Part shown: piece by piece, positions 1 through 64,000 of the stretch
How the letters are laid out: each line of letters opens with the position of its first letter
How positions within the stretch are numbered: the first letter of the stretch is position 1
Source: an uncultured Rhodospirillales bacterium
Lineage (GTDB): Bacteria; Pseudomonadota; Alphaproteobacteria; ATCC43930; CGMCC-115725
DNA length: 64,000 nucleotides
Assembly (NCBI GenBank): GCA_903822185.1
Contig: CAIJOA010000011.1
Coordinates: 372,001-436,000, forward strand
Direction: 5' to 3'
Program-made: the position numbers and the translations under genes
The notes under the pieces: generated by a model
The model's input: the letters and a program-made list of their open reading frames with translations, nothing else
Database searches by the model: none
Told to the model about the DNA's origin: nothing

Positions 1-1
1 T

Positions 2-79
2 GTCAACGTCATCGGCGAACGCACCGAAGTTTCGGGTGCACCGGGACATCTCAGCACGCAACTCAATCCCTCCGATTGA
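2..79 (+). CDS. 3' end of an unidentified gene
   Basis: An open frame enters from the left edge and stops with TGA at 77-79, giving only 25 residues. The tail ends in HLSTQLNPSD and is too short to identify. The following glycosyltransferase-like gene starts inside this stop region if its TTG start is used, which would fit an operon. The frame could also be chance. Confidence 0.4.
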   Translation, partial: VNVIGERTEVSGAPGHLSTQLNPSD

Positions 80-1239
80 TCGAACATCGCGTGACCAACA
101 CCGCGAAGCTCGGCGCCATCGCCGCTTTCTGGGTCGCCGTCGGTCTCGTCCAGACCTTCAATTGGGAAGGCGGTGTGCTGAAAGCGATCGTGCTGTTCGC
201 GTTGCTGCTGTCCGTCCCCTTCGTCATGGCCGCTGCCCGACGAGATATCGCGCCGATGTCCCCGGCATGGCAGCGCGGCGTGACCATCGCCGCCATCGTC
301 TGGTTTGTGCTTGATCTAATCTTCCTGGCGATCCGCATTCGCAACCCGCATATCCTCGATATCGGGACGACGACGCTCGATGCCGGCAATGCCGTCCTTT
401 CCGGCGGCAATCCCTACACGCTGCCGATCGATACCGGCCCGCAATCGGTGGGATTTACCGGCTACAAATACCTGCCGTTGATGTTTGCGACGTATCTGCC
501 GCTGGGGCTGTGGCTCGACCAGCGCGGCCTCTTGCTGACCAATCTCGTCCTTCTCCTCGGCTGCGTTTGGTTCATGCGGCGGCTGACGAAATCCGACCTC
601 GCCCCCTTGCTGCTGCTGATGCTGCCGATCGTGCCCGAACAGATCTTCGCCAAAGGCGCGACCGATCTCGTCGCCGTACTGCCGTTGTTGGCGGGGCTGT
701 TTTTCTTTGGCCGCAGCGCCTTCCTCACTGGCCTTTGTGTCGGGCTTTCCATCGCGGCGAAGCTGCTGCCTGGCGTGATGTTCCTGCCCTGCCTGCTGCC
801 GAGCCAGGACCGGGCAAAATATCTGGCTGGTGTGGTCGTCGGCCTAATGCCGACAGTGCCGTTCCTGATCGCGAGCCCCCGCGCGTTCCTCGACAACACC
901 GTCTTCTTCGCCATGGCGAAGCTGCCCGACACGACCGCCTGGCTGTCCAGCGTGCCGTCCATGGTCGCGGATCTCGCGCATCTGGTCTTGCTGGGCGGCT
1001 TCATCTGGGCGGCCGCCCATGTCTGGCGGCGGGCGCCGTCGCTTGCGGCGCGGTGCGGGATCGGGACGATGCTGGTGCTGGGGGCCATCCTGGCCGGTCC
1101 CGGCGCACACCATAATTACCAGCTTTGGTGGATGCCGTTTTACGCGGTCATCTTGTCGCTGGCCCTCACCGGCGATGAGACTTGCCAAAGAGGGGCCGGA
1201 CGCGATACCAACCCCGCCAGCATCCCGTTCAAGTCATAA
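76..1239 (+). CDS. GT87-like polytopic membrane glycosyltransferase
   Basis: The protein (about 387 residues) is almost entirely hydrophobic segments joined by short loops, as in the DUF2029/GT87 mannosyltransferase-like family. That family works in the inner membrane with polyprenyl-phosphate sugar donors. The loop NPYTLPIDTGPQSVGFTGYK followed by LPL around residues 113-136 resembles the conserved NPY...YKYLPL region of these enzymes. The C-terminal 25 residues are polar. The start is unsure: TTG at 76 overlaps the previous stop, GTG at 91 would remove five residues, and neither has a clear Shine-Dalgarno. Substrate unknown; the family call rests on topology and one loop motif. Confidence 0.6.
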   Translation: MIEHRVTNTAKLGAIAAFWVAVGLVQTFNWEGGVLKAIVLFALLLSVPFVMAAARRDIAPMSPAWQRGVTIAAIVWFVLDLIFLAIRIRNPHILDIGTTTLDAGNAVLSGGNPYTLPIDTGPQSVGFTGYKYLPLMFATYLPLGLWLDQRGLLLTNLVLLLGCVWFMRRLTKSDLAPLLLLMLPIVPEQIFAKGATDLVAVLPLLAGLFFFGRSAFLTGLCVGLSIAAKLLPGVMFLPCLLPSQDRAKYLAGVVVGLMPTVPFLIASPRAFLDNTVFFAMAKLPDTTAWLSSVPSMVADLAHLVLLGGFIWAAAHVWRRAPSLAARCGIGTMLVLGAILAGPGAHHNYQLWWMPFYAVILSLALTGDETCQRGAGRDTNPASIPFKS

Positions 1240-1251
1240 GGATTTTCGGCC

Positions 1252-1374
1252 ATGACCATCAATCATGATTTCCAACGTCACCGCGACACCTGGATCGGCT
1301 TTGCCAAGCTGATGAAATGGTCGGTAATCCTGATCGTGTTGCTGCTGATCGCGATGGCGACGTTCCTGGTCTAA
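1252..1374 (+). CDS. aa3-type cytochrome c oxidase subunit IV-like small protein
   Basis: A 40-residue protein whose ATG is preceded by AAGGA nine bases upstream. A charged N-terminus (HDFQRHRDTWIGFAKLMKW) leads into one transmembrane helix ending MATFLV. The pattern H-x-x-T-W-x-G-F-x-K-L-x-x-W is characteristic of the bacterial aa3-type oxidase subunit IV family of alphaproteobacteria (Pfam COX4_pro_2). Members are single-helix accessory subunits of the inner-membrane cytochrome c oxidase. No other oxidase genes lie nearby, which is common for this family. It sits 12 bases after the GT87-like gene and converges on the histidine kinase across a short hairpin. Confidence 0.85.
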   Translation: MTINHDFQRHRDTWIGFAKLMKWSVILIVLLLIAMATFLV

Positions 1375-1380
1375 GACCGA

Positions 1381-1396
1381 GAGGCCGAAAGGCCTC
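1381..1396. terminator. short GNRA-loop hairpin between convergent genes
   Basis: A perfect 6-bp stem GAGGCC/GGCCTC closes a GAAA tetraloop, between the stop of the oxidase-subunit gene (1374) and the stop of the histidine kinase gene (1400). There is no T-run on either side, so intrinsic termination is weakly supported. It may serve as a shared 3'-end hairpin for both transcripts. Confidence 0.45.
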
Positions 1397-1399
1397 AGA

Positions 1400-3040
<1,641 letters not shown>

Positions 3041-3123
3041 GGCTCGTTTTGTAGGCTTAGGAGCCTAAAAAGCCCTAAATTTCAGATGCTCAATTTATGG
3101 GCAGCGCGCAGAACGGTGGGCGA

Positions 3124-3546
3124 TTACGGGCAGATTTCGATGCCGGAGAAGAAGAAAGCGATCTCGACAGCGGCATTTTCAGCCGAATCCGAGCCATGGA
3201 CCGAATTTGCTTCGATCGACTCGGCGAAATCGGCGCGGATCGTGCCAGCAGTCGCCTTTTTCGGGTCTGTCGCGCCCATAATGTCGCGATTGGCGAGAAC
3301 GGCGTTTTCGCCTTCGAGGATTTGGGGAATGACCGGACCCGAAATCATGAACGAAACCAGATCGTTGAAGAACGGGCGGGCTTTGTGGACGCCGTAGAAC
3401 GCCTCGGCCTGGGCCTTGGTGAGCTGAATGCGCTTTTGCGCAATGATCCGCAGCCCTTTGGCTTCGAATTTCGCGTTGATTTGACCGGTCAGGTTGCGAC
3501 GGGTCGCGTCCGGCTTGATGATCGAGAGAGTACGTTCGACGGCCAT
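3124..3546 (-). CDS. ndk: nucleoside diphosphate kinase
   Basis: 140 residues, the usual family length. It transfers the gamma-phosphate from ATP to nucleoside diphosphates through a phosphohistidine. The catalytic His117 lies in the signature NSVHGSD, and the N-terminus [11 protein letters not shown] is diagnostic. The ATG is preceded by AAGGAG seven bases upstream. It follows holC by about 50 bases on the same strand, matching the frequent alphaproteobacterial order pepA-holC-ndk. Confidence 0.98.
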
Positions 3547-3597
3547 GAAATCAGCTCCTTTTGCAGGCGCGGGTCATAGCGAGTCGGCTGCTTTTCT

Positions 3598-4056
3598 TCA
3601 ACCCGCCGTCTCGCCGCGCTTCACCCAGCCCCCGGCGGTCTGTTCCCAATAGGTCAGATCATGCCCGGCGCTTTTGGCCACGCGCCAGCGCTGACGGGCG
3701 TCCGCGACTGCATCATCGTCGCTGCCGTCGAACATGTCGCAAACCCGTTTGAAGTCGCTCAGCGCCTCGGTCTGGGCGCCATCGACCAGCATCAGCATGC
3801 TGGCTTGGTTGGGATTCTCCGGCTTAGCTGTCAGATAAACCGGCTGGCGTTCGGCATTGCCATCCTTGGCACTGCCATGCGGCAGAAAGCTCGATTCGTC
3901 GTAGGTCCAGAGGAGCTGATTGAGATGCTCCACCCGCTCCTCGGACCCAGCCATCACGAGAATGCGATAGCCACCCTTCAACGCCTGTTCGAGCAGGCGC
4001 GGCAACGCCCGTTCGAGCGGCGTCGTTTTCAGGTGATAGAAGCCGTAGTCGGTCAG
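3598..4056 (-). CDS. holC: DNA polymerase III subunit chi (probable CTG start)
   Basis: Chi links the clamp-loader complex to SSB in the replisome. The first in-frame TTG (4005) would give 135 residues but would drop the family's conserved N-terminal strand. Reading upstream in frame gives TDYGFYHLKTTPLERALPRL, which matches the usual chi opening. The only plausible initiator before it is CTG at 4056-4054. It is preceded by GAGGG eight bases upstream and sits one base after the pepA stop, giving 152 residues and tight coupling. No ATG, GTG or TTG occurs in frame between that CTG and the upstream pepA reading region I checked. The identity is firm; the non-standard start is an inference. Confidence 0.88.
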   Translation of the reverse strand: MTDYGFYHLKTTPLERALPRLLEQALKGGYRILVMAGSEERVEHLNQLLWTYDESSFLPHGSAKDGNAERQPVYLTAKPENPNQASMLMLVDGAQTEALSDFKRVCDMFDGSDDDAVADARQRWRVAKSAGHDLTYWEQTAGGWVKRGETAG

Positions 4057-4057
4057 G

Positions 4058-5554
4058 CTATTTGCCCTCGTAATTGTCCGTCACGAACCGGTCGAGCAAC
4101 CGCACGCCGAACGCCGTCGCGCCTTTCGGCACGGTCGCGGCATCCTTCTTCGACCAAGTCGTACCGGCGATATCGAGATGCGCCCACGGCACGCCGTTGA
4201 CGAAACGCTGCAGGAATTGCGCGGCGACGATCGAGCCCGCATCACGGCCACCGGCAATATTGCGCATGTCAGCCGCATCGCTATCGATCATCTTATCGTA
4301 CGCATCGCCGAGCGGCATGCGCCACAATTTCTCATCGACCGCTTTGCCCGCTGCCGTAAGCTTGTCGGCCAGTTCGTCGTTATTGGCGAAGAAGCCCGCA
4401 TACTCGTGACCGAGCGCAACGATGATCGCACCGGTGAGCGTCGCGAGATTGACCATGAATTGCGGCTTGAAGCGGCCCTGGCAGTACCACAGCGCATCGC
4501 CAAGCACGAGCCGCCCTTCGGCATCGGTATTGATGACCTCGACGGTCTGACCCGACATCGAGGTGACGATGTCGCCCGGCCGCTGCGCCGAACCCGAGGG
4601 CATGTTCTCGACGCAGCCGCAGATACCGACGACATTGACCTTGGCCTTACGGCCGGCCAGCGCCTTCATCAGTCCGATCACCACGCCGGCGCCGCCCATA
4701 TCCCACTTCATGTCTTCCATGCCGCCGGCCGGCTTGATCGAGATGCCGCCGGTATCGAAGGTCACGCCCTTGCCGAGGAATGCGACCGGCGCCTTGTTCG
4801 CAGCGCGCGGATTGCCCTTCCATTGCATGACAACGAGACGCGACGGCCGCACGCTGCCGACACCGACGCCCAGCAGCATGTTCATGCCGAGCTTCTTCAT
4901 CTGTTTTTCGTCGAGGATCTCGACCTGGACGCCAAGCGCGGCGAGTTTCTTTGCCTCTGCCGAGAGGGTTTCGGGATAGATCACATTCGGCGGTTCGGAG
5001 ACGAGATCGCGCGTGAAGAAGACGCCCTCGGCGATCTTATCGAGCGGCGCGAATTCTTTCTCGGCCGCTTTCGGATCATCGACCAGAAATGTCAGCTCTT
5101 GCAGCGACGGCTTCTGTTCGGGCTTTTCCTTGGTCCGGTATTTGTCGAAGCGATAGGACCGCAGCCGTGCGCCATACGCCATGTCGGCAGCAGCAAGCGC
5201 GATCTCCACACCTTTCTGAATATCGACGAACATCGCCGCTTTCTTTTCGCCAAGCGCGTTCAGCGCCGCGAGGATGACGCCGCCGCGATTCTGGCGAGGA
5301 TTACGGTCACCCGGACGCGGCTTGCCGACGCCGACGAGAAGCACGCGCGCGACATCGAGATTGGCCGGCGACAGAACCTGCAACGTCTCATCCGACTTGC
5401 CGGTGAAACGGCTGGCGCCGATCGCGCGGGTCAGCGCACCGCCACTGTCCTTGTCGAGCTTCTCGGCCGACGGCGATAGTTTGCGGTCGTCCATCACGAT
5501 GCAAACGATAGTGCCGGAACGCGGCATCCGCGGCGTAGCGAAGCTGATCTTCAT
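4058..5554 (-). CDS. pepA: leucyl aminopeptidase (M17)
   Basis: 498 residues from the ATG at 5554, which has GGGGA five bases upstream. A TTG four codons earlier is less likely. This is a cytoplasmic two-metal aminopeptidase that removes N-terminal residues from peptides. The M17 signature NTDAEGRL is at residues 342-349, and the metal/active-site segment GKGVTFDTGG is near 261-270. It is the first gene of a probable pepA-holC-ndk unit with a good promoter at 5599-5627. Some PepA homologues also bind DNA; nothing here tells whether this one does. Confidence 0.97.
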   Translation of the reverse strand: MKISFATPRMPRSGTIVCIVMDDRKLSPSAEKLDKDSGGALTRAIGASRFTGKSDETLQVLSPANLDVARVLLVGVGKPRPGDRNPRQNRGGVILAALNALGEKKAAMFVDIQKGVEIALAAADMAYGARLRSYRFDKYRTKEKPEQKPSLQELTFLVDDPKAAEKEFAPLDKIAEGVFFTRDLVSEPPNVIYPETLSAEAKKLAALGVQVEILDEKQMKKLGMNMLLGVGVGSVRPSRLVVMQWKGNPRAANKAPVAFLGKGVTFDTGGISIKPAGGMEDMKWDMGGAGVVIGLMKALAGRKAKVNVVGICGCVENMPSGSAQRPGDIVTSMSGQTVEVINTDAEGRLVLGDALWYCQGRFKPQFMVNLATLTGAIIVALGHEYAGFFANNDELADKLTAAGKAVDEKLWRMPLGDAYDKMIDSDAADMRNIAGGRDAGSIVAAQFLQRFVNGVPWAHLDIAGTTWSKKDAATVPKGATAFGVRLLDRFVTDNYEGK

Positions 5555-5598
5555 GGTTGTCCCCAAGCCTTCTCGTTGGCCATTTCGTGATGTCTTGG

Positions 5599-5627
5599 GC
5601 GATAGAACCTCACCGCAGGCGAGTCAA
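5599..5627 (-). promoter_or_regulatory. candidate sigma-70 promoter for pepA-holC
   Basis: On the minus strand, a -35 element TTGACT (5627-5622) is separated by 17 bases from a -10 element TATCGC (5604-5599). The predicted start is near 5592, giving a leader of about 38 bases before the pepA ATG. It lies in the gap between pepA and the next upstream gene's stop. Confidence 0.55.
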
Positions 5628-5639
5628 CGTCCGCCCGGA

Positions 5640-7487
5640 TTACCGCGCAAGGCAGAGTGGTTTCGGCGTCAGAACTTGCGACCAGCGCGCGCCGCGTGGC
5701 GCCGCTTCGTGGGCCCATGTATTGGACAGACGCCATGCCGCACCATCTCGATCAAAGAGGGCGGCGTTTCCCACCGGCACGCCGTCGATGGGATCGATTG
5801 CACATGACAGCAACGCACGTGGATAATCCGTGCGGGCAAATCCGGCTTTGATATCACTCTCCACATCGAGCTCGACGTTGGGCCGGCGCGGCGCGGTGTA
5901 GCGCAATACGCCTTCGATCGTCGGCGGCACAGAACCGTTATCGCCCGGTAGAATCAAAAGCAGCTTTTCATTATCGGCGATATGAGCGGCAGCTTCATGC
6001 GCGAGGCTGAAGGCGCGCAGATTCGGTACTTCCAGATCGAAACGGATCATGTGCAGAAACGGAATGGGGTCGAGCAAGACGACAAGAACAAGAACGGCGG
6101 GCACAAAGTGGTGCCAACGCCCCGCGAATTTCGACCAGTTCCAGTCGCGCGCGATTACGACGATCGCCGCCATCATCAGCAAAGAAAGATGCGTGTTGTA
6201 GCGAAAGTAAGAATGCGCCCCGATGCCCATTTCGCCGACAAAATGTGCGACATAAGCAAAGAGAAGCGCCGCATTATAGACAAGCGTCACGCCCAGTAGC
6301 ATCGCGCAAAGCCGCGTGGCGAGATCGAGTTCGCGCCGCCACAAACGCCATGCCGCCACGGCGCAAACGGCGATCAGGACGACGAACAGAAATGCTCGAT
6401 TACCGACGGCACGCAGCATGTTCCACAGAATCAGCGGCAATTCGCGAATATGCCAGTCGGCGAAAGCCATGCCTTTGAGCTCGCCCAACGCGAAATGGTT
6501 GAGCACATACCAGCGCCATCCGAGATAAAGCAGCAGCGCCGGCAGCCCCACCAAGACGATACGCACCAACATCTGAGCCGCCGCATGGCGCGCGAAGAGG
6601 CCAAGTATCCCGGCCGCGACCAGTACGCCAAAGGCCAGCGATACGCTTTCTTGTTTGATATTGACGAGCACGACCAGGACCAACGCCAGCGTCCAGAGAT
6701 CGAACGCCGCATCGCGTCCGCTGTTCAGCCGGTCGAGCGCCCGCGCGGCGAACCAGCCGGCGAAGGCGAGCGTCACCGTGACCGACGCTTCGCTGTAATC
6801 CGACAGATGCAGGCGCGGACTGAAACCGGGATTGAGCAACGTCACCAGTAGAAGCCCCAACGCGACCATGCTCCATGACGGCGCATGTTGATCTTCGCCG
6901 GTCGCGAGACGCGCCAGCAACAGCGCGGCCGCGAGCAGCAGCACGAGGTTGAAACCGATCATCGCGCTGGCCGGGAAGTCCGTCGTCACCAACCCGGCGA
7001 CAAAGCCCGCCAACTGCATATTGTAAGGCGCGCCGGCGATGAACGAATAAGCCGGCGGCCGCGCATCGGCGGGGAAGAAACCGTGGTCGTAAATATAGGC
7101 CGCGTTCGGCAGCAGATTGAGCCAGGTATCGGCGAGGCTTGGCCGTGCGCTCGCCATCACCGCGAGCAGCGGCAAGGCCAGGAGAACGACGCGTCCGAGT
7201 GCGCGCCAGTCTTCACCGCTCAACCGCGTGCGCGGCAACAGCAACGCACCAAGACCGAATGCCGAGAGAAGCGCGCCCGGGATGCGAAGATTGACCGGTG
7301 TAACAATTCCCCAGAAGGTCAGGACCAAAACGGCGCCACCCCACCCCGCGATGAGCGCGGCTTCGACCGGCACGCGGCCCGCCGTCAGCAATCGACCGAA
7401 GCCGATGAAGGCCAACGAGGCAAAGAGCACGCCGGCCCACCCGGCAAGATCGGCTCCCGACGGGATGAGCAGAGCGAAAGGTATCAT
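5640..7487 (-). CDS. polytopic membrane protein of unknown function
   Basis: 615 residues with many hydrophobic helices over the first 480 or so, then a soluble C-terminal region of about 130 residues without catalytic motifs I recognise. The loop following the first few helices (SLADTWLNLLPNAAYIYDHG) carries acidic and aromatic residues, as in the first periplasmic loop of GT-C type glycosyltransferases. That resemblance is topological only. Its start overlaps the stop of the upstream membrane-protein gene by four bases (ATGA), so the pair is probably cotranslated. It separates pepA from lptF. A role in envelope glycan assembly is possible but unproven. Confidence 0.7.
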   Translation of the reverse strand: MIPFALLIPSGADLAGWAGVLFASLAFIGFGRLLTAGRVPVEAALIAGWGGAVLVLTFWGIVTPVNLRIPGALLSAFGLGALLLPRTRLSGEDWRALGRVVLLALPLLAVMASARPSLADTWLNLLPNAAYIYDHGFFPADARPPAYSFIAGAPYNMQLAGFVAGLVTTDFPASAMIGFNLVLLLAAALLLARLATGEDQHAPSWSMVALGLLLVTLLNPGFSPRLHLSDYSEASVTVTLAFAGWFAARALDRLNSGRDAAFDLWTLALVLVVLVNIKQESVSLAFGVLVAAGILGLFARHAAAQMLVRIVLVGLPALLLYLGWRWYVLNHFALGELKGMAFADWHIRELPLILWNMLRAVGNRAFLFVVLIAVCAVAAWRLWRRELDLATRLCAMLLGVTLVYNAALLFAYVAHFVGEMGIGAHSYFRYNTHLSLLMMAAIVVIARDWNWSKFAGRWHHFVPAVLVLVVLLDPIPFLHMIRFDLEVPNLRAFSLAHEAAAHIADNEKLLLILPGDNGSVPPTIEGVLRYTAPRRPNVELDVESDIKAGFARTDYPRALLSCAIDPIDGVPVGNAALFDRDGAAWRLSNTWAHEAAPRGARWSQVLTPKPLCLAR

Positions 7488-8986
7488 CGCGCGACGTGAT
7501 AGATTTGCAGGCGCGGCGTCACGAAAAACGGCTCAAGCCCGGTTTGATTCTTCAGAGTGAACGCTTTCGTTCCGGCGAAGGCGACGTAGCCGCATTCCAC
7601 CAGGGCCGACTTGGCTTCGGCCGAGAGCGGCGTCGCATCATCCACATAGGCATACCAAAGCTCGTCCGGTCCCAAGAGGTCGGTAAGCCGCTTCGCCTTC
7701 GGCATCAGGGCGATGGGCTGTTGCGTCGGATAAGCGAAGACCGTCGTGACGAAGGCATCGCGCCGCGCGATGGCGACGGTCGGGAAATGCGTCAACGGCG
7801 CGCGGGCAACTTGAATACCGTCCTTCCCGGACGCGACGGCGACGCAGCTTGATCGCGGCAGGGAATCCATCCCACGGAGCAGTCCGGCATAGAGGGTGCC
7901 GGCCTGATGCCAGATCACCCCGATAAAGGCCATACGCACCAGCAACATCAGCGCCATCGCCGCCATGAAACGCGTCTCGAAGCGAGCGAACGGCGCCTGC
8001 CACGACGAACCACCGATCAGCGCGAGAAAGATCATCATCGGAATGCGACGATCGACCCCCGCCGCGGTAAAAAGCTGCGTCGGCATGGCGATATAGATCA
8101 ATAGCAGGGCGATCATCGGTCCGATCATCGCCGGCGACAGCTTTACCCAGCGCCGCGCATAGGCATACCCGACCGCCAGCACAACGAGGACGAAGCAGGT
8201 CACGTCGAAGGGACGGCTGTAGTTGTCGAAGACACTGAACAGCAGATCGAATTTACGCAGCGGATTTGCGAAGATGATTCGGCCAGTCGATGAATTCATC
8301 ATCATCAGCGCGAGAGCCGGCAGGAAAGGCAGCCCGCCGACAGCGAGATCGCCAATCGCAGTCGATACTTTCTTACGTTGCAGCCAGACCTGGCCGAATT
8401 CGTAGCCGGCGATCATCACCGCATAGATGCCGAAAGCGAGCAGGTGCGACAGATAGATCAACAGCGCGCAGATGCCACCGACGACGATACGCAGCGCCCA
8501 ATGCCGATCCCGCATCGCAATCCAGAGCGCGAAGGCCATCAGCGCCAGACCACACCCGAACAGAAACGCGACGAAACCCCAGAGAAGAAGCCGCGTGTAG
8601 AGCAGCAGGAAGCCGAGGCAGGTCCAGAGCGACCACCGGCCATACAGCACGCGATGGATTGCCGCCGTGCCCCCGGCGGTAAAGGCGAAGATCATCAGCA
8701 GGAAGACTTTGCCGGCCCATTCGAGCGGCATGATCTTGGCCAGGAACGGGACCACCCCATCCATGCCGAGATTGGCAAGCGGCGCCCAAGCGACTGTGTA
8801 AAATTGCCGCAGATCGTCCGCCGGCAGACTCGGCAGCAGGTACATCCGCGATAGATGGTTCGGGTAGTCCAGCAATGGCGGCAATTCGGTCAGGAACAGC
8901 GGTACCGCGGCCACTGCCAACAGGACGACGAACAAGACCGCGAAACGGCCAAAAGAGAGCCGCGCCGGAACAACCATCTCCGCCAT
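7484..8986 (-). CDS. polytopic membrane protein with PPLLDYPNH loop
   Basis: 500 residues with about ten hydrophobic segments and a short hydrophilic tail. After the first helix comes PPLLDYPNHLSRMYLL, an acidic, aromatic periplasmic-type loop in the position where GT-C glycosyltransferases carry their catalytic acidic residue. I recall uncharacterised proteobacterial membrane proteins with a similar DYPNHLxR loop. It is the first gene of a two-gene unit and is divergent from lptF. The function is not known; a lipid-linked sugar transferase is one guess. Confidence 0.7.
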   Translation of the reverse strand: MAEMVVPARLSFGRFAVLFVVLLAVAAVPLFLTELPPLLDYPNHLSRMYLLPSLPADDLRQFYTVAWAPLANLGMDGVVPFLAKIMPLEWAGKVFLLMIFAFTAGGTAAIHRVLYGRWSLWTCLGFLLLYTRLLLWGFVAFLFGCGLALMAFALWIAMRDRHWALRIVVGGICALLIYLSHLLAFGIYAVMIAGYEFGQVWLQRKKVSTAIGDLAVGGLPFLPALALMMMNSSTGRIIFANPLRKFDLLFSVFDNYSRPFDVTCFVLVVLAVGYAYARRWVKLSPAMIGPMIALLLIYIAMPTQLFTAAGVDRRIPMMIFLALIGGSSWQAPFARFETRFMAAMALMLLVRMAFIGVIWHQAGTLYAGLLRGMDSLPRSSCVAVASGKDGIQVARAPLTHFPTVAIARRDAFVTTVFAYPTQQPIALMPKAKRLTDLLGPDELWYAYVDDATPLSAEAKSALVECGYVAFAGTKAFTLKNQTGLEPFFVTPRLQIYHVAR

Positions 8987-9012
8987 CTTCAGACCTTGTC
9001 CCGTTTCACCGG

Positions 9013-9037
9013 GCGCCGTCGCCTACGGCGCGATTTT
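9013..9037 (+). terminator. hairpin with short T-run upstream of lptF
   Basis: A perfect 7-bp stem GCGCCGT/ACGGCGC with loop CGCCT is followed by GATTTT. It has the form of an intrinsic terminator read on the plus strand but lies between divergent genes, upstream of lptF. It could block antisense transcription toward lptF or be a leader structure. Confidence 0.35.
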
Positions 9038-9113
9038 CAGCCCTTGTTCTACACAAAAGGCGATACCGCGTGCGACGGTTAATTCGGGCTAGGCTCGGTG
9101 CTTCCGGGCCTTC

Positions 9114-9119
9114 TATAAT
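9114..9119 (+). promoter_or_regulatory. consensus -10 box just upstream of lptF
   Basis: A perfect TATAAT ends seven bases before the lptF ATG, so a transcript starting at the normal distance would begin at or next to the A of the start codon. There is no Shine-Dalgarno before the ATG. No convincing -35 hexamer lies 16-18 bases upstream, which weakens the call. Confidence 0.4.
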
Positions 9120-9126
9120 CCAAGCC

Positions 9127-10245
9127 ATGAAGGGGCTCACGCGTTACATGCTGCGCCAGACATTGCTGGTGATGGTATCGGTATGTCTGATTTTCAGCTC
9201 GGCCGTGTGGTTGATCCAGGCCCTTCGTCTCATCGATTTGATCGTCAATCGCGGGCTGTCGCTCGGCATCTTCCTGCATCTGGCAATCCTGATCCTGCCG
9301 CGTTTCGTCAATGTCGTGCTGCCGATCGCCGTCTTTGCCTCGGTGCAGTTCGTCTATAACAAGTTGATCAATGAGAGCGAATTGGTCGTGATGCGCGCCG
9401 CCGGCGTTAGTCCGATGTCCTTGGCGCGGCCAGCCCTCATCACCGGCGCAGTCGCCACGGTGTTCCTTTACAGCCTCTCGATCTATTTCCTGCCGGCGGC
9501 CAATCGGGCGTTTAAGGACCTGCAATTCGAAATCCGCAACCGCTTCGCCTCGGTTCTGATTCAGGACGGCGTCTTCAACACGATTTCCGACAAGTTGATG
9601 GTCTATGTCCAGAGCCGCGATACGAATGGCGATCTGGTCAGCTTGCTGATTTACGACGACCGGCAATCCGACAAGCCGGTCACGGTTTTCGCCGAACGTG
9701 GCGCCGTCGCCAACACCGCCGATGGACCGCGTCTTTTGCTGGTTCAAGGCACGCGTCAGCAGCGCGACATCAGCAACGGGCATCTTTCGGTCTTAAATTT
9801 CGACAAATACACCCTGGAGCTTGGCGCGCTCAGCGACGTACCAGGCACGCGCGACCGGCAGGTCGATGAACGCTATACGACCGAATTGCTGGCCAATATG
9901 GGACCCGAGCAGGAACCGGATTGGCGCCGCGCGGTGATCGTCGAACTCAATATGCGCCTCGCCAGCCCGCTTGCGGCGCTGACCTTGGGACTTCTACCCC
10001 TCACCTGTCTGCTGATCGGCGAATTCAACCGACGCGGCCAATCCCGCCGCGTCCTTTTGGGCGTCGCCCTCGCCTTCGGTATCGAGGTGATCGATATCGC
10101 CCTGCGCAATCTGTCGGCACGATCCGTCGTGTTTATTCCGTTGATCTACGCCAACATGATTCTGCCGCTGCTGATATCGCTTTGGCTGTTGTGGCGCGAG
10201 GGCGCTCCGCAATCGCGGCAGCACGCCGCGCTGCCGGCGGAATAG
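9127..10245 (+). CDS. lptF: LPS export ABC transporter permease LptF
   Basis: 372 residues, standard length. The start MKGLTRYMLRQ is typical of the family. Two N-terminal helices and a third near residue 100 are followed by a soluble periplasmic domain (about 130-270) and three C-terminal helices, as expected for YjgP/YjgQ permeases. With LptG and the ATPase LptB (not in the window) it extracts LPS from the inner membrane and passes it to LptC/LptA. Three bases separate it from lptG. The ATG has no Shine-Dalgarno and sits seven bases after TATAAT. Confidence 0.96.
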   Translation: MKGLTRYMLRQTLLVMVSVCLIFSSAVWLIQALRLIDLIVNRGLSLGIFLHLAILILPRFVNVVLPIAVFASVQFVYNKLINESELVVMRAAGVSPMSLARPALITGAVATVFLYSLSIYFLPAANRAFKDLQFEIRNRFASVLIQDGVFNTISDKLMVYVQSRDTNGDLVSLLIYDDRQSDKPVTVFAERGAVANTADGPRLLLVQGTRQQRDISNGHLSVLNFDKYTLELGALSDVPGTRDRQVDERYTTELLANMGPEQEPDWRRAVIVELNMRLASPLAALTLGLLPLTCLLIGEFNRRGQSRRVLLGVALAFGIEVIDIALRNLSARSVVFIPLIYANMILPLLISLWLLWREGAPQSRQHAALPAE

Positions 10246-10248
10246 CCC

Positions 10249-11346
10249 ATGTCTCCTTGGAAAACGCTTTTCCGTTATATCGCACGCCAGTTCTTCATCT
10301 GGTGCACGTCGATCTTCCTGGCGATGATCAGCATTGTCTTCATGCTGGATTACATCGAATTGATCCGGCGTGCCGGCAACCGGCCCGACGCCACCCTGCT
10401 CGTCCTGTTCGAGATGGCGGCGCTCAAACAGCCATACATGGCGCAGCAGATCATGCCGTTCGCGATCCTGTTCGGGACCATGATGGCGTTCTGGCGCCTC
10501 ACCCGCAGCCACGAGCTCGTCGTTGCCCGCGCCGCGGGGATCTCCGCGTGGCAGTTTCTCGCCCCGCCGTTGTCGGGCGCGTTCTTAATGGGCGCATTGG
10601 TGGTCGCGGTTTTCAATCCCATCGCATCTGTGATGCAGGCGAGCTATGAGCAGCTTGAGAACCGCATCCTTCGCGCCGGTGGCGAGCAGCTGACCCTGTC
10701 CCGTTCCGGCCTCTGGCTGCGGCAAAGCGACGAGGCGGGGAATCATTCGATCGTGCATGCCAGCGGGTTTCAGGTGGATCAGCGCGCCCTCAACAACGTG
10801 ATGATCCTCTTCCTGGTGAATGATCAGCTTTTGGGAAGCCGTATCGACGCCAAGCAGGCGCTGCTGCGCGACGGGTCGTGGGAAGTCCATGACGGGACGC
10901 TCTGGGAGCCAGGCAAGCCGCTGCAGGTTTTCGACAAGATGGATGTCGGCACCAACCTGACATCGCGTAAAATCCAGGAAAGCTTCGCCTCGCCGGAAAC
11001 GATGTCTTTCTGGGAGCTGCCCGGCTTCATCAGCCTCCTCGATGCCTCCGGCTTTTCTTCGCAGCGCCATCGGCTTTATTTCAACGCGCTGTTGGCGCGG
11101 CCGTTTCTCTATGCGGCGATGGTCTTGATCGCCGCAAGCTTCAGTCTGCGCATGCAGCGGCGCGGCGGCGCGACGTTGATGATCGCGGCGGGTGTCGCCA
11201 GTGGTTTCGCGCTTTATTTCCTGTCCGATGTCGTGTTCGCCCTCGGGCTGTCGGCCAGCATTCCGATCTCCGTCGCCGCTTGGACGCCGACCGGCGTGAC
11301 CTGGTTGCTCGGCGCCACGCTTCTTCTCCATCTCGAAGACGGCTGA
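10249..11346 (+). CDS. lptG: LPS export ABC transporter permease LptG
   Basis: 365 residues with the same layout as LptF: N-terminal helices (one near residues 17-36), a periplasmic beta-rich middle, and helices again near residues 270-360. It is the partner permease of LptF in the LptB2FG extractor. The segment RLTRSHELVVARAAGISAW near 83-101 is the cytoplasmic coupling region that contacts LptB. It lies between lptF and lptD with gaps of 3 and 6 bases, the standard alphaproteobacterial order. Confidence 0.96.
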   Translation: MSPWKTLFRYIARQFFIWCTSIFLAMISIVFMLDYIELIRRAGNRPDATLLVLFEMAALKQPYMAQQIMPFAILFGTMMAFWRLTRSHELVVARAAGISAWQFLAPPLSGAFLMGALVVAVFNPIASVMQASYEQLENRILRAGGEQLTLSRSGLWLRQSDEAGNHSIVHASGFQVDQRALNNVMILFLVNDQLLGSRIDAKQALLRDGSWEVHDGTLWEPGKPLQVFDKMDVGTNLTSRKIQESFASPETMSFWELPGFISLLDASGFSSQRHRLYFNALLARPFLYAAMVLIAASFSLRMQRRGGATLMIAAGVASGFALYFLSDVVFALGLSASIPISVAAWTPTGVTWLLGATLLLHLEDG

Positions 11347-11352
11347 CGCGGC

Positions 11353-13593
11353 ATGAGGGGGAAAAAACATTTCGGGACGGTGGGAGTGCTTATTGCCTCC
11401 CTGCTTGTCCCGCTTTCCGTCGCCACGGCACAAAAAGGCCAAGTCAGCGATCTGCCGATCCTCGTGCAGGCTGATGAAATGCAATACGACCAAGATCTCG
11501 GTTTGATAGTCGCGAAGGGGCATGTCGAACTCAGCCAGCAGGATCAGATCCTGATGGCCGATACGGTGACCTACAATCAGCGTACGGACACCGTCACCGC
11601 CTCCGGCAATGTCAGCATGATGCAGCCGACGGGCGACGTCGCCTTCGCGAATTACATGGAGCTGACAGATAACTTCCGCGATGGGTTCATCAAGGACGCA
11701 CGGCTTCTGCTGTCGGATCGATCGCGCATGGCCGGCAACACGGCGCGCCGCGTCGGCGGGAACCGTACCGAAGTACGCCGCGCCGTCTATTCACCGTGTG
11801 AGCTCTGCGCGGCGGACCCTACCCACGCACCGACATGGCAAATCAAGGCCGAACAGGCCGTCAGCGATAAAGAGCTGCAGATCGTCGAATATCGTGACGC
11901 GATCATGGAAATCGACGGTTTCCCGGTTTTATACCTGCCCTACTTTTCCCATCCCGATCCTTCCGTAAAACGCGCCAGTGGTTTCCTGCCGCCCGTCATC
12001 GGTAGCGACGCTTCGAACGGATTCCGTATCGGCTTACCTTACTACTACGTCATCGGTCCCGATAAGGACGCCGTCTTCAGGCCGATCTTCACGACCGAGG
12101 GCGGCACAGTGCTCGACGCCCAATATCGTCAGCGCTTCGGCAACGGCACTTTACGCACCGACACCAGCATTACCGTCGGCAGCCAGGCCGCCAATACGAT
12201 CCTGCCGAGCACCCGTCCCACCAACGGTAACTTCCGCGGCCATGTGTTCGCCGATGGCGTCTGGGATTTGACCTCGACGACCCGCGCCGGCATCCAGGCC
12301 ACCGCCACCACCGACCAGACCTATCTACAACGTTATCACTTCCCCTATTCGACCAACTTCCTGACCGATCACGCTTATATCGAGCATTTCGGAACGGCGA
12401 GTTACGGCAACATCGGCGGTTATGCGTTCCAGAACCTCAATCCGACGTTCGGCATCGCCGACGCCCCCATCGTTCTGCCGACCGCGGACTACACACTGAC
12501 TACGCCGCCGGACCTGCTCGGCGGCCGCTGGACGGTCAACAGCAATCTCCTCAATCTCACCAGCCGCACCGGCATCGACGAACGCCGTCTTTCACTCGGC
12601 ACGAATTGGCGACTGCCTTTCCTCGGACCGCTCGGCGATAAATACGAATTGGGTGCGAGTCTGCGCGGCGATGGATATCACTCGCGCTTCAGTCCAGGGT
12701 ACGGCAGCTTCACCGATTACTCGGCCAGCCCACCGATTCTCGTCAGCGGTCCCTATCCTCAAACCTCGACGAAGGTCGAAGGTCGCGCCTTTCCGCAACT
12801 GGCTTTGAACTGGCGCTATCCTTGGATTCGTTCAGGGGACACCATTACGACAGTCATCGAGCCGATTGCCGCGGTATTCGCCGCCCCCACGGGTGGCAAT
12901 ACACTCAATATTCCCAACGAAGATTCGCAAAGCTTCGAATTCGACGAAACCGACTTGTTCCAGGCCAACCGCTTCGCCGGTTACGACCGCGTCGATGGCG
13001 GACAACGCGCCGATTACGGACTACACGCGGGCTTCTACAATCCGATCGCCGGCAGCACGCAAATCTTGGTCGGCGAAAGCTACCGGCTGCAACGCAACAG
13101 CCAGTTCCCAATCGGGACCGGACTCGATCATCGCCGATCGGATGTCGTCGGTCGCGTCGTCGTGTCGCCCGGACGCTATTTCGATCTGTTCTATCGGGCC
13201 CGTCTCGATAGCCAAGATTTAGCAATGCGCCGCCAGGAAGTCGGTTTGAGCGGGGGGGTCGCCAACCTCAGCGGCGGTATCAGTTATCTTTCAACGTCAC
13301 GAATTCCAGGACTGCCTTCCGTCCTGCCGGCCAAGCAGATCAGCGGCGTAATCTCGATGGCCCTGACCGATAATTGGTCCACCCAGATCAGCCACAGCCA
13401 AAGCCTCAATAACGGCTCGACCAGCCTTTATTCCGGTCTTCAGATCACCTATCGCGATGATTGCTTAGCGGTCGTGACATCGTTATCGCGCAGCGGCATC
13501 GCGTTCGGCGATCTTCATTCTGGAACGTCGTTCGTGCTGACCTTCGTATTCCGCAATTTGGGCGACGTTTCAGTACAACCTTTCGGGTTGTAG
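11353..13593 (+). CDS. lptD: LPS-assembly outer membrane protein LptD
   Basis: 746 residues: a signal peptide of about 26 residues (VGVLIASLLVPLSVATA), an N-terminal OstA/jellyroll domain beginning ADEMQYDQDLGLIVAKGHVE, and a large beta-barrel. It inserts LPS into the outer leaflet together with LptE. A Cys pair in SPCELC near residue 153 and a single Cys near the C-terminus (YRDDCLAV) fit the disulphide-dependent folding known for LptD. The C-terminus is unusual in ending in Leu rather than Phe. The next gene, surA, encodes a chaperone for such barrels. Confidence 0.96.
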   Translation: MRGKKHFGTVGVLIASLLVPLSVATAQKGQVSDLPILVQADEMQYDQDLGLIVAKGHVELSQQDQILMADTVTYNQRTDTVTASGNVSMMQPTGDVAFANYMELTDNFRDGFIKDARLLLSDRSRMAGNTARRVGGNRTEVRRAVYSPCELCAADPTHAPTWQIKAEQAVSDKELQIVEYRDAIMEIDGFPVLYLPYFSHPDPSVKRASGFLPPVIGSDASNGFRIGLPYYYVIGPDKDAVFRPIFTTEGGTVLDAQYRQRFGNGTLRTDTSITVGSQAANTILPSTRPTNGNFRGHVFADGVWDLTSTTRAGIQATATTDQTYLQRYHFPYSTNFLTDHAYIEHFGTASYGNIGGYAFQNLNPTFGIADAPIVLPTADYTLTTPPDLLGGRWTVNSNLLNLTSRTGIDERRLSLGTNWRLPFLGPLGDKYELGASLRGDGYHSRFSPGYGSFTDYSASPPILVSGPYPQTSTKVEGRAFPQLALNWRYPWIRSGDTITTVIEPIAAVFAAPTGGNTLNIPNEDSQSFEFDETDLFQANRFAGYDRVDGGQRADYGLHAGFYNPIAGSTQILVGESYRLQRNSQFPIGTGLDHRRSDVVGRVVVSPGRYFDLFYRARLDSQDLAMRRQEVGLSGGVANLSGGISYLSTSRIPGLPSVLPAKQISGVISMALTDNWSTQISHSQSLNNGSTSLYSGLQITYRDDCLAVVTSLSRSGIAFGDLHSGTSFVLTFVFRNLGDVSVQPFGL

Positions 13594-13611
13594 CCGCGGG
13601 ATTCGTTTCCC

Positions 13612-13640
13612 TTGGGAAATTCGTGGTTTCGACCTATATA
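13612..13640 (+). promoter_or_regulatory. candidate promoter for surA
   Basis: A -35 element TTGGGA (13612-13617) and a -10 element TATATA (13635-13640) are separated by exactly 17 bases in the gap after lptD. The predicted start near 13647 leaves a leader of about 26 bases before the surA ATG. Confidence 0.5.
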
Positions 13641-13672
13641 AACGCGGCCAATCGAACAGGTTTTGCTTTGCT

Positions 13673-14920
13673 ATGAGATGGTTGCTGGGTTTTGCCTTAT
13701 CGATCGCGCTGGCCGTTTCGGCCCAGGCGCAGGAAACGCGCATCGCCGCGGTCGTCAATAACACGATCGTGACCGTCGATGACCTCAATGCCCGCATGAA
13801 TCTGGTCATGAAATCGTCGGGCATTCCGGATACGCCGCAAAACCGCCAACAGTTGCAGACCCGTATTCTCCGCACCCTGATCGACGAAAAGCTCCAGTTA
13901 CAGGAAGCTGCCAAGTACAAGGTCGTCGCCAGCAAAGACGACGTCGATCGTGCGCTCGAGAATATCGAGCAGCGCAATAACATGCCGGCGGGCGGCCTGA
14001 CGAAATACCTCTCCTCGGCGGGTATTCCGCGCTCGACGCTGGTCGATCAGGTCACGGCATCGCTGGTGTGGAACAAGGTCGTCCAGGGCCGATACTCCTC
14101 GGACGTCAGCGTCTCGGACGCCGAGGTTCAGGACGAAATCGTCCGCATCAAATCCGATTTCGGCAAGCCACAGAGCCACGTCGCCGAAATTTTCCTCGGG
14201 ATGGACAACCCGACCCAAGATACCGAGATCAAAGCCTTGGCTGACCGGCTGATCGATCAGATCGGCAAGGGTGCTCAATTTTCGGCCGTCGCCCAGCAAT
14301 TCTCGCAGGCCCCCAGTGCCGCGACGGGCGGTGATATCGGCTGGGTAACGCCGAGCCAGTTCGGCCCCCCGCTCGACCAAGCCATCGCCAAGATGAACCC
14401 GGGCGAAATCTCTTATCCGCTGCGTACGTCGGCCGGTTATTACATTCTTTTCCTGATCGAACGCCGCACGCCGGGCGAGAACTCTGTCGATGACACACAG
14501 CTCAGCATGGTTGAGGTTGTCCTGCCTCTGACACCGCAATCGCCGCCGCAAGAGCAGCAAAAAGTATTCGCTCAGGCCCAACAAATCTCATCGACCGCCA
14601 AAAGCTGCGGCGAGATGGCTCAGATCGCGCGCGACAAAGGCCCCGAATTTTCGACCCAAACTCCCAATGTCCGGGCCGGTGACTTGCCGCCCGAACTCAA
14701 GGATGTCGTCATGGGGCTAAAGATCGCCGAGGCGAGCAAGCCCGTTCCGGCCCGCGGCGGCGTCGGCATCATCATGGTCTGCGAAAAGAAGGAGGCCGCG
14801 TCGGCCCTCCCATCGAACGATCAGGTCTATGAGCAGATCATGCGCACGCGCATGGACCAGATGGCCCGCCGCTATCTGCGCGACCTGCGCCGCAGCGCCT
14901 ACGTGGATATTCGCGGGTGA
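13673..14920 (+). CDS. surA: periplasmic chaperone / peptidyl-prolyl isomerase SurA
   Basis: 415 residues with a signal peptide (LLGFALSIALAVSAQAQ). An N-terminal SurA chaperone region includes LIDEKLQLQEAAKYKV. One clear parvulin domain (about 160-265) contains ATGGDIGWVTPSQFGP and SAGYYILFLIERR. SurA escorts unfolded outer-membrane proteins, LptD above all, so its place directly after lptD is functionally coherent. The pdxA start overlaps the stop codon by four bases. No strong Shine-Dalgarno precedes the ATG. Confidence 0.94.
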   Translation: MRWLLGFALSIALAVSAQAQETRIAAVVNNTIVTVDDLNARMNLVMKSSGIPDTPQNRQQLQTRILRTLIDEKLQLQEAAKYKVVASKDDVDRALENIEQRNNMPAGGLTKYLSSAGIPRSTLVDQVTASLVWNKVVQGRYSSDVSVSDAEVQDEIVRIKSDFGKPQSHVAEIFLGMDNPTQDTEIKALADRLIDQIGKGAQFSAVAQQFSQAPSAATGGDIGWVTPSQFGPPLDQAIAKMNPGEISYPLRTSAGYYILFLIERRTPGENSVDDTQLSMVEVVLPLTPQSPPQEQQKVFAQAQQISSTAKSCGEMAQIARDKGPEFSTQTPNVRAGDLPPELKDVVMGLKIAEASKPVPARGGVGIIMVCEKKEAASALPSNDQVYEQIMRTRMDQMARRYLRDLRRSAYVDIRG

Positions 14921-15927
14921 GCCTGCCGCTCGCCCTGACGATCGGCGAACCGGCCGGTGTCGGCGGCGAAGTGACGCTCAAAGCGTGGCTGGCGCGCGCT
15001 AAAGACAATCTGCCGCCGTTCTTCATCTTCGACGACCCTGCGCGCCTAGCGCGGCTGGCCGCGGCCTGCGGCCTCGACGTGCCGGTTGAGGCCATCACCG
15101 CCCCCGAGGATGCCGCGCTGGTCTTTACGCGTGCCCTACCGGTACTGCCCATCGCTTTGCCGCAGCCGGTCGTAACGGGACACCCGGACAGCCGCAATGC
15201 CCATGCCGTAATCGCCGCGATTACCGACGCCGTGGCGCTGGTGCAGCAACATCGCGCCGGCGGGGTCGTCACCAACCCGATCCAGAAAGAGACGCTCTAT
15301 GCCGCCGGATTTCGCCATCCCGGCCATACCGAATATCTCGCCGAGCTCGCTGGCGGCGTGACGCCGGTGATGATGCTCGCCTGTCCTGGCCTGCGCGTCA
15401 TTCCGGTTGTCGTACATCATCCGCTGGTCGAATCGATCGCCATGCTGCACACCGACGACATCGTTACCGCTGGGCGGATCACCGCGGCGGCGCTACAGCG
15501 CGACTTCGGCATCGCCAAACCGCGTCTCGCCGTCGCTGGACTCAACCCCCACGCAGGCGAGAACGGCACCATCGGCCGCGAGGAAATCGACATCATCGCT
15601 CCGGCGGTCGCGGCACTGCGCGCGTTGGGCATCGACGTGAGCGGCCCCTCCCCTGCCGATACCCTCTTCCATGCCGCCGCCCGGCAACGCTACGACGCAG
15701 CGATCTGCATGTATCACGATCAGGCTCTGATCCCCTTGAAGACCATCGATTTCGATCGCGGGGTCAATATCACGCTGGGCCTTCCCTTCATCCGCACCTC
15801 GCCCGATCACGGCACGGCTTGCGACATTGCCGGCAAGGGCATCGCCAATGCCGAAAGCATGATCGCCGCCATCGCCCTCGCCGGGGATTTAGCCAAGCGC
15901 CGTGTCGTTGAACGCGCCGGCGCCTGA
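14917..15927 (+). CDS. pdxA: 4-hydroxythreonine-4-phosphate dehydrogenase
   Basis: 336 residues, the usual length, with a GTG start overlapping the surA stop (GTGA). It oxidises 4-phosphohydroxy-L-threonine in the DXP-dependent pathway to pyridoxal phosphate. Diagnostic segments are TIGEPAGVG near the N-terminus, [13 protein letters not shown] with a metal-ligand His region, [11 protein letters not shown], and the C-terminal [15 protein letters not shown]. The surA-pdxA-rsmA order is the same as in E. coli. The rsmA start lies 26 bases inside its 3' end. Confidence 0.97.
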
Positions 15928-16747
15928 TCTTCCGCCGCTGCGCGAGATCATTCAGCGTTTCGACCTCGGCGCACGCAAAGCGCTGGGTCAGAACTTCCTG
16001 CTCGACCTCAACCTGACGCGGCGCATCGCCCGCGAAGCCGCACCGCTCGAAGATACCAACGTCATCGAGATCGGCCCCGGCCCTGGCGGCCTCACCCGGG
16101 CGCTGCTCTTGGAAGGCGCGCACCACGTCACCGCGATCGAACGCGACACGCGCTGCCTTGCCGCACTGGCTGAACTGGCGCAAGCTTTCCCTGGACGCCT
16201 CACCCTCGTTGAAGGCGATGCCCTGGAGATCGACCCGGCGAGCCTTGTCCCTGGCCCGCGCAAGATCATCGCGAACCTGCCCTACAATGTAGCGACGCCG
16301 TTGTTACTCAAATGGCTCGGCAAGATCGCCGACTATGAAAGTCTGACGCTGATGTTCCAAAAGGAAGTCGCGCAGCGCCTCGCGGCCAAGCCACGCGACA
16401 GTGCCTATGGCCGTCTGTCGATCATCGCGCAGTGGCTGTGCGAAGTGAAAATGGCGTTCGATATTCCGCCGCAGGCTTTCGTCCCTGCGCCAAAGGTGAT
16501 CTCGACCGTGGTGCGCTTCACCCCGCGCACCGCGCCGATCGCACCGTGCCGTCAGGAAGATCTGGAACGAACCACCGCCGCTGCGTTCGGCCAGCGCCGG
16601 AAGATGCTGCGCCAGAGCCTCAAATCACTGGGTGGGGACACGGCAGCTTTGATTGCAGAGGCCGGAGTCGATCCGACAGCGCGTGCCGAGGAACTATCGA
16701 TCGAGCAATTCTGCGCGCTGGCGCGGTTGATTCCTCATTCCGCGTAG
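15902..16747 (+). CDS. rsmA: 16S rRNA dimethyladenosine methyltransferase RsmA
   Basis: 281 residues from a GTG inside the end of pdxA. It dimethylates the two adjacent adenines in the 3' terminal helix of 16S rRNA (A1518/A1519 in E. coli numbering) using SAM. Visible motifs are [13 protein letters not shown] near 20, the SAM loop [14 protein letters not shown] near 52, and the catalytic [11 protein letters not shown] near 120. It is the last gene of the lptF operon and is followed by a hairpin plus T-rich stretch. Confidence 0.97.
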
Positions 16748-16768
16748 CTTCCGATTTGAAGTTTGAAC

Positions 16769-16797
16769 CGTCGCGTCAGATAAGACGGGACGTCTTT
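16769..16797 (+). terminator. probable intrinsic terminator after rsmA
   Basis: A stem of CGTC-G-CGTC against GACG-G-GACG (eight pairs with one central G/G mismatch) closes an AGATAA loop and is followed by TCTTT. It lies 22 bases after the rsmA stop and touches the 3' end of the convergent small gene. Confidence 0.5.
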
Positions 16798-17020
16798 ATC
16801 CGGCAACGGAAAATTTTTGAGGAAGGCTGACTTTCGGTTGCTTCCCGACCAGTCGGACACCTTGCCAGACTTCAACAAAGTGACAGTCCCGCGTTTCGAG
16901 GGACGCGTTAGCTCGTATCATCGCGCTGGGATCGCTTTTACTGCCGTCCCATTCGGCGTCCATAATGTGACCGCGTTCGCCGACGAAATAGAACCGGTAT
17001 GCGTCTGTCGTTTCCGCCAC
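16796..17020 (-). CDS. small conserved-type protein, unknown function
   Basis: 74 residues, starting at a GTG with a strong GGAGG five bases upstream, so I take it as real. The N-terminus AYRFYFVGERGHIMDAEW and the ending FVEVWQGVRLVG resemble a widespread alphaproteobacterial class of about 70-90 residue proteins that begin with a Y-F-Y/F strand and end in a VWxGxRLV strand (DUF6894-like). Those are of unknown function, and the family match is from memory of the pattern. No signal peptide or membrane segment. It stands alone between rsmA and gmk. Confidence 0.7.
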   Translation of the reverse strand: MAETTDAYRFYFVGERGHIMDAEWDGSKSDPSAMIRANASLETRDCHFVEVWQGVRLVGKQPKVSLPQKFSVAG

Positions 17021-17063
17021 TTCAACCTCCCCAGTTTGTTAATCCAGAGATCGTGATTGCCAT

Positions 17064-17091
17064 AAAATATTGAAACCACATCTCTTACCAA
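17064..17091 (-). promoter_or_regulatory. candidate promoter for the 74-residue gene
   Basis: On the minus strand, TTGGTA (17091-17086) and TATTTT (17069-17064) are spaced by 16 bases in the only A/T-rich part of this gap. A start near 17057 would give a leader of about 36 bases. Confidence 0.4.
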
Positions 17092-17178
17092 GAGGTTAAC
17101 GCGGATTCACGACAATGAGAGAACACCTCGCCCTTCCCCAACGTCGTGGCGGCCGCAGCAGAAAAGGAGAAAGCGGGA

Positions 17179-17820
17179 TTAGGACGTCTCGCCGCGCAGG
17201 CGATTGACGAAGTCGGCCATGCCGGTCTGGCGCGTCCGGCGCTTGCGTTCGGCGGCAAGAATGGCGCGGACTTGGCCGACGCTTTCCTCGAGATCGTGAT
17301 TGACGATCACGTAATCATATTCAGGCCAATGACTCATCTCATCGGATGACTTTGCCATCCGGGACGCCACAACCTCGGCGCTGTCCTGGGCGCGGTTCTG
17401 CAGACGCCGTTTCAGCTCCGCTCTGCTGGGCGGGAGAATGAAAATCGAAACGAGATCGTCTCGAATGCTCTCTCGAAGTTGCTGCGTTCCCTGCCAATCG
17501 ACATCGCTGATGATATCGACGCCGGCTTCGAGGGCTTTCATCACCGGCGGACGCGGCGTGCCGTAACAATTATCAAAGACGATCGCATGCTCCAGCAGCT
17601 CGCGCTTCGCGACCATCTCATCGAATATCTTGCGCGTGATGAAAGAGTAATGCTTGCCTTCGACCTCGCCGGGCCGGCGTGGGCGCGTCGTCACCGAAAC
17701 GGACAGCTTCAGATTGCGTTCGTGCTGCACCAGAGCGCGGCTGATCGTGGTCTTGCCCGCGCCCGAAGGCGAGGAGAGAACGAGGACGATACCGCGTCGT
17801 TTGATTCTGGGGGCTGCCAT
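17179..17820 (-). CDS. gmk: guanylate kinase
   Basis: 213 residues, normal length. It phosphorylates GMP to GDP. The P-loop SSPSGAGKTT is at residues 16-25, followed by SVSVTTRPRRPGEVEGKHY, the GMP-binding region, and IFILPPSRAELKRRL. It is the last gene of the minus-strand chain fabD-fabG-acpP-fabF-mltG-yicC-gmk, five bases after yicC. Confidence 0.98.
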   Translation of the reverse strand: MAAPRIKRRGIVLVLSSPSGAGKTTISRALVQHERNLKLSVSVTTRPRRPGEVEGKHYSFITRKIFDEMVAKRELLEHAIVFDNCYGTPRPPVMKALEAGVDIISDVDWQGTQQLRESIRDDLVSIFILPPSRAELKRRLQNRAQDSAEVVASRMAKSSDEMSHWPEYDYVIVNHDLEESVGQVRAILAAERKRRTRQTGMADFVNRLRGETS

Positions 17821-17825
17821 CGCCG

Positions 17826-18716
17826 CTATTCGATGTTCTGCACTTGCTCGCGCATCTGCTCGATCGATGCTTTCAAGGCGAGGCCGATGCGCGTCAGTTC
17901 CAAGTCGGCGGATTTCGAGCAGAGCGTGTTCGCTTCACGATTGAATTCTTGACAGAGGAAATCGAAACGGCGGCCGATCGGGCCGCCTTCTTCCATCAGC
18001 CCACGCGCCGCGGCGAGATGCGCGGTCAGCCGATCCAGCTCTTCGCGGATATCGGCTTTGGTGATGACCAATGCCGCTTCGTGCGCCAATTTTTCTTCCG
18101 GCAGCGCGGGAAGCGCTTCAAGCAATGAAGCAATCATCTCTTTAAAGCGGGCACGGATCGCAGCCGGTTGTGCCGCTGCCGACGCTTCCGCTTGTTTCAC
18201 CAACGTGGTGATTTCCCTCAGCCGTTCGGACAAAACGGCCTCGAGCCGCTTGCCTTCACCGAGGCGCATCGTCGCCATGCGATCGAGCGCCTGATCGAAA
18301 CCTTTATTCAGAAGAACGAGCTGCTTCTCGCGCTCCGCTTCATCGGGCGCTTCCTCTTCGGCGTTTTCGAGGACGCCTTTGAGTCCGAGCAATCCGTCAA
18401 TACGCGGCGGCGCCGCTTCCATTTCGGCAGCAAGCTCGTTGGCGAGACGGATCACGACAGCGAGGGCTTCGCGATTGACGCGCAAGCCCCCGGCGCTGCC
18501 GTTCCGCGTGAGCGATAGATTGGCGCTGATCGACCCGCGCTTCAATTTTTGCGAAAGGCTGGCGCGAAGCGTCAGCTCCAGCGCTTCAAATCCCGTCGGC
18601 AGGCGGAAGCGAAGATCCAGTGATTTTGAATTGACGCTTTTCAACTCCCAGACCCAGCTGAGAGAACCGTCTTGCCCTTCGGCGCGGGCAAAGCCCGTCA
18701 TACTCGCGATCGTCAT
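17826..18716 (-). CDS. yicC: YicC family endoribonuclease-like protein
   Basis: 296 residues starting MTIASMTGFARAEG, the standard opening of the YicC family. The C-terminal DUF1732 domain ends CSKSADLELTRIGLALKASI, also diagnostic. E. coli YicC has been reported as an endoribonuclease acting on small RNAs; catalytic residues cannot be assigned from sequence here. It sits between mltG and gmk, and yicC-gmk adjacency is common in proteobacteria. Confidence 0.93.
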   Translation of the reverse strand: MTIASMTGFARAEGQDGSLSWVWELKSVNSKSLDLRFRLPTGFEALELTLRASLSQKLKRGSISANLSLTRNGSAGGLRVNREALAVVIRLANELAAEMEAAPPRIDGLLGLKGVLENAEEEAPDEAEREKQLVLLNKGFDQALDRMATMRLGEGKRLEAVLSERLREITTLVKQAEASAAAQPAAIRARFKEMIASLLEALPALPEEKLAHEAALVITKADIREELDRLTAHLAAARGLMEEGGPIGRRFDFLCQEFNREANTLCSKSADLELTRIGLALKASIEQMREQVQNIE

Positions 18717-18748
18717 GCGCGGTTATAGCCTCGCCGCGCCGTAAAAAG

Positions 18749-19756
18749 CTATCCGCCGCCGCCAGGAGTGCTGCCATTGGCGCCGCCGCCCTGGAGGCTG
18801 CGTAGTTTCGCGACGTTGCGATTATGCTCGTCGAGCGTTTTGGCAAAGGCATGTCCGCCGGTGCCGTCGGCAACGAAATAAAGCTCGCCCCGCATGTCGG
18901 GCTGTACCGCCGCGCGGATCGAGGCGAGTCCAGGACTGGCGATCGGCGTCGGCGGCAGGCCCTTTTCGACATAGGTATTGTAGGGCGACGCGATGGCAAG
19001 ATCGTCGTGATTGAGCGGATGCGGCAAAGGCCGCGCGCCGCCTTTGGTCAGCACGTAGATCACCGTCGGATCGGCCTGCAGCTTCATGCCGATCTTCAAC
19101 CGTTCCAGATAGACGCCCGCGACGCGCGCGCGCTCGTCGGGTTTTGCGGTTTCTTTTTCAACGATGGAGGCCAGCGCCACAGCCTCGGCCGGACTGGCAA
19201 GCGCGAGGTTCGGCGCGCGTTCGGCCCAGGCGATCGCGATCGCCTTTTCCATCGCACGATGCATTCGCGCCAGCAATTCCTGCCGCGTATTGCCCAGTAC
19301 GTAAAAATAAGTATCGGGCAACACGGTGCCCTCGGGGGGTTCGGCGTCGATCGCGCCATCCAGCGCCGGCGCGGCGTCGATCATGGCGACGACCTCGGCG
19401 CTGGTCATGCCTTCGGGAATGGTCAGGCGATGGCGAACGACTTTGCCGCTGTCGATCAGATCGGCTGCGTCGCGACCACTGCTGCCGGCCGGCAATTCAT
19501 ATTCGCCCGCACGCAATGTCTTCGCTCGGCCCGAAAGATACGTGCCCGCCGTAAAGACGAAAGCGTGATTGATAACCCCCGCGGTAGCGAGAAGCTCACC
19601 GGCGTCGCGCGCACCGGCGCCTTTGGGAATGATGACGATTTTGGCGGTTTGAAGCGGGCCGGAAGCCGTGTAATCGCGCCAGCCGAGATAGGCCGCTCCG
19701 CCCGCGAGCAGCACGATGGCGAGCAGCCATCCTGCCGCGCGCATGACGGTTCGCAT
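18749..19756 (-). CDS. mltG: endolytic murein transglycosylase
   Basis: 335 residues: one N-terminal membrane anchor (LLAIVLLAGGAAYLGW), a LysM-like region, and the YceG catalytic domain. The active-site glutamate is Glu200 in LASIVEKET, followed by RARVAGVYLERL and MKLQADPTVIY. It cleaves nascent glycan strands at the inner-membrane surface and limits their length. It lies two bases after fabF, a linkage seen in many alphaproteobacteria. The tail is Gly-rich. Confidence 0.96.
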   Translation of the reverse strand: MRTVMRAAGWLLAIVLLAGGAAYLGWRDYTASGPLQTAKIVIIPKGAGARDAGELLATAGVINHAFVFTAGTYLSGRAKTLRAGEYELPAGSSGRDAADLIDSGKVVRHRLTIPEGMTSAEVVAMIDAAPALDGAIDAEPPEGTVLPDTYFYVLGNTRQELLARMHRAMEKAIAIAWAERAPNLALASPAEAVALASIVEKETAKPDERARVAGVYLERLKIGMKLQADPTVIYVLTKGGARPLPHPLNHDDLAIASPYNTYVEKGLPPTPIASPGLASIRAAVQPDMRGELYFVADGTGGHAFAKTLDEHNRNVAKLRSLQGGGANGSTPGGGG

Positions 19757-19758
19757 TC

Positions 19759-21021
19759 TCAGGGAGCCGGCCCGAAGATCAGCGAGGCGTTGGTACCGCC
19801 AAAACCAAAGGAGTTCGACAAAGCGAAGCGCACTTTGCGTTCCTTGGCCTTCAGAGGCACGAGATCGATGTCGCAGGCCGCACTCGGATTTTCGAGATTG
19901 AGCGTTGGCGGTACGATGCTGTCGCGCATCGCGAGGATCGAGAAGATCGCCTCGACGCTGCCCGCCGCACCCAGCAGATGCCCGATCGCGGATTTGGTCG
20001 AAGACATCGACAGCTTATAGGACTGCTCGCCAAAGAGGCGCTTCACTGCGCCCAGTTCGATCTCGTCACCCAGCGGCGTCGAAGTGCCGTGTGCGTTGAC
20101 GTAATCGATCTGATCGAGAGAAAGGCCCGACCTCTTGATCGCGTTGCGCATCGCGCGGAAACCGCCATTGCCGTCTTCGGCCGGCGCGGTGATGTGATAA
20201 GCATCGCCCGACATGCCGTAACCGATGATTTCGGCATAGATTTTCGCGCCGCGTTTCTTGGCGTGTTCGAGTTCTTCGAGCACGACGACGCCCGAGCCCT
20301 CGCCCATGACGAAGCCGTCGCGAGCCTGATCCCACGGACGGGATGCGCGTGTCGGTTCATCGTTGAAAGCGGTCGAAAGCGCACGCGCCGCTGCAAAGCC
20401 GGCGATGCCGAGACGGCAGATCGCTGCTTCGGCGCCGCCTGCGACCATCACGTCAGCGTCTTCCCATTGGATAAGACGCGCCGCATCGCCGATCGCATGG
20501 GCACCGCTCGAGCAGGCCGTGACGACGGAATGGTTTGGGCCTTTGAAGCCGTGACGGATCGAGACATGACCCGACGCCAGATTGATAAGGCACGACGGAA
20601 TGAAGAACGGCGATACGCGTCGCGCGCCCTTTTCATGGAGGGTCAGCGCCGCCTCGGTGATCCCGGGCAATCCGCCGATACCGGAGCCGATCATCACGCC
20701 GGTACGTTCGCGTGATTCTTCGTCTTCCGGCATCCAGCCTGAATCGGCGATGGCCTGTTCGGCCGCGCCCAGCGCAAAGACGATAAAATCGTCCATCTTG
20801 CGCTGATCCTTCGGCGGCACCCAATCGTCGGCGTTGAAATTGCCCGACGCGGTATCGCCGCGCGGCACCTGCCCCCCGATTTTCGCGGGCAGGTCGGACA
20901 CATCAAAACCTTGGATCGCACCGATACCGGACTTGCCGGCGATCAGTTGCTGCCAAACATGATCGGTGCCAACCCCGAGAGGCGTAACGAGGCCAATACC
21001 GGTAACGACGACCCGACGCAT
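19759..21021 (-). CDS. fabF: beta-ketoacyl-ACP synthase II
   Basis: 420 residues. It condenses malonyl-ACP with acyl-ACP in fatty acid elongation. The catalytic triad is visible as Cys170 (VVTACSSGAHAIG), His311 (VNAHGTSTPLGD) and His348 (STKSAIGHLLGAAGS), with Lys343 in place. The start is MRRVVVTGIGLVTPLG, 13 bases after the acpP stop. The acpP-fabF pair is nearly universal; here fabF is coupled downstream to mltG. Confidence 0.98.
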   Translation of the reverse strand: MRRVVVTGIGLVTPLGVGTDHVWQQLIAGKSGIGAIQGFDVSDLPAKIGGQVPRGDTASGNFNADDWVPPKDQRKMDDFIVFALGAAEQAIADSGWMPEDEESRERTGVMIGSGIGGLPGITEAALTLHEKGARRVSPFFIPSCLINLASGHVSIRHGFKGPNHSVVTACSSGAHAIGDAARLIQWEDADVMVAGGAEAAICRLGIAGFAAARALSTAFNDEPTRASRPWDQARDGFVMGEGSGVVVLEELEHAKKRGAKIYAEIIGYGMSGDAYHITAPAEDGNGGFRAMRNAIKRSGLSLDQIDYVNAHGTSTPLGDEIELGAVKRLFGEQSYKLSMSSTKSAIGHLLGAAGSVEAIFSILAMRDSIVPPTLNLENPSAACDIDLVPLKAKERKVRFALSNSFGFGGTNASLIFGPAP

Positions 21022-21034
21022 AATGCGCTTGGTC

Positions 21035-21271
21035 TCAGGTCGGGTGGGCTTCGATGAACGTAACGGCGTCTTTGACGGTTACGATCTTCTCGGCCGCATC
21101 GTCCGGAATCTCGCAGCCGAATTCTTCTTCGAAAGCCATGACCAGCTCGACCGTGTCGAGGCTGTCCGCGCCCAGATCATCGATGAAACTCGCATTCTCG
21201 GTGACTTTCGCCTCATCGACACCAAGGTGTTCGACCACGATCTTTTTTACGCGCTCAGCGACATCGCTCAT
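21035..21271 (-). CDS. acpP: acyl carrier protein
   Basis: 78 residues from the ATG at 21271, which has GAGGAA six bases upstream; a GTG one codon earlier is less likely. The phosphopantetheine attachment site is Ser37 in [15 protein letters not shown]. It is highly acidic, as expected. It carries growing acyl chains between the Fab enzymes encoded on either side. The 150-base gap upstream probably holds its own promoter, as is usual for this abundant protein. Confidence 0.98.
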
Positions 21272-21371
21272 CACTCGTTCCTCGACAAATTGACGTGCAA
21301 ACTATTTGTGTGTCTGCGGCTTCCGCCTGCTCGGCAAACTACCGAAGCCCCCAAACGAAGGGCCGGTTACT

Positions 21372-21399
21372 AACATAGATCATCCGCCATTTCCAGCCA
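21372..21399 (-). promoter_or_regulatory. possible acpP promoter
   Basis: In the fabG-acpP gap, minus strand, TGGCTG (21399-21394) and TATGTT (21377-21372) are separated by 16 bases. The match is only fair. It would give a leader of about 95 bases. Confidence 0.3.
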
Positions 21400-21424
21400 C
21401 TGGCCTCGCGGCCGGCTATCAGCC

Positions 21425-22162
21425 TTAGATCATGGCCATCCCGCCATTGATGTGCAAGGTCTGGCCGGTGACATAGCGCGCTTCCTCGCTGACGAGGAAA
21501 AGCACGCCGGCGGCGATTTCCTCCGGAGTCCCGACTCGGCCCATCGGAATCGCCTGTGCGATTCGCTCTTTTTGCTCGGCGGTCAGGACGTCGGTCATCG
21601 GCGTGGCGATGAAGCCCGGCGCCAGGCAATTCACCGTAATGCCGCGCTGCGCTACCTCGGCGGCCAGGGCCTTCGACATGCCGACCGTGCCGGCTTTCGC
21701 CGCGGCGTAATTCGCCTGCCCCGGATTGCCGGTCGCGCCGACGATCGAGGTGATCGAAACGATCCGGCCCCAGCGACGCTTCACCATGCCGCGCAGCGCA
21801 GCGCGTGTCAGGCGGAAGCCGGCGGTCAGGTCAACGTCGATGACCTTTTGCCATTCCTCGTCCTTCATGCGCATGACCAGCATGTCGCGCGTGAGGCCCG
21901 CATTGTTCACAAGGATATCGAGTTGCCCCATCTGCTCGTCGGCCGTCTTCATCAACGCGTCGGTCGCAGTGGGATCACCCAGATCGGACGCGGCGACATA
22001 AACACGGTCGCCGAGCGACGCGGCCAGTTCGTCGAGCGCGGGACGGCGCGTACCATGCAGCATCACCTTGGCGCCGGCGCCATGCAGCACGCGCGCGATC
22101 GCGCCGCCGATACCGCCCGAAGCGCCCGTGACGAGCGCCGTTTTTCCGGTCAGATCAAACAT
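21425..22162 (-). CDS. fabG: 3-oxoacyl-ACP reductase
   Basis: 245 residues, a classical SDR. The cofactor loop is TGASGGIGG near 12-20, and the catalytic residues are Ser139, Tyr152 and Lys156 (ITSIVGATGNPGQANYAAAK). It is the NADPH-dependent reductase of the first reduction step in fatty acid elongation. It lies 14 bases after fabD. The C-terminus VTGQTLHINGGMAMI is typical of FabG. Confidence 0.98.
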   Translation of the reverse strand: MFDLTGKTALVTGASGGIGGAIARVLHGAGAKVMLHGTRRPALDELAASLGDRVYVAASDLGDPTATDALMKTADEQMGQLDILVNNAGLTRDMLVMRMKDEEWQKVIDVDLTAGFRLTRAALRGMVKRRWGRIVSITSIVGATGNPGQANYAAAKAGTVGMSKALAAEVAQRGITVNCLAPGFIATPMTDVLTAEQKERIAQAIPMGRVGTPEEIAAGVLFLVSEEARYVTGQTLHINGGMAMI

Positions 22163-22176
22163 CGATGATCCCTTGT

Positions 22177-23118
22177 TTACTTCGTCTTCAGGAAAGCTTC
22201 GATCTCGGCCGGCGTGCCGATCGACGATGCCGTGATCTCGCGATCGATACGCTTGGTCAGACCGGCCAGGACTTTGCCGGCGCCGAGTTCGACCAGTTCA
22301 TGCACGCCCTGCTCTTTCATCGTCAGCACGCATTCGCGCCAACGCACCAGCCCCGTGACCTGTTCGACCAGAAGCTGCTTGATTGTCGAGGGATCTTGTA
22401 CAGCCGCGGCGCTGACATTGGCGATCAGCGGCACATAAGGCTCCGACACCGTAATCGCGGCCAAGGCCTCCTGCATCTCGTCGGCTGCTGGCTTCATCAG
22501 GGCGCAATGAAAGGGCGCGCTGACCGGAAGCATGATCGCGCGTTTGACGCCGCGCGCGGCAGCGACTTCGATCGCGCGCTCGACGGCGGTCTTGTGACCG
22601 CTGAGGACGATCTGGCCGCCGCCATTGTCGTTGGCCGCGTCACAGACTTCACCCTGTTCGGCTTCTTTGGCAATCGCGCGGGCAGCTTCGATGTCCGTGC
22701 CGAGCAAGGCTGCCATCGCGCCGACACCGACAGGCACCGCGCGCTGCATCGCAACGCCGCGGCGCTTTAAGATTCGCGCCGCATCCGAAAGATTGATCGC
22801 ACGCGCCGCCGCCAGCGCCGAATATTCGCCGAGCGAATGGCCGGCGACGAACGCGACATGACTTTTAAGATCGAGACCGCCGTCTTTTTCGATGACGCGC
22901 GCAACGGCGAGGCTGGTGGCCATCAAAGCCGGTTGGGCATTCTCGGTGAGGACCAGATCGCTCTCGGGGCCTTCGAACATCAGGCGCGAGAGATTTTGCT
23001 TCAACGCCTCATCGACTTCGGCGAAGACGTCGCGGGCCGTGGCGAAAGCGAGCGCAAGCTCTTTGCCCATGCCGACAGCCTGCGACCCCTGTCCGGGGAA
23101 TACAAAGGCGCGCGTCAT
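22177..23118 (-). CDS. fabD: malonyl-CoA:ACP transacylase
   Basis: 313 residues. It loads malonate onto ACP. The nucleophile is Ser95 in VAGHSLGEYSAL, its partner is His204 in SAPFHCALM, and the oxyanion region is FPGQGSQAVGMGKELA at the N-terminus. It heads the fab gene chain. The small lipoprotein gene lies 36 bases upstream on the same strand. Confidence 0.98.
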   Translation of the reverse strand: MTRAFVFPGQGSQAVGMGKELALAFATARDVFAEVDEALKQNLSRLMFEGPESDLVLTENAQPALMATSLAVARVIEKDGGLDLKSHVAFVAGHSLGEYSALAAARAINLSDAARILKRRGVAMQRAVPVGVGAMAALLGTDIEAARAIAKEAEQGEVCDAANDNGGGQIVLSGHKTAVERAIEVAAARGVKRAIMLPVSAPFHCALMKPAADEMQEALAAITVSEPYVPLIANVSAAAVQDPSTIKQLLVEQVTGLVRWRECVLTMKEQGVHELVELGAGKVLAGLTKRIDREITASSIGTPAEIEAFLKTK

Positions 23119-23154
23119 ATCAAACCCTCGATAAAGCCGGCGTCGATAAGCCGA

Positions 23155-23472
23155 TTAGAGAATGTTCGACCAATCCATATGGATGAAGTCGAAATCGATC
23201 CGGTCGTAATGATTGCAGCGCAGCTTTTGATCGACCAGTTGCTGGGTGGCCTGTGCCGGGAGGATCGCCGTCTCGCCGGCTTGATAGCCGCGCGTGCAGT
23301 ACTGATTGTCCTTCCAGTCCAGCGCCGCCATCTGTTCGGGCGTCGGCGCGGCGGTGCCGGCATCGGGCCGGGAAGTCGAAACGCCGAACTGATCCCGTGC
23401 CGGATCGCTGGCAATGGGCACGCAGCCCGACAAAAGTCCCAAGAAAACAGTAAGATACGCGAATCGTGCCAT
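23155..23472 (-). CDS. small predicted lipoprotein
   Basis: 105 residues. A short hydrophobic signal ends in the lipobox LLSGC with Cys17 as the lipidation site, so it should be membrane anchored and periplasm facing. The mature part is polar, with Cys residues in YCTRGY and LRCNHYDR that could pair. I do not recognise the family. It lies upstream of fabD on the same strand and divergent from rpsF. No Asp follows the lipid Cys, so by the +2 rule it could be sorted to the outer membrane. Confidence 0.75.
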   Translation of the reverse strand: MARFAYLTVFLGLLSGCVPIASDPARDQFGVSTSRPDAGTAAPTPEQMAALDWKDNQYCTRGYQAGETAILPAQATQQLVDQKLRCNHYDRIDFDFIHMDWSNIL

Positions 23473-23575
23473 TCTGGCCTCCCGCCGATATGACGCTGCG
23501 ATAACATTCCCCGCCCGGCCTGTCCAGCGGTCCTAAGCTATGGAAACGCCAACTCTTTGCCGACTCGCGGCAGAC

Positions 23576-23604
23576 TTGCGCGGCGGGGGCCTCGCCCTTA
23601 TATT
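23576..23604 (+). promoter_or_regulatory. candidate promoter of the rpsF operon
   Basis: A -35 element TTGCGC (23576-23581) and a -10 element TATATT (23599-23604) lie 17 bases apart. The expected start near 23611 gives a leader of nearly 100 bases before rpsF. Confidence 0.5.
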
Positions 23605-23606
23605 CC

Positions 23607-23647
23607 GCCGCCTCCTTGCCGGCACCTGCCGGCTAGGCCTGTGCGGC
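23607..23647 (+). promoter_or_regulatory. structured rpsF leader, possible S6:S18 autoregulation site
   Basis: An inner hairpin GCCGGC-ACCT-GCCGGC (23618-23633) is enclosed by an outer GCCGC/GCGGC pairing (23607-23611 with 23643-23647), leaving an asymmetric internal loop. A second small hairpin CTCTC/GAGAG follows at 23656-23670. S6:S18 complexes are known to bind a leader hairpin with a CCG-containing bulge in many bacteria. The position and general shape fit; the exact consensus is not verified. Confidence 0.35.
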
Positions 23648-23708
23648 TGACTGTCCTCTCCTTTCGAGAGAACCAGCGACGGGCCATCAACAGCCATAAG
23701 GGGATTGG

Positions 23709-24119
23709 ATGTCGCTTTACGAAAATATCTTTATTGCGCGTCAGGATATTTCCACCGCCCAGGTGGAAGCCCTGACCGAGACCTTTGCCACTCTCATTGC
23801 TGAGAACGGCGGTAAGGTCGAGAAGCGGGAATATTGGGGTCTGCGTAACCTCTCTTACCGCATGAAAAAGAACCGCAAGGGCCACTACATCATGTTCAAT
23901 CTCGATGCACCGCCGGCGGCGGTCAGCGAGCTTGAGCGCAATATGCGCATCAACGAAGACGTGCTGCGCTATTTGACGATTAAGGTCGAAGAGCTGGAAG
24001 CCGGTCCGTCGGCGGTCATGAAAGGCGGGGGACGCGACGAGCGTGACCGCGATCGTGATCGTGGCCCGCGCCGTGGCTATGGCGACCGTGACCCCCGTGA
24101 AGAAGGAGCCGAGGCATGA
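23709..24119 (+). CDS. rpsF: 30S ribosomal protein S6
   Basis: 136 residues. The S6 fold spans about residues 1-100 ([53 protein letters not shown]). A C-terminal extension of about 30 residues is built of alternating Arg and Asp (RDRDRDRG) and is encoded by a short GC-rich repeat. Such charged tails are common in alphaproteobacterial S6. AGGGG precedes the ATG. Its stop overlaps the rpsR start (ATGA). Confidence 0.98.
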
Positions 24120-24391
24120 GCGACGGCGAAGAACGCGGCGGCGGACGCCCCGCAAGCGGTGGAGCAACCCGGCGGCCATTCTTCCGGCGCCGCAAGTCCT
24201 GCCCATTCTCCGGCCCGAACGCGCCGAAGATCGACTACAAGGACGTGAAGCTGCTGCAGCGCTTCATTTCCGAACGCGGAAAGATCGTTCCGAGCCGCAT
24301 CACGGCAGTATCGACCAAGAAGCAGCGCGAACTGGCCCAGGCCATCAAGCGCGCCCGCTTCCTCGGTCTCCTGCCCTATGCAATGCGCTAA
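24116..24391 (+). CDS. rpsR: 30S ribosomal protein S18
   Basis: 91 residues with a Gly/Arg-rich N-terminal extension and the S18 core [20 protein letters not shown], then [11 protein letters not shown] and a C-terminal [11 protein letters not shown]. It binds S6 on the platform of the 30S subunit, and its start codon overlaps the rpsF stop. The gene for a DUF2232 membrane protein that I recall often sits between rpsR and rplI in this class is absent here; only 12 bases separate the two. Confidence 0.98.
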
Positions 24392-24403
24392 GGCGAGGTT
24401 GCC

Positions 24404-24976
24404 ATGTTGGATGTGATTCTTCTCGAACGAGTCGAGCATCTTGGTCAAATGGGCGAGGTCGTGAAAGTACGGCCCGGCTATGCACGCAATTTCCTGCTGC
24501 CGCAGAAAAAAGCGATGCGCGCGACCAAGGACAATATTACCTATTTCGAAACGCAGCGCGTGCAGCTCGAGGGACAAAACCTCGAACGCAAGAAAGACGC
24601 CGAAAAGGTCGCCGAAAAGATGGCCGGTCTTTCGGTCATCATCGTGCGCCAGGCGGGTGAAAGCGGTCAGTTGTACGGTTCTGTCTCGGCACGCGACGTC
24701 GCCGACGGCATCACCGAAGGCGGCTTCACCGTTACGCGCGGGCAGGTCGTTCTCGAAAAGCCGATCAAGACCCTCGGCCTCTATACGCAACGCGTCACGC
24801 TTCATCCCGAAGTCGCCGTGACCGTGACGATCAATGTCGCCCAGTCGGTCGAAGAGGCCGAGATGCAAGCCAAGGGCGTCGATACCGTCAAGCTGGCCCA
24901 GGAAGAACTGCAGCGCGAGCTCGCGGCGCAAGCCGAAGCCTTCGCTGAAAACACCAAGGGCAACGACGAAGAGTAG
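24404..24976 (+). CDS. rplI: 50S ribosomal protein L9
   Basis: 190 residues. The N-terminal domain opens [20 protein letters not shown] and contains [15 protein letters not shown], the L9 signature. A long connecting helix and the C-terminal domain follow ([14 protein letters not shown]), then an acidic tail of about 40 residues, longer than in E. coli L9. It is the last gene of the S6 operon. The next gene's start codon lies in a hairpin beginning 20 bases downstream. Confidence 0.98.
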
Positions 24977-24995
24977 TCGCACCCTTTTACGATCT

Positions 24996-25034
24996 CGCGC
25001 ATTTCATCCGGTCAGGAACCCGATGAAATGCGCG
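24996..25034 (+). repeat. 13-bp perfect inverted repeat holding the next gene's start codon
   Basis: Arms of 13 bases (24996-25008 and 25022-25034) pair perfectly around a 13-base loop. The ATG of the downstream FUSC-type gene (25028-25030) lies in the second arm, and an AGGA lies in the loop. There is no T-run after it. It may be a 3' end structure for rplI, a translational control hairpin, or both. Confidence 0.6.
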
Positions 25035-26065
25035 TTGATCTAAAATCCTTCTTTTCTCCACCGAAATCACCTCTGCCCTGGTCACGCGCTTTTCGCGGTG
25101 CGCTGAGCGTCGGCGCTTGCGCCGCCGTGGGCGTCTTCATGAACGAGCCGGGCCTCGGCGTCATCGCCGCGATCTGTGCGCTCTGGGCCTGGACCAACGA
25201 TCTGGGCGGCACCTATCTGCGCCGCCTGACCAGCATGGCCACCGCCGGGGCGATGATGCTTCTTGGCGGTGCGATCGGCGGGCTGATCGCCGATCTTCCG
25301 CAATGGCACTTCTGGGTCGTGCTGGTCGCGATGCTGCTGATCGGCATCGTGCATAATTCCAGCCGCGCGCTCGAAAACGCAGCCCGCTTCGGCGGCTTTG
25401 CGTTGGTCATCGCCGCAACCCTCGGCATCACACACCTGAAAGAAGCTTGGCCGGTGATCGAAGGTGTCGTCTGGACCATCGTCCTGATGACGATCGAACA
25501 TCTGATCAAACGCGAAGAGCCGTCCGAACCCGGCACCAGCGTGCGTGCCGGTCTCATCCGGTTGCGCACCGGCGAGGTCATCGATTGGCATTTCGGCGTG
25601 CGCTATGCCGTTGCCGTCGCGATCGGTCTCGCCATCGCCGAGCATTTCGGCGCGCGCCGCGCCGCCTGGGTCGCGTTGACTACCATCGCCGTAATGCGTC
25701 CGAACGATGCGGAAAGCGCGGCCCTGGTCGGCCTGCGTGCGGCAGGGACGCTGATCGGCGTCGGCATCGCCGCGATCATCGTCTCGATCACCCATGAGCC
25801 TTCAGCGCTGGTTGGGGCTGCAGCGATCTTGGCCTTCGCCATCTCGCCCTGCATGACGTGGCAACGCTGGGCTGGCTTCACCGCGATCATCGCGATGGCG
25901 ATGGTGCTGCTCGATCTGAGTTGGCTGACACAGGGCGGCGACCGGCCGCTGCTGCTGGAGCGGATTTACGATACCGGCTTGGGCTGTGCCATCGCCCTCG
26001 CGGCTACGGTAGCGATCCCGGCTCGGTTTCGAGCATCAGGCGGTAACCCACCCCCGGCTCGGTAA
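25028..26065 (+). CDS. FUSC-family inner membrane protein
   Basis: 345 residues with two clusters of hydrophobic helices, about residues 18-145 and 190-330, separated by a short hydrophilic segment (KREEPSEPGTSV). This duplicated layout is that of the FUSC/aromatic acid exporter-like superfamily (compare AaeB and YccS), though without the large cytoplasmic domain between the halves. RAFRGALSVGACAAVGVF and ARRAAWVALTTIAVMRP are at the repeat starts. Substrate unknown. Its last 62 bases overlap the 3' end of kdpE on the other strand, and its start codon lies in a stable hairpin after rplI. Confidence 0.75.
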   Translation: MRVDLKSFFSPPKSPLPWSRAFRGALSVGACAAVGVFMNEPGLGVIAAICALWAWTNDLGGTYLRRLTSMATAGAMMLLGGAIGGLIADLPQWHFWVVLVAMLLIGIVHNSSRALENAARFGGFALVIAATLGITHLKEAWPVIEGVVWTIVLMTIEHLIKREEPSEPGTSVRAGLIRLRTGEVIDWHFGVRYAVAVAIGLAIAEHFGARRAAWVALTTIAVMRPNDAESAALVGLRAAGTLIGVGIAAIIVSITHEPSALVGAAAILAFAISPCMTWQRWAGFTAIIAMAMVLLDLSWLTQGGDRPLLLERIYDTGLGCAIALAATVAIPARFRASGGNPPPAR

Positions 26066-26711
26066 GCACCAGCGACGGCCGTTCGGGATCGGCTTCGATC
26101 TTGTGACGCAACTGGCGCACATAGATACGCAGATACTGCACATCGGTCGCGCCGCCCCAGACCTCGCGCATAAGGTGCTGATGCGTCAGCACCTTCCCAG
26201 CGTGCATCACGAGAATGCGCAAGAGATCATATTCCTTGGGCGACAACTTCACCTCGACGCCCTTCACCAAGACATGACGGCGAACGAGATCGACCGTGAG
26301 TTCTCCGGTTTTGAAGATCGGTTCGGCGCCTTGTTGCTGCAGCCGGTGACGCAACGCCGCCCGCAGCCGTGCATTGAGTTCCTCCATGCCGACGGGCTTG
26401 GTGATGTAATCGTCGGCGCCCAGATCCAACGCCTCGACCTTGCCGCGCTCGTCGCTCCGGATCGACAGGACGAGGATCGGCGTCAGCGCCGCCTGTCGTA
26501 TGCGCTTGATGACCTCGCGCCCGTCGATATCAGGCAAGCCCAAATCCAATAACACGACGTCCGGCTTGGCGCGGCCGAACGCGGTCCAGCCTTCCTCGCC
26601 GGTCGCCGCATCGACCACCTCATAGCCTTCGGCACTGAGGCTGGTGCGCAGAAGGCGACGGATCGCCGGTTCGTCATCGACGACGAGGACTTTGATCTGG
26701 CCCTGGCTCAC
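26004..26711 (-). CDS. kdpE: KDP operon response regulator
   Basis: 235 residues from a GTG that overlaps the kdpD stop by four bases. An OmpR-type regulator: receiver domain with the phospho-acceptor Asp56 (VVLLDLGLPDIDG), acidic pair in LVVDDEP and conserved Lys in DDYITKPVGMEEL. A winged-helix DNA-binding domain follows (about 135-230, LSPKEYDLLRILVMHAGKVL, YLRIYVRQLRHKIE). It is phosphorylated by KdpD and activates kdpFABC. The 3' end runs 62 bases into the convergent FUSC-type gene. Confidence 0.97.
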   Translation of the reverse strand: MSQGQIKVLVVDDEPAIRRLLRTSLSAEGYEVVDAATGEEGWTAFGRAKPDVVLLDLGLPDIDGREVIKRIRQAALTPILVLSIRSDERGKVEALDLGADDYITKPVGMEELNARLRAALRHRLQQQGAEPIFKTGELTVDLVRRHVLVKGVEVKLSPKEYDLLRILVMHAGKVLTHQHLMREVWGGATDVQYLRIYVRQLRHKIEADPERPSLVLTEPGVGYRLMLETEPGSLP

Positions 26712-29407
26712 GGCAGCGCTCCTTGTTGCGGCAACACCGGAAAAGCGATTACGAAGTCCGCGCCGCTGCGGTCGGTACGATTGCGCGCCACGATATTGCC
26801 GCCCATCGAGGCGACAAAGCCGCGGCAAATCGCGAGACCCAGCCCCGTTCCCGGCCGCCGCCGGTCGGCATCGAGCACGCGATGAAACTTATCGAACACG
26901 CGTTCGATCTGATCGTGCGGGATGCCCGTCCCTTCATCGCGGATATGGATTTCGACCATTGCGTCTTTCTGTTGGGCCCTGATCTCGATTTCCGAGCCTG
27001 CCGGTGCATATTTCGCCGCGTTATCCAGAAGATTGAACAATACCTGTTCGAACAGCACGAAATCGAGCCGCAACATCGGCAAATCAGGATCGAGCGCGAC
27101 CTTCACCGGATGATGCACCAAGACCTTGCCGGCGCGCTTTAGAACCGTGCCGACGACCTCGCTGACGTCGATCATCTCCTGCTTGGCAGCGATGGCGCCG
27201 GATTCGAGCTTGGTCATGTCGAGAAGATTGCCGACAAAGCGGTTGAGCCGTTCCGCCTCTTCGAGGATCGTCGTCGCGAGTTCGGTGCGCTGCGGCTCGG
27301 TATAACGGTCGCCGACGCTTTTGAGACTCGAGGCTGCGCCGATGATCGAGGCGAGCGGCGTACCGAGATCGTGCGAGATGGATGTCAGCAATGCGGCGCG
27401 CAACCGTTCGCCCTCGGCCTGAAGCTTCGCGATATCGAGATCATCCTGAAGATGAATCCGGTCGATCGCCAGTGCCGCCAGGTCCATCAGCGCGTCGAGC
27501 AAGCGCCGTCCATCCGGCGACAACAAGATGCCCGGCGCATCGCGATCGAGCCCGATGACGCCGACCGCACCGCTTCCGGTACGTAAAGGCAGGAACAAGC
27601 GTTTTGCGCCTGGGAGCGCATCGGAATGACGACCCGCCGCGCGGTTATGCGCCCAACACCATTTCGCTGCGGCAATGTCGCTGCCGTCGAGTTCATCCTC
27701 AGGCGGATAGCCGGCTTTCACCGCGAGTCCGTTTGGTTCGGGCATCAGAATGACGACGCGCAGTTTGAGCATCGAAGCGATTTGATAGGCCGCCGCCCAA
27801 AGAAGATCGTCGAGCGCCGCGATGCCGGCGAGCTTGCGGCTGAAGCCGAGAAGTTCCTCGGTCACGCGCGCGCGTGTGCTGGCGGAAACGGCTTGCGCGC
27901 GTGTGCCCGCCGCGAGGTTGCTGGCGATCACCGCAACGACAAGAAACGTGATCAGAGCGACAATATTTTCCGGCGCCGTGATCGTGAAATTATACAGCGG
28001 CGGCAGGAAGAAGAAGTTATAGGCCAGCACGCTGAGGATGCAGGCGAACAGCGACGGCATCAACCCGAAGCGCGCGGCCACCACGAGCACCGCGGTCAAA
28101 AATACCAACGCGATGTTCAGCACATTGAGCAACTGATTCAACGTGACGCCGATCGCCAAGGCGACCGCACAGATCGCGAAAGTAAAGACGTAAGGCATCG
28201 TCGCGAAGGTAGTTTTCGGCGCCGCTGTCGCGATCACTTTGGCGTCGCTCGGTTCGGCCGCCTCGCCGGCAATGACATGGACGCTGATATTGCCGGCGCG
28301 GCGCACGAGATCATGCACGACCGAGCCGTGCATCATCTCGAACCAGCGCGAGCGTTCGGACTTGCCGATGACGATATGGGTGATGTTGTTCGCCTCGGCA
28401 TAGGACGCGACATCTTCGGCAATACCGCGCCCGGGAATGGTCAGGGTCTGACCGCCGAGCCGTTCGGCAAAACGCAGCGTGTCGGCGATACGATCCCGCG
28501 CCGCCTCACCCAGCCGCTGATAGCGGGAGGTCTCGACATAGACCGCCGTCCAAGGCGCATGCAGCCGGTCGGCCAGTCGCCGTGCATAGCGCACCAGTCC
28601 CATCGCTGTCGGGTGTTCGCTGATGCAGACCAACACCCGCTCGCCCGCGGCCCAGGGACCGCTGATGGCATGGGCGCGCATATAAGTCAGCATCTGCTCA
28701 TCGACGCGCTGCGCCGTACGCCGCAACGCGAGTTCGCGCAGCGCTGTCAGGTTGCCGGGCTGGAAATAATTGCGTAACGCGCGGTCAGCCTCGGCCGGGA
28801 CATAGACCTTGCCTTCGCGCAGCCGCTCGATCAGGTCGTCGGGCGAAATATCGACGATCTCGATATCGTCGGCACGGTCAAGGATGCCGTCGGGGACCGT
28901 CTCACGAATGCGGATATGCGTGATCTGAGCGACCACGTCGTTGAGGCTTTCGACATGCTGGATATTGATCGTCGTATAGACATCGATGCCCGCTGCGAGC
29001 AGTTCTTCGACATCGAGATAACGCTTCGGGTGACGGCTGCCGGTGACGTTGGTATGGGCGAGTTCATCGACCAGCACGAGCTTCGGACGGCGCGCCAGGA
29101 TCGCGTCGATATCCATCTCGTCGAGGAGATGATCCTTATAGTCGATCTGACGGCGCGGCAGGATATCGAGCCCATTCAGCAGGGCCATCGTCTCCGCACG
29201 GCCATGCGTCTCCACGACACCGACGACGACGTCGATCCCTTCGTGCCGCGCCGATTGCGCGGCGTTAAGCATTTTGTAGGTCTTGCCGACTCCCGGCGCG
29301 GCGCCGAGAAATATCTTCAGCCGCCCATGACCTTCCCGCCCCGCTTGGCGAAGAAGGGCATCGGGTGACGGACGTTGATCGCGATCGGCGCTATCGATAC
29401 TGGCCAT
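26708..29407 (-). CDS. kdpD: potassium/turgor sensor histidine kinase
   Basis: 899 residues, full length: N-terminal KdpD domain with Walker A GAAPGVGKT at 35-43, a universal-stress-type domain (about 250-370), four closely spaced helices (near 405-500), a GAF region, then HisKA and HATPase. The phospho-acceptor is His679 in SISHDLGTPLASIIGAA. The Gly after SHDL, where E. coli has Arg, is found in some other kinases. Other boxes are NLLDNAAKYAP and GTGLGLAI. It senses low K+ and ionic or turgor stress and phosphorylates KdpE. Ten bases separate it from kdpC. Confidence 0.97.
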   Translation of the reverse strand: MASIDSADRDQRPSPDALLRQAGREGHGRLKIFLGAAPGVGKTYKMLNAAQSARHEGIDVVVGVVETHGRAETMALLNGLDILPRRQIDYKDHLLDEMDIDAILARRPKLVLVDELAHTNVTGSRHPKRYLDVEELLAAGIDVYTTINIQHVESLNDVVAQITHIRIRETVPDGILDRADDIEIVDISPDDLIERLREGKVYVPAEADRALRNYFQPGNLTALRELALRRTAQRVDEQMLTYMRAHAISGPWAAGERVLVCISEHPTAMGLVRYARRLADRLHAPWTAVYVETSRYQRLGEAARDRIADTLRFAERLGGQTLTIPGRGIAEDVASYAEANNITHIVIGKSERSRWFEMMHGSVVHDLVRRAGNISVHVIAGEAAEPSDAKVIATAAPKTTFATMPYVFTFAICAVALAIGVTLNQLLNVLNIALVFLTAVLVVAARFGLMPSLFACILSVLAYNFFFLPPLYNFTITAPENIVALITFLVVAVIASNLAAGTRAQAVSASTRARVTEELLGFSRKLAGIAALDDLLWAAAYQIASMLKLRVVILMPEPNGLAVKAGYPPEDELDGSDIAAAKWCWAHNRAAGRHSDALPGAKRLFLPLRTGSGAVGVIGLDRDAPGILLSPDGRRLLDALMDLAALAIDRIHLQDDLDIAKLQAEGERLRAALLTSISHDLGTPLASIIGAASSLKSVGDRYTEPQRTELATTILEEAERLNRFVGNLLDMTKLESGAIAAKQEMIDVSEVVGTVLKRAGKVLVHHPVKVALDPDLPMLRLDFVLFEQVLFNLLDNAAKYAPAGSEIEIRAQQKDAMVEIHIRDEGTGIPHDQIERVFDKFHRVLDADRRRPGTGLGLAICRGFVASMGGNIVARNRTDRSGADFVIAFPVLPQQGALP

Positions 29408-29417
29408 CGCCCTCCTG

Positions 29418-30017
29418 TCAGGGCGCGAGCGCGTCGAGCGCCAAATTGAGCTTCAGCACATTAACCCGCGGCTCGCCCAGAATACCAAGCGTTCGGGTTT
29501 CTGTGTAGTCGTCAACCAGTGCCTGTACCTTCACCGCCGGCAGGTTCCGCGCCTGAGCCACCCGCGCGACCTGAAACGCCGCGCCGGCGGGGGTTATATC
29601 CGGATCGAGCCCGCTGGCGGACGTCGTCACCAGATCGACCGGCACCTTGGCCGCGCCGCCCGCCGCCAGCGTTTCCGAATCGGTTTTGACTCGGTCGATC
29701 AGAGCCTGGCTGGTCGGGCCGAGATTGGAGCCGGCCGAGTTATCGGCGGCGTAAGGCGTCGCAACACTTTTGGTCGAATCAGCCGGATCGGCTTCGGTCG
29801 TCACCGACGGACGGCCACGAAAATATTTTTCGCTGGTGAAGTTCTGGCCGATCATGTCGGCCCCGATCACCTGGCCGTCTTTCTCGATCAAGCTGCCATT
29901 GGCCTGATGCGGAAAGATGAGTTGGGAAAGACCGGTCATGCCCAGCGGATAGGCGAAGCCGGTGATCGCGGTCATGACGACGATCATCGCAATGGCGGGA
30001 CGGATTTCACGCAACAT
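29418..30017 (-). CDS. kdpC: K+-transporting ATPase subunit KdpC
   Basis: 199 residues with one N-terminal transmembrane helix ([20 protein letters not shown]) and a periplasmic domain. The conserved segment [12 protein letters not shown], the family SGSNLGP-type motif (here [12 protein letters not shown]) and [16 protein letters not shown] are present. It is the small stabilising subunit between KdpA and KdpB. It lies 12 bases after kdpB and precedes kdpD. Confidence 0.97.
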
Positions 30018-30029
30018 GATGGCGCTCCT

Positions 30030-32105
30030 TTACGCGAGGCCGATAAAGGTGACGAGAACATCGATAATCTTGATGCCGACGAACGGCGCGACGAGACCAC
30101 CGAGGCCATAGATCAAGAGGTTACGGCGCAGGATGCTGGCCGCTCCCGCCGGACGATAGGTGACGCCTTTGAGGCTCAGCGGGATCAGCGCGATGATGAT
30201 CAACGCATTGAAGATGATCGCCGAGAGGATCGCACTTTCCGGCGTCTTCAGTCCCATGATATTGAGCGCGCCGAGCTGCGGATAGAAAGCTATGAACATC
30301 GCTGGGATGATCGCGAAATATTTCGCGACATCGTTGGCGATCGAAAAAGTCGTCAGCGCGCCGCGCGTCATCAGCAGTTGTTTGCCGATGGCGACGATTT
30401 CGATCAGCTTAGTCGGGTCGCTGTCGAGATCGACCATATTGCCGGCCTCGCGCGCCGCCATTGTCCCGGTGTTCATCGCCACCCCGACATCGGCCTGAGC
30501 GAGCGCCGGCGCGTCGTTGGTGCCGTCGCCGCACATCGCCACCAGCTTGCCCTTGCCCTGCTCGGCACGGATGAGAGCCAGTTTGTCCTCAGGCGTCGCC
30601 TGGGCGAGGAAGTCATCAACACCTGCCTCGGCCGCAATCGCCGCGGCGGTCAGCGGATTGTCGCCGGTAATCATCACTGTGCGGATACCCATCTGCCGTA
30701 ATTCGTTGAAACGGTCGCGGATGCCGCCTTTGACGATGTCCTTGAGATAGATGACCCCGAGGATGCGCCCGTCCTTGGCGACGGCCAGCGGCGTGCCACC
30801 CGACTTGGCGATGGTCTCAACGATCTTAGCCAGATCGGCCGGCGGTGCCGCCTTACGATCCACATAGGCCAGCACCGCATCGACGGCGCCTTTGCGGATC
30901 GCATGACCACCGGCATCGACGCCCGACATCCGCGTCTGTGCGGTAAAAGGGATGAACTGGGCATCCGCCCCCATCGCAGCGGCGCTCCGGCCATATTTCT
31001 CCGTAGCAAGCAACACGATGGAGCGGCCTTCGGGCGTTTCATCGCTAAGCGATGAAAGCTGTGCAGCCTCGGCGAGTTCCTGGATATCGACACCGGCGAG
31101 CGGGATGAATTCCGCCGCCTGACGATTGCCGAGCGTGATCGTACCAGTCTTGTCGAGCAGCAGCGTATCAACATCGCCCGCCGCCTCGACCGCACGGCCC
31201 GACATCGCCAACACGTTGAAACGCACCAACCGGTCCATGCCGGCAATGCCGATTGCCGAGAGCAAGGCGCCGATCGTGGTCGGGATCAGCGTCACGAACA
31301 AGGCGATCAGCATCACCACCGACACGGTTCCACCGGCATAGAGCGCGAAACTGGGGATCGTCACGGTCGCGAAAACGAAGATCAGCGTCATCCCCGCGAG
31401 AAGGATGTTCAGCGCGATCTCGTTCGGCGTCTTCTGCCGTACCGCGCCTTCGACCAGCGAGATCATGCGATCGAGAAAGGTCGAGCCTTGCGCTGCGGTG
31501 ATACGGATCTTGAGCCAATCAGAGGTGACGCGCGTGCCGCCGGTGACGGCAGACCGGTCGCCGCCGCTTTCGCGAATGACCGGCGCTGATTCTCCGGTGA
31601 TCGCAGATTCATCGACCGAGGCAACGCCTTCGATTACATCGCCATCACTTGGGATGAGATCGCCGGCATCGACCAGAACGATGTCGCCTTTCTTAAGCGA
31701 AGCCGCCGCAACGGTTTCGAATTCGCGTGTCGCAACCGTGGCGATGCGCTTGGCCGAGGTTTCGGTACGCATCCGCCGTAATGTGTCGGCCTGCGCTTTG
31801 CCGCGGCCTTCGGCAACGGCCTCGGCGAAATTGGCAAACAACACCGTGAACCACAGCCAGGCCGCGATCTGCCCCGAGAACAGAGCATTGGAACCAGCAA
31901 ACAAATCGCGCAGGAAGAAGACCGTGGTCAAAGCCGAGACGATCTCGACCACGAACATGACGGGGTTCTTCACCAGCGTCCGCGGATTCAGCTTACGAAA
32001 GGAGGCACCGATCGCCGGTCCCAGTAGCGACGGATCGAGCATGGTTTGCGATGGGCGTTTCTGCAGCGACCGGCTGGGCGTGGCAACGGATGTGTCGAAG
32101 CTCAT
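30030..32105 (-). CDS. kdpB: K+-transporting P-type ATPase subunit KdpB
   Basis: 691 residues from the ATG at 32105, which has GAGGA seven bases upstream; another ATG two codons earlier is too close to that site. The phosphorylated Asp318 is in [14 protein letters not shown], the actuator loop is TGES at 170-173, and the hinge motif is [16 protein letters not shown]. It energises high-affinity K+ uptake through KdpA. It lies between kdpA (24 bases) and kdpC. Confidence 0.98.
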
Positions 32106-32129
32106 GATCATGTCCTCGGAGGCAAAAGC

Positions 32130-33866
32130 TCAGGGCGCCGGGTAAAGCGTGCCGGCATTCATCGCGACATGCTCGACCACCGGCCCCAGCGCGACGGCGG
32201 GGAAATAGGTCAGGCCGCCGATGATCAGGATGACTCCGACCAAGAGGCCGACGAAAAGCGGGCCATGGGTCGGGAACGTGCCGGCCGACGGCGCGACCAT
32301 CTTCTTCGCCGCGAGCGAACCCGCAATGGCGAGAACCGGAACGACAAAGATGAAGCGGCCGATCAGCATCCCGGCGGCGAGCGTCGTGTTATAAAAGAAC
32401 GTATTCGCCGAGATGCCTGCGAAGGCGCTGCCGTTGTTGCCCGCCGCCGAGGTGAAGGCATAAAGAATTTCGGAAAAGCCGTGCGGCCCGGTATTCGCCG
32501 GCCCCGCCAAGCCAGCCGGCACGACCGTGGCGATGGCACTGAAGCCGAGGATCGCCAGCGGCAACGCCAGAAGAGCGAGAATACTCATCTTGACCTCCTT
32601 CGCTTCGAGCTTCTTGCCCAGATATTCCGGCGTGCGACCGACCATCAGCCCGGCGATGAACATCGTCACGATGGCAAAGGCGAGCATGCCGTAGAGGCCC
32701 GAACCGACGCCGCCGAAGATGACTTCGCCAAGCTGGATATTGACCATCGGCACCAGCCCGCCCAGCGGCGTAAAGCTGTCATGCATCGCATTGACCGCAC
32801 CGCAGGACGCGTCCGTGGTTACGGTGGCGAACAAAGCCGAATTGGCGATGCCGAAGCGAACTTCTTTGCCTTCCATGTTGCCGCCGGCTTGCATCGGCCC
32901 GGCGAGTTGATCGACCGGCATCGCGGCAAAGGCCGGATTGCCGGCGCTTTCGGCCCAATAGGCCGTAGCGACGCCCATGAGGAACAGCACGCCCATCGCG
33001 GCAAACAATGCCCAACCCTGGCGTTCGTCCTTCACCATGCGACCCAGCAAGTTGGTAAGCCCCGCGCCGATGACGAAGATCAGCACCATCTGCACGAAGT
33101 TCGTCAGCGCCGTCGGATTTTCGTAAGGGTGCGCGGAATTGGCGTTGAAGAAGCCGCCGCCGTTCGTACCCAGCATCTTGATCGCTTCCTGCGATGCGAC
33201 TGGACCTTGCCCGATCACCTGCTTGGCGCCTTCGAGCGTCGTCGCTTCGACATAGGCGCCGAGATTTTGCGGCACGCCTTGCCAGACAAAGAAAAGACAA
33301 ACGGCGATCGAGATCGGCAGCAGCACGTAAAGCGTGGCGCGGGTCATATCGACCCAGAAATTACCGACGGATTTCGTCTCGCGCCCGACAAAACCGCGAA
33401 TGACTGCAACCGCCAGTGCGATGCCCGTGGCCGCCGAAACGAAATTATGCACCGTGAGCCCGGCCATCTGGGTCAGGTAGCTCATCGTCGTTTCGGGAAC
33501 GTAGGATTGCCAGTTGGTATTGGTGACGAAGCTGATCGAGGTGTTGAAGGCGAGGCTTTGCTCGACATTGCCCTGCCCCGCCGGATTGAACGGCAAAACC
33601 GCTTGCAGCCGTTGCAGCGCATAAAGCGACACAAACCCCGCGACGCTGAAGAAGAGCATCGAGACGGCATAGGTAAGCCAGCCCTGCTCTTTCGTCTCAT
33701 CGACACCGCAGCACCAATAGATCGCCCGTTCGACCGGACGCAGTACCGGATGCAGGATGGTACGACCGCCGTCGAAGACGCGATGGAGATAACCGCCCAT
33801 CGGTCGCGTGACAGCGATGATTACCAAAGAGAAAAACGCGATCTGAACCCAACCGTTGAAGGTCAT
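32130..33866 (-). CDS. kdpA: K+-transporting ATPase channel subunit KdpA
   Basis: 578 residues with about ten helices in four selectivity-filter repeats, related to the SKT potassium transporter superfamily. Recognisable pieces are [20 protein letters not shown] (first filter region), [20 protein letters not shown] (second), and [15 protein letters not shown] near the C-terminus. It selects and binds K+ in the KdpFABC complex. It lies 10 bases after kdpF. Confidence 0.98.
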
Positions 33867-33876
33867 CGGATTGCTC

Positions 33877-33966
33877 CTAGAACCGTTCGGGTTTGATCAG
33901 GGCATAAATCAGATAGCCCGTGATGATCACGGCCACGATCCCGCCCAAGACGTCATCGAAAATCAT
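33877..33966 (-). CDS. kdpF: K+-transporting ATPase small subunit KdpF
   Basis: A 29-residue single-helix protein: [20 protein letters not shown] followed by ALIKPERF. The helix and the ending [12 protein letters not shown] match the KdpF pattern (helix, then hydrophobic-x-x-PE-x-F). It has GAGGAA before its ATG. KdpF stabilises the KdpABC complex in the lipid bilayer. It lies directly between the 27-residue ORF and kdpA. Confidence 0.93.
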
Positions 33967-33976
33967 ATCCCGTTCC

Positions 33977-34060
33977 TCAAAGGCGATCGCAGGCGATAGC
34001 GAAAGCCACCGTAAGGGCGAAGGCGCCCAAACCCGCTACGGTGAAAATAAAATCGAGCAT
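33977..34060 (-). CDS. 27-residue single-helix ORF leading the kdp operon
   Basis: ATG at 34060 with GGGG six bases upstream; stop 10 bases before the kdpF ATG. The peptide is one hydrophobic helix with a short charged end: LDFIFTVAGLGAFALTVAF then AIACDRL. I recall similarly sized peptides ending in a Cys-acidic/basic-Leu motif ahead of kdpF in other proteobacteria and in actinobacteria, usually left unannotated. Spacing, frame and composition support translation. It could be an extra Kdp subunit or a leader peptide; no function is established by the sequence. Confidence 0.7.
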   Translation of the reverse strand: MLDFIFTVAGLGAFALTVAFAIACDRL

Positions 34061-34099
34061 CACGCGCCCCGTCCTTGTTCAGACGAGAAGATCGTTGGC

Positions 34100-34117
34100 C
34101 TCGCATATAAAAACGAG
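34100..34117. promoter_or_regulatory. A/T-rich site with CTCG/CGAG ends upstream of kdp
   Basis: CTCG-CATATAAAAA-CGAG lies 40 bases upstream of the first kdp ORF. It is the most A/T-rich stretch of the intergenic region. On the kdp strand it reads TTTTTATATG. E. coli KdpE binds a T-rich site upstream of kdpF, so this is a candidate KdpE site or -10 region; the match is by composition only. Confidence 0.35.
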
Positions 34118-34135
34118 ACGGAACGCAGGAGGCGG

Positions 34136-34154
34136 ATATAGGATTTCCGTATAT
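34136..34154. promoter_or_regulatory. imperfect palindrome between kdp and aldo/keto reductase
   Basis: ATATA and TATAT half-sites flank a GGATTTCCG centre, 25 bases upstream of the aldo/keto reductase ATG and on the far side of the kdp start region. It has the look of an operator or of overlapping divergent -10 boxes. No -35 element is convincing on either strand. Confidence 0.3.
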
Positions 34155-34178
34155 GGTCCCCGCGTCTCAGGAGAACCG

Positions 34179-35000
34179 ATGAAAACCGTAAGCCTTCCCG
34201 ACGGCACGACGATCCCGATACTTGGTCTTGGCACCTGGCAAATGGGTGAACGCGCGCAAAGCGCGAAGGCGGAGATCGCCGCCTTGAAGCTGGGGCTCGA
34301 TCTCGGCCTGTCGCTGATCGACACCGCGGAAATGTATGCGAGCGGGCGCAGCGAGGAGATCGTCCGCGAGGCGATGGGCGGGCGCCGCGACGACGTCTTT
34401 CTCGTCAGCAAAGTCCTACCGCAAAATGCGAGCCGCAAAGGGACCATCGCCGCCTGCGAGGCGAGCCTCAAACGGCTGGGCACCGACCGGCTCGACCTTT
34501 ATTTACTGCACTGGCGAGGCAGCGTGCCGATCAGCGAAACCGTCGCTGCGTTCGAGACGCTGAGGAGCGCGGGCAAGATTCGATACTGGGGCGTCAGCAA
34601 TTTCGATCGTGACGATATGGAAGAGATCGAACATTCCGCCGTCGCGACCAATCAGTTGCTCTACAATCTCTCACGACGCGGCATCGAAAAAGATCTGCTG
34701 CCCTGGTCGCAATCCCATCGTATTCCCATCATGGCCTATTCGCCCATCGAGCAGGGCCGCATCCTGGGCAATCCCACGCTTATCCAACTGGCGAAAGCAC
34801 GCGGCTGTAGCGCGGCGCAGATCGCGCTCGCCTGGGTGTTGAGCCGCGACGGCGTTATGACGATTCCGAAAGCCAGCAATGCAGAACATGTACGCGAGAA
34901 TGTCGCGGCGCTGGAAATCGCGCTGAACGCCGCGGAAATGGCCGCGCTCGATCGAGCGTTTCCGCCGCCGTCGCGGTCGATTCCGCTGGAAACGCTGTAA
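34179..35000 (+). CDS. aldo/keto reductase
   Basis: 273 residues from the ATG at 34179 with AGGAG five bases upstream. A (beta/alpha)8 NAD(P)H-dependent oxidoreductase. The catalytic tetrad is visible: Asp48 and Tyr53 (LIDTAEMYASG), Lys78 (FLVSKVLP), His111 (YLLHW). The C-terminus holds the cofactor segment TIPKASNAEHVRENVAAL. It resembles the DkgA/YeaE-like branch, reducing small aldehydes or ketones; substrate unknown. It is divergent from kdp and followed by cfa. Confidence 0.92.
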   Translation: MKTVSLPDGTTIPILGLGTWQMGERAQSAKAEIAALKLGLDLGLSLIDTAEMYASGRSEEIVREAMGGRRDDVFLVSKVLPQNASRKGTIAACEASLKRLGTDRLDLYLLHWRGSVPISETVAAFETLRSAGKIRYWGVSNFDRDDMEEIEHSAVATNQLLYNLSRRGIEKDLLPWSQSHRIPIMAYSPIEQGRILGNPTLIQLAKARGCSAAQIALAWVLSRDGVMTIPKASNAEHVRENVAALEIALNAAEMAALDRAFPPPSRSIPLETL

Positions 35001-35018
35001 ATCCCCAACATGACACTC

Positions 35019-35047
35019 TTGTCACAATCGGGGGGCTGTAGTTTATT
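35019..35047 (+). promoter_or_regulatory. candidate cfa promoter
   Basis: TTGTCA (35019-35024) and TTTATT (35042-35047) with 17 bases between them. The expected start near 35054 leaves a leader of about 40 bases containing AAGGGGG before the cfa ATG. Confidence 0.4.
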
Positions 35048-35093
35048 TATCGGATAACGCTTCAAAAGTTGTAGATCGCAAAGGGGGTTCCCG

Positions 35094-36326
35094 ATGTTGC
35101 TCTCGCATTTGTTGCGGCACATTGTCCGCCGCGGAACGCTGCGCGTCATCGACGCCGAAAAACAGCTTCATATCTTCGCCGGAGCCGAGCCCGGACGAAC
35201 CATCACCATGCAGCTCCACGATAACAGCGTCGCACGCGAGCTGTTTCTCAACGGCTCCGTCAAACTGGGCGAGACATTCATGGACGGGCGAATGACGGTC
35301 CCGGACGGTTCGATCTACGACCTGACCGATTTCTTCGCGGAAAATTTAACCCTCGCACCGCTGCATCCAATCATGAAGCTGGCCGACAAACTCAGCCTCT
35401 GGCTGCGCCGGTTCCAGCAGTACAATCCGATGAGCAAGTCGCGCGCGAATGTCGCGCATCATTATGATCTCTCGGCAACGCTTTACAGTCTCTTCCTCGA
35501 TAATGACCGGCAATATTCCTGCGGTTATTTTTCAACACTGGACGATTCGCTCGAAGACGCACAGGCCAACAAGAAACAACACCTCGCGGCCAAGCTTTTG
35601 CTTCAACCGGGTCAGCATGTCCTCGACATCGGCTGCGGCTGGGGCGGGCTCGCGATTTATCTCGCGCAGGAATGCAACGTGCGCGTTACCGGCATCACGC
35701 TGTCGGTCGAGCAGCATCGCGTTGCGACGCAGCGCGCTCAGGTGCTGGGCCTGTCCGATCGGGTTAAATTCGAATTGATCGATTACCGCGAGGTCACCGG
35801 ACAGTTTGATCGCATCGTGTCCGTCGGCATGTTCGAGCATGTCGGTGTCGTCCAATACCCGGCCTTTTTCCAGCGCGTCAAAGAACTGCTGACAGAAGAC
35901 GGCATCGCGGTGATCCATTCGATCGGCCGCGCCGACGGCCCGTCCTACACCAACGGCTGGGTTCGGAAATATATTTTCCCCGGCGGCTATTCGCCGGCGC
36001 TGTCGGAAGTGCTGCCGGTCGTCGAGCGCACCGGTTTCTGGATGACCGACTGCGAGATCCTGCGGCTGCATTACGCCGAGACGCTGAAACATTGGCGAAT
36101 GCGCTTCCTCGCCAATCGCGAACGCGTCAAAGCGCTGTATGACGAGCGTTTCTGCCGGATGTGGGAATTCTATCTCGCCGCGTCGGAAATCGCGTTCCGG
36201 CGGCAGGGTCATATGAATTTCCAGATTCAACTCGCCAAGCGGGTCGATTCGGTGCCGATCACCCGCGATTATATGTTCGATTGGGAACGCGGACACCACA
36301 CCCGGAAGTCGGAAAGGGCGGCTTAG
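35094..36326 (+). CDS. cfa: cyclopropane-fatty-acyl-phospholipid synthase
   Basis: 410 residues. It adds a methylene group from SAM across cis double bonds of membrane phospholipid acyl chains. An N-terminal lipid-binding region of about 110 residues precedes the methyltransferase domain. SAM motif I is LDIGCGWGG at 177-184. Downstream are GITLSVEQ, SVGMFEHVG, YIFPGGYSPALSE and the C-terminal FYLAASEIAFRRQGHMNFQI, all family signatures. The upstream gene is an aldo/keto reductase and the next is dnaB. Envelope-stress use is likely by analogy, not shown here. Confidence 0.95.
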   Translation: MLLSHLLRHIVRRGTLRVIDAEKQLHIFAGAEPGRTITMQLHDNSVARELFLNGSVKLGETFMDGRMTVPDGSIYDLTDFFAENLTLAPLHPIMKLADKLSLWLRRFQQYNPMSKSRANVAHHYDLSATLYSLFLDNDRQYSCGYFSTLDDSLEDAQANKKQHLAAKLLLQPGQHVLDIGCGWGGLAIYLAQECNVRVTGITLSVEQHRVATQRAQVLGLSDRVKFELIDYREVTGQFDRIVSVGMFEHVGVVQYPAFFQRVKELLTEDGIAVIHSIGRADGPSYTNGWVRKYIFPGGYSPALSEVLPVVERTGFWMTDCEILRLHYAETLKHWRMRFLANRERVKALYDERFCRMWEFYLAASEIAFRRQGHMNFQIQLAKRVDSVPITRDYMFDWERGHHTRKSERAA

Positions 36327-36349
36327 CGCCAGCGCCAACTCCGCCCCCG

Positions 36350-36358
36350 TGATCCACA
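36350..36358 (+). promoter_or_regulatory. DnaA-box-like 9-mer upstream of dnaB
   Basis: TGATCCACA differs by one base from the strong consensus TTATCCACA. It lies 55 bases upstream of dnaB and is followed by the small palindrome CACAG-G-CTGTG (36355-36365). A single box can occur by chance, so its role in dnaB control is only a possibility. Confidence 0.3.
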
Positions 36359-36397
36359 GGCTGTGCACTGAATAGGGATAGCGCCGCGACCGCGATT

Positions 36398-36406
36398 TGG
36401 TAACAT
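36398..36406 (+). promoter_or_regulatory. extended -10 promoter directly before dnaB
   Basis: TGG-TAACAT forms an extended -10 element (TG at 36398-36399, -10 at 36401-36406) ending seven bases before the dnaB ATG. No -35 element and no Shine-Dalgarno are visible, so transcription would start at about the ATG itself. Confidence 0.4.
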
Positions 36407-36413
36407 CGCCGTC

Positions 36414-37931
36414 ATGGAAAATACCGCCTCGAATGTGACCCCTCTCCGCGAGGGCGATCAGCTTTACCGCACGCCGCCTTACAACGAGGAAGCTGAGCAG
36501 GCGCTGCTCGCCGCCATTCTCAACAACAACGCGGTCTATCACCGCGTCGCGGAGTTTTTGAAGGCGGAGCATTTTTCGCTCGGCGTGCACGGCCGTATTT
36601 TCGACGCCATCGTCAAGCTGATCGAGCGCGGCCTGCTGGCCAACCCGGTGACGCTCAAAAACCTGTTCGACCAAGACGAGGCCCTGACCGAAGTCGGCGG
36701 CGCGCAGTATCTGGCGCGGCTGTCCAGCTCGGTGGTGACGATCATCAACGCGCAGGATTACGGCCGGACGATCTATGACCTGTTTCTGCGCCGGCAACTG
36801 ATCACCATCGGCGAGGATGTGGTCAACGAGGCGCATCAGCACGATCTCGATCACGGCGCGACCTCGCAGATCGAAGCGGCCGAGCAGCGGTTGTTTAACC
36901 TCGCCGAATCCGGCCAGGCCGAAGGCGGCTTCAAGCCGTTCGTGACGGCATTGGGCTCGGCGATCCTGCAGGCCGAGGCAGCCTTCAAACGCGGCGGCAA
37001 GACCACCGGCGTCTCGACCGGCTTCATCGATCTGGACAAGCTCTTGGGCGGGCTTCACCCCTCAGATCTAATCATCCTGGCCGGCCGTCCCTCGATGGGC
37101 AAAACCGCGCTCGCCACCAATATCGGCTTTAACGCCGCCAAGGCTTACGTGCCGGGCAAGGCAGCAGACGGCAAGACCATCGCCGAGGATGGCGCCGTAA
37201 TGGGCTTCTTCTCGCTCGAAATGTCGGCCGAACAGCTCGCCACCCGTATTTTGTCGGAAGAATCCGGCGTTTCCTCGAACCTCATCCGCAAAGGCGAGGT
37301 CAGCCACGACGATTTCGACAAATTCGTCCAGGCGAGCCAGCGGCTTTCGACCATCCCGTTCTTTGTCGATGACACCCCGGCCCTGTCGATCGCCGGCCTG
37401 CGCACCCGCGCACGGCGGCTGCTTCGCCAGCAAGGCCTCGGGCTGATCATCGTCGATTACCTTCAGCTTCTGCGCGGCAGCGACAGCGGTTCGGAAAATC
37501 GCGTCCAGGAAATTTCCGAGATCACCCGCGGCCTCAAGGCCCTCGCGAAGGAACTCAACGTGCCCGTCGTGGCGCTGTCGCAGTTGTCGCGCGCCGTCGA
37601 ACAGCGCGAAGACAAACGCCCGATGCTGTCCGACTTGCGTGAATCGGGCTCGATCGAGCAGGACGCCGACGTCGTCATGTTCGTCTATCGCGAAGAATAT
37701 TATCTCGGCCGCGCCGAGCCATCGCGCCGGCCGGAGGAGAACGACGACAAGTTCAACGCGCGCTACGAAGACTGGCAGAAGCGCCTGGAACAAGTCACCG
37801 GCACCGCCGAAGTCATCGTCTCGAAACAGCGTCACGGCCCGATCGGCAAAGTGACCTTGCGCTTCGCCGCCGAAACCACGCGCTTCGAGAACTTTGTCGG
37901 CAACGACCGCGTCCCCGATGACCTCTACTGA
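36414..37931 (+). CDS. dnaB: replicative DNA helicase DnaB
   Basis: 505 residues: N-terminal DnaB domain (about 20-125, with PPYNEEAEQALLAAIL), linker, and RecA-like C-terminal domain. Walker A is GRPSMGKT at 224-231, and Walker B-type residues are in LGLIIVDYLQLLRG. Other motifs are SRAVEQREDKRPMLSDLRESG and the arginine-finger region. It is the hexameric helicase at the replication fork. No intein is seen. The alr start lies 14 bases inside its 3' end. Confidence 0.98.
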   Translation: MENTASNVTPLREGDQLYRTPPYNEEAEQALLAAILNNNAVYHRVAEFLKAEHFSLGVHGRIFDAIVKLIERGLLANPVTLKNLFDQDEALTEVGGAQYLARLSSSVVTIINAQDYGRTIYDLFLRRQLITIGEDVVNEAHQHDLDHGATSQIEAAEQRLFNLAESGQAEGGFKPFVTALGSAILQAEAAFKRGGKTTGVSTGFIDLDKLLGGLHPSDLIILAGRPSMGKTALATNIGFNAAKAYVPGKAADGKTIAEDGAVMGFFSLEMSAEQLATRILSEESGVSSNLIRKGEVSHDDFDKFVQASQRLSTIPFFVDDTPALSIAGLRTRARRLLRQQGLGLIIVDYLQLLRGSDSGSENRVQEISEITRGLKALAKELNVPVVALSQLSRAVEQREDKRPMLSDLRESGSIEQDADVVMFVYREEYYLGRAEPSRRPEENDDKFNARYEDWQKRLEQVTGTAEVIVSKQRHGPIGKVTLRFAAETTRFENFVGNDRVPDDLY

Positions 37932-39078
37932 GCCTCGGGTTCGCCCGGCGGCTTCACCCCGGACCAAGTCGGCGCGCGCGATCGAGCGGGCCGGTGCGGT
38001 CATCGAGATCGATCTCGACGCCATCGCGTTAAACTGGCGCAAACTGTCCGAACGCGTTTCGCACGCCGCGCGCTGCGCCGCCGTGGTCAAGGCCGATGCC
38101 TACGGCCTCGGCATGGACAAAGTGGCCCCGGTCTTGGCGCGCGCCGGCTGCAAAACCTTCTTCGTCGCCAGTCTTGAAGAAGGACTGGCTTTGCGTGCGC
38201 TTTTGCCCCGGGCGCAGATCGCCGTCCTCAACGGCCTGATCATGGGAACGCCGGCCGATTTCGCCAAAGGCGCGTTGCTGCCGATCCTCAACGATCTCGG
38301 CCAGGTGAAGCAGTGGCAGACCTACGCCGCCCGCCGCGGCGGCACCCCGGCAATGCTGCATCTCGACACCGGCATGTCGCGGCTGGGACTTTCGCCCGGC
38401 GAAATCCGGCAACTGGCCGCCCAGACGGCACCACTCAGCGGCTTCACCACTTCGTTGATCATCTCGCACCTCGCTTGCGCCAACGAGCCAGCCCATCCGA
38501 TGAATATCGAGCAGTTGGATCGCTTCCGCGCCGCGCTACGCAAATTGCCGAAGACCCATGCCAGCCTTGCCGCCTCCTCGGGGATCTTTTTGGGCGCCGA
38601 TTTTCACTTCGATATGGTGCGTGCCGGAGCCGCGCTCTACGGTATCAACCCGTCACCCGGACGACCCAATCCGATGAAGCAAGTCGTTCAACTCAAAGCG
38701 AAAATCCTGCAAGTGCGTGACGTTGACAGGGGGGAAAGCGTTGGATATGGTGCCGCGCATCGCATGGATCGGCCCGGCCGAATCGCTACCATTGCGATGG
38801 GATATGCCGACGGATGGCTTCGCTCTTCAGGTCATCGCGGTACCGCTCGGATCGCCGGAAAGCCCGCCCCCGTCATCGGACAGATTTCCATGGATCTCGT
38901 GACTCTCGACGTGACCGGAATCGACCCGGAAGCCGTGCGTCCGGGCGCTTATGCCGATCTACTCGATGAACGCTATGGCGTCGATGATGCGGCCCTCGCG
39001 GCGCAAACCATCGGCTACGAAATCCTGACGTCACTGGGCCGGCGCTGCGGCCGCGTCTATCGCGGTGGAGCGACCTGA
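37918..39078 (+). CDS. alr: alanine racemase
   Basis: 386 residues from the ATG at 37918 overlapping the dnaB 3' end. It makes D-alanine for peptidoglycan. The PLP-binding Lys58 is in AAVVKADAYGLG, and the second catalytic base Tyr277 is in SVGYGAAHRMD. The C-terminal domain includes ISMDLVTLDVT. The N-terminus has a basic 20-residue extension without a clear signal peptide, so it is predicted cytoplasmic. It is followed one base after its stop by the lipid-transport permease gene. Confidence 0.97.
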   Translation: MTSTEPRVRPAASPRTKSARAIERAGAVIEIDLDAIALNWRKLSERVSHAARCAAVVKADAYGLGMDKVAPVLARAGCKTFFVASLEEGLALRALLPRAQIAVLNGLIMGTPADFAKGALLPILNDLGQVKQWQTYAARRGGTPAMLHLDTGMSRLGLSPGEIRQLAAQTAPLSGFTTSLIISHLACANEPAHPMNIEQLDRFRAALRKLPKTHASLAASSGIFLGADFHFDMVRAGAALYGINPSPGRPNPMKQVVQLKAKILQVRDVDRGESVGYGAAHRMDRPGRIATIAMGYADGWLRSSGHRGTARIAGKPAPVIGQISMDLVTLDVTGIDPEAVRPGAYADLLDERYGVDDAALAAQTIGYEILTSLGRRCGRVYRGGAT

Positions 39079-39079
39079 C

Positions 39080-39850
39080 ATGACTGACTTCCTGCCCTCG
39101 ATCGGGCGCGTCTTCATCAACTTCCTAGGCGCCGCCGGCCGCTTCGCGATGTTCACGCTGAGCGCGCTGAGCCACTGCTTCCGCCCGCCGTTCTATTTCC
39201 GCCTGATCGGCCGGCAGATGGTCGATATCGGCTTTTATTCGCTGCCGGTGGTCGGGCTGACCGCGGTCTTTACCGGCATGGTGCTGGCGCTGCAGACCAA
39301 TACCGGCTTCAGCCGCTTTGGCGCAGCCAGCGTCACCGCGACGGTGGTCGTCCTTTCGGTTACGCGCGAACTCGGCCCGGTGATCGCCGCCCTGATGGTC
39401 GCCGGCCGCATCGGCGCCTCGATCGCCGCAGAGATCGGCACGATGCGCGTCACCGACCAGATCGACGCGCTCTCCACCCTATCGACCAACCCGCTCAAAT
39501 ATCTCGTCGTGCCGCGAATTATCGCCGGCCTCGTCACCGTGCCGATCCTGGTCCTGATCGCCGACATCATCGGCATCTTCGGCGGCTATCTGGTCGGCAC
39601 CTACAAGCTGGGCTTCAACGCCGCGACCTATCTCAACAACACGGCGCAGAACCTGACCGCCATCGACGTGTCCTCGGGATTGATCAAGGCGGCGGTGTTC
39701 GGCTTCATCGTTGCGCTGATGGGCTGCTATCACGGCTATCATTCGCGCGGCGGCGCGCAGGGCGTCGGCGCAGCCACGACGCACGCGGTCGTTTCCTCGT
39801 CGGTGATGATCCTGCTGTTCGACTACGTCCTCACCAGCATATTGTTCTAA
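39080..39850 (+). CDS. mlaE: MlaE-type ABC lipid transport permease
   Basis: 256 residues from the ATG at 39080. An earlier in-frame GTG at 39065 lies inside alr and is less likely. Five hydrophobic segments and the family signatures VVGLTAVFTGMVLALQT, TRELGPVIAALMVAGRIGA and AEIGTMRVTDQIDAL identify the MlaE/YrbE permease family. With MlaF it moves phospholipids between the membranes to maintain outer-membrane asymmetry. The periplasmic partner MlaD is not in the window. Confidence 0.93.
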   Translation: MTDFLPSIGRVFINFLGAAGRFAMFTLSALSHCFRPPFYFRLIGRQMVDIGFYSLPVVGLTAVFTGMVLALQTNTGFSRFGAASVTATVVVLSVTRELGPVIAALMVAGRIGASIAAEIGTMRVTDQIDALSTLSTNPLKYLVVPRIIAGLVTVPILVLIADIIGIFGGYLVGTYKLGFNAATYLNNTAQNLTAIDVSSGLIKAAVFGFIVALMGCYHGYHSRGGAQGVGAATTHAVVSSSVMILLFDYVLTSILF

Positions 39851-39852
39851 CC

Positions 39853-40629
39853 ATGAGCGGCGCCCCAAAAATCGAAGTACGCGGCCTGAAGAAAGCTTTC
39901 GGGCGCAAGGTCGTGCTGGATGGTATCGATCTCGATATTGGCGTCGGCGAAAGCGTCGTCGTCATCGGCGGTTCGGGCACCGGCAAGTCGGTGCTGGTCA
40001 AATGTATCCTCGGCATCATCGAGCCTGACGCCGGCTCGATCAAAATCGATGGCCAAGAAGTGACCACCCTGTCGCGCGGCAAGCGTGAGGCGCTGCTCGA
40101 AAAATTCGGCATGCTGTTTCAGGGCGCCGCGTTGTTCGATTCCCTATTGGTGTGGGAAAATGTCGCCTTCGGATTGATCCAGGGCCGCGGCATGGAGCGG
40201 AACGCCGCCAAGAAGATCGCCTTCGAGAAACTCGCCGCCGTCGGTTTGGGCGCGGAAGTCGGTGAATTGCGCCCGGCCGAACTGTCGGGCGGCATGCAAA
40301 AGCGAGTCGGTCTGGCGCGAGCCATTGCCGCCACGCCCGAAATCATCATTTTCGATGAGCCCACCACCGGTCTCGATCCGATCATGGGCGACGTCATCAA
40401 CGACCTGATCGTCAAATGCGTCCGCGACCTCGGCGCGACGGCGATCTCAATCACCCACGACATGGCCAGCGCTCATAAAATCGCCGACCGTATCGCCATG
40501 ATCTATAAAGGCCGTATCATCTGGACCGGCGCTGCCAAGACGATCGACAATTCGGGCAATCCGTATGTCGATCAATTCATCCATGGCCGCGCCGATGGAC
40601 CGATCCAGATGGAAGTTCGCGCTCTGTGA
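39853..40629 (+). CDS. mlaF: MlaF-type ABC transporter ATPase
   Basis: 258 residues, two bases after the permease gene. Walker A is GGSGTGKS at 39-46, the ABC signature is ELSGGMQKRVGLARAIA, and Walker B is EIIIFDEPTTGLDP, followed by the switch His in SITHDMASAHKIADR. Opening EVRGLKKAFGRKVVLDGID is typical of the Mla branch. It powers the MlaE permease. The radA start follows after 34 bases. Confidence 0.95.
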   Translation: MSGAPKIEVRGLKKAFGRKVVLDGIDLDIGVGESVVVIGGSGTGKSVLVKCILGIIEPDAGSIKIDGQEVTTLSRGKREALLEKFGMLFQGAALFDSLLVWENVAFGLIQGRGMERNAAKKIAFEKLAAVGLGAEVGELRPAELSGGMQKRVGLARAIAATPEIIIFDEPTTGLDPIMGDVINDLIVKCVRDLGATAISITHDMASAHKIADRIAMIYKGRIIWTGAAKTIDNSGNPYVDQFIHGRADGPIQMEVRAL

Positions 40630-40663
40630 GGCGATACTTCGCGACCAAGCCCAGGGGCTGACC

Positions 40664-42100
40664 GTGGCGAAACGCGATACACAATACGTTTGCCAGCAAT
40701 GCGGCGCCGCCCATTCGAAATGGTCGGGGCGATGCGACGCATGCGGCGGCTGGAACAGCCTCGTCGAGGAAACGGTCCAATCGGGACCGCCCAAGAGCCT
40801 TGCAAAAGGCGGCGGCAGAGGCCGTGGCCATAAGCTCGATTTTACCGGTCTTATCGGCGACTCGCGGGAAATTCCCCGCCGTGTCAGCGGTATCGCCGAG
40901 TTCGACCGGGTGTGCGGTGGCGGTATCGTGCCCGGCTCTGCCTTGCTGGTCGGCGGCGATCCCGGCATCGGCAAATCGACCGTGCTGCTCCAAGTCGTCG
41001 CGGCCCTCGCCGCCGGCAATGGCGGCAAAAAATATCGCTGCGCTTATATCTCGGGCGAAGAATCGCTGGATCAGGTACGGCTGCGCGCGGCGCGTCTCGG
41101 TGTCGAGAAATCGCCCGTCGAACTGGCCGCCTCGAACAGCGTCCGCGATATCATCACGAGTCTCGATACGAACGACGGTCCCGACCTCGTCATCGTCGAT
41201 TCGATCCAGACCATGTATCTGGACACGCTGGACAGCGCGCCGGGCACGGTCAGCCAGGTGCGTTCGTGTGCGCAGGAACTGATCGGCCTCGCTAAGATGC
41301 GCGGCTTCTGCGTCGTCCTCGTCGGGCACGTCACCAAGGAAGGCGTCATCGCCGGTCCGCGTGTCCTCGAACATATGGTCGATACGGTGCTTTATTTCGA
41401 AGGCGAGCGCGGGCATCAATTCCGCATCATGCGCGCCGTCAAAAACCGCTTCGGCCCAACCGACGAGATCGGCGTTTTCGAGATGACCGACCGCGGCCTC
41501 GCTGAGGTGCCGAACCCGTCCGCCCTTTTCCTCGCCGACCGGCGTAACCAGATCAGCGGCGCCGCAGTCTTCGCCGGCATGGAAGGCACGCGGCCGGTGC
41601 TGGTCGAAATTCAGGCGCTGGTCGCCCCCTCGGCCTACGGCACGCCCCGTCGCGCCGTCGTCGGCTGGGACGGTAATCGGTTGGCGATGGTGCTGGCGGT
41701 GCTTGAGGCACGCTGCGGCCTACAGATCGGCGCGCGCGATATCTATCTCAATGTCGCCGGTGGCCTGCGCATTTCCGAACCCGCCGCCGATTTAGCCGTT
41801 GCCGCGGCGCTGGTATCGGCGTTGACGCAAGAGCCGGTGTCGGCGGATACCGTCGTCTTCGGCGAAATTGGTCTCTCCGGCGAAATCCGCCCGGTCGGTC
41901 AGTCCGACGCACGTTTGAAGGAAGCGGCAAAGCTCGGTTTCAGCGCCGCGATCACCCCGCCGCGCCGGGGCCGCACCAAAGAACGCCCGGCCGATACCGG
42001 CCTCGCCGTGCGCGAACTCGCGCATCTGCGCCAACTCGTCGCGAGCTTTGAGGAAACGCCCGGTCCCGCGCCCCGCGTTCCGGCAGGAGCACGCGCGTGA
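40664..42100 (+). CDS. radA: DNA repair protein RadA
   Basis: 478 residues from the GTG at 40664, which has AGGGG six bases upstream; in-frame ATGs further up lie inside mlaF. A four-Cys zinc finger (Cys10, 13, 24, 27: YVCQQCG and RCDACGGW), Walker A GGDPGIGKST at 97-106, the RadA-specific KNRFGPTDEIG, and a C-terminal Lon-like domain. It is a branch-migration helicase-like protein acting in homologous recombination. Four-base overlap with cvpA. Confidence 0.97.
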   Translation: MAKRDTQYVCQQCGAAHSKWSGRCDACGGWNSLVEETVQSGPPKSLAKGGGRGRGHKLDFTGLIGDSREIPRRVSGIAEFDRVCGGGIVPGSALLVGGDPGIGKSTVLLQVVAALAAGNGGKKYRCAYISGEESLDQVRLRAARLGVEKSPVELAASNSVRDIITSLDTNDGPDLVIVDSIQTMYLDTLDSAPGTVSQVRSCAQELIGLAKMRGFCVVLVGHVTKEGVIAGPRVLEHMVDTVLYFEGERGHQFRIMRAVKNRFGPTDEIGVFEMTDRGLAEVPNPSALFLADRRNQISGAAVFAGMEGTRPVLVEIQALVAPSAYGTPRRAVVGWDGNRLAMVLAVLEARCGLQIGARDIYLNVAGGLRISEPAADLAVAAALVSALTQEPVSADTVVFGEIGLSGEIRPVGQSDARLKEAAKLGFSAAITPPRRGRTKERPADTGLAVRELAHLRQLVASFEETPGPAPRVPAGARA

Positions 42101-42762
42101 CGAAATTCGATTTTGCCATCATCGGCGTCATCATTCTTTCCGGCTATTTCGCCTATTCGCGCGGTTTCGTGCGCGAGGCCTTGTCCATCGCCGCCTGGAT
42201 CAACGCTTCCTTCGTCGCGGTCTATGCGTTCCCTTACGTCTTGCCGCTGTTCGAGAAAGTGGTGCCGAAAGGCGTACTTGCCAATGTGTCGGCGGCGGCT
42301 GTCGTCTTCATCCTGGCGCTGATGGTCCTGCACATGATCTCGAACTCGCTGGCGCGGCGGGTGAAGGACAGCTCGTTGTCGCCGGTCGATCGCACCCTCG
42401 GCCTCATCTTCGGCCTTGCGCGCGGCATGATCCTCGTCTGTATCGCCTACATCGCCCTAGCCTGGATGCTGCCGTCGGGAAAAGACCGGCCACGCTGGTT
42501 CGCCGATGCCCGCTCGCTGACCTATCTCGAGGCCGGCGCAGGCAAGATGCGCAGTTACATCCCGCTCCCCCGAACCGCACCGACCACGGCGGTACGCACC
42601 GCGACACCGGCGAACAATTCCGAACGGGAGGCCGAGACTGCGATTCGCGCTTTTACGCGTCCCGCGCCCAATCCAGCCCCGGCGGCCAATAACGGCCCGG
42701 TTTACACCCCGGACGAGCAGCGCGACCTCAACCGGCTTATCCAGCAGCAAAATTCGCGCTAG
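42097..42762 (+). CDS. cvpA: CvpA family membrane protein
   Basis: 221 residues with a GTG start overlapping the radA stop (GTGA). Four hydrophobic helices in the first 130 residues, opening FDFAIIGVIILSGYFAYSRG, then FGLARGMILVC, characteristic of CvpA (colicin V production) proteins. The last 80 residues are Pro/Ala rich and polar. The family is genetically linked to purF in many proteobacteria, as here. Its molecular function is not well defined. Confidence 0.92.
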   Translation: MTKFDFAIIGVIILSGYFAYSRGFVREALSIAAWINASFVAVYAFPYVLPLFEKVVPKGVLANVSAAAVVFILALMVLHMISNSLARRVKDSSLSPVDRTLGLIFGLARGMILVCIAYIALAWMLPSGKDRPRWFADARSLTYLEAGAGKMRSYIPLPRTAPTTAVRTATPANNSEREAETAIRAFTRPAPNPAPAANNGPVYTPDEQRDLNRLIQQQNSR

Positions 42763-42867
42763 AGGGTTGCGAGCCACGCGGCACGTTTGATCTGGCTTAA
42801 CCAACCCGGTCCCGTCTAAAAGACTGGTATTCCGACCATCCCATCCCTACTTTCAAATGCGAAGCTC

Positions 42868-44322
42868 ATGCTGACAACACAGCCCTTCGATGATGACCAT
42901 CCGCATGAAGAATGCGGTGTTTTCGGGATCTTCGGACATCCCGACGCTGGAGCGCTGACCGCGCTCGGGCTGCATGCCCTGCAGCATCGCGGGCAGGAAG
43001 CGGCGGGAATCGTCGCCTATGACGGCGAGCAATTTCACGCCCACCGCGCCATGGGGCATGTCGGCGAAAATTTCAGCTCCAAGGACGTCATCGAACGGCT
43101 GAAAGGCCATTCGGCAATCGGCCATGTGCGCTACGCCACGACCGGCGAAGTGGCGATGCGTAACGTCCAGCCTTTGTTCGCCGATTTCGAATTCGGCGGC
43201 CTCGCTATTTGCCATAACGGCAACCTCACCAATTCCTACAAGCTGCGCCAGCAGCTCGTCCGCCGCGGCAGCTTGTTCCAATCGACCAGCGATACTGAGG
43301 TGATTGTTCACCTGATCGCGACCAGCCTTAAGCTGACCGTCGAAGACCGCATGACCGATGCGCTACGCCAGGTGCAAGGGGCTTACTCGCTCGCCGCTTT
43401 GTCGCAGGAAGGCCTCGTCGCCGTCCGCGATCCCTACGGTGTCCGGCCGCTGGTGCTGGGCAAATTGGGTGATGCCTGGATCGTTTCGTCCGAGAGCTGC
43501 GCCCTCGACATCATCGGCGCGGATTTCGTACGCGATGTCGAACCCGGCGAAATCCTAATGGCCGGACCGCACGGCCTGCGCTCGTCGAAACCCTTCGACC
43601 GCGTCAAAAAGCGCCTCTGCATTTTCGAGCATATCTATTTCGCCCGTCCCGACAGTGTCATGGATGGCATCAGCGTCTATGACGCGCGTAAGCGCATCGG
43701 CGCCGAGCTTGCACGCGAGAGCCATGTCCCGGCGGACATCGTTATTCCGGTGCCGGATTCCGGCGTGCCCGCGGCGCTGGGTTATGCCGTGGAAGCCAAG
43801 CTTCCGTTCGAGCTCGGCATCATCCGCAATCACTATGTCGGCCGCACCTTCATCGAGCCGACCGATCAGATCCGCAATTTGGGCGTGAAGCTGAAGCACA
43901 ACGCCAATCGCGCCCATATCCAGGGTAAGCGTATTATCCTTGTTGATGATTCGATCGTGCGCGGCACGACCTCGACCAAGATCGTGTCGATGCTGCGCCA
44001 AGCCGGTGCGCGCGAAGTGCATATGCGCATCTCGAGCCCGCCGACGACCAATTCCTGCTTTTACGGCATCGCCACGCCGGAACGCAGCAAGCTCCTCGCC
44101 TCGAATATGTCGATCGAGGAGATGGGCAAATATATCGGCGCCGACAGCCTCGCCTTCATCACCATCGACGGGCTTTATCGTGCCGTCGGCGAGACCAAGC
44201 GCGATCCGAAGGAGCCGCAATTCTGCGACGCTTGCTTTACCGGTGATTACGCTATCCCGCTGGCGGATCACGATGCCGGCAAGGTCCTCACCCAACTCTC
44301 CCTGCTGACTGAATCGGCCTAG
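42868..44322 (+). CDS. purF: amidophosphoribosyltransferase
   Basis: 484 residues. It makes 5-phosphoribosylamine from PRPP and glutamine, the first step of purine synthesis. An N-terminal glutaminase domain has Cys16 as the expected nucleophile (EECGVFGIFGHPDA), which implies removal of a 15-residue propeptide. The C-terminal PRTase domain carries RIILVDDSIVRGTT at about 355-368. It is preceded by 105 bases of spacer with no motif I can name and followed six bases later by an SDR gene. Confidence 0.98.
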   Translation: MLTTQPFDDDHPHEECGVFGIFGHPDAGALTALGLHALQHRGQEAAGIVAYDGEQFHAHRAMGHVGENFSSKDVIERLKGHSAIGHVRYATTGEVAMRNVQPLFADFEFGGLAICHNGNLTNSYKLRQQLVRRGSLFQSTSDTEVIVHLIATSLKLTVEDRMTDALRQVQGAYSLAALSQEGLVAVRDPYGVRPLVLGKLGDAWIVSSESCALDIIGADFVRDVEPGEILMAGPHGLRSSKPFDRVKKRLCIFEHIYFARPDSVMDGISVYDARKRIGAELARESHVPADIVIPVPDSGVPAALGYAVEAKLPFELGIIRNHYVGRTFIEPTDQIRNLGVKLKHNANRAHIQGKRIILVDDSIVRGTTSTKIVSMLRQAGAREVHMRISSPPTTNSCFYGIATPERSKLLASNMSIEEMGKYIGADSLAFITIDGLYRAVGETKRDPKEPQFCDACFTGDYAIPLADHDAGKVLTQLSLLTESA

Positions 44323-44328
44323 ACCGTC

Positions 44329-45024
44329 ATGCGTCTCGAAGGACGGATCGCGCTCGTCACCGGCGCGTCGCGCGGCTTGGGTGCGGCAGTCGCCAAGCGT
44401 TATGCCGCCGAAGGCGCACAAGTCATCCTCGTCGCCCGAAAGCGCGAAAAGTTGGAACAGGTCGATGACGCCATTCAAAAGGCCGGCGGTCAGGCGACCC
44501 TCGTCCCGCTCAATCTGCGCGAGTTCGATCAGATCGATCAGATGGCCGCCGCGTTGCGTCAGCGTTTCGGCCGCATCGATATTCTGACCTCCTGCGCCGC
44601 CGCGCTCGGCAATCTCGCGCCGGTCGGCCATTACGACGTGCCGCTGTGGCAGGAAGTGATGGAGGTCAATTGCACCGCTAATTGGCGTCTCATCCGCGCG
44701 CTCGCCCCACTGCTGCACGCCTCACCGACCGGCCGTGCGATTTTCACCACCTGCGCCGCGGCGCGCGAAGCGACGCCGTTCTGGGGCGCTTATGCCGCCA
44801 GCAAGGCAGCGCTTGAATCGATGGTGCGGATTTACGCCGCGGAGAACATACAGAGTTCGTTGCGCGTCAATCTCGTCGATCCCGGACCTCTCGGCACCGA
44901 GTTGCGCTTCGCCGCGTTTCCGTTTGAGGATCGCACCGTGCTGAAATCGCCGGACGACGCGACCGAAGCCTTCGTCACTTTGGCCGAAGCCGGCTGCACG
45001 CAGCACGGCGCGCTCATCGCTTAA
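44329..45024 (+). CDS. SDR family oxidoreductase with Cys in place of the catalytic Ser
   Basis: 231 residues. The NAD(P) loop TGASRGLGAA is at 11-20, and the Tyr155/Lys159 pair is in AYAASK. The position 13 residues before the Tyr, normally Ser, is Cys142 (FTTCAAARE). The general layout (CTANWRLIRALAPLL) resembles YciK-like SDRs. I recall an SDR often following purF in alphaproteobacteria. Substrate unknown. The Ser-to-Cys change could alter or weaken catalysis. Confidence 0.88.
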   Translation: MRLEGRIALVTGASRGLGAAVAKRYAAEGAQVILVARKREKLEQVDDAIQKAGGQATLVPLNLREFDQIDQMAAALRQRFGRIDILTSCAAALGNLAPVGHYDVPLWQEVMEVNCTANWRLIRALAPLLHASPTGRAIFTTCAAAREATPFWGAYAASKAALESMVRIYAAENIQSSLRVNLVDPGPLGTELRFAAFPFEDRTVLKSPDDATEAFVTLAEAGCTQHGALIA

Positions 45025-45107
45025 AGGCGATGCTGCGGCAGATTGCGATTCCCCCTGGCGCAGCCGTATGCTGCGCCCGCGACATCGATCAGGGGAGGAA
45101 AGCGATC

Positions 45108-45944
45108 ATGCACAAGCAATCCGGCATCACCTATGCGACGCATGACGGCACCGCGCTGGCCGGCGATCTTTATACGCCCGACGGTCCCGGCCCCTTCCCC
45201 GTTCTGATCGCCGTGCACGGCGGCGGCTGGCAATTGGGCAACCGCGCCTCCTACCAATATTGGGGCGAGCATCTCGCTGAAGCAGGCTATGCGCTATTCG
45301 CGGTAAGCTATCGGCTGAGCAAGGTCGAGAAGAAAAGCTATCCCGATGCCGTGCATGACATCCGCGCCGCCGTGCAATTCCTGCGCGGCTCCGCCGCCGA
45401 CTTGAAGATCGATCCGAACCGCATCGGCCTTATCGGCGATTCCGCCGGCGCGCATCTCGCCGCGCTAGTCGCCCTGGCCGGCGATCATCCGATTTTCGCC
45501 GAGGGCAATCGCGCCGACCCGTTCGGCAGCGTCAGCACCAAGGTCAAGGTCGTGGTCGGGCTCTATGGTGTCTATGACATGCTGGCCCAATGGCAGCACG
45601 ATCTGATCGTGCGGCCGCGCGATCAGATCACCGAGAAATTTTTAGGCGCCGCGCCGATCGATGATCGCCGCGTCTATTTCGACGCGTCACCGATAAGCTA
45701 TGTCACGCGCGACAATAACAAGACGGCGTTCCTGATCGCCTATGGCACCGAGGACGATGTCGTCGAGGTGAAGACGCAATCCGAGCCCTTCGTGGTCGCC
45801 TTGAAGCAAGCGGGCTTCTTCGTCCGCACGTCGGTCATTCAGGCCGGGCCGCATTTCTGGGGTGCCGATCCGATCGATGAGCCGGGCAGTTTCGCCGGCT
45901 TCTTCGCGCCGCGGCTGAAGCGATTCCTGAGCGAGAAGCTGTAA
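45108..45944 (+). CDS. alpha/beta hydrolase (esterase/lipase-like)
   Basis: 278 residues from the ATG at 45108, with GGGGAGGA upstream. The oxyanion HGGGW motif is near residue 37, and the nucleophile is in GDSAGAHLAA, matching the hormone-sensitive-lipase/BD-FAE-like carboxylesterase class. A candidate acid is in the EDDVVEV segment and the His in AGPHFWG. No signal peptide. It ends six bases before the convergent methyltransferase gene. Substrate unknown. Confidence 0.9.
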   Translation: MHKQSGITYATHDGTALAGDLYTPDGPGPFPVLIAVHGGGWQLGNRASYQYWGEHLAEAGYALFAVSYRLSKVEKKSYPDAVHDIRAAVQFLRGSAADLKIDPNRIGLIGDSAGAHLAALVALAGDHPIFAEGNRADPFGSVSTKVKVVVGLYGVYDMLAQWQHDLIVRPRDQITEKFLGAAPIDDRRVYFDASPISYVTRDNNKTAFLIAYGTEDDVVEVKTQSEPFVVALKQAGFFVRTSVIQAGPHFWGADPIDEPGSFAGFFAPRLKRFLSEKL

Positions 45945-45950
45945 CGCCGC

Positions 45951-46607
45951 TCAAGCCGTGCGCTGAAAGCTCGCCCAGAAGGAATTTCGGCTGACGATAT
46001 CCTCGACCGCTTCCGGTGCGAGGATACCCTCATGCTGCGGCAGGAATTCGCCGCCGAGCATCGCCTTGATATCGAGGCCGTCATTGATATAGGGCCGTTC
46101 CAACACCGGCACCGCGCGCGTCCGATTATTGACGACGAAGAAATTCCCGCCCGGTTTCAACGCATGCTTGACCCGCGCGATATCGACGCTCGGCTGCGCG
46201 CAATGCTGCAGCACCCACACCGTGAGCGCCCCGTCGCAATGCAAGCCGCGCGCGACCAGGTCATCCAGCATCGCCGGTGCGCAGGCGAAGAACCGATCCG
46301 ACCGGACATAGCTGGCGGCGAAAGCGCGCATCGCATGGCTGCTATCGACGCCGACGACCCGGCAGCCGAAACGTTGGATCAACGCCTGCGCCATCCGGCC
46401 GACGCCGCAGCCATAGTCGAGCAGCACGGAATTGGTATCGATCGTCATGTGATGGGCGACCAGATCGACGAGGTACGGCGTTTCCTTTTCCCAGCGCTGT
46501 TCGGTCGATGCGCCGCCTTCGGGCGTCAGGATCAGCCGCATCGCTTCACCGGGATCGGCGACCTCGTAGAGCCCGGCGTTGAACGTAAAGTTTTCCGGTC
46601 CCGGCAT
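45951..46607 (-). CDS. class I SAM-dependent methyltransferase
   Basis: 218 residues. SAM motif I is LLDYGCGVGRMAQAL, followed by VVGVDSSHAM and the motif-IV-like TVWVLQHC. Its ATG directly follows the TAG of the DUF6165-type gene with no spacer, so the two are translationally coupled. It is the last gene of a long minus-strand run beginning at the Rieske oxygenase. Its role may be linked to the TPR/glycosyltransferase-like neighbour, for example glycan or small-molecule methylation, but that is a guess from position. Confidence 0.85.
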   Translation of the reverse strand: MPGPENFTFNAGLYEVADPGEAMRLILTPEGGASTEQRWEKETPYLVDLVAHHMTIDTNSVLLDYGCGVGRMAQALIQRFGCRVVGVDSSHAMRAFAASYVRSDRFFACAPAMLDDLVARGLHCDGALTVWVLQHCAQPSVDIARVKHALKPGGNFFVVNNRTRAVPVLERPYINDGLDIKAMLGGEFLPQHEGILAPEAVEDIVSRNSFWASFQRTA

Positions 46608-47003
46608 CTAAACGCTCCGGCCTGATTCGTAGGATTTTTCTTCGATCAAACGGCTGCCCAGCAGTTCGTTGATCTGCCGCTTGAGCGAGGCGCGCTTATC
46701 GTTGCTGATATAGACGAGACGCGCCGCCTCGATGAATTTTTGATCGAAAGCTTGGCGGCGTTCGTGATCGCGCAAATCTTCCTCGACCTGCCACAGCGTC
46801 TCGTTGATGGCCTTGAGCGCAGCGCGAAGCTCCGCGAGGCGCGGCGATGGGACGATTTCCGCCGCAACGACAAGCGACAAAATATCATATTCGTGCGTGA
46901 CATTGCGAAGTTGCGCCGGGTCGCTGAAGCGCGAAAGCTTGATCTCGAGGATCGTGATCTTGTCGATCAATTCTCCGGGCGACACCGCGATATTGAGTTC
47001 CAT
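46608..47003 (-). CDS. DUF6165-type protein
   Basis: 131 residues from the ATG at 47003, one base after the stop of the TPR gene. The opening IAVSPGELIDKITILEIKL is what I recall as the hallmark of the DUF6165 family; the rest is predicted largely helical (LAELRAALKAINETLWQVEE). No catalytic motif, signal or membrane segment. Members I recall lie beside TPR/glycosyltransferase genes, as here, suggesting a shared role. Function unknown. Confidence 0.75.
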   Translation of the reverse strand: MELNIAVSPGELIDKITILEIKLSRFSDPAQLRNVTHEYDILSLVVAAEIVPSPRLAELRAALKAINETLWQVEEDLRDHERRQAFDQKFIEAARLVYISNDKRASLKRQINELLGSRLIEEKSYESGRSV

Positions 47004-47004
47004 C

Positions 47005-48984
47005 CTATTGCCGCCGCAACCGCGTGATCTCCGATGCCATCCGCTCGAACACGTCCCGCCATTGTCCCGAAACAGACTGGCGGAAAAGACGCATCGAGGG
47101 ATACCATGGGCTATCGTCGCGATCCAGCGCCCAGATCCAATGCGCCGCCTTCTGCAGCGGCACCCAGACCGGGCGATTGAGCGCACCGGCAAGATGAACG
47201 ATCGCGGTATCGGTGCTGATCAATAAATCGAGAGTCATCAGTGCCGCCGCGCTGTCGAGAAACGCGTCCGGACCGGCATCGAAATCGTCGCCCAATGTCG
47301 CCACTTCCATGCCGGGCGGCAAGCTGTCGAGCTGATCGAGGCCGTGATATTTCTGGAGACTGACGAGACGAACACCCGGAATACGCGCCAGCGGCGCGAA
47401 TTCGGCCAGCGGCGCGGAACGGCCGCGATCGACTTTGCCGTTCGGGTTGCCTTGCCAATGAATGCCGATGCGAAAATCGTCCGACGGCATACGATCACGC
47501 CCGGTTACGATCCGATCCGGTTCAGCCGCCAGATAAGGCGTATTCGCGGGAACTGTATCGGCGAGCGTCCCGAAGATGCCGGGAAGGCTGAGCAGCGGAC
47601 AGTGAAAATCCGTCACCGGCTTAGGATCGGCATGGGTAATAATCGTGGCGCCGCCCGGCAATGTGCCGATAAGCCGCGCGAGAATGCGCGGGACTTCGAG
47701 AACGACCTTCGCGCCGCGCGCGGCAACCATCGGCGCGTAACGGCAAAATTGAAGCGTATCACCGAGCCCCTGTTCGGCGTGGAGCAAGATCGTCTGGCCG
47801 GGCTTGAACGCTTCGCCTTGCCATAACGGTTGCCGGTAATCCTCGCGCGGCATTGCGAAATTCCGGCTTTGCCAGCGCCATTCGTACAGCGGCCAGCCCG
47901 CCGCGAAATCGCCGAGGCGCAGTTTGACCACGCTTTTATTCGCATGGGCTTCAGCGTAATCAGGATTAAGCGCGAGCGCACGATCGTAGCTGGCAAGCGC
48001 ATCGTCATAACGCTGCATGTCTTCAAGGACGACGCCGCGATTGTCATGGCCTTCGGCAAAATCTGGCCGCGCGGCAATGGCAGCGTCGTAGCTGGCGAGC
48101 GCCTCGTCGAAACGACCGAGATCGCGCAGCGCATTACCGCGATTACTGTGCGCCTCGGCATAAGACGGATTGAGGACGATGGCGCGGTCATAAGCAGCGA
48201 TAGCTCCCTCGACTTGATCGAGATGACGCAACGCATTGCCGCGCGCATTGAGTGCTTCGGAATAATCGGGGCGTGCGACCAGCGCGAGATCTGCCGCCGC
48301 CAGCGCTTCGTCATGCCGTCTAAGGCTGTTGAGAATCGCCGCCCGACTCGCTTGCGCCTCGACAAAATCGGGCCGCAAGGCAAGACAACGATCTAAACTC
48401 GCCAGCGCCTCGTCGTAACGCCGCAACTCCATCAGCACCGCGCCGCGATTATGCAGAGCCTCGACGAAATCCGGCTTCAACGTCAGCGCCCGGTCGAACG
48501 CAGCGAGCGCGTCGGCGTAATGCCCAAGATCGTTCAGGACATTGCCGCGATTATAGAAAGCGACGAGGAAGTCCGGCTTCAGCGCGATCGCGCGGTCGAA
48601 ACTGGCGAGCGCATCTTCGCGACGTTTCAGCGCCCGCAGGGCGTTGCCGCGATTGTTGAAGGCATCGGCGAATTCAGGCATCAGCGCAACGACACGATCG
48701 TAAACCGCAACGGCGGCGGCATTGTCGCCGCGTTCCTGCTGGGCGCTGGCAAGATGAAACAGCGCCCCTGCATGGCCGGGCGCAATGGCAACGGCGCGGG
48801 TCAGCCGTTCGACGGCCGCATCGAATTGCCGCCGCTGGAGCGCCGACATGCCGAAGAGATGCAGCGCGTCGGCGTTACGCGGTTCGCGCGCGAGGATCTT
48901 TTGGTACAGCAATTCCGCCGCGTCGAGATTCCCGGCGCGGTGGAGGCTGACGGCTTGATCGAGCTCGGTCGCCGGTCCCGGCAT
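47005..48984 (-). CDS. TPR protein with C-terminal glycosyltransferase-like domain
   Basis: 659 residues. About eleven tetratricopeptide repeats of 34 residues fill roughly residues 10-375, with the recurrent A-x-x-x-Y/F-D-R/A-A-x-x-x-x-P-D pattern. The C-terminal 280 residues start FAAGWPLYEWRWQSR and include LLHAEQGLGDTLQFCRY and STDTAIVHLAGALNRPVWV, which resemble a GT9/ADP-heptose-type glycosyltransferase fold. Such fusions are widespread, with unknown acceptors. The DNA of the TPR region shows a 102-base periodicity. Its ATG overlaps the stop of the VOC gene, and the DUF6165 gene follows after one base. Confidence 0.85.
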   Translation of the reverse strand: MPGPATELDQAVSLHRAGNLDAAELLYQKILAREPRNADALHLFGMSALQRRQFDAAVERLTRAVAIAPGHAGALFHLASAQQERGDNAAAVAVYDRVVALMPEFADAFNNRGNALRALKRREDALASFDRAIALKPDFLVAFYNRGNVLNDLGHYADALAAFDRALTLKPDFVEALHNRGAVLMELRRYDEALASLDRCLALRPDFVEAQASRAAILNSLRRHDEALAAADLALVARPDYSEALNARGNALRHLDQVEGAIAAYDRAIVLNPSYAEAHSNRGNALRDLGRFDEALASYDAAIAARPDFAEGHDNRGVVLEDMQRYDDALASYDRALALNPDYAEAHANKSVVKLRLGDFAAGWPLYEWRWQSRNFAMPREDYRQPLWQGEAFKPGQTILLHAEQGLGDTLQFCRYAPMVAARGAKVVLEVPRILARLIGTLPGGATIITHADPKPVTDFHCPLLSLPGIFGTLADTVPANTPYLAAEPDRIVTGRDRMPSDDFRIGIHWQGNPNGKVDRGRSAPLAEFAPLARIPGVRLVSLQKYHGLDQLDSLPPGMEVATLGDDFDAGPDAFLDSAAALMTLDLLISTDTAIVHLAGALNRPVWVPLQKAAHWIWALDRDDSPWYPSMRLFRQSVSGQWRDVFERMASEITRLRRQ

Positions 48985-49892
48985 CAGGCCGGATGAAAGA
49001 TATCGGCAGGAAAGGTGATACGCTTTTCCGCCTCGGCCATGCGCTTCGACGGGCCGTCATTGACACCCCAACGATCGTTGCGTCCCTTGGGCCAGGCCCA
49101 TTTCTCCGGATCGCCGGTCGGATAGCTGTCATCCACCTGATCGACCTCGGCGGTATATTCGATCACCATGCCGTCCGGTCCGAGGAAATAAGAAAAGACA
49201 TTGTTGCCCGGTCCATGCCGGCCGACGCCCCATTCGATCGGATAGCCGTTATCGCGCATACGCCCGCCGCCGCGCATGACATCGTCAAGCGACGGCATCT
49301 CGAACGCGACATGATGCAGGGTCGTGACCGTCGATTTGACCAGCGCGATGCAATGATGATCTCGGTCGGCACGGATAAAACTCATAATGCCGGTTCGATC
49401 GCTAAGCTTAAAGCCAAGCGTGTTGCGGTAAAAATCCACAGCCACATCACGATCGACCGAATTCAGCACGCAATGTGAAATCTTGCGCGGATGATCGGGC
49501 TTATCCGCGCGGTCCGCGTGACGCAGCCCGCCCGCGATGATGCGCATGTTGCGGCCCTCGGGATCACGGAAGGCGAAGCCATAGCCGCCGCCCGGTTCGG
49601 TGATCGCCGCCGGCTGCTCGACCGTACTGACACCCGACTTCACCACCGCAGCATGAAGCGCATCGACATCGGCCTCGTCTTGCGCCGAAAGATTGACGCG
49701 CAGCAATTCGCCCTTATCGCGTTTGTGCAGACCCAGGATGTGATGCTTCGGCCCGGTGCCGCGGAAATAGAGCGCGTCCTTACCGTCCGCCACCGGCGTC
49801 AGATGCCAGACGTCGGTATAGAACGCAGCGGCGGCCTTGAGATCGGTGACGCCGAAATCGACGCTCAACAAACCATTGACGCTTGAAGTCAT
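48984..49892 (-). CDS. VOC-fold extradiol dioxygenase-like protein
   Basis: 302 residues with two vicinal-oxygen-chelate modules (about 5-125 and 135-260). The metal triad expected of type I extradiol dioxygenases is present in the C-terminal module: His140 (ISHCVLN), His194 (LHHVAFEMP) and Glu245 (MVIEYTAEV). It would cleave a catechol-type ring using Fe(II) and O2. It lies 17 bases after the Mo hydroxylase gene and, with the Rieske oxygenase, suggests an aromatic breakdown route. Its TGA overlaps the ATG of the TPR gene. The substrate is unknown. Confidence 0.85.
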   Translation of the reverse strand: MTSSVNGLLSVDFGVTDLKAAAAFYTDVWHLTPVADGKDALYFRGTGPKHHILGLHKRDKGELLRVNLSAQDEADVDALHAAVVKSGVSTVEQPAAITEPGGGYGFAFRDPEGRNMRIIAGGLRHADRADKPDHPRKISHCVLNSVDRDVAVDFYRNTLGFKLSDRTGIMSFIRADRDHHCIALVKSTVTTLHHVAFEMPSLDDVMRGGGRMRDNGYPIEWGVGRHGPGNNVFSYFLGPDGMVIEYTAEVDQVDDSYPTGDPEKWAWPKGRNDRWGVNDGPSKRMAEAEKRITFPADIFHPA

Positions 49893-49909
49893 GTGATTCT
49901 CCTTAGTCT

Positions 49910-52246
49910 TTAAGCAGCAGGACGGGCCGCCTGGATCGCGTGCCAGACGCGGTCCGGCGTCGCCGGCATATCGAATTCCGCAACACCCAGCGGCGCCAAG
50001 GCGTCAAGGATCGCGAGCATCGCCGCCGGCAATGCGCCGACCGTACCCGCCTCGCCCGCGCCCTTGGCGCCGAGCGGGTTGAGCTTCGTCGGCACGGGGC
50101 GGCTTTCGATCGCGATGTCGCAGAAATGCGCGGCGTGCGGCATGGCATAATCCATAAACGACGCCGACAACAACTGCCCACTATCGGGATCGTAGGAAAC
50201 GCGCTCCATCAGCACCTGACCCAGCCCCTGCGCAACGCCGCCATGGATCTGACCCTTCAAAAGTTTCGGATTGATCACCGTACCGACGTCATCAACGACC
50301 GAATAGCGTTCGATCGTCACCTGCCCGGTCTCGGAATCCACCTCGACCTCGCAGACATGACAGCCGTTGGGATAGGTATCCTGCGACGGCGAGAAGGTGC
50401 CTGTTTCATATAGGCCAGGCTCCATGCCTTTCGGTAGCTTGTTCGGCGCGAAAGCCGCACGGGCGACTTCCTTCAGCGACAGGCTCCGGTCGGTGCCAGG
50501 GATCGAGAATTTTCCGTCGGCGAAGGTGATGTCGGCTTCGGCCGCTTCCAACAGATGTGCCGCGATCTTCGTCGCCTTCACAATGATCTTTTCCGCCGCC
50601 ATCGTCACGGCGGTCCCGCCGATCACGGTCGAGCGCGATCCGTTAGTGCCGGTGCCGAACGCGACCATGTCGGTATCGCCATTGACGAAGCGGATATCCG
50701 ACGGGGCCATGCCCAGTTTTTCGATGGCGATCTGCTTGAAGGTCGTTTCGTGACCCTGACCCTGATGGATCGTGCCCATCAACAGCGTCGCCTGGCCGCC
50801 GGTGCTGAAGCGCAATTCGGCATATTCGGCGCCGGGACCGGCCGCGCGCTCGATCGCGTTCGCAATACCAAGCCCCCGCAACAGGCCACGCTTTTCGGAC
50901 TCGGCTTTGCGCGCGGCGAAACCGGCAACGTCGCCGAACGCCAAGCCGCGTTCCATGATCGCAGGGAAATCGCCGCAATCGTAATTGAGCCCGCCCAGCG
51001 GCGTCTTATAGGGAAGCTTCGCCGGCGGAATGAGATTCTTTTTCCGCAATTCGATGCGATCCATGCCGAGTTGACGCGCGGCGTCTTCAATCAGCCGTTC
51101 GATAATATAGATCGCCTCGGGCCGGCCGGCGCCGCGATAGGGCGCGGTCGCAGGAGAGTTCGAGAAGGCCACCGTCAGATGGGCATAGGCCGCCGGAATA
51201 TCATAAACGCCGACCAACGCACCGAGACTACCGAAGGTCGCAAGCATGTTGCGATCGGACGACAGATAAGCGCCGACATTGCTGATGGTATGAACGCGAA
51301 GGCCCAAAAACTTGCCGTCAGCATCGAGCGCCAGTTCGGCATCGGCGATCACATCGCGGCCATGTTCGTCGGACATCATCGCTTCGCTGCGTTCACAACA
51401 CCATTTGACTGGACGGCCGATTTTCTTCGATGCCCAAAGCACCAGCCGATGCTCGACATATTGCCAGCCCTTGGTGCCGAAGCCGCCGCCGACATCGCCG
51501 ACGATGACGCGCACTTGGGTTTCCGGAATCTTGAAGATGTTCTGCGCCAGCATGTCGCGCACGCGATGCGCATATTGCACATCGGCATGGAGTGTATAAC
51601 GCTCGTCGCTTGAATCGTAAGAGCCGATGGCCCCGCGCGGCTCCATATATTGCGCGAAGACGCGGCTGATGACGTAATGGCTTTTGACGATATGCGCCGC
51701 GGAAGCGAATGCGGCATCGGCGGCTGCTTTATTGCCCGTCTCGAAAATATGCGAGACGTTATCGGGATTTTCGTCCCAAACGCGCGCCGCGCCGGGAAGC
51801 ACCGTCGCCGCCGTATCGGTCACAGATGGCAGCGCCTCGTATTCAACCTCGATCAGATCGACGGCGTCCTTTGCTTCGGCGAGAGTTTCGGCAACAACCA
51901 GCGCCACCGGATCACCGACAAATCGCACGCGTCCCCGCGCCAACCCCGGATGAGGCCGCGAGAACAACGGCGAGCCATCGGCGCGCTTACGCGGCAGGGC
52001 CACCTTGGTGGTGCCGAGTTTGTCCGCGGCGACATCCGCCTCGGTCAGAACCGCCAGCACGCCCGGCGCCGCCTTGGCCGCCGCAATATCGATCGCTGTG
52101 ATGGTCGCATGGGCATGGGGCGACCGCAGGAAATAGGCATAAGTTTGGCGTGACAGGCTGACATCGTTGACGTATCGCCCCGCCCCCCGCAGCAGCCGTG
52201 GGTCCTCGAAACGACTAACCGATTGTCCGATTCCGTACTCGCCCAT
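49910..52246 (-). CDS. xanthine dehydrogenase family Mo-binding large subunit
   Basis: 778 residues, the full length of a molybdopterin-binding subunit. The N-terminal a/b hammerhead domain (about 20-130) is followed by two Mo-cofactor domains (VGDVGGGFGTKG near 250, APYRGAGRPEA near 365, and the catalytic Glu732 in GAKGAGEAGTVGA). The active-site loop lacks the AYRCSFR motif of true form I CO dehydrogenase, so it is a hydroxylase of the CoxL-like group. The FAD and 2Fe-2S subunits that normally accompany it are not adjacent. It sits between the ABC permease and the VOC dioxygenase. Confidence 0.92.
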   Translation of the reverse strand: MGEYGIGQSVSRFEDPRLLRGAGRYVNDVSLSRQTYAYFLRSPHAHATITAIDIAAAKAAPGVLAVLTEADVAADKLGTTKVALPRKRADGSPLFSRPHPGLARGRVRFVGDPVALVVAETLAEAKDAVDLIEVEYEALPSVTDTAATVLPGAARVWDENPDNVSHIFETGNKAAADAAFASAAHIVKSHYVISRVFAQYMEPRGAIGSYDSSDERYTLHADVQYAHRVRDMLAQNIFKIPETQVRVIVGDVGGGFGTKGWQYVEHRLVLWASKKIGRPVKWCCERSEAMMSDEHGRDVIADAELALDADGKFLGLRVHTISNVGAYLSSDRNMLATFGSLGALVGVYDIPAAYAHLTVAFSNSPATAPYRGAGRPEAIYIIERLIEDAARQLGMDRIELRKKNLIPPAKLPYKTPLGGLNYDCGDFPAIMERGLAFGDVAGFAARKAESEKRGLLRGLGIANAIERAAGPGAEYAELRFSTGGQATLLMGTIHQGQGHETTFKQIAIEKLGMAPSDIRFVNGDTDMVAFGTGTNGSRSTVIGGTAVTMAAEKIIVKATKIAAHLLEAAEADITFADGKFSIPGTDRSLSLKEVARAAFAPNKLPKGMEPGLYETGTFSPSQDTYPNGCHVCEVEVDSETGQVTIERYSVVDDVGTVINPKLLKGQIHGGVAQGLGQVLMERVSYDPDSGQLLSASFMDYAMPHAAHFCDIAIESRPVPTKLNPLGAKGAGEAGTVGALPAAMLAILDALAPLGVAEFDMPATPDRVWHAIQAARPAA

Positions 52247-52265
52247 AACCGTCCTTTTTCCTCTA

Positions 52266-52282
52266 AGGCTCTATTAGAGCCT
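52266..52282. repeat. hairpin between permease and Mo-hydroxylase genes
   Basis: AGGCTC-TATTA-GAGCCT, a perfect 6-bp stem with a 5-base loop in the 94-base gap. There is no T-run on the transcribed strand, so it is more likely an mRNA processing or stability element than a terminator, if functional at all. Confidence 0.35.
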
Positions 52283-52340
52283 GTCGGAGGGGATAAGCTC
52301 AAGGGGTAGGAATCGCGAACGATCGGGGCGAAACCGGCGG

Positions 52341-54086
52341 TCAGCTCTCGCCCAAAAGGCCGCGTTTCCGCACGATCCACCAATAGACGACGATCAGGGG
52401 TATCATCATCGCCATCAGCAGCAGCGTGATCGCCGCCGCCGCACCGAAGCCGTTGCTGGACCAGACGCTCCACAGCAACACCGGCATGGTGAGGTTGTCG
52501 CGCGTCGTCAGGATGACGGCGAGCGTCAGCTCGCGGAAAGTCAGCAGCGCGATCCATAGCCACGCATAGATCAGCGTCGGCGTCAGCAGCGGCAGGATGA
52601 CATGGCGGATGGTGAGGCCCGTCGATACACCGCTGACGGTGGCGGCCTCCTCCAGATCCTTGTGGATCTGCATCAACGCGCCGTTGGTCATCCGCGTCGC
52701 ATAGCTGAGCCGGGCGATGACGAAGACGAACAACAGGATCGCCGTCGTCCCCAGCAGGGCGCCTTTCAGGACGTAAAGCACGAACAGCAACACCGCCACC
52801 CCGAAGATGATGTTCGGCACGGCATGCGGCAAGAAGGCGACGAAATCGAAGATATTCCGGCCGCGAATTTCCGATCGCAGCACGACCCACGAAAAACAGA
52901 CCGCGACGACGATGGTGACGGTCGGGGTCAACAGCATCAGCACGCCGGTATTACGCATCGATTCGATCATCAGTTCCCACGGCAGATTGTGGAACTGACC
53001 CAGCGAGATCGAGGCAAAGGCGGCTGATGAAGGAAGCTGGAAATAGGGCAATAGCGATGCCCAGAGGATGATGAGAAGCGGCAACAGTTTCGCGAACGTG
53101 AAATAAGCGGCGAGGAAAAGCCATGCCGCCCAACGCATGCCGCCGAGTTTCACAATGCGGGGGCGGTAGCCCTTGCCGGTCACGACTTGATAGCGATGTG
53201 TCTGCTTTTGCAGCCGGCCATACCACCAGCTGAGCAATCCGGCGATGACGATGACGATGCCGGAGAGCGCCGCCACCTCGCCATAACGCGGCAGGTCCTG
53301 CGTCGGCGTCAGCTGAACCATCAGGAAGGTCGAGAAGGTGAATATCTTGTTCGACCAACCGATGATTGCGGGCACGTCAAAGGCGGCGAAGCCGATGGTG
53401 AAGATGTAGATGCCGGCAGCGAGGATGCCGGGCCAAGCCAGCGGCAGGGTAATACGGCGCATGATCTGGATGAAAGTCGCGCCCGACATCGCCGCCGATT
53501 CTTCAAGCGACGGATCGATCGCGCGCAACACCGACGCATTCATGATGAAGGCAATCGGCGCGAGGCTAAGGCCCTGTACCCAGCCCATGCCGACGACGCT
53601 GGCGATGTCGAACGGCGCATCCGACAGGTCGAACAGATCGACCAGGAATTGATTGACCAGCCCGATCCGGACATGCAGCAGAAACAGCCAGCCCATTGCC
53701 GAGGCGAAGCCGGGCATCAAAAGACCGATAGTCATGAAGGTATAGACCACCGCCTTGCCCGGCAAATCGGTGCGCACCACCAGCCATGCCGCCGGCAGTC
53801 CAAAGAACAAGGCGACGGCCAGGGTCGTGATCGAGAACCACAGCGTGTTGAGGACAACCTCGACCAGGAAGCCGTCGCTGAAGACCTCCTTGTAATGCAG
53901 CAACGAATAAGCCGAAACCGGATCGACCGGGTTAGCCTCGCGAAAGCTGAGCCACAGTAGCATGACCGGCAACACGACAATCAGCGCGCTGACCGCGACG
54001 ACGACCGACAACAACGCCCAGGCCCAGCCATCGTGACGGGGCAGCATGAAATCGAAATGCCGGCGGGCGAGCGCGAGGGTGGTCAT
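52341..54086 (-). CDS. two-domain ABC transporter permease (iron/thiamine type)
   Basis: 581 residues: two tandem binding-protein-dependent permease domains (about 65-275 and 350-570) with roughly twelve helices. This fused layout is typical of the FbpB/ThiP group. The EAA-type cytoplasmic loops are visible as EESAAMSGATFIQIMRRITLP and EEAATVSGVSTGLTIRHVILP. It is preceded by its probable binding protein gene. No ATPase gene lies in the cluster, so energy coupling must come from elsewhere. Substrate unknown; a cluster-linked organic compound or metal is possible. Confidence 0.93.
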   Translation of the reverse strand: MTTLALARRHFDFMLPRHDGWAWALLSVVVAVSALIVVLPVMLLWLSFREANPVDPVSAYSLLHYKEVFSDGFLVEVVLNTLWFSITTLAVALFFGLPAAWLVVRTDLPGKAVVYTFMTIGLLMPGFASAMGWLFLLHVRIGLVNQFLVDLFDLSDAPFDIASVVGMGWVQGLSLAPIAFIMNASVLRAIDPSLEESAAMSGATFIQIMRRITLPLAWPGILAAGIYIFTIGFAAFDVPAIIGWSNKIFTFSTFLMVQLTPTQDLPRYGEVAALSGIVIVIAGLLSWWYGRLQKQTHRYQVVTGKGYRPRIVKLGGMRWAAWLFLAAYFTFAKLLPLLIILWASLLPYFQLPSSAAFASISLGQFHNLPWELMIESMRNTGVLMLLTPTVTIVVAVCFSWVVLRSEIRGRNIFDFVAFLPHAVPNIIFGVAVLLFVLYVLKGALLGTTAILLFVFVIARLSYATRMTNGALMQIHKDLEEAATVSGVSTGLTIRHVILPLLTPTLIYAWLWIALLTFRELTLAVILTTRDNLTMPVLLWSVWSSNGFGAAAAITLLLMAMMIPLIVVYWWIVRKRGLLGES

Positions 54087-54112
54087 GTCCCGCTATTTAG
54101 TCCGGCGCAGAA

Positions 54113-54219
54113 ATCCAGCGCCCCTCGACTTCGCTCGGGGTGAGGAGAAATTTGATCCGGCATCAGCAATGCAGCGCACAATCCAACCTCACCCCGAGCG
54201 AAGTCGAGGGGCGCTGGAT
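54113..54219. repeat. 33-bp perfect inverted repeat between transporter genes
   Basis: Arms at 54113-54145 and 54187-54219 are exact reverse complements around a 41-base spacer. The core CCCCGAGCGAAGTCGAGGGG is of a type I recall as a dispersed palindromic element in several alphaproteobacteria. As RNA it would form a very stable hairpin in the 154-base gap between the binding protein and permease genes, where it could stabilise the upstream part of the message or reduce read-through. Confidence 0.85.
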
Positions 54220-54240
54220 GATCACGCAATTCCATACCGC

Positions 54241-55335
54241 TTACCGCCGCCGCCCTTCTTGCAGAATCTTCATGATCTCTTGCTGAGCCGCATTACCGTC
54301 GTCGTTCGAGCCTTCCTGCCACGCGACATCGGCCGAGGTGAAGTGAACACCGTATTTTTCCTCGGCGGCTTTCATCTCTTTGGCGGCATGCGTCTCGGGG
54401 AAAAGATGCAGATCGGACAGCGAGATCGAATATTCATCTTCCTGGCCACGCTGCGACAAGGCATAGGTCAGGAACAGTTTCGCCGCATTGGGATAAGTCG
54501 CATTCTTCGGCACGGTCAAATAGAAATAGCTGACGACCGGCACGTCGGGGGCCATGACGCGCACGATCGGCGCGCCCTTCTGCGCCGCCTGCAGCATGAG
54601 GCCAGGGCCGCAATCGGTGGCGAAGACCGGAAACTCACCGGTGGCGACGCGGTCGGTTTCGTTGCACAGCATGAAACCTGCGACCTGTTTCGAGAATTCG
54701 CGGGCATAAGCGATTGCCTTCTCGGCGCCGAAGGCTTCCTTGGCGGCGATCATATCGAAGTTGGCCGCGAAGGGCGTCGTGCCGATCTTGTTCTTGAATT
54801 CGGGCTTCAGCAGATCGCTGAAACGTTCCGGCGCCGATTTGACGACGTTCTTGTTGTAACTGAACCCGACCGTCGAGGAATAAAATTTGACGAAGGTATC
54901 GCGTTCGACCACCACATCGGTCATGCGGTCCGGCGCATAGGCTTTGTACTCACCGGTCTGAAACAACCCCTGCTTGTTCAGCACCGCCATGTTGCGCGAG
55001 AAGCCGATATAGACATCCGACGGCGCCGGCTGGTTGTTCTTATAGGCGATCAGAATTTCATTGCCGACGCTTGGCATATCGCCACCCGGCGTCCATTTGA
55101 TCTGGATGTGCGTGCCGTAAGCCTCGTTGATATGGGTTTCGAACAGTTTCGCACCCTGGGCACCGCCGAACGCGCCGTTCGACCATTTGACCAGCAACGT
55201 GCCTTCTTTGTCGGCGGCCTTAGCCAAGGCTTGCAGGGCCGGCGTCATTTTCGCCGTTTGCGCGTGGCTCACACCAGCTTGCAGCAGCATGACTGCCGCA
55301 AATGCCGTTGCCGTGATTCCAACTGTCTTTCGCAT
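54241..55335 (-). CDS. ABC transporter periplasmic binding protein
   Basis: 364 residues with a signal peptide ending VSHAQT near residue 26. The mature protein is a type II periplasmic binding protein of the Fe3+/spermidine group: FYSSTVGFSYNKNVVKSAP, FSDLLKPEFKNKIGTTPF and AKLFLTYALSQRGQ are the usual segments of that family. A Cys pair may exist at MLCNETD and ATDCGPG. It should feed the two-domain permease encoded downstream. The iron-type Tyr pair is not obvious, so an organic ligand related to the nearby oxygenases is possible. Confidence 0.92.
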   Translation of the reverse strand: MRKTVGITATAFAAVMLLQAGVSHAQTAKMTPALQALAKAADKEGTLLVKWSNGAFGGAQGAKLFETHINEAYGTHIQIKWTPGGDMPSVGNEILIAYKNNQPAPSDVYIGFSRNMAVLNKQGLFQTGEYKAYAPDRMTDVVVERDTFVKFYSSTVGFSYNKNVVKSAPERFSDLLKPEFKNKIGTTPFAANFDMIAAKEAFGAEKAIAYAREFSKQVAGFMLCNETDRVATGEFPVFATDCGPGLMLQAAQKGAPIVRVMAPDVPVVSYFYLTVPKNATYPNAAKLFLTYALSQRGQEDEYSISLSDLHLFPETHAAKEMKAAEEKYGVHFTSADVAWQEGSNDDGNAAQQEIMKILQEGRRR

Positions 55336-55422
55336 CGTTTCCCCCGTTTAACGAACAAAGCCGCGGCCGCCGTCAAAGCGGCATGGCCACGCCTGTTTTT
55401 GATTTAATGAATAAGGTGCTGG

Positions 55423-56589
55423 CTAGTCGGCGACCGGTTCGGACGCGCCGTTGAGCCCCATCGCATAGGCGGCTTCCGCCTGCCGATGCTGCATCAGGCT
55501 CGACTTCTGCGGGAAATCGACGTTCTGCTGCGCCGGATCGCGGATGATGCAGTGGGGGTCTTTGCCCTCTTCGATCAGGGCCAGTGATTCCTTCATCATC
55601 CGGCGCATCATGATGATCCCGCCGTCCGACACGCCGAGATGTTCGTTCGGCCGGTCGGCGATGATGCCCTGTTGTTCGACGGCCATGCGATCCTGGTCGC
55701 TGACATCGATGCCCCACCAGTCGCCTTCGAGCGGCTTGTATTCGCCGAGCTTCACCCAGCCCTTCCAGCTTTTGAACACCGGCTTATCGCTGGGATAGAA
55801 TCGGACGAAATATTGCAGCATCGATTCATCGTCCATCGGGACGCGGAAGATCATCGATAGAATAAGCTCGTCGCTACCATCGACCGGCGGCGCGGAGAAA
55901 CGATTGACCGTCGGGAACGCATAGCACGACTTATGCTCATCCTCGTTCCGGCCATCGACCAGCATCACATTGTCGATGCCGTAAGGCTTGCGGTCCCAAT
56001 GATAATCGATGTCCTTGCCGCCATAGCCCGGGAAGGTATAGCCGTGCAGCCAGGCGAGATGGCTGATATCGAGGATGTTCTCGACCCCATTGAGCCAGTT
56101 GGCGTTGACGTTGCGGACCTGCACGCCTTTGACGCCGTCGGTCATGCGCAACACGTCATAAAGCGGCAATAGGGGGGCCGGCTGCGGTCCCATATAGGCG
56201 AAGATAAGGCCGCTGACTTCCTGCGTCGGATAGGCGGTGATCTGCACTTTTTCTTTAAAGGCGCTGCCCTTGGGCTCGGCGGGCTGGTCGGTGCATTGCC
56301 CCGTCGCATCGTAGAGCCAGCCGTGATAGGGGCAGCGGATGCTGTCGCCTTCGACCCGGCCGTAATCCATCGCGAGACTGCGATGGGCACAGCGAAGCTG
56401 CGTCAGCACCGCCTTGCCGCTTTCGCCGCGATAGATCATCAGCTCTTCGCCCAGCACCTTGATCCGCTGCGGCTTGGTCGTCGTGAATTCAGAACAGCCG
56501 ACCGGATGCCAGTAGCGCCGCAGCAGTTCGCCCATCGGCGTGCCGGGTCCAACGCTGGTAAGGAGTTTGTTGTCTTCCGGACTGAGCAT
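55423..56589 (-). CDS. Rieske non-heme iron ring-hydroxylating oxygenase
   Basis: 388 residues. The Rieske 2Fe-2S ligands are Cys67/His69 and Cys86/His89 (RCAHRS and RCPYHGW). The mononuclear iron site is in ENILDISHLAWLH, with bridging Asp174 and ligands His177 and His182. Length and layout match the phthalate 4,5-dioxygenase/vanillate demethylase type. It would start attack on an aromatic ring or ether. A separate reductase is required and is not in the window. It is the first gene of the minus-strand cluster, with a promoter candidate at 56656-56685. Confidence 0.95.
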   Translation of the reverse strand: MLSPEDNKLLTSVGPGTPMGELLRRYWHPVGCSEFTTTKPQRIKVLGEELMIYRGESGKAVLTQLRCAHRSLAMDYGRVEGDSIRCPYHGWLYDATGQCTDQPAEPKGSAFKEKVQITAYPTQEVSGLIFAYMGPQPAPLLPLYDVLRMTDGVKGVQVRNVNANWLNGVENILDISHLAWLHGYTFPGYGGKDIDYHWDRKPYGIDNVMLVDGRNEDEHKSCYAFPTVNRFSAPPVDGSDELILSMIFRVPMDDESMLQYFVRFYPSDKPVFKSWKGWVKLGEYKPLEGDWWGIDVSDQDRMAVEQQGIIADRPNEHLGVSDGGIIMMRRMMKESLALIEEGKDPHCIIRDPAQQNVDFPQKSSLMQHRQAEAAYAMGLNGASEPVAD

Positions 56590-56655
56590 GTTTCTTCCCG
56601 TCGTCTGGCGTTGGCGGCTTCGTGGCCGATTAGCGACCGTTTTTTAGGTCCGCGC

Positions 56656-56685
56656 AGTATGCCGTGCCGGCGCGTTTTCTGCCAA
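56656..56685 (-). promoter_or_regulatory. candidate promoter of the Rieske gene cluster
   Basis: On the minus strand TTGGCA (56685-56680) and CATACT (56661-56656) are 18 bases apart. A start near 56649 gives a leader of about 60 bases. No regulator gene lies next to it. Confidence 0.45.
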
Positions 56686-56720
56686 GGCGTTTTGCCGAAA
56701 AACTACTTCAAAGCAGCGCT

Positions 56721-56754
56721 TTTACATGCCCGCCGCCATTGATGATGGTGTAAA
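56721..56754. promoter_or_regulatory. inverted repeat in the Rieske/MFS divergent region
   Basis: TTTACA (56721-56726) and TGTAAA (56749-56754) frame an inner CCAT-TGATG-ATGG hairpin (56736-56748). It lies midway between the divergent Rieske and MFS genes, 36 bases upstream of the predicted Rieske promoter. It could be an operator for a regulator encoded elsewhere. The rest of this 240-base gap shows nothing I can name. Confidence 0.35.
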
Positions 56755-56829
56755 AATCTGCCCACCCCGATCCCATCGTTTTTAAAGCCCGTGGCGGGAG
56801 CGAACCGGCTCGGTTATTCATGAACCGCC

Positions 56830-58176
56830 ATGGAGCTTCCCGACGGACTGCCGGTCCCCAAACGCTATTGGGCGATCGCCACCATCATCCTCACCCTGAT
56901 CATGACCGTCGTCGATGGATCGATCGTCAATGTCGCGCTGCCGACGATCGCCCGTGATCTCGGCATCAGCGCGGGAACCTCGATCTGGGTCATCAACGCC
57001 TATCAGTTGGCGCTGATCACGACACTGTTGCCGTTGGCGTCGCTGGGCGACGGATATGGCTATCGCCGTATCTTCCTGGCCGGAATCGTCATTTTCACCG
57101 GCGCGGCGCTGATCAGCATGACCGCGCAATCCCTTCCGGTCTTAATCACCGGTCGCGTGCTGCAGGGCATCGGCGCGGCAGGGATTTTCAGCGTCAATTC
57201 GGCGTTGATACGGTACGTCTATCCGCGTTCCATGCTGGGCCACGGTATCGGCATCAACGCCTTCGTCATCGCCACCGCATCGGCCTTGGGCCCCACCGCC
57301 GCCGCGACGGTCTTATCTTTCGCGTCATGGCATTGGCTGTTCGCAGTCAGCTTCCCGCTCGGCATCATCGCCGCCTTTGCGACGGTCAGCCTGCCGCCAT
57401 CCACGCTATCGCGGCATCGTTTCGATTACGGCAGCGCGCTGCTCAACGCCGTCGCGTTCGGTCTGTTGATCCTCGGCATCGGCAATGTCGTTCATGGCGG
57501 TTGGGTGCCGTGGCTCGAACTCGCCGTCGCCTTGGTTTCGGGCGTCTGGCTGGTACGGCGGCAATTGTCGCGGCCCTTCCCGCTGCTGCCGGTCGATCTG
57601 CTACGTATCCCGCTGTTCGCGGTGGCGGCGGGAACCTCGTGCTGTTCCTATATCGCCTTCATGACCGCTTATGTCGCCTTGCCGTTTCATCTCCAGCATG
57701 TGCTGGGGCGCAGCGCGGTCGAAACCGGCTTCCTGATGACGCCTTGGCCCCTGCTGACCGGCATTGTCGGGCCGATCTCCGGTTGGTTGTCCGACCGCCA
57801 TTCCTCGGCCGTGCTATGCGCAACGGGGCTCAGCCTCTTTGCGCTTTCTCTTGCGCTGCTGTCGATGCTTCCCGCCGACGCCAGCAATCTCGACGTCGCG
57901 TGGCGCATGGCATTGGCCGGAGCGAGCTGGGCCGTGTTCCAAGCGCCGAACAACCGGGCGATGCTGCGTTCGGCCCCACGCGAACGCAGCGGCGGTGCCA
58001 GCGGCATCCTCGGCAGCGCGCGCGTCTTCGGCCTGACTACCGGGGCCAGCATCACCGCTTTCGTGTTCCATTGGGGATCGGGCACGCAGCCGGCGATTCT
58101 CACCGGCGCAGCCATCGCCATCTTCGCTGCCGGGGTAAGCCTCCTGCGGATCGGCACGCCCCGCCCCGAGATGTAA
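56830..58176 (+). CDS. MFS transporter, DHA2 (EmrB/QacA-like) type
   Basis: 448 residues with about 12-14 helices. Helix 1 carries LIMTVVDGSIVNVALPTIARD, the DHA2 motif D1, and the loop 2-3 motif is LASLGDGYGYRRIF. Motif C-like LGPTAAATVLSFASWHWLF follows. Members export drugs or organic compounds by proton antiport. It is divergent from the Rieske cluster, so it may export a related compound. No clear Shine-Dalgarno precedes its ATG. It ends two bases before the convergent pbpC. Confidence 0.9.
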   Translation: MELPDGLPVPKRYWAIATIILTLIMTVVDGSIVNVALPTIARDLGISAGTSIWVINAYQLALITTLLPLASLGDGYGYRRIFLAGIVIFTGAALISMTAQSLPVLITGRVLQGIGAAGIFSVNSALIRYVYPRSMLGHGIGINAFVIATASALGPTAAATVLSFASWHWLFAVSFPLGIIAAFATVSLPPSTLSRHRFDYGSALLNAVAFGLLILGIGNVVHGGWVPWLELAVALVSGVWLVRRQLSRPFPLLPVDLLRIPLFAVAAGTSCCSYIAFMTAYVALPFHLQHVLGRSAVETGFLMTPWPLLTGIVGPISGWLSDRHSSAVLCATGLSLFALSLALLSMLPADASNLDVAWRMALAGASWAVFQAPNNRAMLRSAPRERSGGASGILGSARVFGLTTGASITAFVFHWGSGTQPAILTGAAIAIFAAGVSLLRIGTPRPEM

Positions 58177-58178
58177 CC

Positions 58179-60185
58179 CTATTGCAGCCGGACGCTCGCG
58201 CTGGCGGTTTGATTATTGTGGTCCGTCACCGATAGCCGTGCGAATCCAGGGCCATTGGGTTTCCACGACACTGTCGTCCCCACCGCCTCGACCGGCAGCG
58301 GCACGCCATTGACCGCCCAACGATAGGGCGGCGTGCCGCCCGCCGCTTCCAACGCGATCGGACGTGCGTCTTCATCGAAATCGAGCGTCGCGCCGGTAGG
58401 CGGGAACATGATCTTGGGTGTCGGTGCATTGGTCAGCGTGGCGCTGCGTGGCGCATACCGTTTCAGGGACGGAGCAACGCGGCCCTTGCCTTCTTTCGCC
58501 GGCTTCGCCGCCGGCTCTTCCGCCTCGGCGGGCAAAAGATCGAACAGTTTGAACAACAGCGGCGCCGCCGTGTTGCGGCCAAAGGCGCCGGGACGCGGAC
58601 TTCCCTCGACGCGCCCGATCCAGACCGCGATCGTATAACCGCTGGTGTAACCCGCCGACCAGGCATCGCGGAAGCCGTAGGACGTACCCGTCTTATACGC
58701 GACCGGCCGCGGCCGCAGCATCGAGACGCCGTCGGGACGCGGTGTCCCGCGCAATATATCGCCGACCTTCGCCGCTGCTTCGCGCGTCATCAACGCCTCG
58801 CCTGGCGCTGCGGGATCAGCGGCGAGATAGCGCAGCGGCGTGACCCGTCCTTGATCGGCCAGTCCGACATAGAGCGACGTTAAATCTTCGAGGCTGATGC
58901 CGACGCCGCCCAAGGCGATCGGGAGGGATGCCGCGACCATGCCACGCGGAAATTCGAGCCGCGTGCCGACCTGGCGCAGCGCGGCCGCGAAACGTTCCGG
59001 CCCGACCTGGCTCAGCAATTCGACCGCCGGCAGGTTATAAGATTGCTGCAGCGCCTCTCGTACTGAGACCGTGCCGTGGAAATCATGGGTGATGTTCTGT
59101 GGTGCGTAATCGCCGATCCGCAACGGTGCATCGTCGATCAACGTATCGGGCAGGATCAACACATCGTCGAAGGCCATGCCGTAAATGAACGGCTTCAGCG
59201 TCGAACCCGGGGAACGCTTGGCGCGCATCATATCGACCATGCCGCCCGGCCCCCAGTAATCGACGCCGCCCAGATAGGCCATGACGGCGCGGTCGCTGTT
59301 GCGCACGATCAGCACGGCGATGCTTGCCTTGTCACCGAGATAAGGCTTCTCGCGCCGGGCCAAATCCTCGACCGCACCTTGCAGCCCCGCATCGAACGTC
59401 GTCTTGACCGGCCCGCTACGGTGCATGCCGCGCAAACGATCGGCGAAATAGGGCGCGCGACGCGGCAGGGCATGACGCGTGATGACAGCAAGATCCAGCG
59501 CAGCGGCATCGGGCTTGAACTTTTGCAGCACCTTGCGCTCGGCGGTCACCGCACGCTCGAAATGCCGATCGGGTCTCAGTCTTGCCGGGCTGCGCGGCAA
59601 GGCGACGAGCAGCGCCGCTTGATCGTCCGAGAGGATGCCCGCCTCGCGATCGAAATGGATGAGTGTCGCGGCGCGGACACCTTCGATGTTGCCGCCGAAC
59701 GGCGCCAGGGTCAGATACATGGACAGGATATCGCGCTTCGAATAATGCGCCTCAAGCTGAAGCGCCCGAGCGATGTCGAACAGCTTGCCGCCGACATCGT
59801 GACGATGCGGCGTCAGCAACCGCGCCACCTGCATCGTTAGCGTCGAACCGCCCGAAACGATATGACCGCGCGTGACAAGCTGCCACGCCGCACGGCCAAG
59901 CGCGAGGGGATCGATGCCGGGATGCCACCAGAAGCGGCGATCCTCGGTCTTCAGCAGCATCGCCAGATATTGCGGATCGACCGCCTCTGGTTCTGCCCCG
60001 AGACGCCACATGCCATCGGGCGTGGTCGATACATGCAACACTTCGCCACTAGATGCACGGACTTCAAGCGACTGCGTGTTGTATCGCGTTAGGTCAAGCG
60101 GGAAGAAATGATCGGCGATGACGACTGTTACCACGAGCATCAAGAGAGATACCGTGGAGAAACCTATGACTCCTTTACGCGTCAT
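58179..60185 (-). CDS. pbpC: penicillin-binding protein 1C
   Basis: 668 residues: N-terminal membrane anchor (LLMLVVTVVIADHFFPL), GT51 glycosyltransferase domain with catalytic Glu81 (KTEDRRFWWHPGID), transpeptidase domain with nucleophile Ser328 (KRSPGSTLKPF) and KTGTSYGFRDAW, and the C-terminal BiPBP_C domain typical of PBP1C. It lies downstream of an alpha-2-macroglobulin-like gene, as in E. coli (yfhM-pbpC). The start codon lies at the inner edge of a dispersed repeat and has no Shine-Dalgarno; the next in-frame ATG would remove half the anchor. Confidence 0.95.
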   Translation of the reverse strand: MTRKGVIGFSTVSLLMLVVTVVIADHFFPLDLTRYNTQSLEVRASSGEVLHVSTTPDGMWRLGAEPEAVDPQYLAMLLKTEDRRFWWHPGIDPLALGRAAWQLVTRGHIVSGGSTLTMQVARLLTPHRHDVGGKLFDIARALQLEAHYSKRDILSMYLTLAPFGGNIEGVRAATLIHFDREAGILSDDQAALLVALPRSPARLRPDRHFERAVTAERKVLQKFKPDAAALDLAVITRHALPRRAPYFADRLRGMHRSGPVKTTFDAGLQGAVEDLARREKPYLGDKASIAVLIVRNSDRAVMAYLGGVDYWGPGGMVDMMRAKRSPGSTLKPFIYGMAFDDVLILPDTLIDDAPLRIGDYAPQNITHDFHGTVSVREALQQSYNLPAVELLSQVGPERFAAALRQVGTRLEFPRGMVAASLPIALGGVGISLEDLTSLYVGLADQGRVTPLRYLAADPAAPGEALMTREAAAKVGDILRGTPRPDGVSMLRPRPVAYKTGTSYGFRDAWSAGYTSGYTIAVWIGRVEGSPRPGAFGRNTAAPLLFKLFDLLPAEAEEPAAKPAKEGKGRVAPSLKRYAPRSATLTNAPTPKIMFPPTGATLDFDEDARPIALEAAGGTPPYRWAVNGVPLPVEAVGTTVSWKPNGPGFARLSVTDHNNQTASASVRLQ

Positions 60186-60257
60186 TGCGAGGAGCGCAGC
60201 GACGAAGCAATCCAGTCTTTAGCGCACACTGGATTGCTTCGCTTCGCTCGCAATGAC
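60181..60257. repeat. dispersed palindromic repeat overlapping the pbpC start
   Basis: Arms of 35 (60181-60215) and 29 bases (60229-60257) share the ends GTCATTGCGAG and GAAGCAATCCAG in inverted orientation, with six extra bases in one arm. Repeats beginning GTCATTGCGAG and ending GCAATCCAG are ones I recall seeing interspersed in many bacterial genomes. It fills most of the gap between the macroglobulin-like gene and pbpC and contains the pbpC ATG. Confidence 0.8.
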
Positions 60258-60276
60258 GATGGAAGGATCATTGCGC

Positions 60277-63200
60277 TTACTTCAATTCCACGACCGCTTG
60301 ACCGGCGGCGGTACGCGCCATCATGCCCGGGCGATACATGTCTTCGACCACCGCTTCGGGCAGAACGAAATTGCCAGGCGTAATCGCACGAACAAGATAG
60401 ACCATGTGGAACTCGTTCTTGGCGAGATGCGCATCGGCGTCATTCACCTCGGTGTAACGCTCGGACAATTCCAAACCGTCGCCAAGATCGAACGCCGCGA
60501 CGTAGCGGTCATCACGGGCCTCGCGCAGACGGGTCTGCGATAGCGGCCCAAGGAAATCATAGCCGTTATCTTTGACCGCGATCGGCGCTTCGATTTCCCA
60601 TCCCGCCGGCAACATATCGACCAGCACGGTGCGATGGGAATTCTTGTCGTCGTTATGACCGCTGAGCGAGACGATCATCCGGTCGTTCTGCTTCAAATGC
60701 GTCGGATCGACCGGTGTACCGTCGAGGGCGAAATATTCCTTCTTCAGCGTATAACCCGCCTCGATCGCGGACGGCGCTTCCTTGGGCGCGCCTTGCACGA
60801 CCAGGGTGCGATAGAGATCGCGCTCGCCCTTATTGCTGACGGAATAGCCGGCGGTGATCTCGTCGATCGTCGGCGCGAGAGCCAACGGCAGTTTCAGATC
60901 GACGACGGCTTTGCCGTTGATCGCGATGGAACGGCCGCTGTTGTCGGTGTTGAGCGCATGCGCCGCCGCCAATAGCCACGCCTTGTCCTGCGTGTTGAGC
61001 TTGTCCGCCGATAGCTTCATGTCGCTCAAACGCTGCGTCAGCGTCGCCGCCGTCTGGTCGTCGCCGATTTCGGCAGCAACGGCGATGAGTCCGGCGATGT
61101 CACGCGCCTTACTGTAATAGGCCAGATCGAACCACCAGCGCGGATAACGCACGACATCGAGCGCCGCGATCGCCATCGTGAACGCCTCTTTCCCGCGTGC
61201 GCGGTCGCCCATCAAAGAAAGTGCGCCGGCAAGTTGACCGAGGCTCAAAGGCTGCGCCAGTGCGTTGTCGCCCTTGTCGCGCCAGCGGATCAGCGTCCGT
61301 TGCGGTTCAAGACGCGAAGCAGTGCGCGCGGTGTCGTGGATGCGGCGGATGGTGCCGATGTCGGCACGGCCGGCGCGGGCGAGAACATATTCGCCGTAGG
61401 TACGGGTTGCATCGGCGGCTTGCGCGTAATAGCCGCTATTGGCCTGATCGATCTGACGAAGCGCCTGCTGCAGCCAGACATAACTGCGCTGGATCGCGGC
61501 AGGCGAGACGGTGAAGCCGGCTTGCTGTGCGTGCAGCATGAAGTCGAGCACATAAACGTTCAGCCAGGGCGAGGCCTCGCTGTCGCCCGAACGCCACAAA
61601 CCGAACTGCCCGGCGGCATCCTGACGGTCGAGGATCGTATCGATCGCCTGCTGCACGCGCGGTTTGACCCCCGCATCTTGCGGCACCCGTCCCAGAAGGG
61701 ATGGATCGCCGAAGTAAAGCAACGGGAACGCGGTCGAGACGAGCTGTTCGGTGCAGCCGTAGGGATAACGATACAGCGATTGCAGCAGGCTGGGCACGTC
61801 GATGCCCGCGAAGCCGGAATATCCGAGACTGACCGTGACGCTGCCAGGGACGAAGGCGCTCACCATTTTCGGATCGATGCGATAATCCTGGCCAGGTGCT
61901 TGCGTCGCCGTATCTTCAAGCGCGATCGGATAATGCGCGGCGCGTACCGCGATCTGCCATTCGCGATGGACGGCGTAGTTATTGGGACCGGTGAAGTCGG
62001 CCTTGATTGTCGCGATGCCGTCATCGGTGCCGGCGATCGAAATACCGTCCATCTTCTGCTCGCCGACGGCGAGGGTGTAATCGAGCGGATGATCCGCCGA
62101 CACGGTCGCAGCGCCCTCGCTGGCGAGCTTCAGGTGATAATCGCCGGCGACGCCATCGAGATTATGCAGCAGCAACGCGAGATGTGCCGAATCACCCGGT
62201 GCGAGGAAGCGCGGCAGAGCGAGATCGGCCACCACCGGATCGCGCACGATCAAGGTCGCCTCGCTTTGGCCGACCGCGTCGTGGTTATAGGCGATCGCCA
62301 TCAAGCGAAGCTGACCTTCGAAGTCCGGGATATCGAGGGTGACATGCGCCGTGCCGTTACTGTCGAGCGCAACCGGCCCCGAGAACAAAGCGACCGTACG
62401 CTTGCTGACGACCGGCAAGGCTTGGCCGCCAATGCCTTCGTCGCCGCCTTGATGGATCGGTCCCGCTGCGGCGCTGCCGTCGAGCAAACGGCCGTAATCG
62501 TCTCGAATATCGACGCCCAGTTGGCGTTTGCCGAAGAGGAACCCGACCGGGTCCGGCGTCGCGAAGCGTGTCAGTTGCAGGATGCCTTCATCGACCGCTG
62601 CCAGCGTGACGTATGTATTCGGTCCCGCACCTTTGACAGTGATCGGCACCTCGATCTTTTGCTGCGGCGTTACCTTGGACGGCGCGTTGATCGCCACCGC
62701 CAGCGTGCGCGGCGCCGCGTCGATGCCGACCCAGGCGAGACCGATCGCACGAACCGGATCGCGGGCACGGCCTTCGTTCAACGGGCGATACATCGAAACT
62801 AGGACATAAGCACCCGCCCCCCAATCGGCCGAGGCATTGATATCGACCGTCGCACCATCCTTGGGCACGTCGATGGACCGCGTTTCAAAAATACGGCTGC
62901 CCGCGATGGCCACTTCGGCCTTGCCGGCGAAGGGGCCTTGGATGCGGACATGCAGCTTGTCGCCCGGCGCGACGACGGCTTTCTCGACACTGACATCAAC
63001 CTTGTCCGGCGTATCCGCCGCGTCGGTCGTCTGTTCCCATCCCGCCGAGAAACGGATGCTGGTCGCGGCTTGGCTTTGCGGATCGTCGAGGATAAGGCGG
63101 AAATAGCCCCATTCGACCGGCTGGCTTAGTGCCGCCGCCGCTGCGGCAGCCACGTCGATCGCGCCCGAGGCAATCGGCACATCGACGACGTGGTAATGCC

Positions 63201-64000
63201 ACTGCCAATTACTGCCGGTCTTGAACCAGTCATAGACATGATCTTCACGCACGAGACGCCAGCGCAAGCCGGTGCGCGCGATCCCGTGACCGTCGGCATC
63301 GAAGGCCCGGACATCGAACACAGCCGTACTCGATTCCTGGGTGCGATTATCGGCAAAGCGCGGCTTGACGCCGAGCAGCACCGGCTGGGTCCGGATCGGC
63401 AGTTCGACCGTGTCTTCGACGACCCGACCACTCGGCTCGAAGAGGCCTGCGGTCAGCACGCCCTTGAGCGGCGTCTTCGATGGCTTCGGCGCTTGGAACA
63501 CATCGGTGATCCGAACATGACCATCGGCATCGGCGACCGGCGGATCGAGAGTCTGAAGCGCGTCTTCGATCTTCTCATCGACCAGCCCGAAGCTGTAACC
63601 CTTGGCATCGGCCACCGGTGAGGGATCGCGGGTGATCTTCAGCGTCGCTTCGCTTTTGAGCTGCGCCGCCGGCGCGCCGTAAAGGAATTGACCATCGAGC
63701 GCCGCCGCAATCGGCTCACCCGGCTTCAAGGCGGGGCTCGACGATTTCAGCGTCACCTTCAATTGCTGTGGCACGAAATCCTGAACATCGAATTGGGCGC
63801 GGCCAACCGGCGTGCCCGACGCATCGACCAGCGCCTCGACGCTCCACATGCCGCGCGACGCGGTCTTGCTGAGTTCCACGCTTTGATGGAATCCGCCCGC
63901 GGTCTGCGTTTTCAGGGTAAAGCGTTTGGCCTCGACGCCATCGGGACGGCGCAGGATCAAGGTCAACGGCATATCGTCGATGCTTTTGCCGACGCGGTCG
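60277..64000 (-). CDS. alpha-2-macroglobulin family protein (N-terminus cut by window)
   Basis: At least 1,240 residues; the frame continues off the right edge (DRVGKSIDDMPL precedes the first in-window Met), so the start and any lipoprotein signal are outside. It contains MG-type beta domains and the thioester motif GCTEQ (in YPYGCTEQL, near 61741-61760), followed by an alpha-helical toroid with DRQDAAGQFGLWRSGD. Bacterial members are periplasmic protease traps thought to protect the envelope and to work with PBP1C, whose gene follows. The C-terminal region (YRPGMMARTAAGQAVVEL) is intact. Confidence 0.94.
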   Translation of the reverse strand, partial: DRVGKSIDDMPLTLILRRPDGVEAKRFTLKTQTAGGFHQSVELSKTASRGMWSVEALVDASGTPVGRAQFDVQDFVPQQLKVTLKSSSPALKPGEPIAAALDGQFLYGAPAAQLKSEATLKITRDPSPVADAKGYSFGLVDEKIEDALQTLDPPVADADGHVRITDVFQAPKPSKTPLKGVLTAGLFEPSGRVVEDTVELPIRTQPVLLGVKPRFADNRTQESSTAVFDVRAFDADGHGIARTGLRWRLVREDHVYDWFKTGSNWQWHYHVVDVPIASGAIDVAAAAAAALSQPVEWGYFRLILDDPQSQAATSIRFSAGWEQTTDAADTPDKVDVSVEKAVVAPGDKLHVRIQGPFAGKAEVAIAGSRIFETRSIDVPKDGATVDINASADWGAGAYVLVSMYRPLNEGRARDPVRAIGLAWVGIDAAPRTLAVAINAPSKVTPQQKIEVPITVKGAGPNTYVTLAAVDEGILQLTRFATPDPVGFLFGKRQLGVDIRDDYGRLLDGSAAAGPIHQGGDEGIGGQALPVVSKRTVALFSGPVALDSNGTAHVTLDIPDFEGQLRLMAIAYNHDAVGQSEATLIVRDPVVADLALPRFLAPGDSAHLALLLHNLDGVAGDYHLKLASEGAATVSADHPLDYTLAVGEQKMDGISIAGTDDGIATIKADFTGPNNYAVHREWQIAVRAAHYPIALEDTATQAPGQDYRIDPKMVSAFVPGSVTVSLGYSGFAGIDVPSLLQSLYRYPYGCTEQLVSTAFPLLYFGDPSLLGRVPQDAGVKPRVQQAIDTILDRQDAAGQFGLWRSGDSEASPWLNVYVLDFMLHAQQAGFTVSPAAIQRSYVWLQQALRQIDQANSGYYAQAADATRTYGEYVLARAGRADIGTIRRIHDTARTASRLEPQRTLIRWRDKGDNALAQPLSLGQLAGALSLMGDRARGKEAFTMAIAALDVVRYPRWWFDLAYYSKARDIAGLIAVAAEIGDDQTAATLTQRLSDMKLSADKLNTQDKAWLLAAAHALNTDNSGRSIAINGKAVVDLKLPLALAPTIDEITAGYSVSNKGERDLYRTLVVQGAPKEAPSAIEAGYTLKKEYFALDGTPVDPTHLKQNDRMIVSLSGHNDDKNSHRTVLVDMLPAGWEIEAPIAVKDNGYDFLGPLSQTRLREARDDRYVAAFDLGDGLELSERYTEVNDADAHLAKNEFHMVYLVRAITPGNFVLPEAVVEDMYRPGMMARTAAGQAVVELK

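What the first reader, a model, noticed from the sequence alone, without database searches (positions are those of the whole stretch)
33977..34060. Unnamed 27-residue membrane peptide gene ahead of kdpF
An ATG with a good ribosome site encodes one hydrophobic helix ending ACDRL, spaced 10 bases from kdpF and in the same direction. KdpF itself is only 29 residues, so the operon would begin with two tiny single-helix genes. I recall similar peptides before kdpF in other phyla, but know of no function. It could be a further Kdp subunit or a regulatory leader.
Basis: partly seen in the sequence, partly recalled or inferred. Interest (0 to 1): 0.6.

Follow-up and report, generated by a model that had tools for sequence, protein, structure and literature searches.

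The report
Unnamed fifth gene of Kdp pump
Just ahead of the known genes for the bacterial emergency potassium pump Kdp lies a tiny, unnamed gene for a 27-residue membrane helix; it is conserved across most bacterial phyla sampled but missing from E. coli, the species in which the pump's structure was solved, and it co-varies with one arginine of the pump, so it is probably an overlooked fifth subunit.

Summary
On the minus strand, 34060..33977 encodes MLDFIFTVAGLGAFALTVAFAIACDRL, 10 bp before kdpF of a kdpFABC-DE operon. It is a real, widespread gene. A profile finds it just upstream of kdpA in 166 of 201 kdpA loci. It is present in 78 of 80 named genomes (Pseudomonadota, Bacillota, Acidobacteriota, Chloroflexota, Myxococcota, Actinomycetota and others). 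In frame dN/dS is 0.13-0.39, against 0.93-2.15 in the other frames. Of 131 genomes without KdpA only one has a hit, and there the contig ends just after kdpF. No Pfam or NCBIfam model covers it and it is not a KdpF relative.

A leader role is unlikely: the gene can lie after kdpF and survives in operons that lack kdpF. The acidic residue at position 3 co-varies with KdpA Arg82 (E. coli numbering) and Tyr78, at the outer end of KdpA helix 2. Across 67 comparable control columns the Pagel likelihood ratio is at most 9.3, against 46 for Arg82 and 23 for Tyr78. In 33 loci read after the idea was formed it held in 30. E. coli lacks both the peptide and the arginine.

Best reading: a fifth Kdp subunit packed on KdpA through an Asp3-Arg82 contact. 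Complex membership is inferred, not shown.

The parts
33977..34060 (-). small gene: 27-aa single-helix membrane protein MLDFIFTVAGLGAFALTVAFAIACDRL
   Evidence: conserved frame; only hit in the genome
34072..34076 (-). ribosome-site-like AAGGA before the small gene
   Evidence: read directly
33877..33966 (-). kdpF (29 aa); its AGG ribosome site overlaps the TGA stop of the small gene
   Evidence: PF09604 39.6 bits, TIGR02115 34.6 bits; sequence
32130..33866 (-). kdpA (578 aa)
   Evidence: PF03814 E 2.2e-246
33609..33611 (-). codon of KdpA Arg86 (= position 82 in E. coli, where it is Leu), proposed contact of peptide Asp3
   Evidence: codon CGG read
33621..33623 (-). codon of KdpA Tyr82 (= position 78 in E. 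coli, where it is Phe)
   Evidence: codon TAT read
30030..32111 (-). kdpB
   Evidence: ORF 693 aa with P-type ATPase motif DKTGT, (family from sequence knowledge)
29418..30017 (-). kdpC
   Evidence: ORF 199 aa in operon position
26708..29407 (-). kdpD sensor kinase
   Evidence: ORF 899 aa

Best explanation
The ORF is a protein-coding gene for a small single-helix membrane protein that is a fifth, unnamed subunit of the Kdp potassium pump. It is translated with KdpF and KdpA from one mRNA. It inserts with its acidic N-terminus outside and basic C-terminus inside, and packs along helix 2 (the first channel helix) of KdpA. Asp3 pairs there with KdpA Arg82 and Tyr78 (E. coli numbering), one helical turn apart, just before the loop to the first pore helix. 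It probably stabilises KdpA and the complex, and may tune the K+ entrance. Lineages such as E. coli lost the peptide, and with it the arginine. Shown: coding, conservation, exclusive link to kdp, co-variation. Inferred: topology, physical contact, stoichiometric membership, effect on stability or affinity.
For: Coding: dN/dS 0.13-0.39 in frame in six clades, 0.93-2.15 in the other two frames. Distribution: 166 of 201 kdpA loci with one hit outside, itself before a second kdp operon; 78 of 80 named loci in eight or more phyla. Exclusive link: of 69 KdpA genomes 46 have it; of 131 without KdpA only one, where the contig ends just after kdpF. One copy per kdp operon in genomes with two or three. 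Order swapped (kdpF-peptide-kdpA) in L096, L099, L115 by profile and L039, L178 by eye. Kept where kdpF is absent: L026-L029. Gene spacing -4 to +16 in most loci, often ATGA/GTGA overlaps. Charge: 140 distinct peptides hold 2 K/R and 138 D/E in residues 1-7, 229 K/R after residue 20. Co-variation: KdpA column 82 ranks first of 548 within peptide-bearing loci; Pagel LR 46.2 (Arg82) and 23.0 (Tyr78), 67 other columns at most 9.3; 30 of 33 out-of-sample loci agree. In the model, Arg82 is the last residue of KdpA helix 2, before the pore helix.
Against: No direct evidence of translation or of presence in a complex. Four acid-bearing peptides face a KdpA without Arg82, and four kdp loci without an acidic peptide keep it. 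Independent-pairs tests on supported branches are one-sided (5.4 concordant, 0.1 discordant of 8) but too few for significance (median p 0.06). No conserved helix face was found (permutation p 0.50). E. coli works without it, so it is not essential to the pump's chemistry.
Confidence: 0.74

Rival explanations
1. A transient assembly or insertion factor for KdpA (dedicated chaperone) that touches KdpA helix 2 but is not a lasting subunit.
For: Same facts as the subunit reading: exclusive link to kdp, co-variation with KdpA. KdpF itself is described only as stabilising the complex (PMC8385062, PMC12629597).
Against: The co-varying pair looks like a standing charged contact; a chaperone would be expected to be less tightly tied one copy to one operon.
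Confidence: 0.14
2. A regulator in trans, for example of the sensor kinase KdpD, in the way MgrB acts on PhoQ.
For: Small membrane peptides of this size often act on kinases; kdpDE follows in this operon.
Against: Co-varying positions sit in KdpA. The gene is adjacent to kdpF/kdpA in every operon type, including swapped orders. KdpD/E columns were not tested.
Confidence: 0.06
3. A cis-acting leader peptide or uORF that controls kdpF translation or transcription.
For: First ORF of the operon, close to kdpF; translational coupling is likely.
Against: Amino-acid sequence conserved across phyla rather than codons or RNA; can lie after kdpF; kept when kdpF is lost; no Rfam element; only one weak terminator-like match, as many as chance gives; residue co-variation with KdpA.
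Confidence: 0.04
4. A diverged duplicate of KdpF, hence nothing new.
For: Same size and position; both are single helices.
Against: No PF09604/TIGR02115 match; hhalign finds no alignment with KdpF, while the Bacillota versions align to the family at E 7.7e-10; KdpF coexists with it in 162 loci.
Confidence: 0.02

Closest known systems
KdpF (PF09604, TIGR02115), small stabilising subunit of KdpFABC
   Same: Same operon, same size class (25-30 aa), one transmembrane helix, adjacent to kdpA
   Different: No sequence similarity; motif M-x-D...FF...Y...C-D-R-L against KdpF's YLvyALirPErF; both are present together in most operons, and four operons have only the new peptide
Small single-helix subunits of membrane complexes such as CydX of cytochrome bd oxidase
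   Same: Tiny conserved gene in the operon of its complex, missed by annotation
   Different: No homology tested or claimed; partner here would be KdpA
Azospirillum PGAP entries WP_275451547.1 and WP_281280356.1, 'hypothetical protein' before kdpF
   Same: The same gene with a longer start
   Different: Never named or connected to the pump; most records leave the gene unannotated
Four-subunit KdpFABC of E. coli
   Same: Same pump; KdpA 54% identical to the modelled one
   Different: E. coli has neither the peptide nor Tyr78/Arg82 (Phe78/Leu82)

Membership tests
KdpF family (PF09604 / TIGR02115) | profile score above curated cut-off | tested here: not met
   no match for the window peptide; none of 62 family members matches the KdpF model
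KdpF family (PF09604 / TIGR02115) | sequence relationship by profile-profile comparison | tested here: not met
   hhalign aligns only one column
Kdp complex subunit | gene in the kdp operon and in step with kdpA across genomes | tested here: met
Kdp complex subunit | encodes a protein under purifying selection | tested here: met
Kdp complex subunit | co-evolves with another subunit at specific residues | tested here: met
   KdpA Arg82/Tyr78 with peptide position 3; independent-pairs test alone inconclusive
Kdp complex subunit | physically present in the purified complex | not testable with these tools
   needs biochemistry or cryo-EM from a peptide-bearing species
cis-acting leader peptide | position ahead of the regulated genes required | tested here: not met
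   order kdpF-peptide-kdpA in five loci
cis-acting leader peptide | attenuator or known cis-regulatory RNA | tested here: not met
   no Rfam match at gathering level; terminator-like sites as expected by chance

The most novel reading that the evidence does not exclude
The usual bacterial Kdp pump has five subunits, not four: an undescribed 27-residue helix bound to KdpA through an Asp-Arg contact at the outer end of the first channel helix, ancestral in bacteria and lost several times, including in the lineage of the only structural model, E. coli. Peptide and arginine are lost together.
Probability: 0.65. Interest if true: 0.85.

Novelty: new variant of a known kind. Interest (0 to 1): 0.76.

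Why it matters
KdpFABC is a textbook P-type ATPase and is described as a heterotetramer (PMC10654040, PMC12629597). All solved KdpA structures that the fold search found are KdpFABC complexes, which to my knowledge are E. coli protein. If most bacteria carry a fifth subunit, complexes reconstituted from cloned kdpFABC of other species are incomplete, and genome annotations miss one gene per kdp operon. The proposed Asp-Arg pair makes this directly testable with two point mutations.

Tried and rejected
KdpF paralogue: rejected. Leader or attenuator: disfavoured. Conserved helix face: helical moment not significant (p 0.50). NCBIfam KdpF model PRK14740 matched 2 of 62 members weakly (best E 0.0086); 30 members scanned one by one gave no match to it, and no member scanned on its own reached a curated cut-off. 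Structure prediction of natural read-through frames (peptide-linker-KdpA): good KdpA model, but the helix is equally confident without KdpA, so no evidence of docking. Literature: no paper found that names the gene; the S. meliloti small-proteome text does not mention kdp (supplements not readable). From memory only, and not confirmed by any search: a kdp locus of Alicyclobacillus acidocaldarius may have been deposited with an extra first gene called kdpZ; if that gene is this peptide, a name exists without a function.

Full report
Observation. From 34060 down to 33977 the strand reads ATG CTC GAT ... CGC CTT TGA, giving MLDFIFTVAGLGAFALTVAFAIACDRL. AAGGA precedes it by 11 nt. Ten bases after its stop comes the ATG of kdpF (33966..33877, PF09604 39.6 bits), then kdpA (33866..32130), kdpB, kdpC, kdpD and a KdpE-like response regulator frame. 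The operon thus begins with two single-helix genes.

Is it a gene? In the 26 relatives' kdpA loci first examined, nearly every one with enough upstream sequence has a 27-codon frame of the same kind at the same place. A profile from 15 seeds, run over all frames of both strands of 189 kdpA loci, gave 137 hits; 136 were in the 520 bp upstream of kdpA. The single outside hit precedes a second, divergent kdp operon (L015). With an extended set and model, 166 of 201 loci score, again with only that one hit outside. By eye the gene is also in several loci below threshold (for example L039, L178, L184, L211). Starts are ATG in 149 of 166, and 142 have a Shine-Dalgarno match of four or more. The distance to kdpF clusters at 10-11 bp or at a 4-bp ATGA/GTGA overlap. 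In six clades the in-frame dN/dS is 0.13-0.39, while the same bases in the other two frames give 0.93-2.15.

Distribution. In 80 named kdpA loci the gene is present in 78: 50 of 50 Pseudomonadota, 12 of 12 Bacillota, 6 of 6 Acidobacteriota, 4 of 4 Chloroflexota, 3 of 4 Myxococcota/delta, and single Coriobacteriia, Gemmatimonadota and Melainabacteria loci; it is missing in Omnitrophota and Corallococcus. The 80 were the best matches to a Deinococcus-led KdpA query, so they are not a random sample. Deinococcus radiodurans, Streptomyces, Nonomuraea, Arthrobacter and Rhodococcus have it. It was not found in E. coli, Listeria, Lactiplantibacillus, Halobacterium, Tsukamurella, Trichormus or an Acinetobacter record, nor in several unnamed families whose KdpF looks enteric- or pseudomonad-like. 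Across 200 whole genomes of the phylum, 69 have KdpA and 46 of these have the peptide. Of the 131 without KdpA only one has it, and there the contig ends just after kdpF. Two stray hits remain: a weak one inside a 611-aa frame (G196), and one real-looking solitary copy away from kdp (G048). Genomes with two or three kdp operons have one peptide per operon.

What it is not. No Pfam or NCBIfam family matches the window peptide, and no family member scanned on its own reaches a curated cut-off. It does not align with KdpF by profile comparison, while the more divergent Bacillota versions align with the family at E 7.7e-10. The best PDB hit by profile is insignificant (E 0.077). A leader role fits poorly. 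The gene can sit between kdpF and kdpA (L096, L099, L115; L039, L178 by eye), and in four operons kdpF is gone while a 35-40-residue version of the peptide remains (L026-L029). There is no Rfam element or convincing terminator.

How it probably works. Column statistics show D at position 3 in 91%, F14 in 87%, C24 in 74%, Y20 in 68% and R26 in 68%. The first seven residues of 140 distinct peptides hold 138 acidic and 2 basic residues, and the tail holds 229 basic ones. By the positive-inside rule the N-terminus is outside (inference). I compared KdpA of peptide-bearing and peptide-free operons. Among KdpA columns well conserved in the bearers, position 82 (E. coli numbering) separates the groups best and position 78, one helical turn away, is in the top five: Arg and Tyr in 144 of 149 bearers each, and usually Leu/Met/Val and Phe in the others. 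Bearers that break the rule mostly also lack the acidic residue 3: Nevskia MLTT with Leu, L030 MPLI with Val, L178 MIYF with Lys.

Test of the idea. I then fetched the N-terminal part of KdpA for further loci not used to form the idea. In 33 such loci the prediction (acidic peptide means Arg82; otherwise not) held in 30. The failures were L094, L106 and L076 (my count from the table). In all, 155 loci have acidic peptide plus Arg, 29 have neither, and 4 + 4 disagree. Two labels had been corrected by hand in favour of the rule (L027, L069, whose true starts carry D/E) and two against it (L023, L106). With the uncorrected automatic labels, restricted to peptide-bearing loci, Fisher p is 1e-13. 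Relatedness was handled with a KdpA tree built without these columns. Pagel's correlated-evolution likelihood ratio is 46.2 for Arg82 and 23.0 for Tyr78, against a median of 3.2 and a maximum of 9.3 over 67 other KdpA columns of similar variability. Independent pairs on well-supported branches are one-sided (5.4 to 0.1 of 8) but too few for significance. In the AlphaFold2 model Arg82 is the last residue of helix 2, directly before the loop to the first pore helix (the model matches E. coli KdpA with TM 0.94-0.95). Helix 2 leads out to the K+ entrance (SKT fold, established knowledge), so an N-out peptide would bring Asp3 to the same side. The filter entrance is known to depend on negative surface charge (PMC12629597). 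Whether the peptide affects affinity is speculation.

Limits. Structure prediction neither supports nor refutes docking: the helix is at pLDDT 95-97 with KdpA and without it. KdpB, KdpC, KdpD and KdpF columns were not tested. Translation and complex membership are unproven. Reviews and structures describe four subunits, and an operon study in Sinorhizobium fredii tested co-transcription only from kdpF onward. The C. crescentus study noted a roughly 100-nt structured leader before kdpF, without an ORF. The paper library holds open-licence papers only, so an older or subscription-only description cannot be excluded.

Verdict. The gene is real, conserved, unannotated in nearly all records seen, and tied to the Kdp pump. 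The best reading is a fifth subunit that contacts KdpA through Asp3-Arg82.

Noticed in passing
L144:2874-2979, L148:2874-2979, L143:2874-2976 and loci L064, L066, L110, L161, L167: In Bradyrhizobium-type kdp operons a third small hydrophobic ORF (33-34 aa, ending SKPIRKV or SLKG) lies between kdpF and kdpA and looks conserved; start codons are often GTG.
   Followed up: partly
L026, L027, L028, L029 and L015 (opposite strand): Second kdp operons in the same family lack kdpF and carry a 35-40 aa version of the peptide with a longer C-terminal tail, directly before kdpA.
   Followed up: partly
L200:5615-5725 minus strand (G048 contig C9): A solitary copy MIDIFYTAIATGLFIAACAYAWACAKI with no kdp gene beside it; remnant or independent use.
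   Followed up: partly
L074, L075: A 60-74 aa ORF between kdpF and kdpA in one group of genomes, with kdpF unusually far (about 210-280 bp) from kdpA.
   Followed up: no
L210 (Deinococcus sp. AJ005), just before kdpA: ORF MGILLGLLILLALFGVVAWALKLPENL between kdpF and kdpA, unlike the peptide and resembling a second KdpF.
   Followed up: no
L209 (Roseomonas gilardii plasmid pRo-1): In the PLSDB gene table neither kdpF nor the peptide is listed, although both frames are intact.
   Followed up: partly
window 34063-34180: The kdp operon is divergent from an aldo/keto-reductase-like ORF (start about 34180, +); the roughly 120 bp between them must hold both promoters, and no sigma-70 consensus site was found.
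   Followed up: no
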